Source: Cyclobacteriaceae bacterium (GTDB taxonomy: Bacteria; Bacteroidota; Bacteroidia; Cytophagales; Cyclobacteriaceae). Taken from it: a stretch of 39,274 nucleotides of DNA. The stretch is from positions 1 to 39,274 of the forward strand of contig JAOUKH010000007.1 in the NCBI GenBank assembly GCA_029882685.1, read 5' to 3'. Numbering within the stretch: the stretch's first letter is position 1; every line of letters starts with the position of its first letter. The position numbers and the translations under genes were made by a program. Under the pieces are notes generated by a model. The model made no database searches, was not told the DNA's origin, and saw only the letters and a list, made by a program, of their open reading frames with translations. This document shows, piece after piece, positions 1-39,274 of this stretch.

Positions 1-1033
1 TCTCAATTGCTCCTGGATGTGGTCCATGTGGCACACCACCAGGATGTAGTGTAATTTGTCCTTTTTCAATATTATTTCTACTCATAAAGTCACCATCCAC
101 ATAATACAGTAGTTCATCAGAATCCACATTACTATGATGATATGGAGCAGGAATTGAATCTGGATGATAGTCGTACATTCTTGGAACAAAAGAACATACC
201 ACAAAACCTGAGGCTTCGAATGTTTGATGAATTGGAGGTGGCATATGTATTTTCCCGGTAATAGGTTCAAAATCATGAATAGAAAATGCATAAGGGTAAT
301 TAAATCCATCCCAACCTATCACATCAAAAGGATGATTATCATAAATATATTCCCACATTACACCTTGCTTTTTAATCATGATTTTAAAGTCTCCTTTCTC
401 ATCATGCGTTGTTAAGTTTTGTGGCAACCTAAAATCTCTTTCGCAAAATGGGGCATGCTCCAAAAACTGCCCAAAATTATTTCTATACTTACTCGGAGTA
501 TAAATTGGATCAAATGACTCAACAAAAAGGAGTCTATTGTTTTCCGTCTTAAAATCAATTTGATAAATAGTACCTCTGGGAATGATTAAGTAATCGCCAT
601 ACTGGAATTCAATATTCCCATACATTGTTTTTAGAGTGCCTGAACCAACATGAACAAATAGCATTTCATCCGCATCTCCATTTTTGTAGAAATAGTTTTT
701 AGAAAATGTTTTTGGTGCTGCTAAACCAATGTGTAAATTATTATTTACAAAAAGCGTTTTTCTACTGTTTAGAAAATCCTTTTCAGGTTTAAGTGAAAAC
801 CCCTTAAAACTTAATGCCTTCATGTTTTTTTCACACGAAATTATTGGAGCTACTGAACCAATTTTGGTTATTTCATTTACTACTGTTGGAGGATTTAAAT
901 GGTATATTAATGAGGACATTCCCGAAAAACCAACCGTTCCAAATAGTTCTTCCTGATACAGCTCGCCATCCTTCTTTCTAAATGTAGTATGTCTTTTATG
1001 AGGAATCTTACCTAATTGATGATATCTCGGCAT
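1..1033 (-). CDS. hmgA: Homogentisate 1,2-dioxygenase, partial (C-terminus off the left edge)
   Basis: Not in the ORF track. Minus-strand translation from ATG at 1033: MPRYHQLGKIPHKRHTTFRKKDGELYQEELFGTVGFSGMSSLIYHLNPPT...HPFDVIGWDGFNYPYAFSIHDFEPITGKIHMPPPIHQTFEASGFVVCSFVPR...LHPGGVPHGPHPG; recognisable homogentisate dioxygenase family motifs, no stop before the edge. Confidence 0.9.
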   Translation of the reverse strand, partial: MPRYHQLGKIPHKRHTTFRKKDGELYQEELFGTVGFSGMSSLIYHLNPPTVVNEITKIGSVAPIISCEKNMKALSFKGFSLKPEKDFLNSRKTLFVNNNLHIGLAAPKTFSKNYFYKNGDADEMLFVHVGSGTLKTMYGNIEFQYGDYLIIPRGTIYQIDFKTENNRLLFVESFDPIYTPSKYRNNFGQFLEHAPFCERDFRLPQNLTTHDEKGDFKIMIKKQGVMWEYIYDNHPFDVIGWDGFNYPYAFSIHDFEPITGKIHMPPPIHQTFEASGFVVCSFVPRMYDYHPDSIPAPYHHSNVDSDELLYYVDGDFMSRNNIEKGQITLHPGGVPHGPHPGAIE

Positions 1034-1283
1034 GATGCTATGTTTATACTTTAAATTAACTATTTTAATAGGATTTTGAAAGAAGTTTTAGAGATAGGTG
1101 CATTGGCTTTCCAAATCATCAAGCCTAGCCATATCAATTACAAAAATAATTTTCAATAAATATGATTTAGTATATTTTCTATATAACTGTATTAAAATAG
1201 AGTGTTTGTTATATATTTGATACATATAAAGAATATATTTCTGATATTATTATATTTAATCTTATTTAATAGAAAATAATTCT

Positions 1284-1748
1284 ATGAATATCTCATTAGA
1301 TACTACAGATGTTAAAATATTAGACATGTTGCAAAAAGATGGTCGAATGACGACTAAAGCACTTGCTGAGCAACTTAACCTTACTACTACTCCAGTTTTT
1401 GAGCGTGTTAAACGCTTGGAACGCGAAGGAGTAATTGATAAATACGTAGCATTAGTAAATCAGAAAAAGATAGATAAAAATCTAATTGTGTTTGTTTCTA
1501 TTTCAATTAAAAATCATACGCGATCCTATCTCGATAACTTTGCTAAAGAAATGAATGGTCATCATGAGGTGCAAGAATGTTACCACATAGCTGGTAATTT
1601 TGATTTTTTATTAAAAGTCATTTTAAAAGATATGGAGGCTTATGAAAGGTTCATTTTTACTAAACTCTCGGTAAATATAAATATAGGTAACGTGCAAAGT
1701 GCTTTTGTGCTAGCAAAAAATAAATATTCCACGGCATTGGCTATATAA
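1284..1748 (+). CDS. Lrp/AsnC family transcriptional regulator
   Basis: N-terminal HTH (LDTTDVKILDMLQKDGRMTTKALAEQLNLTTTPVFERVKRLEREGVI) followed by an AsnC-type ligand domain. Confidence 0.93.
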   Translation: MNISLDTTDVKILDMLQKDGRMTTKALAEQLNLTTTPVFERVKRLEREGVIDKYVALVNQKKIDKNLIVFVSISIKNHTRSYLDNFAKEMNGHHEVQECYHIAGNFDFLLKVILKDMEAYERFIFTKLSVNINIGNVQSAFVLAKNKYSTALAI

Positions 1749-1967
1749 TTTCTCAAAACCTAAAAATATATGACGTGATGTTTTATAATTTCTCAATTAC
1801 TTTAGCTATTTTACGTATTGTGATTGGGGTTGAGCAAAACATTAACATTAGTCAAAAAAGTTTTTAAAAAGCAAAAAAATACTGTTTGTTGTTAATAACA
1901 TGAATGTTTTTACAAATCATAAACAACATCAATTAATAATTAATAGTGGCATATAATTAAAGTAAGC

Positions 1968-2372
1968 ATGATAAAACCTAAAGAAGATTCTAACCCCATT
2001 ACTTTTTCTCAACAAACTATATGGATAGAAAATGGAATTATGTATATACAGATAGCCGAAAATGCAGTAATTAATATAGAGGAAGCAAAAGCGTCTAGTA
2101 AGTATATGAAAGAAGTATCAAAACAACCTATTCCAATTATTGTATACTACCCAAAAGGGCATACACAAAGTATTGAAGCTAGAAATTTTTATGCCAAAGA
2201 TCCCGAACACATTAAATTGTACACAGCATGTGCACTACTTACTGATAGTCCTATGGGTAAAGTATTAGCTAATTTTTTTATGGGATTCAACAAACCATTA
2301 AAACCTACTCGCATGTTTACTGATTTGGAAGCTGCTGAAAAATGGATTGATTCTTTCAAAACAGAGAACTAA
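1968..2372 (+). CDS. Conserved hypothetical protein, STAS/SpoIIAA-like (DUF7793-like)
   Basis: 134-aa ORF with fold-like pattern (WIENGIMYIQIAENAVINIEEA...PIPIIVYYPKG...RMFTDLEAAEKWI); family assigned by eye. Confidence 0.55.
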   Translation: MIKPKEDSNPITFSQQTIWIENGIMYIQIAENAVINIEEAKASSKYMKEVSKQPIPIIVYYPKGHTQSIEARNFYAKDPEHIKLYTACALLTDSPMGKVLANFFMGFNKPLKPTRMFTDLEAAEKWIDSFKTEN

Positions 2373-2374
2373 CC

Positions 2375-3106
2375 CTAGTTAAATCTAGCAATCATTTCTT
2401 CTTCCATTACAACAGCTTTTGGGAATAATATATTGTTTTCCAAGTGTATATGCTGATGTAAATCTTGTTCAAATTCTTCTAATTTAGCATAAAGAGCTCT
2501 GTATGTATTGCATGCCCACTCAGGTGGCTGGTAGTTGTTAGACAGCTCTGCTATTTTTTTAAACACATCACCTGCATTTTCATGCTCTATTTCCATAACA
2601 CGTATGGGGTTGTTTAGAGATCCACAGTGGAATGAAACTGTTTTATCTCCATTTTTCATAATATTCACCATGTCCTTCACTAATGGAAAAAGTATTTCTT
2701 CTTCTTTTTTCATGTGCTGAGTCAGTTCCTCAACAATATCAGATACTAATTTATTTATTTCTACTACTTCAGGAGCATGTTTGCCATGTACTTTAGCTAC
2801 TTTGTTAGCATATTGCAGCATTATTGGCATTGACTCTTCAACATAGCTGTGGTGTGTATTAATAATATAATCAGTTAAAAAATCTAACTCCCAACGGTTA
2901 TAATCTTGCTCGCGAGATTGCACATCATCCACATGTTGTAACTCATCTTTCAAGCTAGTGTAATTCACTTGTTTTTTATCACAGACTTCTTTTATCCCTA
3001 CATTTCCACCGCAGCAAAAATCAATACCATATTTTTTAAATACATGAGCTGTTTTAATATTTTGTGCTACTACCTCAGCAACAGTTTTTTCTTCAATATC
3101 TATCAT
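2375..3106 (-). CDS. ric: Iron-sulfur cluster repair di-iron protein (RIC/ScdA/YtfE family)
   Basis: N-terminal ScdA_N motif (VAEVVAQNIKTAHVFKKYGIDFCCGG) plus hemerythrin-like His/Glu residues (HHSYVEE, HMKKEEEILFPL, HEN, HIHLENNILFP). Confidence 0.93.
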   Translation of the reverse strand: MIDIEEKTVAEVVAQNIKTAHVFKKYGIDFCCGGNVGIKEVCDKKQVNYTSLKDELQHVDDVQSREQDYNRWELDFLTDYIINTHHSYVEESMPIMLQYANKVAKVHGKHAPEVVEINKLVSDIVEELTQHMKKEEEILFPLVKDMVNIMKNGDKTVSFHCGSLNNPIRVMEIEHENAGDVFKKIAELSNNYQPPEWACNTYRALYAKLEEFEQDLHQHIHLENNILFPKAVVMEEEMIARFN

Positions 3107-3170
3107 AATTTTGTTTTTATTTGCAATGTATAGGTAATAATTAACAATTTTTATGATGTGACAGATGCAA

Positions 3171-3194
3171 AAAACATGACGTAGATCATGTTTT
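3171..3194. promoter_or_regulatory. Candidate CRP/FNR-family operator: AAAACATGA-CGTAGA-TCATGTTTT
   Basis: Perfect 9-bp inverted repeat with 6-nt spacer, ~65 bp upstream of the ric start. Confidence 0.55.
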
Positions 3195-3353
3195 AGATAA
3201 GATGAACCTATTTAATTTTAGAGTTATTTTTGAACTGTTTTCATTTTGTCAGAATTAGTACTGGAATAACCTATGCCATCAAGAAAATGAAAAATGGTTG
3301 GCTAATATTTCAACGATTATTAGTAATTTCATCCCTCAAATTGCAACCACTAC

Positions 3354-6300
3354 ATGTACTTAATTTTTGATACTGAAACCACTGGTCTTCCCAAGAACTG
3401 GAAACAGGATTATACCCATATTGATAATTGGCCTCGTATGGTGCAGTTGGCATGGCAACTGCATGACGAGACAGGTAAACTACTTGAAAATAAAAATTAT
3501 ATCATTAAACCTGATGGTTTTGATATTCCTTTTGCAGTAGCCAAAGTACATGGTATCACTACCGAACGTGCTAATAGAGATGGTCATGATCTAAAGTTTG
3601 TACTCGAAGAATTTCATCATGACTTAAAACGCACAAAATATAATGTAGGACATAACATTGAGTTTGATATTAATGTTACTGGTTGTGAATTTTTTCGTCT
3701 TGGAGATATAGAGCCATTGGTAACCAAGCTTGCTACCATTGATACCAAAGATGTTTCCACAGACTGGTGTGCGTTGCCAGGAGGTAGAGGAGGGAAGTTT
3801 AAATGGCCCACATTAACTGAATTACACAAAAAACTTTTTGGAGAGGGTTTTGCGGATGCCCACGATGCTGCTTATGATGTAGATGCAACTGCACGATGTT
3901 TTTTCGGGCTAATCAATCAGGATGTTTATGTGCCTGTTGAGATTAAAGACTTTAAGTCTGTAAAGTATGAAGCTCCTAAGTTGGCTGCTGCCAACTTTAA
4001 TGAAGACAATGCACTTCAGGAAATTAAAGATAGTGCTAATAACGTGCTACAAACCGATGCAGATATTGAGCATTTGGAAGATGTCTCATTTACGCATCTT
4101 CATTGTCATTCGCAATACTCTGTGTTACAAGCCACTTCTCAAATTAGTGAAATGGTAGGTGCAGCGAAAAAATTAAATATGTCGGCCATTGCTCTTACCG
4201 ATCATGGCAATATGATGTCTGCCTTTCACTTTGTGAAAGCAGCATTAAAAGAAGAAATTAAACCTATTTTGGGATGTGAGTTTTATGTGTGCCCAGACAG
4301 AAATGATAAGTCCAGACAAAATAATGGAGATCAAATAGTATTGTTGGCAAAGAACAAGGCAGGGTATCACAACTTAGCTAAACTGGCCTCTATAGCATTT
4401 GTAGAAGGAAAGTATTATGTTCCCCGTATTGATAAGGATATACTTGTTCAACATAAAGATAATTTAATTGCTACTACCAGTGGACTTTGGGGCGAAGTAC
4501 CCAATCTGATTTTAAATGTAGGGGAAGCCCAAGCGGAAGAAGCTTTTTTGTGGTGGAAAGAACAATTTGAAGATGATTTTTATGTAGAATTAAATAGGCA
4601 TGGGGTAGAGGAGGAAAACGTGGTAAACGAGGTATTGTTAAAATTTGCAAAAAAGCATGATGTAAAATATTTCGCATCGAACAACACGTATTATACAGAG
4701 AAAAAGGATGCAGAAGCGCATGATGTTTTATTATGTGTCAAGGACAGTGACCCAGTAAGTAAGCCTAAAAAGTACATTGGCAAGAGAGGGCGAGAGTTTC
4801 GTTTTGGTTTTCCTAACGAGGAGTATTACATCAAGTCTCCTGACGAAATGAAGCAACTGTTTTCAGATTTACCTGAGGCTATAGAAACTACGCAAGAGAT
4901 AGCTGATAAAATAGAAGAATATACATTAGCTCGAGATGTTCTCTTACCAAAATTTGATATTCCAAAAGAATTTCAAGATGAACAAGATAATGAAGATGAT
5001 GTCCTAAAAATCGGAGAAAATAATTTCTTGCGCCACCTAACTTACGAAGGGGCAAAAAAACGTTACGAAGAGATTACTGATGAAATAAAAGAACGTCTTG
5101 ATTTTGAGTTGGAAGTAATAAGAAAAACGGGATACCCTGGATATTTCCTCATTGTTCAGGATTTTATTGCTGCAGCTCGTAAAATGGGAGTTTCTGTTGG
5201 CCCTGGCAGGGGATCAGCGGCAGGTTCGGCAGTAGCCTATTGCACTGGTATTACTAATATTGACCCAATAGCCTACGATTTACTTTTTGAGAGATTTCTT
5301 AATCCCGATAGGGTGTCAATGCCCGATATTGATATTGACTTTGATGATGAAGGGCGAGGGAGAGTGATGGATTATGTGATTGAGAAATATGGATCTAATC
5401 AGGTAGCTCAAATCATTACTTATGGAACTATGGCTGCGAAGTCATCAGTACGAGACACGGGTAGAGTGATGGAGCTTTCATTGCAGGATACGAGTAGAAT
5501 TTCCAATTTGATACCTTCTACACCTGGCACATCAATGAAGAAAATATTTGCTTTATCTGATAAGGAAAGGAAAGAGAAATACAAAGGTGAAGATTTAGCT
5601 TTAATCAATCAGTTAATAGAGGTTTCAGAAGGTTCTGATTTAGAAGCTGACGTGTTAAATCAAGCAAGGGTTCTTGAGGGTTCAGTTCGTAACACAGGAA
5701 TTCATGCATGTGGAGTAATTATCACCCCTGACGATATCACCAATTTTGTGCCAGTAGCTACTGCCAAGGATTCCGATATGTGGTGCACACAGTTCGATAA
5801 CTCAGTGGTAGAAAGCGCAGGTCTTTTGAAGATGGACTTTTTGGGATTAAAAACCCTTACCCTGATTAAGGATGCGGTACGAATAATAAAAGATAAGCAC
5901 GGAATAGAGATTGACCCTGATACGATTCCGCTAGACGATGAAAAAACCTATGAACTGTTTCAGCATGGCGAAACAGTAGGGATTTTCCAATATGAATCTC
6001 CAGGTATGCAAAAGCACATGCGTGATCTGAAGCCAACTGTTTTTGCTGACCTTATTGCCATGAATGCACTCTATCGCCCTGGGCCAATGGAGTATATTCC
6101 GTCCTTTATTAAACGAAAACATGGGCATGAGCCAATAAGCTATGACTTGCCCGATATGGAGGAATACCTTAAAGAAACGTATGGTATTACGGTATATCAG
6201 GAGCAGGTAATGTTGCTTTCACAGAAATTAGCAGGATTCACAAAAGGTGAAGCCGATGTTTTACGTAAAGCGATGGGTAAAAAAATAATGGCTTTACTCG

Positions 6301-7643
6301 ATCAATTGAAGCCTAAATTTATTAGTCAGGCAAAAGAAAAAGGTCATCCTGAAGATAAACTCGAAAAAATATGGAAGGATTGGGAAGCTTTTGCTGCTTA
6401 TGCTTTTAATAAATCCCACTCAACATGTTATGCGTGGATAGCCTATCAAACAGCCTATATAAAAGCTCATTATCCAGCCGAATATATGGCTTCGGTGTTG
6501 AGTAATAATATGAATGACATTAAATCGGTTACTTTCTTTATGGAAGAATGTAATCGTGCAGGAATAAATGTACTAGGCCCTGATGTGAATGAATCTAAAA
6601 CTAAATTTACTGTAAATGAAGATGGACATATTCGATTTGGACTAGGAGCAATAAAAGGTACAGGTGAGGCAGCAGTAGCTGCGATTATTGAAGAGCGAGA
6701 GGAAAACGGAAAGTTTACAGATATATTTAATTTTTCGGAAAGGGTTAATTTAAGGGCAGTAAACAAAAAAACATTTGAAAGTCTTGCCATGTCTGGAGGC
6801 TTCGATTGCTTTGCCGATATACACCGAAGACAATATTTGGTAGCACCCGAAGGGGAGCAAACGTTAATAGAAAAGTCTATACGGTATGCCAATAAAATGC
6901 AGCAAGAGGCAGAAAGCTCACAAGCTTCTTTGTTTGGAGGGTCATCAGGAGAGGAAATACCTCGACCTAAAGCACCAGAAATTGAGCCATATGGTGAGTT
7001 TGAAAAGTTGAATATTGAAAAAGAAGTAGTTGGACTTTATATTTCTGGTCACCCTTTAGATGACTTTAAATTTGAATTAGACCATTTTTGTAATGCCCAA
7101 TTGGCAGACATTGGTAATATTGAGGAACTACAGAAAAAAGGAGTGGTAAAAGTAGGTGGAATAGTATCTACTTTTGCTCATCGTACTACCAAAACAGGAA
7201 AGCCTTTTGGAACACTAACTTTAGAAGATTACAATGGTAATCACACCTTCTTTTTATTTGGCGATGATTACCTCAAGTTTAAGGAATTCTTAATGCAAGA
7301 TTGGTACTTGTTTATTACAGGAAGGGTTGAAAAACAAAAATGGGGAGAGCAACGATTGGAATTTAAAATTCAAGCCATTGAGTTGCTAAATGATTTGAGA
7401 GATAAAAAAAGTAAAGGATTTGAAATATATTTTAATCTGGACGAATTAAGCTCTGATTATGTAGAGCAGCTTGATAATATTTGTAATGAATATAAGGGGG
7501 AGTGTACACTAAAGGTGAAAATTGTAGACAAAGCCGAAAATGTGACGGTAGATTTGCTATCAAGAAAGTATAAGGTAAATCCCTCGAATGAAATGATTAA
7601 TAGTTTAAATAAGCAGAATATTGACTATAAAGTTATGATCTGA
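3354..7643 (+). CDS. dnaE: DNA polymerase III subunit alpha with N-terminal fused DnaQ-like 3'-5' exonuclease
   Basis: Exo motifs FDTETTG, GHNIEFD, HDAAYDVDATA at N-terminus; then PHP domain (HLHCHSQYS, ALTDHGNM), polymerase core (GPGRGSAAGS, PDIDIDF) and OB domain. Confidence 0.97.
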   Translation: MYLIFDTETTGLPKNWKQDYTHIDNWPRMVQLAWQLHDETGKLLENKNYIIKPDGFDIPFAVAKVHGITTERANRDGHDLKFVLEEFHHDLKRTKYNVGHNIEFDINVTGCEFFRLGDIEPLVTKLATIDTKDVSTDWCALPGGRGGKFKWPTLTELHKKLFGEGFADAHDAAYDVDATARCFFGLINQDVYVPVEIKDFKSVKYEAPKLAAANFNEDNALQEIKDSANNVLQTDADIEHLEDVSFTHLHCHSQYSVLQATSQISEMVGAAKKLNMSAIALTDHGNMMSAFHFVKAALKEEIKPILGCEFYVCPDRNDKSRQNNGDQIVLLAKNKAGYHNLAKLASIAFVEGKYYVPRIDKDILVQHKDNLIATTSGLWGEVPNLILNVGEAQAEEAFLWWKEQFEDDFYVELNRHGVEEENVVNEVLLKFAKKHDVKYFASNNTYYTEKKDAEAHDVLLCVKDSDPVSKPKKYIGKRGREFRFGFPNEEYYIKSPDEMKQLFSDLPEAIETTQEIADKIEEYTLARDVLLPKFDIPKEFQDEQDNEDDVLKIGENNFLRHLTYEGAKKRYEEITDEIKERLDFELEVIRKTGYPGYFLIVQDFIAAARKMGVSVGPGRGSAAGSAVAYCTGITNIDPIAYDLLFERFLNPDRVSMPDIDIDFDDEGRGRVMDYVIEKYGSNQVAQIITYGTMAAKSSVRDTGRVMELSLQDTSRISNLIPSTPGTSMKKIFALSDKERKEKYKGEDLALINQLIEVSEGSDLEADVLNQARVLEGSVRNTGIHACGVIITPDDITNFVPVATAKDSDMWCTQFDNSVVESAGLLKMDFLGLKTLTLIKDAVRIIKDKHGIEIDPDTIPLDDEKTYELFQHGETVGIFQYESPGMQKHMRDLKPTVFADLIAMNALYRPGPMEYIPSFIKRKHGHEPISYDLPDMEEYLKETYGITVYQEQVMLLSQKLAGFTKGEADVLRKAMGKKIMALLDQLKPKFISQAKEKGHPEDKLEKIWKDWEAFAAYAFNKSHSTCYAWIAYQTAYIKAHYPAEYMASVLSNNMNDIKSVTFFMEECNRAGINVLGPDVNESKTKFTVNEDGHIRFGLGAIKGTGEAAVAAIIEEREENGKFTDIFNFSERVNLRAVNKKTFESLAMSGGFDCFADIHRRQYLVAPEGEQTLIEKSIRYANKMQQEAESSQASLFGGSSGEEIPRPKAPEIEPYGEFEKLNIEKEVVGLYISGHPLDDFKFELDHFCNAQLADIGNIEELQKKGVVKVGGIVSTFAHRTTKTGKPFGTLTLEDYNGNHTFFLFGDDYLKFKEFLMQDWYLFITGRVEKQKWGEQRLEFKIQAIELLNDLRDKKSKGFEIYFNLDELSSDYVEQLDNICNEYKGECTLKVKIVDKAENVTVDLLSRKYKVNPSNEMINSLNKQNIDYKVMI

Positions 7644-7761
7644 TGTTACGCAAAACTATTCAATGCTGTCAGGTTGAGCTTGCCTGTGGCAGACAGGCTT
7701 GTCGAAACCTCATTCACAATCTATAACATTTTCGACAGGTTAACATATTAATGTAACATCA
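7641..7761. repeat. MITE/REP-like palindromic element with 9-bp perfect terminal inverted repeats
   Basis: TGATGTTAC (7641-7649) and GTAACATCA (7753-7761); interior hairpin GCCTGT-GGCAG-ACAGGC and CAGGTTGAGCTTG...TCGAAACCT segment. Confidence 0.5.
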
Positions 7762-7886
7762 GTCATGATATAAATGTCTTCTATATTACCATCAACAATA
7801 ATTATAGAGATCTTACCTGCTTAGGGAAACAAAAAAAATTATATTTGCGTTAGAAAGGAATAAAGAATTTTTAAATAGATATAAAA

Positions 7887-8210
7887 ATGGGAAAAACAAT
7901 AGAAATAACGGATGCAAACTTTGAAGAAGTAATGGGTTCAGAGCAGCCAATATTAGTGGATTTTTGGGCAGAATGGTGTGGACCATGTAAAATGATTGGA
8001 CCAGTGGTGGAAGAATTGGCAGGAGACTATGAAGGAAAAGCAGTAATAGGGAAAGTTAATGTAGATGAAAATCCTACAGTAGCAGCTAAGTTTGGCATCA
8101 GAAGTATACCTACCTTGTTGGTGTTTAAAGGTGGTGAAATAGTTGATAAACAAGTAGGCGCAGTACCTAAAGGAGTTTTAGCACAAAAACTTGATGCTCA
8201 GTTAGCATAG
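7887..8210 (+). CDS. trxA: Thioredoxin
   Basis: 107 aa, WAEWCGPCKMIGP active site, SIPTLLVFKGG. Confidence 0.97.
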   Translation: MGKTIEITDANFEEVMGSEQPILVDFWAEWCGPCKMIGPVVEELAGDYEGKAVIGKVNVDENPTVAAKFGIRSIPTLLVFKGGEIVDKQVGAVPKGVLAQKLDAQLA

Positions 8211-8233
8211 CTAAAATCATAATATTATTATTT

Positions 8234-8269
8234 AAAGCCCTGATTCGATCATTTTCGAATCAGGGCTTT
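8234..8269 (+). terminator. Rho-independent terminator of trxA, copy 1
   Basis: Perfect 15-bp stem AAAGCCCTGATTCGA-tcattt-TCGAATCAGGGCTTT followed by TTT. Confidence 0.85.
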
Positions 8270-8426
8270 TTTGTTATATTTCATTTCACGAGACACTAAC
8301 TTGTGTAAGGCTTAGACACCAGTTTTTTATGGTATCACCTATTATTTTTATCGCATTTTGTTTTGTCGATATGCAAATCCACCTATAAAAACCAAAATAG
8401 CTGAAATAATCTTTCAGTAACCAAAC

Positions 8427-8500
8427 TAATTTTTGGCAGCAATAATATTTTGATGCCAAATTATAGTTTTATACATTTGACTAATAAAATGTATAACTAT
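8427..8500 (+). promoter_or_regulatory. Promoter with two tandem inverted repeats upstream of the AbiE operon
   Basis: TTTG (8449-8452) - 19 nt - TACATTTG (8472-8479), Bacteroidota-type promoter; IR1 TAATTTTTGGCA/TGCCAAATTA (8427-8438/8454-8463); IR2 ATAGTTTTATACATTT/AAATGTATAACTAT (8463-8478/8487-8500). Confidence 0.6.
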
Positions 8501-8573
8501 CGTACAAAACAAACTCTATATTGACAGTTTAAAGAATCAATTTCGATCAAAAATAACATTTTCGATCTCTGAC

Positions 8574-9245
8574 TTGCTCGAATTCTATCGAACTATTGAG
8601 CCAGAAGTTAAAAAGACTACTGTCAATTGGAGGATATACAATCTTGTGCAAGAAGGTGTATTAAATAGAATTGGTAGAGGAAAGTTTTCCTTTGGTAAAG
8701 GTGATGCCTACACTCCTGAATTATCAAGTAAGTTAATCTCAGTTTACAAAAAAATAAAATTAGATTTTCCATTTTTAACAGTTTGTTTATGGAGTACTGC
8801 AACCCTTAATGAATTCATGCTTCATCAACCAGGCAGGTTTTATCGGTTAATCGAAGTAGATAAAGATGCTATGGAAAGTATTTTCTATTATTTGAAGGAC
8901 AGAAACTACTCTGTTTATATGAAACCTTCTGAGGAGTTGATTAGACGGTATATGATCAATGATAAGGAGCCATGGATTGTTAAATCACTTGTATCAGAAG
9001 CTCCAATTCAACATGTTCGTGGTATTCCGACTGTCACAATAGAAAAATTACTTGTTGACATATTTTGTGATCCCAAAATATTTAATGCACAACAGGGGTC
9101 AGAAATGAATCAAATATTTCATGAAGCTTTTGAAAAATACACAATTAATGAAAGTAAAATGCTGCGCTATGCTAGTAGAAGAAGGAAGAAAAATGAACTA
9201 GACAATTATTTAAATAAAACATCTAAATATCGACAGCAGGTATAG
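8574..9245 (+). CDS. AbiEi-like type IV antitoxin (DUF6577-type); true start uncertain
   Basis: HTH-like N-terminus (VNWRIYNLVQEGVLNRIGRGKFSFG), directly upstream of an AbiEii toxin gene. TTG start at 8574 is the first conventional start, but the open frame extends upstream to a stop at 8478-8480. Confidence 0.75.
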   Translation: MLEFYRTIEPEVKKTTVNWRIYNLVQEGVLNRIGRGKFSFGKGDAYTPELSSKLISVYKKIKLDFPFLTVCLWSTATLNEFMLHQPGRFYRLIEVDKDAMESIFYYLKDRNYSVYMKPSEELIRRYMINDKEPWIVKSLVSEAPIQHVRGIPTVTIEKLLVDIFCDPKIFNAQQGSEMNQIFHEAFEKYTINESKMLRYASRRRKKNELDNYLNKTSKYRQQV

Positions 9246-9268
9246 TTTGTTGCCGATAATTTAATTAA

Positions 9269-10339
9269 ATGATAAGTAAAGGTTCGCTACATATTGACTG
9301 GATAACTAAAGTGTCTTCAGCAAATAGAAAGGCGGACAAGATTTTAGTGGAAAAGGTTATTAGAGCCCTTATGCTATTGGAAGGATTGGTGAAACAAAAT
9401 TTGGATTTTGTATTTAAAGGAGGAACAGCTTTAATGCTAATTCTTGATTCTTCAAAAAGGCTTTCTATAGATATTGACATTATTATCGAAAAAGTTCCTA
9501 ATAACTTGGAAGAGATTTTTGAGATACTACTCGAAGAACAAGGTTTTACAAGATTCGAACTTCAGAAACGTGTAAATTTGTCAAGCATTCATAAAAAACA
9601 TTACAAGTTCTTTTATCAACCTATTCATAAAACTCAAGCTGCTGAAGAAAGCATATTGCTAGATGTTTTATTAGAAAAAGTAGGATATACTAAGATCAAT
9701 GAGGTTTCTATCAACTCCAAGTTTGTCATTTCAGATGATAAAAATCCAATTCAAGTTAAAGTACCTTCTATAGAAGATATACTGGGTGATAAATTAACAG
9801 CTTATGCTCCCAATTCTACAGGTATACCTTATTTCAAAGGTGAGACAAGTATGAGCATGGAAATCATGAAGCAGCTTTATGACGTAGGAAATCTTGTAGA
9901 CATTGCTGAAGATGGTGCACGTGTTAAAAAGACTTTTGAAAATTTTGTATCAACTGAACTTAAATATAGAAATCTATCAAAATTAACAGTTGGTGATGTT
10001 CTAGATGATATCTATCAAACTTCTCTTTGTTTAGTGAGTAGGGGTGCCGATGGAAAAGGTGATTTTGATCATCTACAAACGGGAATTCAGCGTGTTTCTA
10101 GATTTATTTTTTCAGAGTCATTCCATATTGATAGGGCTATCACATTTGCATCGAAGGCTGCATACCTTTCTATCCTGATCAAATTCAATAATACCAAGAT
10201 AGAAAAATATAAGAACCCAGCTATCATGGAAGAATGGACTATCGGGAAACCATTTTGGTCAAGGTTAAACCGCCTAAAAAAATCTAATCCAGAAGCCTTT
10301 TTTTATTGGCACAAAATATTTGAATTAGCAGAACAATAG
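9269..10339 (+). CDS. AbiEii/AbiGii-family nucleotidyltransferase toxin
   Basis: Nucleotidyltransferase signature FKGGTALMLILDSSKRLSIDIDIII and downstream VPSIEDILGDKLTAYAPNS. Confidence 0.92.
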   Translation: MISKGSLHIDWITKVSSANRKADKILVEKVIRALMLLEGLVKQNLDFVFKGGTALMLILDSSKRLSIDIDIIIEKVPNNLEEIFEILLEEQGFTRFELQKRVNLSSIHKKHYKFFYQPIHKTQAAEESILLDVLLEKVGYTKINEVSINSKFVISDDKNPIQVKVPSIEDILGDKLTAYAPNSTGIPYFKGETSMSMEIMKQLYDVGNLVDIAEDGARVKKTFENFVSTELKYRNLSKLTVGDVLDDIYQTSLCLVSRGADGKGDFDHLQTGIQRVSRFIFSESFHIDRAITFASKAAYLSILIKFNNTKIEKYKNPAIMEEWTIGKPFWSRLNRLKKSNPEAFFYWHKIFELAEQ

Positions 10340-10451
10340 AATTAATTAGAAGATTAACTGTACATTTTTATGAAAACAAAATAAGTAATACGTTCAAACA
10401 CCAAATTTCGTCCTACAGGAACACTTATCTGAGTATAGTATACTACTATAT

Positions 10452-10487
10452 AAAGCCCTGATTCGAAAATGGTCGAATTAGGGCTTT
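10452..10487 (+). terminator. Terminator hairpin copy 2, downstream of abiEii
   Basis: AAAGCCCTGATTCGA-aaatgg-TCGAATTAGGGCTTT then TTTGTT; near-identical to 8234-8269. Confidence 0.8.
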
Positions 10488-10680
10488 TTTGTTGTCATTA
10501 TTTCATGAGATAAATCTGGTGTGTAGGTATAATAAACAGAAAACACAATAGTAGTATTATAGTATTGTTTAGATTTAATTACTCTTGTTATTCTTTGATT
10601 TAGAGGAATATACTGAATTAGGATAAAAGGTAGAGCGTACATTAGCTAATAGTTAGTGGAAACAAAAAGAAATTATTTAC

Positions 10681-10731
10681 ACGTGTAAAAATATCAATAT
10701 TTGCACGTCTTATTTAAAATCATTACCTTTG
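10681..10731 (+). promoter_or_regulatory. Promoter and overlapping operator-like inverted repeat of the PIN TA module
   Basis: Imperfect palindrome ACGTGTAAAAATAT...ATATTTGCACGT (10681-10708) overlapping TTG (10701-10703), 20-nt spacer, TACCTTTG (10724-10731). Confidence 0.5.
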
Positions 10732-10757
10732 TGTATAGAAGTTTGAAAAATAAAGAG

Positions 10758-11006
10758 ATGAATACAAAACTAACATTGACAATAGAGCAAGCTTTGATTG
10801 AAAAGGCGAAAGAATACGCTAAAAGTAAAGGACGTAGCTTGTCTGATATCGTTGAAAACTATTTTAAAGCTATAGTAAAGGAAGAAGGTATTATTACAAT
10901 AGAATCGACTCCCATTTCGGATTCTCTAAGAGGTTCATTTAAAGCCCCTAAGAATTTTGATTATAAAAAAGGGTTGACCAAGGCTCTAACGGAAAAATAT
11001 TTATAA
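10758..11006 (+). CDS. DUF6364-like ribbon-helix-helix antitoxin
   Basis: MNTKLTLTIEQALIEKAKEYAKSKGRSLSDIVENYFKAIV; ATG at 10758 preferred over the ORF-track start at 10701; directly upstream of a PIN gene. Confidence 0.8.
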   Translation: MNTKLTLTIEQALIEKAKEYAKSKGRSLSDIVENYFKAIVKEEGIITIESTPISDSLRGSFKAPKNFDYKKGLTKALTEKYL

Positions 11007-11007
11007 A

Positions 11008-11433
11008 GTGGATAAGGTTTTAATTGATTCGGATGTAATTTTAGACTTATTTTTTGACAGAAAACCATTTGCCGAATATTCATCGTTAATTCTTTCACTT
11101 TGCGAGTCGAGGAAAATAAAAGGGTTTCTCACACCATTGATTTATAGTAACGTTTATTATTTATTACGACAAACTGCAAAACATGATAAAGTAATAGAAA
11201 AGTTAAGGCAGCTGTTAAAAATTACCGATGTTCTTCAAATGGATAGAGAAGTTGTAGAAAATGCTTTAAACTCTGGGTTTAAGGACTTTGAAGATAGTTT
11301 GCAAAACTATTCGGCTATTAATAATGGAAATATTGATTTAATTCTGACTCGAAATTTAAAAGATTATAAAACAAGTGAATTAGGAGTTTTTACTCCAGAG
11401 ACTTATTTAAAATCAAGAAATGCCAGCCGTTAA
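11008..11433 (+). CDS. PIN-domain toxin (VapC-like)
   Basis: VLIDSDVILDLFFDRKPF N-terminal PIN motif, GTG start 1 nt after the antitoxin stop. Confidence 0.85.
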   Translation: MDKVLIDSDVILDLFFDRKPFAEYSSLILSLCESRKIKGFLTPLIYSNVYYLLRQTAKHDKVIEKLRQLLKITDVLQMDREVVENALNSGFKDFEDSLQNYSAINNGNIDLILTRNLKDYKTSELGVFTPETYLKSRNASR

Positions 11434-11589
11434 AATTCGGTATAAAAACATAGCATGTTGCTTCGGTGCATTTCAGTTTGTAAATTTAGGCTCAGCGGGT
11501 AGTTTTATTTGCTATGGGAGGAATCCGTAATGTTTTCGTAGCGTTACCGGCAATTCGTCCTTTTTCGGGCGGGAAAATAATTACTAGAG

Positions 11590-11678
11590 GTAACGTTTTT
11601 ATGAGACTTTTACCGAAATTGATATTTTAATAAAAAGTGCGTTTAAAGCTCAATTTCGAACATTTAAAAAAACGTTAC
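11590..11678. repeat. Nested, bulged inverted repeat upstream of the orphan lipoprotein-like ORF
   Basis: GTAACGTTTTT (11590-11600)/AAAAACGTTAC (11668-11678), 11/11; nested CGAAATTGA (11614-11622)/TCAATTTCG (11650-11658), 9/9. Confidence 0.6.
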
Positions 11679-11691
11679 TTACGATAACTGC

Positions 11692-12564
11692 ATGAAGAAA
11701 AAAAGACCAAAAAACCGACTTTACATTGCATTAGTCCTTGTGCTGATCACAATTTCATGCGTAGTTTCTTTTGAAAAGAGAACGGAACAAATTTTCCTTG
11801 GTGGATGGAATGAACGAGAAATTAACTTTATCAATTCAATCCCTCATGTTGATAAAAAAGGAGGGTATTTTGATCTGGTTATGGATTTAAAATGGGGAGG
11901 AACAAATGGCAATCTCTTTTTTGACTCGAATTCAAATGCTTTCGACTGGATACGAAACTCTGAAAACATACGACTAACTCATAATGTTCTTAAGAATCTT
12001 GAATACACAAACTTTCTTTCACATGAAGAATTCTACAAACCAATGAATTTTAAGGAAAACTTTGGTGGAATGCATCAACACAATTGGGAAGATTTATCAA
12101 TTTCAAATGTGATCGACAGTTTGATTTTGACTCTTGAAAATCCAGAACCCGATAAAGGTTATTACCACAATTTTTGGGAAAGAAGAGCAAAGGAAGGCAC
12201 GAAAAAAATGTTGGGTTCAGTTCTAAAAGAGATACAACTAATTTATGGAGGGGACAAGCTACAAGCAGATGATTTAACAGAGGAATCTGAAATTCAGATT
12301 GAGTCGTTGCTACTATTAGATCGTGAACTTCAAAATTTTTCTTTAAAACCAACAAACCAATTTCTTAAGAAATATTTTGATTACCTAATTACAATCGGAC
12401 TTGAACATTCGGCCTATAATTTAACAGTTGAAAAGTATCCTGACATCATTAGTAAGAATGAAATTGTTGCAACACTGAAACTAGATACTATTCCTGAAAG
12501 TGAATATTGGCGAACTAGAAATAATGGCACTTGGATTTTCACTTATTCTGATAACGGACCTTAA
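11692..12564 (+). CDS. Hypothetical protein, lipoprotein-like N-terminus
   Basis: 290-aa ORF with hydrophobic N-terminus and lipobox-like LITISC; no recognised domain. Confidence 0.6.
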   Translation: MKKKRPKNRLYIALVLVLITISCVVSFEKRTEQIFLGGWNEREINFINSIPHVDKKGGYFDLVMDLKWGGTNGNLFFDSNSNAFDWIRNSENIRLTHNVLKNLEYTNFLSHEEFYKPMNFKENFGGMHQHNWEDLSISNVIDSLILTLENPEPDKGYYHNFWERRAKEGTKKMLGSVLKEIQLIYGGDKLQADDLTEESEIQIESLLLLDRELQNFSLKPTNQFLKKYFDYLITIGLEHSAYNLTVEKYPDIISKNEIVATLKLDTIPESEYWRTRNNGTWIFTYSDNGP

Positions 12565-12697
12565 AAAGGTGGTAACAAATGCTGTGAATGTATGGTGTTT
12601 TATCAGACCATAACTTGGCATGGGTGTAATCACAATTCTTTGTTTCTCCTCAATGTCACCTTGACAAGGTATGGGCTTACTACATGCTCAAAACAAA

Positions 12698-12725
12698 AAA
12701 TCCCGACCTGTGTAGATCGGGATTT
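12698..12725 (-). terminator. Terminator of mdh (minus strand)
   Basis: AAATCCCGA...TCGGGATTT stem followed on the minus strand by a T-run. Confidence 0.75.
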
Positions 12726-12749
12726 AATAAATTTATGGGATGAATTTGA

Positions 12750-13688
12750 TTAAATCAAATTCATTTCACCAAGTACGTTGTTCATTTTTCGAACTGCTTC
12801 AGCACTCTCGCTCATGTTAGCTTTTTCAGCATCATCCAATTCAATTTCAACAACTTTCTCGATACCATTACGACCAATGATCGCTGGTGCGCCAATTGAA
12901 ATATCAGACATGCCATATTCACCTTCTAGAAGGCACGAACATGGAAACATTTTCTTTGTATCACAAGCTATGGCTTGTACCATTGCTGATACGGCAGCAC
13001 CTGGTGCGTACCATGCAGAAGTGCCTAACAATTTAGTCAAAGTTGCTCCACCTACTTTTGTTTCTTCTTTCACATAGTCCAGTTTATCCTGAGAGAGAAA
13101 CTTAGAAACTGGAACGCTGTTTCTTGTAGCTAATCTTGTTAATGGAATCATACCAGTATCGCTATGACCACCAATCACCATTCCATCTACATCTGAAGCA
13201 GGGCATTCTAAAGCCTCAGCCAAACGATATTTGAATCTTGCAGAATCCAAAGCACCACCCATACCAATGATTCTTTGTTTAGAAAGACCAGTGGCTTTGT
13301 GGGCAAGATAAGTCATGGTATCCATAGGGTTTGATACGACAATAAGAATTACATTCGGTGAATGCTTAATCAGGTTCTCAGAAACAGATTTAACAATACC
13401 AGCATTTGTCGATATTAATTCTTCTCTTGTCATTCCTGGTTTTCTCGGAATTCCTGATGTAATCACAGCTACGTCACTATCTGCTGTTTTACTATAATCA
13501 TTGGTTACACCAGTTATTTTAGTGTCGAAACCATTTAATGATGCGGTTTGCATTAAGTCCATCGCTTTGCCTTCTGCAAAACCTTCTTTAATGTCGATCA
13601 ATACTACCTCAGAAGCAAAGTCTTTTATAGCGATGTATTCTGCACAACTGGCTCCCACAGCTCCGGCACCTACTACTGTAATTTTCAT
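12750..13688 (-). CDS. mdh: Malate dehydrogenase
   Basis: MKITVVGAGAVGASCAEYIA Rossmann motif, SGIPRKPGMTREEL, VSNPMD, IGGHSDTGMIPL. Confidence 0.97.
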   Translation of the reverse strand: MKITVVGAGAVGASCAEYIAIKDFASEVVLIDIKEGFAEGKAMDLMQTASLNGFDTKITGVTNDYSKTADSDVAVITSGIPRKPGMTREELISTNAGIVKSVSENLIKHSPNVILIVVSNPMDTMTYLAHKATGLSKQRIIGMGGALDSARFKYRLAEALECPASDVDGMVIGGHSDTGMIPLTRLATRNSVPVSKFLSQDKLDYVKEETKVGGATLTKLLGTSAWYAPGAAVSAMVQAIACDTKKMFPCSCLLEGEYGMSDISIGAPAIIGRNGIEKVVEIELDDAEKANMSESAEAVRKMNNVLGEMNLI

Positions 13689-13881
13689 AATAATTAGTAT
13701 GTTTTAAAGTTGAAATATTTGTATCTGAATTGTGCTACAAAGGTATTAATTTGTAGGTAGTAATGCTAATAAAAACGATGAAGGATATTGTGGGATAATA
13801 ATCTATTGATGAGAACAACTCAATCGAGTAAGGCATCAATTTTTAGTGGAAAAAACAGACTGATCTAAAACCACTATGAGT

Positions 13882-14418
13882 TTAATACAAATGCTTCAAC
13901 TCAAATATACCGTAATATTTCCGGTAAGCTTTAAATAAGTTAGCATTATACTTATTATATTCTTTAGCCAATGCCGACATCATTTTTACATGTATATTAG
14001 GTTTGTGATTAAATATATCTAAAAAATTTACCTGAGGAATTACATAAAATTCAGCCTTTTCAGAGCTCACAATAGCATTCATTTGACGCTTAGTATTGGG
14101 TAGTAAGCAACTTTTGCCAATGGCATTACCGCCAGTTATTCGTCTTAACTCTTCAGTAGCACCTTCAATATCAATAGATAATACAACCTCTCCTGTTTTC
14201 ACGATATACATTGCATGGCTAGGATCATTACGAAGAAACACACACTCATTCTGTTTGTAGGAGCGCTCGTGCATGGAAGGAATAAATTCGGCTAGTTCTT
14301 TGTTACTTAATCCACCAAAAACAGGAATTTTAGAAAGAAATTGAAAAATCTTACTTTCTTCAACGGTATATTTTTTTGCAAATGGATTAATCATCATGAA
14401 GTAAATTCCAAACAACAA
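13882..14418 (-). CDS. Cyclic nucleotide-binding (cNMP-BD) domain protein without obvious HTH
   Basis: FGGLSNKELAEFIPSMHERSYKQNECVFLRNDPSHAMYIVKTGEVVLSI...; start may be the downstream ATG at 14397. Confidence 0.75.
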   Translation of the reverse strand: MLFGIYFMMINPFAKKYTVEESKIFQFLSKIPVFGGLSNKELAEFIPSMHERSYKQNECVFLRNDPSHAMYIVKTGEVVLSIDIEGATEELRRITGGNAIGKSCLLPNTKRQMNAIVSSEKAEFYVIPQVNFLDIFNHKPNIHVKMMSALAKEYNKYNANLFKAYRKYYGIFELKHLY

Positions 14419-15722
14419 ATTTCTGAGGTATGATCGGTTAGTTTAAACCGATCATCGGGTTGATGACCAACAACCCAAACAATTTTATCGGCTGATTCAA
14501 TTACCATTACCTGCTCTTTCAAGTTTAAAGGAATTTTCCTATCTATCATAAAATCACTCAGCTTTTTTTTGTGTTTCATGCCTAGAGGTTGAAAAAAATC
14601 TCCTGTTTTCCATTTCCTCAATTTTAGTGGAAACTTAAGTTTATCAACATCCAAATAAGCTATATTATTGTCTCTTGAAAAAGAAGCAGGACGAAGTTTA
14701 TCCCAATCGAAGTCTAAATGTCCATAAGGAAAAGTTATGGATTTATCTCCTCGATTAATCTCAAACTCTATGTTAGGATCAATTTCTTTATTCTCTGAGA
14801 TGATAAATTTATCTCGATCAATGTTTAGTTGATAAATAGGTGATAAGAAAAATTTTCCTGACTCGTTTTTTCTTTTTATAATTTCTTTGGTCTGGTTGAA
14901 ATTAAAACCAAAATCTTTAAGAATTTCATGGAGTATGGTACGAAATCCTATAATATTAGAAGCTCTGCCGATTGTAATAGTAGTAAGGTTATTTTCCTTT
15001 TTCACGAACTCATTTCGAAACTTTTCAACTTCATTTTTAAAAATATTTTCAACATCACGTAAGCGTTCAAATGTAGAAATGGAAGTTGACTCTAGTGATT
15101 CGTTAATTTTTTTAAGTTCAGGAATCACAGTGAGACGAATATGATTTCTAGCATATTTATCTTTTTTATTACTACTGTCTTCTCTCCATTCAATATTCTG
15201 TTCTTTTGCAAATTGCTCTATTTGTAGTCGGGAGATAGAAAGAAGTGGACGAATTAACACATTACTAATAGGCATTATCCCTCGCACTCCTGAAATTCCA
15301 GTTCCTTTACTAAAATTAAAAAGTGTAGTTTCAATAGAGTCATTTAAATGGTGTGCAGTAGCTATTTTAGAATAACCTTCTGATTTCAATAAATCACTAA
15401 ACCATGAGTAGCGTAAATCCCGAGCAGCCATTTGTGTAGAAATTCCACGTTCATTGGCATACTTATTGGTGTTAAAATGCTTACAAAAAAAAGGTTTGTT
15501 TAATTTTTTCGCTAATAACTTTACAAATGTTTCATCATCGTCTGATTCCTTTCCTCTTAATTGAAAATTACAATGTGCTATTCCAAAGTTGAATGATGTT
15601 TGATGAAAAAAATGTGATAATACCACTGAATCTATGCCACCACTTACAGCAAGAAGCACTTTGTCGTTTTTCTTTATTAGGCTCTCAGCTTCTATATAGT
15701 TCAAAAAGTTGTCAATCATCAC
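14394..15722 (-). CDS. tilS: tRNA(Ile)-lysidine synthetase
   Basis: VLLAVSGGIDSVVLSHFF PP-loop, GIAHCNFQLRGKESDDDE, ATAHHLNDSIETTLFN. Confidence 0.96.
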   Translation of the reverse strand: MMIDNFLNYIEAESLIKKNDKVLLAVSGGIDSVVLSHFFHQTSFNFGIAHCNFQLRGKESDDDETFVKLLAKKLNKPFFCKHFNTNKYANERGISTQMAARDLRYSWFSDLLKSEGYSKIATAHHLNDSIETTLFNFSKGTGISGVRGIMPISNVLIRPLLSISRLQIEQFAKEQNIEWREDSSNKKDKYARNHIRLTVIPELKKINESLESTSISTFERLRDVENIFKNEVEKFRNEFVKKENNLTTITIGRASNIIGFRTILHEILKDFGFNFNQTKEIIKRKNESGKFFLSPIYQLNIDRDKFIISENKEIDPNIEFEINRGDKSITFPYGHLDFDWDKLRPASFSRDNNIAYLDVDKLKFPLKLRKWKTGDFFQPLGMKHKKKLSDFMIDRKIPLNLKEQVMVIESADKIVWVVGHQPDDRFKLTDHTSEICCLEFTS

Positions 15723-15769
15723 TTAAAGATATCTTTTTTATTTAATTTCGCATTCTTGTAAACTAGCTT

Positions 15770-17425
15770 ATGAAGAATATTTTTTCACTTATTTTTATAA
15801 TGGCACTGCTAAGTTTATCAGTGAATAGTTTTTCTCAAAAAAAGGTGAAACTTGTACATGCTGATGTTCAAAAAGGTGGTAAAGGTTATACGAAGTGGGT
15901 AGGGGATGTGATTTTTTCTCACGAAGACACGCGTATTAGGTGTGATAGTGCCATTCGGTTTGATAAAACGAACTTAATTGAAGCGTATGGACATATACGC
16001 ATCAATGAAGGTGATTCCATTCAAATTACTTCTAAAAAATTGATTTATGAAGGTGATAAGAAAATAGCCAGACTTCGAGATAATGTTGTCTTTCATAAAC
16101 TTAACGAAGTAACGCTATATACTGATTTCTTGGATTATGATCGTTCAAGGCAACTTGCATATTACTATAATAATGGCAAACTAGTGGATAGTACAAATAC
16201 ATTGACCAGTAATAAAGGGTATTATCAGACGAGCAATAATATGGCATCTTTCAAAACCAATGTTGTAGGAGTAAATCCTGATTACAAAATGGAAACAGAT
16301 ACGATGCAATACAATGTAAAAACTAATATTGTTTATTTTCGAGCACACACCAGACTTACCGATAAGGAAGGTAAAATTTTTAATCATGAAAATGGACAAT
16401 ACGATACTAATCAAAAACGATCAAATTTTAGTAAAGGGTTTTTGGAGACAGAATCGTATGATCTCACTGGAGACAAACTCTATTTAGATGATATACGAAA
16501 ATATTACAGAGCTAATAAAAATGTGTTTTTATTAGCTAAAGATGATAACATCATAATATCAGGCGATGTTGGGGAATTTTGGAGTGATCAGCAACTCACA
16601 AAAATTTATGGCAATGCAATGTTACGAAAAATCACAGATACAGATACATTATTTCTTACAGCAGACACATTGGTTTCAATTGATAGCGAATATGATTCAG
16701 CTAAGCGATTACTTGCCTATAAAAATGTTAAATTGTTTAAGAAAGATTTTCAGGGGAAATCAGATTCATTGAGTTATTTTTTGTCCGATTCCACTATTTT
16801 CTTTTATCAGGATCCAGTGCTTTGGACGGAAGAAAATCAGCTTACCGCAGACTCTATTAATATAGTGATTTCTAATAATAATATTGACCGTTTAAATATG
16901 TCAATAAAATCGTTCGTTATTTCACAAGATACCGTGCTTAATTTCAATCAGATTAAAGGACGAAAAATGACTGCCTATTTTAAAGAGTCTAACATTGAGA
17001 AAATATTAGTTAATGGAAATGGAGAGAGTATATATTTTGCTTTGGAGGATGAAGATAATTCCTTGATTGGTATGAATAAAATACTTTGCAGTGATATGAA
17101 AATCAAGTTTCATGACAATAAAGTAAAAAACATTCTTTTTTATAAAAAACCAGAAGGCAAACTCATACCTCCTCAAGAACTTGAGGAACCTGACAAACGG
17201 CTTCAGGGGTTTTCATGGCGATATAATGACAGACCAGTAAGAGAAGATATGGTATTGCGTCAAATATTCCCTGAAAATGTATATGATAATCAACCAGCTT
17301 CAGAGAATGAAAAACAAAAAGCAAATGATCTGTTGATTGAAAAACGTCTTGATAAAAAAGGAGAAATAGATAATAAAAAATCTCTAAACAAGCCGAAAGG
17401 AAGAGTTAAGAAACCCATTAATTAG
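15770..17425 (+). CDS. OstA-like (LptA/OstA-like N-terminal domain) protein
   Basis: Signal peptide then KVKLVHADVQKGGKGYTKWVGDVIFSHEDTRIRCDSAIRFDKTNLIEAYGHIRINEGDSIQITSKKLIYEGD. Confidence 0.88.
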   Translation: MKNIFSLIFIMALLSLSVNSFSQKKVKLVHADVQKGGKGYTKWVGDVIFSHEDTRIRCDSAIRFDKTNLIEAYGHIRINEGDSIQITSKKLIYEGDKKIARLRDNVVFHKLNEVTLYTDFLDYDRSRQLAYYYNNGKLVDSTNTLTSNKGYYQTSNNMASFKTNVVGVNPDYKMETDTMQYNVKTNIVYFRAHTRLTDKEGKIFNHENGQYDTNQKRSNFSKGFLETESYDLTGDKLYLDDIRKYYRANKNVFLLAKDDNIIISGDVGEFWSDQQLTKIYGNAMLRKITDTDTLFLTADTLVSIDSEYDSAKRLLAYKNVKLFKKDFQGKSDSLSYFLSDSTIFFYQDPVLWTEENQLTADSINIVISNNNIDRLNMSIKSFVISQDTVLNFNQIKGRKMTAYFKESNIEKILVNGNGESIYFALEDEDNSLIGMNKILCSDMKIKFHDNKVKNILFYKKPEGKLIPPQELEEPDKRLQGFSWRYNDRPVREDMVLRQIFPENVYDNQPASENEKQKANDLLIEKRLDKKGEIDNKKSLNKPKGRVKKPIN

Positions 17426-17567
17426 TTGGGTGAATTATTACAAGTGATTGACTATGTGCCTTTTTTCTATTTTTTAAAATAATTTTAATTTTTAATGAAA
17501 AAAGTCAACAAAATTAACATTAATTTCGTACCTTAATAAATCTTGGTTTAACTATATTTTTTAGTTT

Positions 17568-18278
17568 ATGCGTTATTGGGGTATTATATTATTGATTTCA
17601 GTTTCTTGCTTTTCACAAGCGCAAGACATAGAAATCATAAATGCCTTAGGCAGAACATACCACGGGGGTTTAAGTGAAGAGATAGTTGCACCTATTAAAA
17701 TTCGAAATAACTCTGATGCTGCTGTGTATGTGTTTGTGAAAAGAATTGATGATAACATAGGGTCAACACAATCAACTAATTTTTGTTGGGGAGATGAATG
17801 TTTCGATAAAGAGGTAAATAAACTTCCAGTTTCTAAAAAAATTGAATCAGGTGAGACAGTGGAGAGCTTTTTGAGTGTGCTTCAGGCTGGACTTGTAAGT
17901 GGTTTTAGCACTGTAAAATATCAAGTCTACACACGTAGTAACCCAAGCCTTGTTATTGAACACGAAATCACCTATGTTGTTGAAGATAAAGAACGATCAA
18001 ATACACTTTATTCCTCGGAAGAATTAATATTAAATGAAGTGTATCCAAATCCAGTTAAGGAATATGCTTTTATTGATTATCAGATAAATAATTCTGATAC
18101 AGAAACCAAAATAGTAATCCATAATGTATTGGGTAGTGAAATAGGAGACTTTGTTTTAAATCCTTTGGAAAAAGAATTAAAAATTCCAGTAATTGAATAT
18201 AATCCTGGTGTATATTTCTATACACTTTATATTGATGGAGATGGTGTTATTACCAAAAAATTGGTAATACGTAGATAA
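17568..18278 (+). CDS. T9SS type A sorting domain-containing secreted protein
   Basis: Signal peptide; C-terminal LNEVYPNPVKEYAFIDYQ...NPGVYFYTLYIDGDGVITKKLVIRR. Confidence 0.85.
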   Translation: MRYWGIILLISVSCFSQAQDIEIINALGRTYHGGLSEEIVAPIKIRNNSDAAVYVFVKRIDDNIGSTQSTNFCWGDECFDKEVNKLPVSKKIESGETVESFLSVLQAGLVSGFSTVKYQVYTRSNPSLVIEHEITYVVEDKERSNTLYSSEELILNEVYPNPVKEYAFIDYQINNSDTETKIVIHNVLGSEIGDFVLNPLEKELKIPVIEYNPGVYFYTLYIDGDGVITKKLVIRR

Positions 18279-18345
18279 CCGAAACAAAAAACAATAATTT
18301 TCTAGTATACAGGTTATTTACCAGACATATAGGCTCATTTCTTAT

Positions 18346-18377
18346 TTTGTTTATTAATTATTACTAAGCTATATTTG
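18346..18377 (+). promoter_or_regulatory. Bacteroidota-type promoter of bamD
   Basis: TTTG (18346-18349) - 20 nt - TATATTTG (18370-18377); CDS starts at 18385. Confidence 0.6.
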
Positions 18378-18384
18378 CACCCTT

Positions 18385-19209
18385 ATGCGAAAAAGAGGAT
18401 TAATTAAGTTATTTTATACAATTATTGCGGCAACATTATTGTTTTCGTGTGCTAAGGGATTTAGAAAATTAGAAAAAAGTGATGATTGGAAAATAAAGTA
18501 TCAAGGAGCGTTACATTTTTATGAAAATGAAGATTATGCAAGAGCTTCAATACTCTTTGAGCAAATTTTACCTATAATAAGAGGTTTACCTGAAGGAGAA
18601 GATGTACAATTTAAGCTTTCGTATTGCAATTTCTATCAAGGTTCTTATTTATTAAGTTCTCACTATTTCAAAACTTTTTATGAGACCTATGGTAGAAGTG
18701 AAAAAGCACAAGAAGCACAGTATATGTATGCTTATTCTCTTTATGCAGACTCACCTGAATATAATTTAGATCAAACTAGTAGTTATGAAGCGATAGACGC
18801 TATACAAGCATTCTTAAACAAATACCCAGATTCGGAGTTTAGAGAGGAGGCATCAGAAATTATTAACGAAATGCAGAAGAAGTTGGAAACAAAAGCTTAC
18901 GAAAAAACAAAGCAGTATCTTAAATTGAGAATATATAAATCGGCTATTGTAGCTTTTGAAAATTTCAGAAATGATTATCCTGACTCGAAGTATAATGAGG
19001 AAATTTTCTTTTTGAAAATTGAGGCGCAGTATGAATTAGCTGAACAAAGCCTGTATTTTAAGCAGAAAGAAAGGTACGAAAAGGTAAAAGAGTATTATGA
19101 ATATTTTATCGATAATTACCCGAATAGCTCATATTTAAAAAATGCTGAGAAATATTACGGGAATAGTATCGATATTTTGAGTAAATTTGCAACTGACAAT
19201 ATAAACTAA
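18385..19209 (+). CDS. bamD: Outer membrane protein assembly factor BamD
   Basis: Lipoprotein signal (LLFSCAKGF), TPR-like repeats (YARASILFEQILP, QAFLNKYPDSEFREEA), operon context. Confidence 0.92.
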   Translation: MRKRGLIKLFYTIIAATLLFSCAKGFRKLEKSDDWKIKYQGALHFYENEDYARASILFEQILPIIRGLPEGEDVQFKLSYCNFYQGSYLLSSHYFKTFYETYGRSEKAQEAQYMYAYSLYADSPEYNLDQTSSYEAIDAIQAFLNKYPDSEFREEASEIINEMQKKLETKAYEKTKQYLKLRIYKSAIVAFENFRNDYPDSKYNEEIFFLKIEAQYELAEQSLYFKQKERYEKVKEYYEYFIDNYPNSSYLKNAEKYYGNSIDILSKFATDNIN

Positions 19210-19217
19210 GATAAAAA

Positions 19218-19541
19218 ATGGCATTAATAGCATCGATTGTAACTAGGGACATGGAAAAGTTGGTAGAGCCTACAGGGAATATTTATGAGTCTATAGCAAT
19301 TATTGGTAAAAGGGCGAGACAGATATCTACAAACGTTAGAGAAGAACTAAGTAGCAAGTTAGCTGAATTTGCTTCTACAGTAGATAATTTAGAAGAGATT
19401 TTTGAAAATAGAGAACAAATAGAAATTTCCAGGTTTTATGAAAGAATGCCTAAGCCAAGTTTAGTGGCCACGGAAGAATTTCTTGAAGGCAAGGTTTTCT
19501 TTAGAAAAGCCGAAGAAGAAGAGAATAGTTCTGAACTTTAA
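19218..19541 (+). CDS. rpoZ: DNA-directed RNA polymerase subunit omega (Bacteroidota RpoZ)
   Basis: LVEPTGNIYESIAIIGKRARQISTNVREELSSKL; between bamD and coaBC. Confidence 0.85.
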   Translation: MALIASIVTRDMEKLVEPTGNIYESIAIIGKRARQISTNVREELSSKLAEFASTVDNLEEIFENREQIEISRFYERMPKPSLVATEEFLEGKVFFRKAEEEENSSEL

Positions 19542-20749
19542 TGATTCACATGCTCCAGGGTAAGAAAATTATACTGGGAGTATGTGGTAGTATAGCAGCT
19601 TATAAAGCTGCATTACTAACTCGTTTATTTATTAAACATGGAGCTGAGGTCAAAGTTATTACTACCACCTCAGCTCTTGATTTTATTACCCCTCTTACAT
19701 TAGCCACTCTTTCCAAAAATCCTGTTTTAACATCGTTTCAGCAAAATGATACTGGTGAATGGCATAATCATGTGGAGTTAGGATTATGGGCTGATGTTAT
19801 GGTTGTAGCTCCTGCAACAGCAAATACATTGGCGAAAATGGCCAATGGCTTTTGTGATAACTTACTTTTGGCAACTTATCTCTCTGCAAGATGTCCAGTA
19901 TTTATTTCCCCAGCAATGGATTTGGACATGTATGCACATCCAGCAACACTTTTAAATATTGAAAAGTTAAAAAGCTTCGGAAACCAGGTGATTGATGCTG
20001 AACATGGTGAGTTAGCTAGTGGTCTTGTAGGAACTGGGAGAATGGCTGAACCAGAACATATTGTAGATGGTTTGATTGAATTTTTTAATAATAAAAATGA
20101 TTTCAAAGGCAAAAAAATATTAATTACTGCTGGACCAACTCATGAAGCAATAGACCCTGTCCGCTTTATAGGCAACAATTCTAGTGGTAAAATGGGGTTC
20201 GCTTTAGCTGATGAAATAGCGGAAAGGGGAGGAGAAGTGTGTTTGGTGAGTGGACCAACATCACAAAAACCTACAAACAACCATATAAAATTAAGGAGAG
20301 TAAAATCAGCTGAAGAAATGCACGATATATGTGTTACAGAATTTGTTGATGCCGATGTGGCAATTCTGTCTGCAGCTGTGGCAGACTATAAGCCTAAAAT
20401 TCAGTTTGATCAAAAAATCAAGAAAAAAACTGATGATTTAAATATTGAACTTATCAAGACTCATGATATTGCTGCTGAATTGGGTAAGATAAAAAAGAAT
20501 AATCAGTTTATTGTGGGGTTTGCACTTGAAACAGAAAATGAAAGTGAACACGCACAAGAAAAATTAAAAAAGAAAAATTTTGATTTCATAGTCCTGAACT
20601 CTTTAAATAATAAAGGTGCAGGTTTTGGACACGACACCAATAAAATAACTATTATTCGTGATAATAATTCTAAGGAATTTGAGTTAAAAACAAAAAAAGA
20701 AGTAGCTAAGGATATTGCTAACGAAATATTGAATGATATCCAATTTTAA
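19541..20749 (+). CDS. coaBC: Bifunctional phosphopantothenoylcysteine decarboxylase/phosphopantothenate--cysteine ligase
   Basis: LQGKKIILGVCGSIAAYKA, APATANTLAKMANGFCDNLL, ISPAMD, ITAGPTHEAIDPVRFIGNNSSGKMG. Confidence 0.97.
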   Translation: MIHMLQGKKIILGVCGSIAAYKAALLTRLFIKHGAEVKVITTTSALDFITPLTLATLSKNPVLTSFQQNDTGEWHNHVELGLWADVMVVAPATANTLAKMANGFCDNLLLATYLSARCPVFISPAMDLDMYAHPATLLNIEKLKSFGNQVIDAEHGELASGLVGTGRMAEPEHIVDGLIEFFNNKNDFKGKKILITAGPTHEAIDPVRFIGNNSSGKMGFALADEIAERGGEVCLVSGPTSQKPTNNHIKLRRVKSAEEMHDICVTEFVDADVAILSAAVADYKPKIQFDQKIKKKTDDLNIELIKTHDIAAELGKIKKNNQFIVGFALETENESEHAQEKLKKKNFDFIVLNSLNNKGAGFGHDTNKITIIRDNNSKEFELKTKKEVAKDIANEILNDIQF

Positions 20750-21635
20750 ATACATATTTATAATAGCAGCATTATTATTTTCTATATTTATTTATGGACA
20801 AGAATTGAATTGCAATGTTCAAGTTAATGCAGAAATGATACAGACAAGTGAAAGAGAGGTTTTTAGAGATATGGAAACAGCCTTTTCGCAGTTCATGAGT
20901 ACAAGAAATTGGACAAATGATGTAATTCTTCCTCAAGAGAGAATCAACTGTAATATTATTATTACTATTAATACGATGCCGAATATAGGTAGCTTCTCAG
21001 CTAGTGTTCAAATTCAATCTGCTCGCCCAATTTATAATTCAAATTATGAATCGATCATATTTAATTTTGCAGATCGTGAATGGGATTTTGAGTATGTTCA
21101 ATCTCAGCCTATTGAATATACAGAAAATAACTATATCAATAATTTAAGCTCTTTATTGGCTTATTATGCTTATATCATAATAGGTCTAGATTATGATTCA
21201 TTTGGGGAACTTAGTGGAGCTCCATATTTCCAAATAGCACAAAACATTGTGAATAATGCACAGCAAGCTAACCGTACAGGTTGGGATTCTTTTGGAAGTA
21301 CAAGAAATAGGTATTGGCTGGTAGAAAACATTAATAGAAAGCAATTTGAGAACTTAAGGAGAGGATTATATAAATATCATAGGTTAGCATTAGATCAATA
21401 TGAAGAAAAACCTGAGGAAGCTAGAAAAGAGATACTTTTAGTTTTACGTGAGATGAAAAGAATTAAAGATAGATTTCCTAATAGCATTTTAGTAATTTCT
21501 TTTTTAGATGCTAAGACTACTGAGTTAATAAATATATTTTCTGAAGGTAGTTTACAAACTAGAAGGGAAGTATTTAACTTATTAACTCAAATGGATCCAT
21601 CTCAAACAGATGCTTATAAAAAAATTCTAAATTAG
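20733..21635 (+). CDS. DUF4835 family protein (PorD-like)
   Basis: Secreted ~300-aa protein between coaBC and recN; ELNCNVQVNAEMIQTSEREVFRDMETAFSQFMSTRNWTND. Confidence 0.88.
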   Translation: MISNFKYIFIIAALLFSIFIYGQELNCNVQVNAEMIQTSEREVFRDMETAFSQFMSTRNWTNDVILPQERINCNIIITINTMPNIGSFSASVQIQSARPIYNSNYESIIFNFADREWDFEYVQSQPIEYTENNYINNLSSLLAYYAYIIIGLDYDSFGELSGAPYFQIAQNIVNNAQQANRTGWDSFGSTRNRYWLVENINRKQFENLRRGLYKYHRLALDQYEEKPEEARKEILLVLREMKRIKDRFPNSILVISFLDAKTTELINIFSEGSLQTRREVFNLLTQMDPSQTDAYKKILN

Positions 21636-21785
21636 ATTTAGCTTTTGAAGATGTTTATAAGTTACATTGTAAACTTTAATAAGATAAGTCGAATTCATAA
21701 TTGACTATTTTCTATTCTTATTTATCTTAGCTATTAATCTATTTCTAACATTATATAGCGATAAAGATTTCTAAATTTTTAATGA

Positions 21786-23441
21786 ATGATTGTTCAACTT
21801 AGAATCAAAAACTACGCACTAATAGAGCATTTGGAAATGCTGCCTTTTAAAGGATTTAATATCATTACAGGTGAAACTGGTGCTGGTAAGTCTATTATGC
21901 TTGGAGCAGTGGGCTTACTTATGGGAAATAGAGCAGATACTAAAGTGCTTTCAAATCATGATACCAAATGTGTAATAGAAGGAGAATTTGATTTATCAAG
22001 TTATAGTTTGGAGTCCATTTTTGAGGAAGAAAACCTAGACTATGAGTCGATTAGTATTTTTCGTAGAGAAATAAGTCCGTCAGGAAAATCGAGAGCTTTT
22101 ATTAATGATACTCCTGTAACGTTAGATACTATGCGCGCTATTGGTAAATATTTAATGGACATCCATTCGCAGCACCAAACTTTGGAATTAGGAAATAAAG
22201 ATTTTCAACTTCAGTTGGTAGACCTTTATGCTGATAACACATCGCTTCTTGCAGATTATTCCAATACGTACATTCAATACAGAAAAGCAGAAAGTGCATA
22301 TCAGGAACTAGTTCAAGAACAGAAGAATAATAATGAACAATCTGACTATGAAACTTTTTTATTAGATGAGTTGAAAAAAGCTGATTTTCAGGAGAATGAA
22401 CAAGAGCTTTTGGAGCAGGAAATGGAAATATTAGATCATGCTGAAGAAATTAAAACTGCTCTCTTTCAATCTTTTCAAATTTTATCGGAATCCGAATTTG
22501 CTACGATTAACAGTTTACTGGAAGCTAAAACTTATTTGACTCAACTCAGTAAAGTTTCTACGAAGTATGAAGGGATTAAAGATCGACTTGAAAGTACATT
22601 TATTGAGCTTCAGGATTTAGCACAAAGTATAACACTGGAAGAGCAGTCAGTAGCTGTAGACCCCAAAAGGCAGGAGGAGGTAAAAGAACGTCTGAGTTTA
22701 CTTTTCATGTTACAACAAAAACATAATGTGTCTACTATCCATGAATTGAATGCTATAAGACTTGACTTAGAGGCAAAGACCGAAAGAAATTTTGATATTG
22801 AAGGAGAGATAACAAAAGCCAAAGATATATTGGATCAATTAAAAAATAAGACTTCTGATATCGCCCAGAAACTTAGTAAAAGAAGAATTGATGCTTTTGT
22901 GCCTTTGCAAGATAAATTAGAGTCACTTTTATCAGAGCTGGGTATGGAAAACTCCAAAATTGGGTTTGATAATGAAATTGCAACACCCGATCGTTTTGGG
23001 ATAGATAGAATTTTATTAAAATTTAGTGCCAATAAAGGGGTTGAAGCCCAAACCATTAAGCAAGTGGCTTCAGGTGGTGAGCTTTCAAGATTGATGTTTT
23101 GCATCAAGTATATCCTAGCGAATAAAATGGCATTGCCTACTATAGTTTTTGATGAAATTGATTCTGGTATTTCTGGAGAAATAGCTCTAAAAATGGGAAG
23201 AATGATGCGTGATATGGCAGAAAATCATCAGGTAATTACAATTACCCATCTGCCACAAATGGCTTCGTATGGAGCTTCACATTTTTATGTATATAAAGAC
23301 AACAACGAAGCCACCGCAAAAAGTAACATAAGAATGTTAAAAAACGAAGAACGTGAACTAGAAATTGCTAAGATGATTGGAGGTGAACAACCATCGGCTG
23401 CTGCGTTTGAAAGTGCAAGAGAGTTATTGATAAATAGTTAA
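21786..23441 (+). CDS. recN: DNA repair protein RecN
   Basis: ITGETGAGKSIMLGAVGLLMGNRAD Walker A; VASGGELSRLMFCIKYI; IVFDEIDSGISGEIA. Confidence 0.97.
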   Translation: MIVQLRIKNYALIEHLEMLPFKGFNIITGETGAGKSIMLGAVGLLMGNRADTKVLSNHDTKCVIEGEFDLSSYSLESIFEEENLDYESISIFRREISPSGKSRAFINDTPVTLDTMRAIGKYLMDIHSQHQTLELGNKDFQLQLVDLYADNTSLLADYSNTYIQYRKAESAYQELVQEQKNNNEQSDYETFLLDELKKADFQENEQELLEQEMEILDHAEEIKTALFQSFQILSESEFATINSLLEAKTYLTQLSKVSTKYEGIKDRLESTFIELQDLAQSITLEEQSVAVDPKRQEEVKERLSLLFMLQQKHNVSTIHELNAIRLDLEAKTERNFDIEGEITKAKDILDQLKNKTSDIAQKLSKRRIDAFVPLQDKLESLLSELGMENSKIGFDNEIATPDRFGIDRILLKFSANKGVEAQTIKQVASGGELSRLMFCIKYILANKMALPTIVFDEIDSGISGEIALKMGRMMRDMAENHQVITITHLPQMASYGASHFYVYKDNNEATAKSNIRMLKNEERELEIAKMIGGEQPSAAAFESARELLINS

Positions 23442-23527
23442 TGGACTTTGAATTAAAAAAAATATTAGTTAACTTAGACGTGTTGTTATTGGATGAAAGT
23501 CCTATTTATTTTGAGTTTTTGACCTTT

Positions 23528-23561
23528 GAAGCACTTCTGGAGAGGAGTGCTTCTTCTTTTT
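23528..23561 (+). terminator. Terminator downstream of recN
   Basis: GAAGCACT...AGTGCTTC stem followed by a T-rich tract. Confidence 0.7.
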
Positions 23562-23604
23562 GAGCAGCTTCTAAAAGCTATATAGATATTCGCTGCACTG
23601 AACA

Positions 23605-23955
23605 TCACTTTTTCTTCACCAATACATAATAATTGTCTTCAAGTTCCATATATCCTTGATCGTAGCAAAAGTAATATACATCTTTTGTTTTTTGAGTTGT
23701 ATAAATACTGGTGAAATGATTGAAATCAAATCCAGCATCTTCTAATTTCTTTTTATTCACTTTACATTTTTCGTTAGGATTTAACTTTTCTAGTATCCGC
23801 CAGTTTTTCCGTAGCCTATTATTAATGTTGCGAATAAGGTTAGTGCCATCCTTATTCATTTTATTATTGTAGGTGTTTCTACAATAGTCAGAGCAGAATT
23901 TTTTATCTATTCTGCCAATAAATTCTTCTCCGCATTCAATACATTCTTTTTTCAT
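23605..23955 (-). CDS. Hypothetical protein with N-terminal C4 zinc-ribbon
   Basis: MKKECIECGEEFIGRIDKKFCSDYCRNTYNNK. Confidence 0.7.
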   Translation of the reverse strand: MKKECIECGEEFIGRIDKKFCSDYCRNTYNNKMNKDGTNLIRNINNRLRKNWRILEKLNPNEKCKVNKKKLEDAGFDFNHFTSIYTTQKTKDVYYFCYDQGYMELEDNYYVLVKKK

Positions 23956-23979
23956 AGTGTATAGTTCTTATAACATATT

Positions 23980-24522
23980 CTATTTTGTGCCTTTTGTCAC
24001 AGCATATTTTAATTCAACCACTCCTGTATCGTATGTTTTTGTATTGATAAGTGTTAAAAGATTTTCATCAGGAAGCCCCTCAAAAAGATCTATTCCATTT
24101 GGAATAACAATAGGCATTACAAAAACGAAAATTTCATCTATTAAATTTTCATTGAATAATAACGTGTTAACCTGACCACCACCAATAAGCCATATATCCT
24201 TTCCCTCTTGTTCTTTTAGTTGTTGGATAGTTTCAATATGATTTTCAGTAATAAATTCAACATCATCAGTGTTCTCTAGCCCTTGCTTTCTTGTAAGCAC
24301 ATAGTTTTTCTTATCAGCATACGGAAAATCAATACCCCACTGTATGATTTGATCATAAGTGGAATATCCTTGAATAGTAGTATCAATAGATTTATAAAAC
24401 TCAGAATATCCGTAATCATCCTTTTCAGGGTTAGGGATAGATTCTAGCCAGTCTACACTTCCGTCAGGCTTAGCGATTTTTCCATTAAGGCTTATGGCGA
24501 TGTATAGTTTTAGTTTTTTCAT
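23980..24522 (-). CDS. Dihydrofolate reductase family protein (RibD C-terminal-like)
   Basis: KLKLYIAISLNGKIAKPDGSVDWLES...IWLIGGGQVNTLLF...IFVFVMPIVIPNGIDLF. Confidence 0.92.
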   Translation of the reverse strand: MKKLKLYIAISLNGKIAKPDGSVDWLESIPNPEKDDYGYSEFYKSIDTTIQGYSTYDQIIQWGIDFPYADKKNYVLTRKQGLENTDDVEFITENHIETIQQLKEQEGKDIWLIGGGQVNTLLFNENLIDEIFVFVMPIVIPNGIDLFEGLPDENLLTLINTKTYDTGVVELKYAVTKGTK

Positions 24523-24566
24523 GTGTTTTTTAGATGCATGCTTAGTACAACTTAAAGCAGTGCCTT

Positions 24567-24644
24567 ATAAACATAACAAATTCATTTACAAACGACAACA
24601 ATTATTTGTAAACGATTTTAAACGTAAGTAAATATTTATAAACC
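24567..24644. repeat. Helically phased (t)AAAC(g) repeat cluster in the ssb upstream region
   Basis: AAAC at 24569, 24590, 24610, 24620, 24640 and AAAT at 24630; includes TTTACAAA (24585-24592)/TTTGTAAA (24605-24612). Confidence 0.5.
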
Positions 24645-24724
24645 GAATAAAAATTGCACGCTGTATTTCCTTTGCATCATCAGTTCTGAACGGTTCAGGA
24701 CAATTTATTTAAAACACTATTATT

Positions 24725-25060
24725 ATGAATTCTTTAAAAAACAAAGTACAGTTAATCGGAAATTTAGGTGCTAATCCAGAAGTGTTAAATTTAGAATCGG
24801 GTAAAAAACTAGCAAAATTTTCTATTGCTACTAACGAATCTTATAAAAACGCACAAGGCGATAAAGTGCAAGACACACAGTGGCATAATGTAGTTGCATG
24901 GGAAAAAACTGCGGGCATTGTAGAAAAATATCTAAGTAAGGGCAACGAGGTTGCGATAGAAGGAAAATTAGTAAATCGCTCTTATGAAGATAAAGAAGGT
25001 AATAAGCGATACGTCACTGAAGTAATTGTAAATGAATTGGTGATGTTGGGAGGAAAGTAA
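24725..25060 (+). CDS. ssb: Single-stranded DNA-binding protein (short, no acidic C-terminal tip)
   Basis: KNKVQLIGNLGANPEVLNLESGKKLAKFSIATNESYKNAQGDKVQDTQWHNVVAW...; ends ...NELVMLGGK. Confidence 0.93.
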   Translation: MNSLKNKVQLIGNLGANPEVLNLESGKKLAKFSIATNESYKNAQGDKVQDTQWHNVVAWEKTAGIVEKYLSKGNEVAIEGKLVNRSYEDKEGNKRYVTEVIVNELVMLGGK

Positions 25061-25108
25061 TGCCGTTTAGTTAAGACCTATCAGGGTTTTATTCGTCAAA
25101 TTGTATAG

Positions 25109-25151
25109 GGTTGTATTGAAAGTGGTAAACATTTTCAGTGCAACCTTTTTT
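25109..25151 (+). terminator. Terminator downstream of ssb
   Basis: GGTTGTATTGAAAGTG-gtaaa-CATTTTCAGTGCAACC: 16-bp stem including G-U pairs, then TTTTTT. Confidence 0.75.
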
Positions 25152-25399
25152 GATGTTACTATTATATTATGCTTAAGATAGATGTTCAGGTTACGACAAA
25201 TTCTTGATCTTGAAACCGAAAATAGATACTTGACTTTGACAAATAATCGATTAGACGGAGTAAATATTTTACATTAAGGCACATTACTACTTTGAACAAA
25301 TTGCTCTGACAGGATTTTATTATTTAAAGTGTATTTTTTATTGAGACTTGAGTATAGTCAGATGCTAAGTATTTCCTCTGGGTTACATTTAGCGAGGTG

Positions 25400-25486
25400 T
25401 AAAAGGCCTTGCAGGTTTTGCTAATTGAATGGCTGCACAAGTACAAATTGTGGATAATGTACAAACACAAACCTGTAAGGTCTTAC
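25400..25486. repeat. Long imperfect inverted repeat (palindromic intergenic element)
   Basis: GTAAAAGGCCTTGCAGGTTTTG (25400-25421) versus acaaacctgtaaggtcttac (25467-25486). Confidence 0.5.
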
Positions 25487-25780
25487 TTTTATCTTAGAAT
25501 ACTCAGTCTACGTATCCGATAGAATGATAAAAAGTAAAAACAATCGATTATCAATGAGTAATCTGTTTAAATTTTACTGATAATTATAAAAGAAGGGATT
25601 TAGTTTTTAAGATAGTCAATGTGTTTTGGATAGTTTCAATATTCTAATACTTGTTTTTTGAAATTGTGATCACGATATTGGCTTGATTTCTAAAAATGGG
25701 TTTAGTCAAATAAATTCATTTTTAGTTCTTCATTTGAAGAACAATAAAACCTAAAACTAATTCTAACCAAACATTAACTT

Positions 25781-26884
25781 ATGTCTAGTTTACAAACCGA
25801 ACGTTTAAAATCTCTTGATGTTTTCAGGGGCATGACCGTTGCATTTATGATTCTGGTGAACACACCAGGAAGTTGGTCGCATTTATTTAGCCCTCTTGCC
25901 CATGCCGATTGGCACGGATATACACCAACTGATTTAGTATTTCCTTTTTTTCTAGTTGCTGTAGGACTCTCAATGAGTTTCTCTTTTAAAAAATACAGCA
26001 CTCAACCCGCCAAAGAATTTTACATTAAGGTATTCAAAAGAACGATACTCATATTTTTGATAGGTATGGGCATGAGAGCTTTCCCTTTTACAAATGTAGA
26101 TTGGGAAGGATTTAGAATTTTAGGTGTTTTACAGCGTATTGCATTGGCTTACTTTTTCGCAAGTATCATCATAAGAAATATCACAAGTATCAGGTCTCTA
26201 CTTATTTCATCTGGGATAATCCTTTTTGGATATTGGGCATTGTTATTACTTTTCAGCACAGGTAATGATCCTTATGGGCTTGAGACCAATGCGGTGCTTC
26301 GTTTTGACCTTTGGTTACTTGGAGGCAGTCATTTGTGGCAAGGAAAAGGTATTCCGTTCGATCCAGAAGGATTTTTAAGTACTTTACCTTCTGTTGCTAG
26401 TGTGATAGCAGGTTACTTATTTGGTAAATTGATTCAAACCAAAAAACAGATAGATCTAGTAGCAGCTTTATTCCTAATAGGAAATCTGTTAGTGATTTCA
26501 GGTTACGCTTGGGATTTGGTATTTCCAATAAATAAGTCATTATGGACAAGCAGCTTTGTATTAGTGACTTCAGGTCTTGGGGCAGTGCTTATGGCGTTTC
26601 TTATTTATATCATAGATATCAAAAATAAGGACAAATGGATTGAGCCATTTTTGGTATTTGGAAAGAATACTTTGTTTATATATGTACTTTCTATCTTATG
26701 GGTGAAAACGTATTTCCAGTTTCAGATTGGTGACCAAAACACTTATTCATGGCTATACAGTAATGTCTTTCAGCACATTGGTAGTGATAAATTTGGGTCA
26801 TTCTTATTTGCCCTAGCTCATGTAGCTGGTTGTTGGATAGTTGGATACTTTATGGATAAAAAGAAAATATATATTAAAATATAA
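25781..26884 (+). CDS. Heparan-alpha-glucosaminide N-acetyltransferase-like / DUF5009 membrane acyltransferase
   Basis: RLKSLDVFRGMTVAFMILVNTPGSWSHLFSPLAHADWHGYTPTDLVFPFFLVAVGLSMSFS; multi-TM. Confidence 0.9.
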   Translation: MSSLQTERLKSLDVFRGMTVAFMILVNTPGSWSHLFSPLAHADWHGYTPTDLVFPFFLVAVGLSMSFSFKKYSTQPAKEFYIKVFKRTILIFLIGMGMRAFPFTNVDWEGFRILGVLQRIALAYFFASIIIRNITSIRSLLISSGIILFGYWALLLLFSTGNDPYGLETNAVLRFDLWLLGGSHLWQGKGIPFDPEGFLSTLPSVASVIAGYLFGKLIQTKKQIDLVAALFLIGNLLVISGYAWDLVFPINKSLWTSSFVLVTSGLGAVLMAFLIYIIDIKNKDKWIEPFLVFGKNTLFIYVLSILWVKTYFQFQIGDQNTYSWLYSNVFQHIGSDKFGSFLFALAHVAGCWIVGYFMDKKKIYIKI

Positions 26885-26903
26885 GAGCTGCTAATACCAG
26901 TTT

Positions 26904-26934
26904 AACCCTCATTATGTATTGCATAATGAGGGTT
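26904..26934. terminator. Terminator-like hairpin between convergent genes
   Basis: Perfect 13-bp stem AACCCTCATTATG-tattg-CATAATGAGGGTT. Confidence 0.65.
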
Positions 26935-26974
26935 TAAATCACATTCGGAGTTATCATTTACAGAAGACTCCGGG

Positions 26975-27748
26975 TTATTTTTTTTCAAAATATTTTAAAC
27001 TTAATTTCTGCCCATCAAATTCGGCATACGAACAATAATTAAGCCATTCTCCTAAGTTAATATAACGGCTAGTTTCATTTATTGACATATCTAATGGTAA
27101 ATGCCGATGTCCATAAATGTAAAAATCGTGATGTGCTATTTTTTCTTGTGTTTTACTATATGTGTATAGTTTTTCTTCCTCTCCAAATTGCTTTTCTTCT
27201 TTTTTAGAGCTACTAATTCGGCTATTTTTCGACCATATATTGGCAATGCTCATACCAAGGTTAGGATGTATTCTAGCGAATAGCCACTGACATATTTTAT
27301 TGGCAAATATTTTTTTAAGTATTTTATACATGTTGTCGCCAGAGCCAAGTCCATCACCATGTCCAATAAAAAACTTTTTACCATTTAACTCAAACTGTTC
27401 GTTTTTTCTAAAAACAGGAATCCCTAATTCAGTAGAAAAATAGTCGAACATCCACATGTCATGATTGCCAGTGAAAAAATAAATCGGAATATTTTGATCA
27501 ACAAGTTCAGCTAATTTACCTTGGAATCGAATAAATCCCTTTGGAATAGCTCGTTTGTACTCGAACCAAAAGTCGAAAATATCGCCCATGAAGAATATGG
27601 CATGTGCATCGGACTTTATCTGTTCCATCCATCGCACTATTTTTAGTTCTCTTTTCAAGCTCTCCTCTTTTGAAGGTACACCGAGATGAAAATCAGAAGC
27701 AAAGTAAACTTTCTTATTTGATGGAATATTATTTAACTCGATTGACAT
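26975..27748 (-). CDS. lpxH: UDP-2,3-diacylglucosamine diphosphatase (LpxH-like metallophosphoesterase)
   Basis: FASDFHLG, FMGDIFDFWFEY, FFTGNHDMW, IGHGDGLG, YGHRHLP. Confidence 0.88.
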   Translation of the reverse strand: MSIELNNIPSNKKVYFASDFHLGVPSKEESLKRELKIVRWMEQIKSDAHAIFFMGDIFDFWFEYKRAIPKGFIRFQGKLAELVDQNIPIYFFTGNHDMWMFDYFSTELGIPVFRKNEQFELNGKKFFIGHGDGLGSGDNMYKILKKIFANKICQWLFARIHPNLGMSIANIWSKNSRISSSKKEEKQFGEEEKLYTYSKTQEKIAHHDFYIYGHRHLPLDMSINETSRYINLGEWLNYCSYAEFDGQKLSLKYFEKK

Positions 27749-27780
27749 GTGTTATAAAGTTGGTCGAAGATAAAAAAAAT

Positions 27781-27802
27781 AAGGCAATCAACAGATTGCC
27801 TT
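27781..27802 (-). terminator. Terminator downstream of ftsH
   Basis: AAGGCAAT...ATTGCCTT stem followed by T-run on the minus strand. Confidence 0.75.
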
Positions 27803-27828
27803 ATTAAAATATAAATCTTGTAATACGA

Positions 27829-29919
27829 TTACTTTTCTTCTTCTGAAGTAGTAGAAATAGAGCTAGATGCATCAGGTTTTGATGAAGAGTCCTTTGCTTT
27901 ATTATCTGTATCTGCATCAGATGGATTTTCTTTTTCTACTTTCACGTCATTTTCAGGCTTATCCGATGTTCCATTGGTATAAGTTTCATAATTAGTCTGA
28001 TGCTCAAAAGGACGTTTACCTATTAGTCGTTCCAAATCAGCTTGAAATATTATTTCTTTTTCAAGAAGTTCTTTAGCAATAATATCTAATTCTTTTTGAC
28101 GTTTACTAAGTAAGTCTTTACTACGAAGATAAGCCTTGTCTACTATCTTCTTCACCTCAGTATCGATTTTTTCTGCTGTAGCTTCTGAGTAGGGTTTGTT
28201 AAAATTATACTCGGATTGTTTAGAGTCATAATAAGAAATATTTCCTATTTCATCATTCATGCCATAGATAGTAACGATACTATATGCCATTTTTGTAATG
28301 CGTTCCAAGTCACTTAAAGCACCAGTAGAAATTTTTTTGAATATAATTTCTTCGGCAGCTCTACCTCCCAATGCCATGCACATTTCATCAAGTAACTGTT
28401 CTGTTTGGTATAAAAACTGCTCTTTAGGTAAGTATTGTGCATAGCCTAGTGCTGCCACACCACGAGGGACAATACTCACTTTCACTAAAGGATCTGCATG
28501 TTCTAAAAACCAACCTGCCACTGCATGGCCTGCTTCATGATAGGCAACGATTTTCTTTTCTTCTGGCGATATGATTTTACTTTTCTTCTCTAATCCACCA
28601 ATTACTCGGTCGATAGCATCTTGAAAATCATCCATGCCAACAGATTTTTTATCTTTTCTGGCTGCGATAAGTGCCGCTTCATTACATACGTTGGCAATTT
28701 CAGCACCTGCAAAACCAGGGGTTTGAGCAGCTAGTTTTTTAGAATCAGCATTTTTGTCCATTTTCAAAGGCTCTAAATGTACTTTAAAAATAGCATCTCT
28801 ACCCACTATGTCAGGCTTGTCTATACTGATTTGTCTATCAAATCTGCCAGGTCTTAACAATGCAGAATCTAAAACATCTGGACGGTTAGTAGCGGCAAGA
28901 ATTATCACTCCTGAATCAGTAGAGAAGCCATCCATTTCTACTAATAGTGAGTTAAGAGTATTCTCTCGTTCATCATTAGAGCCAGGCATCTGTCCCTTTC
29001 CTCTTGAACGACCTATGGCATCAATTTCATCAATAAAAACGATACATGGTGCTTTTTCCTTAGCTTGCTTAAACAAGTCACGAACACGAGCTGCACCTAC
29101 ACCTACAAACATTTCCACAAAATCGGAACCTGAAAGTGTGAAGAAAGGTACTTCAGCTTCACCAGCTACTGCTTTTGCCAACAAAGTTTTTCCTGTTCCA
29201 GGAGGGCCTACTAGTAATGCTCCTTTGGGTATTTTACCACCTAATTTTGTGAACTTGTCTGGCGTTTTAAGAAAATCAACAATTTCTTTTACTTCTTCTT
29301 TAGCTTCTTCGAGTCCAGCTACGTTATCAAAAGTAATTTTCACTTTATTTTCGGCATCGAATAAAGCAGCTTTAGATTTCCCGATGTTAAAAATTTGTCC
29401 ACCAGGGCCTCCTTGGCCAGTCATTTTTCGCATTAGAAACCAGAAGCCAAAAAGGAGAGCAAAAAATATTCCCCATTGTAAAAACCAACCTGTTACATTT
29501 TCTCGTTCTTCTATTTTTAGGTCAACAGGATCAGCACCAGCCTCATTTAGTTTTGATTTTAACTGTTCATAATATAGCTCAAAATTACCTACATCACCCA
29601 CAACCATAATAAAGTGAGGGCCTGTTCCTAGACCCAATAATCCTTTGTTATCGGTTTCTGTTTTATATTTTGAATTTTCAAGTGCATCAGAAGTTAATGT
29701 TATTTCAACAGTTTTCTGATTACTGATTAAAACTACACTTCTCACATCATCGCTACGAAGCATATCTTCAAACTTACTTTTAGTGATTGTTTCAACACCT
29801 GCACCCTGATTAAAATAGGCCACACTAAAAATGAGTCCTATTAAGATAATGATCACCCACATTTGATACCCAGGTTTTTGGGGTATAGGAGTTTTTAATT
29901 TATTGTTATTATTTGCCAT
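27829..29919 (-). CDS. ftsH: ATP-dependent zinc metalloprotease FtsH
   Basis: GPPGTGKTLLAKAVAGEA, SRH region ATNRPDVLDSALLRPGRFDRQ, HEAGH. Confidence 0.98.
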   Translation of the reverse strand: MANNNNKLKTPIPQKPGYQMWVIIILIGLIFSVAYFNQGAGVETITKSKFEDMLRSDDVRSVVLISNQKTVEITLTSDALENSKYKTETDNKGLLGLGTGPHFIMVVGDVGNFELYYEQLKSKLNEAGADPVDLKIEERENVTGWFLQWGIFFALLFGFWFLMRKMTGQGGPGGQIFNIGKSKAALFDAENKVKITFDNVAGLEEAKEEVKEIVDFLKTPDKFTKLGGKIPKGALLVGPPGTGKTLLAKAVAGEAEVPFFTLSGSDFVEMFVGVGAARVRDLFKQAKEKAPCIVFIDEIDAIGRSRGKGQMPGSNDERENTLNSLLVEMDGFSTDSGVIILAATNRPDVLDSALLRPGRFDRQISIDKPDIVGRDAIFKVHLEPLKMDKNADSKKLAAQTPGFAGAEIANVCNEAALIAARKDKKSVGMDDFQDAIDRVIGGLEKKSKIISPEEKKIVAYHEAGHAVAGWFLEHADPLVKVSIVPRGVAALGYAQYLPKEQFLYQTEQLLDEMCMALGGRAAEEIIFKKISTGALSDLERITKMAYSIVTIYGMNDEIGNISYYDSKQSEYNFNKPYSEATAEKIDTEVKKIVDKAYLRSKDLLSKRQKELDIIAKELLEKEIIFQADLERLIGKRPFEHQTNYETYTNGTSDKPENDVKVEKENPSDADTDNKAKDSSSKPDASSSISTTSEEEK

Positions 29920-29975
29920 TATATCTATTTCTTTTCTCTCTCTACGCTTGTAGTCGTCTTTTGTTTAAAAATATT

Positions 29976-30347
29976 TTATTCATCAATGTGTGATATATGT
30001 GCATCACCCCAAAGATTTTCAAGTGCATAAAATTCACGTTTATCTTTTCTGAAAACATGAACAACTACATTTGCATAGTCTAACAACATCCATTCCTTAT
30101 TGGTTTTACCTTCTGAGTGCCATGGACTTTCCTTAAATGTTTTATAGACCTCCTGATCTACTGAGTCTACAATAGCGTCAAGCTGAGTATCCGAAGATCC
30201 AGAGCATAACACAAAAAAATCAGCAATTGCATTTTTTATCTTTCTCAAATCCATTACCACAATATCAAAGGCTTTTTTTTCTTGCATCCCCCGCACTACA
30301 ACCTGACTCATCTTTTCAGAGAGAGTGGAATTGTTATTTGTTGTCAT
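29976..30347 (-). CDS. rsfS: Ribosome silencing factor RsfS
   Basis: FDIVVMDLRKIKNAIADFFVLCSGSSDTQLDAIVDSV...KEWMLLDYANVVVHVF. Confidence 0.94.
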   Translation of the reverse strand: MTTNNNSTLSEKMSQVVVRGMQEKKAFDIVVMDLRKIKNAIADFFVLCSGSSDTQLDAIVDSVDQEVYKTFKESPWHSEGKTNKEWMLLDYANVVVHVFRKDKREFYALENLWGDAHISHIDE

Positions 30348-30388
30348 TCACTATCTTTGGTTTTACCTTAACAAAACTACTAAAATCA

Positions 30389-31147
30389 TTGTATAAAAAT
30401 CTTGCCAAACCATTTTTTATAGGGAAAAGGGTAGTATATATGCCATCTTGTCACTCTACAAATGAAATTGCATCAGAATTAGTAAAAAAGGAGCAAAAAC
30501 ATGAAGGAACAATTGTAATTACTAACCAGCAAACTGCTGGAAAAGGTCAGTTAGGAAATAGTTGGGAAGCACAGCCAGAAATGAATCTTACTTTTTCTAT
30601 GATTATTAAACCAAAAATGCTGATAGTGAAGGATCATTTTATGTTAAATATAATTTCATCATTAGCAGTTCGTGATTTTGTTGCAAAATATTATCCGCAT
30701 AATGTTAAAGTAAAATGGCCTAATGATATATATGTAGGAGATAATAAAATTGCTGGAATACTGATTAGCAATACATTAAGATCAAGTGAAATTGATAATA
30801 GCATTATTGGTATTGGACTTAATATTAATCAGGTTGAATTTGAGATAGATAATGCTATTTCATTAAAACTTTGTACAGGGCAACAGTTTCTGCTGGGAGA
30901 ATGCCTTGAGGAATTAGTGTTGGAAATTGAAAAGCGATATTTCCAAATGTTAAGAAAAGAAAGAGATCAACTATTCGAAGATTATCAAAATCAGCTTTAT
31001 TGGAAAAACGAAGTACATACTTTTAAAAGTAAGCAGCACTTCTTTTCTGGCATTATTAAAGGGATTAATAATTTGGGGCAATTGCATATTGAACTAGAAG
31101 AAGGTGATGAATATTTTAACTTCAAAGAAGTCTCCTTTATTAGGTGA
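30389..31147 (+). CDS. birA: Biotin--[acetyl-CoA-carboxylase] ligase
   Basis: TTNQQTAGKGQLGNSW-type motif (ITNQQTAGKGQLGNSWEAQPEMNLTFSMI), VKWPNDIYVGDNKIAGIL. Start set to TTG 30389 because the promoter TATCTTTG (30352-30359) lies inside the longer ORF-track call. Confidence 0.88.
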   Translation: MYKNLAKPFFIGKRVVYMPSCHSTNEIASELVKKEQKHEGTIVITNQQTAGKGQLGNSWEAQPEMNLTFSMIIKPKMLIVKDHFMLNIISSLAVRDFVAKYYPHNVKVKWPNDIYVGDNKIAGILISNTLRSSEIDNSIIGIGLNINQVEFEIDNAISLKLCTGQQFLLGECLEELVLEIEKRYFQMLRKERDQLFEDYQNQLYWKNEVHTFKSKQHFFSGIIKGINNLGQLHIELEEGDEYFNFKEVSFIR

Positions 31148-31185
31148 GAAATAGTTGGTTACGGTAATTTTATCAAAAAGTTATG

Positions 31186-31223
31186 TGTCCGATAACACAC
31201 ACTATTTTAAAAAATAGCGGACA
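31186..31223 (+). promoter_or_regulatory. Candidate enhancer/operator inverted repeat TGTCCG...CGGACA with inner CTATTTT/AAAATAG
   Basis: TGTCCG (31186-31191)/CGGACA (31218-31223), inner stem 31202-31208/31211-31217. Confidence 0.45.
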
Positions 31224-31274
31224 AAAGAAACATCAAAACCTTCCGTTTGAATAAAATTTCAATGTTTATGGGTT

Positions 31275-31289
31275 TGGCATTACACTTGT
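31275..31289 (+). promoter_or_regulatory. Candidate sigma-54 (-24/-12) promoter TGGCAT-N5-TTGT
   Basis: TGGCATTACACTTGT; GG-N10-GT spacing, ~45 bp upstream of the 31335 ATG. Confidence 0.45.
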
Positions 31290-31334
31290 CATGTTGTTGT
31301 TGGTCATATTTTAAAACTCAAAATATATAACAAC

Positions 31335-31967
31335 ATGAAAAATTTAAGAAAATCTGGAATTGCTCTTGCCATAGCTTGTGCTTTTCTTGCAACGAATTTT
31401 ACTACACTTGCTTCAACAGGAACCGAAGGAGAAGAATTAGTGAAGGTAACTGAAACTAATAATGTTAACTATGAACTTAATCGTATCACTAATTCTAAGA
31501 AGGTAATATTAGGGATAAAATTACTGGAAGATGAAAAGGTGAGATTGATTATTCAAAATAAAAAAAACGAAGATATTTTTTCTAAATGGTATAAGACTAC
31601 AAGTGGGTTTATGCAGACTTTTGATTTTTCGAAATTGAATGATGGTGTTTATACATTTAAAATAAAGGCTGGGAATGAAAAAGTTGAAAATACCGTAGAA
31701 ATAAAAGATGATAAAGCCATTTTACCAGGGTTTTCAGCTTATATATCGGAAGTTGAAGACAGTAAGGTCAAGTTCTCCTATTTTGCTCCTAAAGATGATG
31801 TATATCTTGTTTTGAAAAATAAAGAAGGTGAAAAGCTATTTGAGAAGAAAGTAGGAGCAGGGTACAATTCATCAGGTATTGCTAACCTTTCAAAACTCAG
31901 CAAAGGTACTTATACACTACAAATTAAAAATGGAACAAATATTGAATCCAAAGAAATAAAAATTTAA
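31335..31967 (+). CDS. Secreted protein with two tandem Ig-like/T9SS-tail-like repeats
   Basis: Signal peptide; two similar units (KVRLIIQNKKNEDIFSKWYKTTSGFMQTFDFSKLNDGVYTFKIKAG.. and DVYLVLKNKEGEKLFEKKVGAGYNSSGIANLSKLSKGTYTLQIKNG..). Confidence 0.75.
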   Translation: MKNLRKSGIALAIACAFLATNFTTLASTGTEGEELVKVTETNNVNYELNRITNSKKVILGIKLLEDEKVRLIIQNKKNEDIFSKWYKTTSGFMQTFDFSKLNDGVYTFKIKAGNEKVENTVEIKDDKAILPGFSAYISEVEDSKVKFSYFAPKDDVYLVLKNKEGEKLFEKKVGAGYNSSGIANLSKLSKGTYTLQIKNGTNIESKEIKI

Positions 31968-31999
31968 TAATTAGAACTCTCAATAACAACTTACTTCAT

Positions 32000-32024
32000 A
32001 AAGGGCAATAATTAATTGCCCTTT
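32000..32024. terminator. Bidirectional terminator-like hairpin
   Basis: Perfect 10-bp stem AAAGGGCAAT-aatta-ATTGCCCTTT between convergent genes; overlaps the stop codon of the minus-strand gene. Confidence 0.7.
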
Positions 32025-34126
32025 ATTTGTTTTATCGCACTTTCTACAGAATGAACAGGCAACTTGCAAGTTTTATTGAAGCAAACATAAATGGTAGTTT
32101 TGTCATTAATGGCATACTTGCCTTTCATTAAGGGTAAATCACTTTCTGTATTACTTCCCATAACTACTTTGTTAGGAATATATTGAGATGCTAATAAAGA
32201 TCTAAGTTCATCTGCTTTCTCTCCCAATATTACAATTTCAGGTGTTGGGTATGTTTTATAGCTGTACAATGTAGCCCAATTAGACAAGTGACTAGTACTG
32301 GAGGTAAGGATACCTGATACTTGAGAAAGCATTGTATTTGACATATCGTGATACTCTTTCTTATCTAAAATAGTAGCTAACACATGAAGGTTGACAGCCA
32401 TTATGGAGTTAGAAGAAGGGATAACATTATCGAAAATCTCTTTTTTTCGTGCTATAAGATCATCACTTTCATCATTGGTGTAATAAAATAGCCCTTCTTT
32501 ATTATCATAAAAATTTGTAATTGTATATTGAGTAAGTTTATCTGCTATTTTTAGATAATCTTCATCAAAAGTACTTTGGTATGCTGTGGTCAATGCTTCA
32601 ATATAAAGAGCATAATCCTCAAGATAGGCAGTGATTGATGCTTTTCCATCTTTGTAGTTGCGAAATAAATTATTTCCTTCGCGCATATTTTCTTCAATGA
32701 ATTGAATGTTCTTCAATGCGAGTGATAAATACTTTTCATCAGAAAAAACATTATAAGCATCTAACAAACCTTTAGCCATTACAGCATTCCATCCTAATAA
32801 TATTTTATCATCTAGTCCAGGACGAATACGCTTCTCACGTGCTTTATAGAGTTTAGATTTAGCTTGTAGAATTATCTTATTAAGATCATCTTGTGAGATG
32901 TTTTCTTTCTGGGCAAACATTTTATCTGAGGTGCTACGATGTAAAATATTGTTGCCATGTTCCCAATTTCCCTTTTGTGTTACATTATAGTATTTGGATA
33001 CAATTTCCGCATCTCTACCTAATACGTCTATAAATTCATCATATTTCCACACATAATATTTCCCTTCTTCCCCTTCACTATCCGCATCCAGTGATGAATA
33101 AAACCCATTTTCATCACTAGTCATTTCTTCTTGCAGCCAGTTTACCGTTTCTTCAACAATTGTTTTATAGTAAGCATCTCTTGTTAAGCTATAGGCTTCT
33201 GAATATAAACTAACTAATTGAGCATTGTCATATAGCATTTTCTCAAAATGCGGAGCAAACCACTCTTTATCGACTGAATAGCGAGCAAACCCACCACCTA
33301 CTTGGTCGTAGATGCCACCATAGCCAATATTGTTTAATGTTTTTGTTACTTGTTGAAGAGCTAATTCATTTCCAGTTGCCTCATTATAGCGAAGTAGGAA
33401 AGCCCAATTAGATGGCATCGGGAATTTAGGAGCATCCCCCATTCCGCCATATTTCTTGTCAAAACGTTGTGTCATTGTACTAAACATGTCGTCTAGCAGC
33501 TTTTTTTCAAATGGATTATCTGAGGGTGTTAAACCATATTTTTCAATCTCACTTGCTGAAAGAGTTTGTGTAAATTGTTCTGCAGATTTCTCCAATTTTT
33601 CACGATTTTCTTTAAACGCTTTTGCTATGCTTTGCAGAATTTGTGTCCATTGTTCTGGAGGGAAATAAGTGCCACCATAAAAAGGTTTTTGATCAGGAGT
33701 AATAAATACATTTAAGGGCCATCCACCATTTAGTCCCATGGCTTGTACAGCATCCATGTACACCTGATCTACATCTGGACGTTCTTCTCTATCTACTTTA
33801 ATACACACAAAATATTTATTCATAATAGCAGCTATGCTATCATTTTCGAATGACTCTCGTTCCATGACATGACACCAATGACAAGCAGCGTATCCGATGC
33901 TTACAATAATTGGTTTGTCTTCATTTTTTGCTTTTTCCAATGCTTCTTTTCCCCACGGATACCAATCTACTGGGTTGTGAGCATGTTGAAGTAAATATGG
34001 GCTTGAGGAGTTAATAAGCCTATTGGTATGTTCATGTGATGATGAAGTCATGTTTTCAGTATTATTTTCCTGAGTTGAGCAAGAAAGAATAAATAATAAA
34101 ATAATATTTAAAATTAAGGTTTTCAA
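32012..34126 (-). CDS. Thioredoxin domain-containing protein (DUF255, YyaL/SSP411 family), lipoprotein-like
   Basis: [60 protein letters not shown]-terminal LLFILSCS lipobox. Confidence 0.95.
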
Positions 34127-34132
34127 TTGTGA

Positions 34133-35098
34133 TTAATTTAAAATTTGAGAGTTAATGTATTTAAGTTCCTCGCTTGTGTTAATGTTATAACTCAAACTAT
34201 TTAGCTTCGAAATTATTTTCTTTAGAAATTTTTGATGTTCATCAGAATGTACATTAAAAGGTTTATGATTAAGTGCCTTTAATACACTGTCCCATTCTTT
34301 GATAAAATCCATACTGGTATCATCAAAATAAGTACCAGAAAATTTTTGCCAAATATACTGAATTGCTTCTTCGCTTGGGTGAAGCATATCAGATTTATAA
34401 AAACGATAGTCACGAAGATCGTCCATCATGAGTTCATAACTAGGGAAATATTGAATGTTATTGAATTTTTCAGTTAAGGTATGAGTAGCTATTCGCAATA
34501 TAGATTTACTAGCACTATTCAATTCAATTGTTTCTTTTATATGGCGAACAGGACTCACCGTAAGTAAAATATTTATATCATCCGGAAGAATTGTCATTAA
34601 TTTCTCGAAATCCAACACTATTTCTTCAGTACTGAGTAGGCGTTTGTTAAAATTTTTTGCAGGAACTTTATGGCAATTAGCAACCACTTCTCCAATATTT
34701 TTATGTTCATATATTATGGCTGAACCCCAAGTTATTATTAACCATTTTGTAGTTTTTAGATGATGATTTGCGACTTCTAATGTATGATTTCCTTTTTCAA
34801 CTAATGCTTCTTTTTGCAAAGATGAAAATTGAGAGTGTAGATCATAATGAAAATGGATGTCTTGATTTTTGCCATATCCATTTTCAGATAAATAAGATTT
34901 GTTTAGAGCAGTAATTAGTAATTTATTGATGCTGATAGGATTGAAAATAGTACCAAAAGGATTAGCTAAACTGTTGAATTTATACCTTTCAAGAAGTGAG
35001 CCGATATTAGTTGAAAAGCACGATCCTATGAGAAAAATAGGGTCTTTTAGTGATATTTTTTGAGGTGATGGGGCTATATGAAGTTCGGTTCGAAACAT
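34133..35098 (-). CDS. GSCFA domain-containing protein
   Basis: MFRTELHIAPSPQKISLKDPIFLIGSCFSTNIGSLLERYKFNSLANPFGTIFNP; start moved to the ATG preceding FRTEL. Confidence 0.92.
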   Translation of the reverse strand: MFRTELHIAPSPQKISLKDPIFLIGSCFSTNIGSLLERYKFNSLANPFGTIFNPISINKLLITALNKSYLSENGYGKNQDIHFHYDLHSQFSSLQKEALVEKGNHTLEVANHHLKTTKWLIITWGSAIIYEHKNIGEVVANCHKVPAKNFNKRLLSTEEIVLDFEKLMTILPDDINILLTVSPVRHIKETIELNSASKSILRIATHTLTEKFNNIQYFPSYELMMDDLRDYRFYKSDMLHPSEEAIQYIWQKFSGTYFDDTSMDFIKEWDSVLKALNHKPFNVHSDEHQKFLKKIISKLNSLSYNINTSEELKYINSQILN

Positions 35099-35192
35099 AA
35101 TCGAGTTAAAATATTGATGCAATTAACAAATACTAGAGGATAATTGCTTGTAAAAAGTGTTTTGAAGTTGCTGAATTTGTTAGTTTTGAATT

Positions 35193-35426
35193 ATGGTGAA
35201 AGTAAAACTTTTTGGAATTGCCAAGGATATCGTTTCAGCTTCTTATTTTGAAGCGGAATCAGGAGTTACTGTGAATCATCTTAAGCAAAATATGATAGCA
35301 CAATACCCTGCTTTTTCGAATTTACGCTCGGTGTTAGTTGCCGTGAATGATGAGTATGCTTTAGATGATGTGGTGATTTATGAAAATGATGACGTGGCTA
35401 TAATACCTCCTGTAAGTGGTGGATGA
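35193..35426 (+). CDS. moaD: Molybdopterin synthase sulfur carrier subunit (MoaD/ThiS family)
   Basis: 78-aa class protein ending ...VAIIPPVSGG; directly upstream of moaE. Confidence 0.92.
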   Translation: MVKVKLFGIAKDIVSASYFEAESGVTVNHLKQNMIAQYPAFSNLRSVLVAVNDEYALDDVVIYENDDVAIIPPVSGG

Positions 35427-35838
35427 ACGCATAAAAATATTGGACGAGCCACTTGATTCTCAAGAGGTGATTGATTTGGTGGCATCACCAGCCGCTGGTG
35501 CTATTGATGTTTTTATAGGTACAGTACGTAATAGTACACAAAACAAATCAGTTCAGCGACTTGAATTTGAATCGTACGATTCAATGGCGATTAAGGAGAT
35601 ATCAAAAATTATTGAGAAAGCTTCAGAGAAGTGGCCTGTTATTAAAATGGCAGTTTACCACCGTAAGGGCATTTTAGATATTGGAGATATAGCTGTTGTA
35701 ATAGCAGTTTCTTCTCCACATAGAAAAGCTGCTTTTGAGGCATGTCAATTTGCTATTGATACGCTAAAAGAAACTGTGCCAATTTGGAAAAAAGAAGTGT
35801 TTGATGATGGAGAAGTTTGGGTAGCAGCTCACCCTTAA
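35416..35838 (+). CDS. moaE: Molybdopterin synthase catalytic subunit MoaE
   Basis: AGAIDVFIGTVRNSTQNKSVQRLEFESYDSMA...YHRKGILDIGDIAVVIAVSSPHRKAAFEAC...PIWKKE. Confidence 0.95.
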   Translation: MVDERIKILDEPLDSQEVIDLVASPAAGAIDVFIGTVRNSTQNKSVQRLEFESYDSMAIKEISKIIEKASEKWPVIKMAVYHRKGILDIGDIAVVIAVSSPHRKAAFEACQFAIDTLKETVPIWKKEVFDDGEVWVAAHP

Positions 35839-36422
35839 GAATTGTTTCCTTTAATTTCATTAAACTCTGTTAATGTATTAACATTTAGAAGCACTTTATT
35901 ATTTCCTGAAGGAATCATTTGAACATCATTCGACATTAAAAATGATCTGGGACTGAAATTGCCAGCTTGTTGGAACACTACTAATTCTGGATAGCAACTA
36001 GTTTCCCAAACACAAAATAAAGGCTCTGGTTTTTCAGATTTGTTTTTGTAGCATGTAGCTAATTTATTTGGTTTTCGATGAGTTAATAAATGTTCAATAC
36101 TTCGACCATCAATAAACGGCATATCGCATGCTACTACCAACCATGCTTGGTTAGGAGTATGATTGAAAGCAGACAGTATACCGTTTAAAGGGCTTTCAAA
36201 TGGAAATACATCTTCAATTACCTGATAATTGGGATAATCGGTTTTGTGCTTTGCTGAAACATACACTTTATTACAGAATTTGGCTAATAATGTAGTGATG
36301 TGTTCGATCTGAGGTGTTCCATGATAATTTAAAAAAGCTTTGTCACTCCCCATTCGTGAACTTTTACCACCCACCAGCACTAATCCATTTAGGTTATTGT
36401 CTTTTGAATTCAGACTTGCCAC
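35835..36422 (-). CDS. mobA: Molybdenum cofactor guanylyltransferase (MobA-like)
   Basis: NGLVLVGGKSSRMGSDKAFLNYHG...LVVACDMPFID. Confidence 0.92.
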   Translation of the reverse strand: MASLNSKDNNLNGLVLVGGKSSRMGSDKAFLNYHGTPQIEHITTLLAKFCNKVYVSAKHKTDYPNYQVIEDVFPFESPLNGILSAFNHTPNQAWLVVACDMPFIDGRSIEHLLTHRKPNKLATCYKNKSEKPEPLFCVWETSCYPELVVFQQAGNFSPRSFLMSNDVQMIPSGNNKVLLNVNTLTEFNEIKGNNS

Positions 36423-36870
36423 CTGTTTTTGACATTAATTTAGTTTCTGTAATTACCATATCATGAGAAAGTGCTTTGCACATATCATATATCGTTAGTG
36501 CTGTCACGGATGCTGCTGTAATAGCCTCCATTTCTACCCCTGTTTTTCCTGTAATAATAGCAGTAGTGTCGATTATTATATTATTTCCATTTATAGAAAT
36601 TTCCACTTTGCAGTCTTCGAGTGCTAAAGGGTGACAAAAAGGAATTAATTCAGCCGTTTTTTTTGCCCCCATTACTCCAGCAATTATTGCGGTATGAAAA
36701 ACAGGGCCTTTTTTGGTGTGAATATCTCCATCTTTAAGTGCAGCTAATATGGTGTTATTCACAATTACTTCGGCACGAGCCTTAGCAATTCTCTTGGTGA
36801 CTTTCTTGTCAGAAACATCAACCATAGTAGGGTTGCCTTTTTTGTCAATATGGCTCAGTTCATTAGGCAT
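36394..36870 (-). CDS. moaC: Cyclic pyranopterin monophosphate synthase MoaC
   Basis: MPNELSHIDKKGNPTMVDVSDKKVTKRIAKARAEV...GVMGAKKTAELIPFCHPL; start set to ATG at 36870. Confidence 0.95.
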   Translation of the reverse strand: MPNELSHIDKKGNPTMVDVSDKKVTKRIAKARAEVIVNNTILAALKDGDIHTKKGPVFHTAIIAGVMGAKKTAELIPFCHPLALEDCKVEISINGNNIIIDTTAIITGKTGVEMEAITAASVTALTIYDMCKALSHDMVITETKLMSKTGGKSEFKRQ

Positions 36871-37319
36871 TAATTTTTCAGTTTCTTCCAATCATCGGAG
36901 GAGGAAATACCAAGAGTTCCATCTTTATATTCCAAAACAAAATCTAGTAAAACCTGATCTTGGCAGCCTTTAAAGCTTGTCTCGCCTACACTTTTTAATA
37001 GAATTGGATAAGAGAAACCATATTCTCTTTTGAATTTTAAAATTTCATTGTTTTTATCCACCATAAATCCCCACTCTATTTGTATAGGTTGGTTTTTACA
37101 CGATGCTGGTGAAAATCCATAAACATCATACTTATAAAGCCCTGAGCCATCTTCGTTTAGTGTCAAGTAACCCGATTTTCTTCCTTTATACTCACCAATA
37201 AAAGTATTAGGAACACCATAAGTTGTGGTTATATCTTGCCCTTCGTAAGTAATTAGTCGTACTTTATCATTAATAAATAGCGATGTTAGAAATAAGGTGA
37301 TAAAGAAAGTTAGTTTCAT
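36870..37319 (-). CDS. Hypothetical secreted protein
   Basis: 149-aa ORF with signal-peptide-like N-terminus; stop overlaps the moaC start (TAATG). Confidence 0.65.
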   Translation of the reverse strand: MKLTFFITLFLTSLFINDKVRLITYEGQDITTTYGVPNTFIGEYKGRKSGYLTLNEDGSGLYKYDVYGFSPASCKNQPIQIEWGFMVDKNNEILKFKREYGFSYPILLKSVGETSFKGCQDQVLLDFVLEYKDGTLGISSSDDWKKLKN

Positions 37320-37365
37320 AATAGCCTAAATTTTGTGTTACAAAATAATATTAGTTAGCCAACTA

Positions 37366-37749
37366 TTAAAAAGGAAGATCATCAGTCTTTTCATCTTCAT
37401 TGATCCAGCCTGGTTCTTCCATCTGATCCATGCCTTCCTGTGGAGCAGGTGTACTAGTTTGAGTTTGAGACGCTCCACTTTGTATTCTCCATGCTTGTAA
37501 TGTGTTAAAATATTTTACGCCTCCTTTAGGATCGTTCCATTTTCTACCTTTAAGATTGAAGGATATTGTAATCTCATTTCCAACTTGATAGTTGTCTAGA
37601 AGACCACATTTATCTTGAATCATTTCAAACTTCACAAACTCGGGATACTGAGGGTTTTCTGCAAATTCAAGTACAAATTCTCTTTTTTTGAAGGTATCTG
37701 TTACCTGTTGCGTTTGAAATATTTCTGCAATTTTTCCTTTAACTTCCAT
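37366..37749 (-). CDS. DUF3127 domain-containing protein (OB-fold/SSB-like), C-terminal DDLPF
   Basis: MEVKGKIAEIFQTQQVTDTFKKREFVLEFAENPQYPEFVKFEMIQDKCGLLDNYQVGNEITISFNLKGRKW...INEDEKTDDLPF. Confidence 0.88.
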   Translation of the reverse strand: MEVKGKIAEIFQTQQVTDTFKKREFVLEFAENPQYPEFVKFEMIQDKCGLLDNYQVGNEITISFNLKGRKWNDPKGGVKYFNTLQAWRIQSGASQTQTSTPAPQEGMDQMEEPGWINEDEKTDDLPF

Positions 37750-37820
37750 TTTAGTGATTGTGTTATTAATTCTTCAAAGTTAAAAAAACAGAGAAGGAGT
37801 TGTAATGATTTACAATAAAT

Positions 37821-37928
37821 TTATCGCTTATCTTTTCTGAAAATAGCCCAATATGCTACTACAAAGATAATACACCCAATAATGAGTGCTAGTAAATTCC
37901 CCGGTGTTACAAGTTCTACTGCGTGCAT
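37821..37928 (-). CDS. 35-aa putative single-pass membrane small protein
   Basis: Below the ORF-track size cut-off; translation MHAVELVTPGNLLALIIGCIIFVVAYWAIFRKDKR*; one hydrophobic span followed by a basic tail. Confidence 0.5.
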   Translation of the reverse strand: MHAVELVTPGNLLALIIGCIIFVVAYWAIFRKDKR

Positions 37929-37940
37929 AGCTTGGTATAG

Positions 37941-39274
37941 TTAAAAATTAATTTTCAACTGCAATTTAACATCTTGTTTTACATTTCCAGTAATTTGTTC
38001 ATTTCCTGAACTAATACTATTACGATCACGATATTTTGTGAAAGCATATTTTCCTTGTAAATGTATATTTTTGTTAAACTTGTAGCGCATTACTAAGTAC
38101 ATCCTAGAACCTATTCCTGAATAAGCAGGAATAGAAAAGGCATAGAGTACATCTTTCTCATACACATATTGTCGATTATCGAAATTATCAGTATTAAATA
38201 ATGCATACCGAGCACTAAAAGTAAATTGATTAAATGTAGTAGATACATCTTGAAGTATAGTGTAGCCTGTTGAGTAATCATTATTAAAATGATATGAGCT
38301 AAATTGAAAACGAGTTTTTAGAGTAATAAAATCAGCTCCAGGATAGTCGATGTTGAAAATATAATTTTGTTTTTTGATACTACCAATAGCTTGAATAATA
38401 GGTTCTTCTTCGCTAATTATTTTTTCTTTTTGTTCTTCACGAAACTGGAAATACAAAACAGTATTTCTACTGGGCTTGTATTCAAGTTTTACTAAATATT
38501 CAGATCCTTCAGAAGGTGCTTTAATTCGATATCGTAACCATGAAAAGTTGAACTTATCATAATATGCTGAGAGTACAAATTTTGGATTGAGTTTGTATTT
38601 TAACCCCCAATATACCCCTGATTCATTGATGTTTCTTGTACTTTCGCTAAAAGCATTTCCATAAAAACTATGAAAATTTCGGTCGTAATGTCGTAATAAC
38701 ATTGCCAGATCAATTTGATGTGTAAGACTTGCTAAAACACCACCTACTGCTCCTATTCCTGTGCTTTTACTTTGTGCTACTTCACCAAATAGATTTATAT
38801 TTTGCCATTGGTAAGAAGCAGAAATACCATATATGAAATTGGAATTCCCATTAAATTCAAATTGATTGTAATAGTTTGGTTTTCGAAGTAATTCCGTATC
38901 GTAATCGGTTTGAAGGTATGTAGCACCCAATTGTAGGTTGTTATTTTTAGAATGGTAAAAAACATTTCCTCCAATATTTTGTTCTCGTACTTGTTGTTTA
39001 GCATTAATTTCTGATACTGTACGATGCATTCCTGTCAATTGTATTGAATTAAAGAAAGTTTCTAATTCAGTACCAAGCGTATCTGTTTGTACATTGGAAT
39101 CATTTAGTCGATTTGAGTAAAACCCAGTAATATCAAATTGACCTAGTTGATAAGTCGCAGCACTACCTCTATAAAAATTTGATTCTATTACCGATGTGTA
39201 AGGTCGAATTCCTAACTGATTTCTACGAACGGTAGTAATTGTTTCAGCACCCTTACCTACACTAAAGCCCGAAC
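37941..39274 (-). CDS. Outer-membrane beta-barrel protein, partial (N-terminus off the right edge); possibly the C-terminal part of a helix-hairpin-helix/ComEA-like protein
   Basis: Frame is open beyond the ORF-track start to the window edge (...SGFSVGKGAETITTVRRNQLGIRPYTSVIESNFYRGSAATYQLGQFDITGFYSNR...); alternating aromatic strands and terminal ...KLQLKINF. Confidence 0.6.
   Translation of the reverse strand, partial: SGFSVGKGAETITTVRRNQLGIRPYTSVIESNFYRGSAATYQLGQFDITGFYSNRLNDSNVQTDTLGTELETFFNSIQLTGMHRTVSEINAKQQVREQNIGGNVFYHSKNNNLQLGATYLQTDYDTELLRKPNYYNQFEFNGNSNFIYGISASYQWQNINLFGEVAQSKSTGIGAVGGVLASLTHQIDLAMLLRHYDRNFHSFYGNAFSESTRNINESGVYWGLKYKLNPKFVLSAYYDKFNFSWLRYRIKAPSEGSEYLVKLEYKPSRNTVLYFQFREEQKEKIISEEEPIIQAIGSIKKQNYIFNIDYPGADFITLKTRFQFSSYHFNNDYSTGYTILQDVSTTFNQFTFSARYALFNTDNFDNRQYVYEKDVLYAFSIPAYSGIGSRMYLVMRYKFNKNIHLQGKYAFTKYRDRNSISSGNEQITGNVKQDVKLQLKINF

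Follow-up and report, generated by a model that had tools for sequence, protein, structure and literature searches.

The locus raises two questions: how an AbiE-type gene pair came to lie between two near-identical copies of the terminator of trxA, and where translation of the first gene of the pair begins. The window, i.e. the whole stretch of 39,274 nt that was analysed, carries trxA, the AbiE pair, and their terminators and control elements on the forward (+) strand. We consider it probable, as an explanation of the whole, that an AbiE cassette was inserted behind trxA with duplication of the trxA flank and that AbiEi is translated from an AUC codon at position 8499.

On the evidence of sequence and fold model, the gene pair between the hairpins is an AbiE type IV toxin–antitoxin system, a type of phage defence. 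The first gene, abiEi (8499 to 9245), encodes an antitoxin and putative autorepressor of 248 aa (DUF6577), identified by Pfam, PADLOC (AbiEi, 3.6e-88) and the fold model. The second gene, abiEii (9269 to 10339), encodes a nucleotidyltransferase toxin of 356 aa (Pfam AbiEii, 1.1e-19; PADLOC AbiEii, 9.2e-131) in which the GGTAL and DID motifs are readable in the sequence. Searches of the PDB by sequence found no relatives. Comparison of folds did: the AlphaFold model, built with 53 homologues, has a pLDDT of 89.5 and its best PDB match is the streptococcal AbiEi 6y8q (E = 7.9e-5). The pair resembles the AbiE system of Streptococcus agalactiae (AbiEi/AbiEii; PMC3985639, PDB 6y8q) in being a two-gene operon with a nucleotidyltransferase AbiEii and in having an AbiEi made up of a winged helix and a C-terminal domain.

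The native gene ahead of the cassette is trxA (thioredoxin; 7887 to 8210; Pfam Thioredoxin, 2.6e-32). Its 3′ flank is present twice, as R1 (8222 to 8293) and R2 (10440 to 10510), which are about 83–84% identical in direct orientation; a gapped alignment of some 108 columns has 81 of 96 aligned bases identical. R1 contains a hairpin at 8234 to 8269 with the loop TCATTT (−25.5 kcal/mol) and R2 contains a hairpin at 10452 to 10487 with the loop AAATGG (−22.8 kcal/mol), which by its position terminates the abiE operon. As folded, both are strong terminators, and near-identical terminators do bracket the AbiE pair as the initial annotation described. That annotation also held that the second copy matches the first better as a reverse complement. 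Within the 36 nt of the hairpin this is so (34/36, against 31/36 directly), because both hairpins are palindromes that differ by one flipped 6-nt loop. Once the flanks are included, however, the direct orientation is clearly better (41 against 35 matches over 48 nt; 49 against 38 over 60 nt), and the similarity of the 3′ flanks alone, taken over the 55 nt past the hairpin, is above that of all 2000 dinucleotide shuffles. The preference of the flanks for the direct orientation argues that R1 and R2, as aligned, are a direct duplication in which the 6-nt loop is flipped. A match of at least 5/6 between one loop and the reverse complement of the other has a chance probability of about 0.01. The loop flip had been taken as a record of recombination or replication slippage; the flip itself is there, but only a local inversion within the palindrome would be needed to produce it. 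Small inversions of this kind are known from intergenic hairpins of plastids, where the orientation of the loop flips between otherwise equal stem-loops (PMC6824564), whereas here we see a single case in a bacterial chromosome with the two copies in one genome.

A terminator that is common genome-wide would speak against an island. Over the 3.43-Mb assembly the hairpin family, with its exact stem, occurs solely at these two places, and this rules out a repeated mobile element. One other hairpin, on contig C140, has a similar arm but belongs to a different terminator, whose orthologue is present in the sister genome (G001:C110); it is therefore not a product of the same event. The sister genome G001 is the sole relative of the same genus that was compared, and its trxA is 97% identical. 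Behind its trxA there is one homologous hairpin, and no AbiE was found in G001, as expected of an empty site. A MITE-like insert lies between trxA and the hairpin in G001, and an exbD-like gene (named by eye) precedes a convergent mdh. Because the hairpin is rare and G001 has one copy without AbiE, we conclude from these comparisons that the AbiE cassette was probably inserted beside trxA, duplicating the 3′ flank of trxA. G001 resembles R2 more upstream of the hairpin and R1 more overall; the sister genomes are too diverged to serve as a pre-insertion comparison for placing the joins.

Is such a duplication seen where related cassettes have entered other chromosomes? From 80 loci of related AbiEi in GTDB genomes, 53 were testable for repeats, by aligning the 600 nt upstream with the 600 nt downstream of each cassette. 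Direct repeats of 39–207 nt, 73–100% identical, bracket the cassette at 16 of the 53; among these, L139 and L143 may be dispersed repeats and L112 and L113 are one site. Repeats were found in none of 46 trxA or infC loci and in none of 66 shifted comparisons of the same AbiE loci (0/112 together), these controls being ordinary loci rather than other acquired cassettes, so that a general property of acquired regions could also fit. The repeat differs in sequence from locus to locus: it consists of adjoining sequence and is unrelated to the trxA hairpin. At L112/L113 it is the start of a relA/spoT-like gene and at L106, L130, L144 and L156 it comprises the final codons of open frames. The L112 site has relatives with a single copy of its repeat and no AbiE, in a wider neighbourhood that differs.

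That the repeats are specific to their loci argues against an attachment site at the hairpin, and inspection of the joins of the repeats revealed no shared motif, which makes a site-specific mechanism unlikely. Judged on these alignments, duplication of a flank during non-site-specific recombination fits better than an attachment site. Homology-facilitated illegitimate recombination or single-crossover integration could be the source of such footprints. The former, and the related acquisition of effector–immunity modules, have been described (PMC3240628, PMC5361080); these cases are alike in that a module comes to lie beside conserved sequence with an anchor of homology on one side and a non-homologous join on the other. 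They differ in that here there is only a possible footprint, the duplicated flanks, and the mechanism itself is not observed. The insertion would have gone as follows. An AbiE type IV toxin–antitoxin cassette of about 2.1 kb enters directly behind trxA, by a route that we take to be non-site-specific recombination anchored on the neighbouring sequence, and about 70–110 nt of the trxA 3′ flank is doubled. The gene trxA would thereby retain its terminator, the extra copy of the flank would supply the abiE operon with one, and the 6-nt loop of one copy would have flipped by a small inversion within the palindrome. Bracketing repeats may thus be a simple footprint of the entry of defence cassettes into chromosomes.

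Three other accounts of the duplication have to be weighed against this one. The cassette might have been part of a circle that carried the trxA 3′ flank of another strain and entered the chromosome through one homologous crossover, in which case the two copies differed from the beginning. Circles are well known to integrate in this way (PMC3240628), and this would account for an R1/R2 identity of only 84% when some of the other bracketing repeats reach 87–100%. It predicts, however, that G001 should resemble R1 on the left and R2 on the right, and on the left G001 shares the short exact match GTATACTACT with R2; moreover, the inspected close relatives of this AbiE neither lie behind trxA nor have the trxA hairpin. 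We regard the circle as possible but rather less probable than flank duplication at the site. The same relatives bear on the idea that the cargo was acquired with its own copy of the terminator: six were inspected (AbiEii 84–56% identical), all without the trxA hairpin, and they give the idea no support. On plasmids and phages only distant homologues of AbiEi were found, which speaks against a vehicle of either kind.

A palindromic repeat at either end of the cassette invites a further reading: a site-specific mobile element would use the hairpin as its attachment site, and the flip of the loop would be a trace of the element's recombination. This we consider highly improbable. There is no recombinase between the hairpin copies, where abiEi and abiEii are the only genes; the repeats at other AbiE loci vary in sequence and length and, on inspection, have no common motif at the joins; and the hairpin is found nowhere else in the genome. 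The view of the hairpin as an insertion or excision boundary thus survives in one part, since G001 has a single copy without AbiE and repeats bracket related cassettes, and finds no support in the other, that of a special recombination site. Slightly less probable still is that no insertion took place and that the two terminators are alike by chance or convergence. Intrinsic terminators do have GC-rich stems and T-runs in common, and both genomes have stems of the type AAAGCCCT..AGGGCTTT at a few further sites, but the specific stem is unique to the two sites, the similarity extends for 55 nt past the hairpin beyond anything in the shuffles, and G001, without AbiE, has a single copy.

The second question concerns the start of abiEi. 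The first canonical start codon in frame is TTG at 8574 to 8576, and there is no ATG, GTG or TTG in the frame before it. Homologues, however, are conserved for 25 codons upstream of this TTG, as far as an ATC at 8499 to 8501. In 45 loci there is no canonical in-frame start before the conserved N-terminus. In abiEi itself, no ATG, GTG or TTG could begin the conserved N-terminal helix-turn-helix. ATC stands at the aligned first codon in 60 of the 70 loci that the alignment reaches; once gaps are allowed, 66 of 80 scored sequences (the window included) have ATC there and five have ATG, while only 17% of internal isoleucine codons are ATC. Clustering at 70% identity gives ATC as the majority codon in 26 of 33 clusters, and clustering at 80% in 40 of 50. 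Homologues L054, L103 and L119 have ATG at the position of the ATC. We compared 51 close pairs of loci, which were picked for having ATC, so that identity of this codon within pairs is no evidence. In the eight in-frame codons upstream of the ATC, changes are equal at the three codon positions (154/154/148), whereas codons 2–25 show an excess of changes at the third position. Coding constraint thus begins at the ATC. In the context of initiation, position −3 is a purine in 97% and positions −12/−13 have A, comparable with initiation sites of Bacteroidetes (PMC6847099). Taken together, these comparisons make it appear that AbiEi starts at AUC (8499), which is probably a weak start, and that most of its relatives across Bacteroidota likewise begin with AUC. 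Other AbiEi subfamilies start with ATG, including that of S. agalactiae, from which the AUC start proposed here differs.

A start at TTG 8574 or at canonical codons further in, with the conserved ATC not being a start, is the choice of ORF finders restricted to ATG, GTG and TTG. It could draw on the streptococcal system, where the C-terminal domain alone is enough for antitoxicity (PMC3985639), and on the replacement of ATC by TTC in some Balneolota. We nevertheless think it improbable. The first downstream canonical codon ranges from codon 6 to codon 117 among homologues, codons 2–25 are under constraint of the protein type, several homologues have ATG at the same site, and a protein begun at the TTG would be without helix 1 of the predicted winged helix and without part of helix 2. 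The replacements concern L218, L229, L232/L162 and L237/L172, whose named records are Balneolota: ATC GCA has become TTC GCA or TTC GCC, and this group has no consistent canonical start. Conservation of the codon might therefore partly serve something else. An N-terminus supplied by an upstream ATG and a frameshift is ruled out, as a close upstream ATG is present in only 7 of 66 loci. In the window, a short out-of-frame ATG frame (8489 to 8524; MYNYRTKQTLY) overlaps the ATC; it is not conserved (7/66 loci). The Pfam DUF6577 match to the window protein begins only at residue 41 of the form that starts at AUC, and this suggests that gene callers restricted to ATG, GTG and TTG truncate the abiEi family. 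In the open-access literature searched we found no report of antitoxins, AbiEi among them, that start at AUC, which is not proof of absence.

Upstream of the AUC there is an inverted repeat, CTAATTTTTGGCAGCAA..TTGATGCCAAATTATAG (8426 to 8466), whose GGCA..TGCC core is present in 64 of 66 ATC loci and which we regard as a putative operator. Within it, the TTTG read at 8449 to 8452 is presumably the −33 element, following the Bacteroidetes promoter pattern. A putative −7 box, TACATTTG (8472 to 8479), lies 19 nt before the ATC; across loci the ATC sits a median of 18 nt past the −7 box, downstream of the inverted repeat. In S. agalactiae, AbiEi represses its own operon from inverted repeats (PMC3985639). 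There the operator is made up of two inverted repeats of 23 bp with 3 bp between them, whereas here it would be one 41-bp region over a Bacteroidetes-type promoter. We infer that AbiEi binds the inverted repeat at 8426 to 8466, and it would then repress its own operon from a repeat that overlaps the promoter, as in S. agalactiae.

AUC is a very rare start codon in bacteria and, besides that of infC, we know of few AUN starts that are kept by selection. The gene infC encodes IF3, and the abiEi start is like that of infC in being a selected, non-canonical AUN codon, the ATC of abiEi being conserved in its homologues. In the host and its relatives, infC itself probably starts at ATT or ATC; in relatives of the same order (L175–L193) such a codon is common and frequently comes directly after AAGGAGG, and finding this sequence at infC is noteworthy, since Shine–Dalgarno sequences are seldom used in the phylum. 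The two genes differ in that infC here has AAGGAGG before its start and abiEi is without a Shine–Dalgarno sequence, and in that infC encodes the discriminating factor itself while abiEi encodes a defence antitoxin. The AUU start of infC in Escherichia coli is required for translational autocontrol (Butler et al., 1987, as cited in PMC9845219). By analogy, the weak AUC codon would keep the synthesis of AbiEi low and sensitive to the conditions of initiation. Low synthesis should be tolerable, since a type IV antitoxin need not bind its toxin one to one. We hypothesize that IF3 may control the translation of AbiEi. More tentatively, and with considerable doubt, we suggest that an AUC start kept throughout the family, in Bacteroidota and neighbouring phyla, ties the supply of antitoxin to discrimination by IF3, so that a disturbance of initiation, e.g. 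by phage, would shift the balance between toxin and antitoxin. A defence antitoxin with AUC in dozens of species would make start-codon strength a conserved means of toxin–antitoxin control.

Finally, the surroundings of the cassette contain further repeats and small genes. Directly behind the second terminator (10758 to 11433) there is a likely second toxin–antitoxin pair with DUF6364 and PIN_3 domains. The content of the trxA–mdh interval is quite different in the sister genome, and the interval therefore looks like a variable site. A MITE-like inverted-repeat element lies between dnaE and trxA (7640 to 7770), with eight matching places in the genome; it differs from the MITE-like insert that separates trxA from its terminator in the sister genome. 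At 11431 to 11550 and 11547 to 11690 there are two distinct intergenic repeats of 100–140 nt. The first of these, bounded by TAA(C) and GTTA, is similar to an integron attC site, with no integrase in view. Both are present in several copies in this genome and the sister genome, and they mostly adjoin unrelated small ORFs, including toxin–antitoxin genes.
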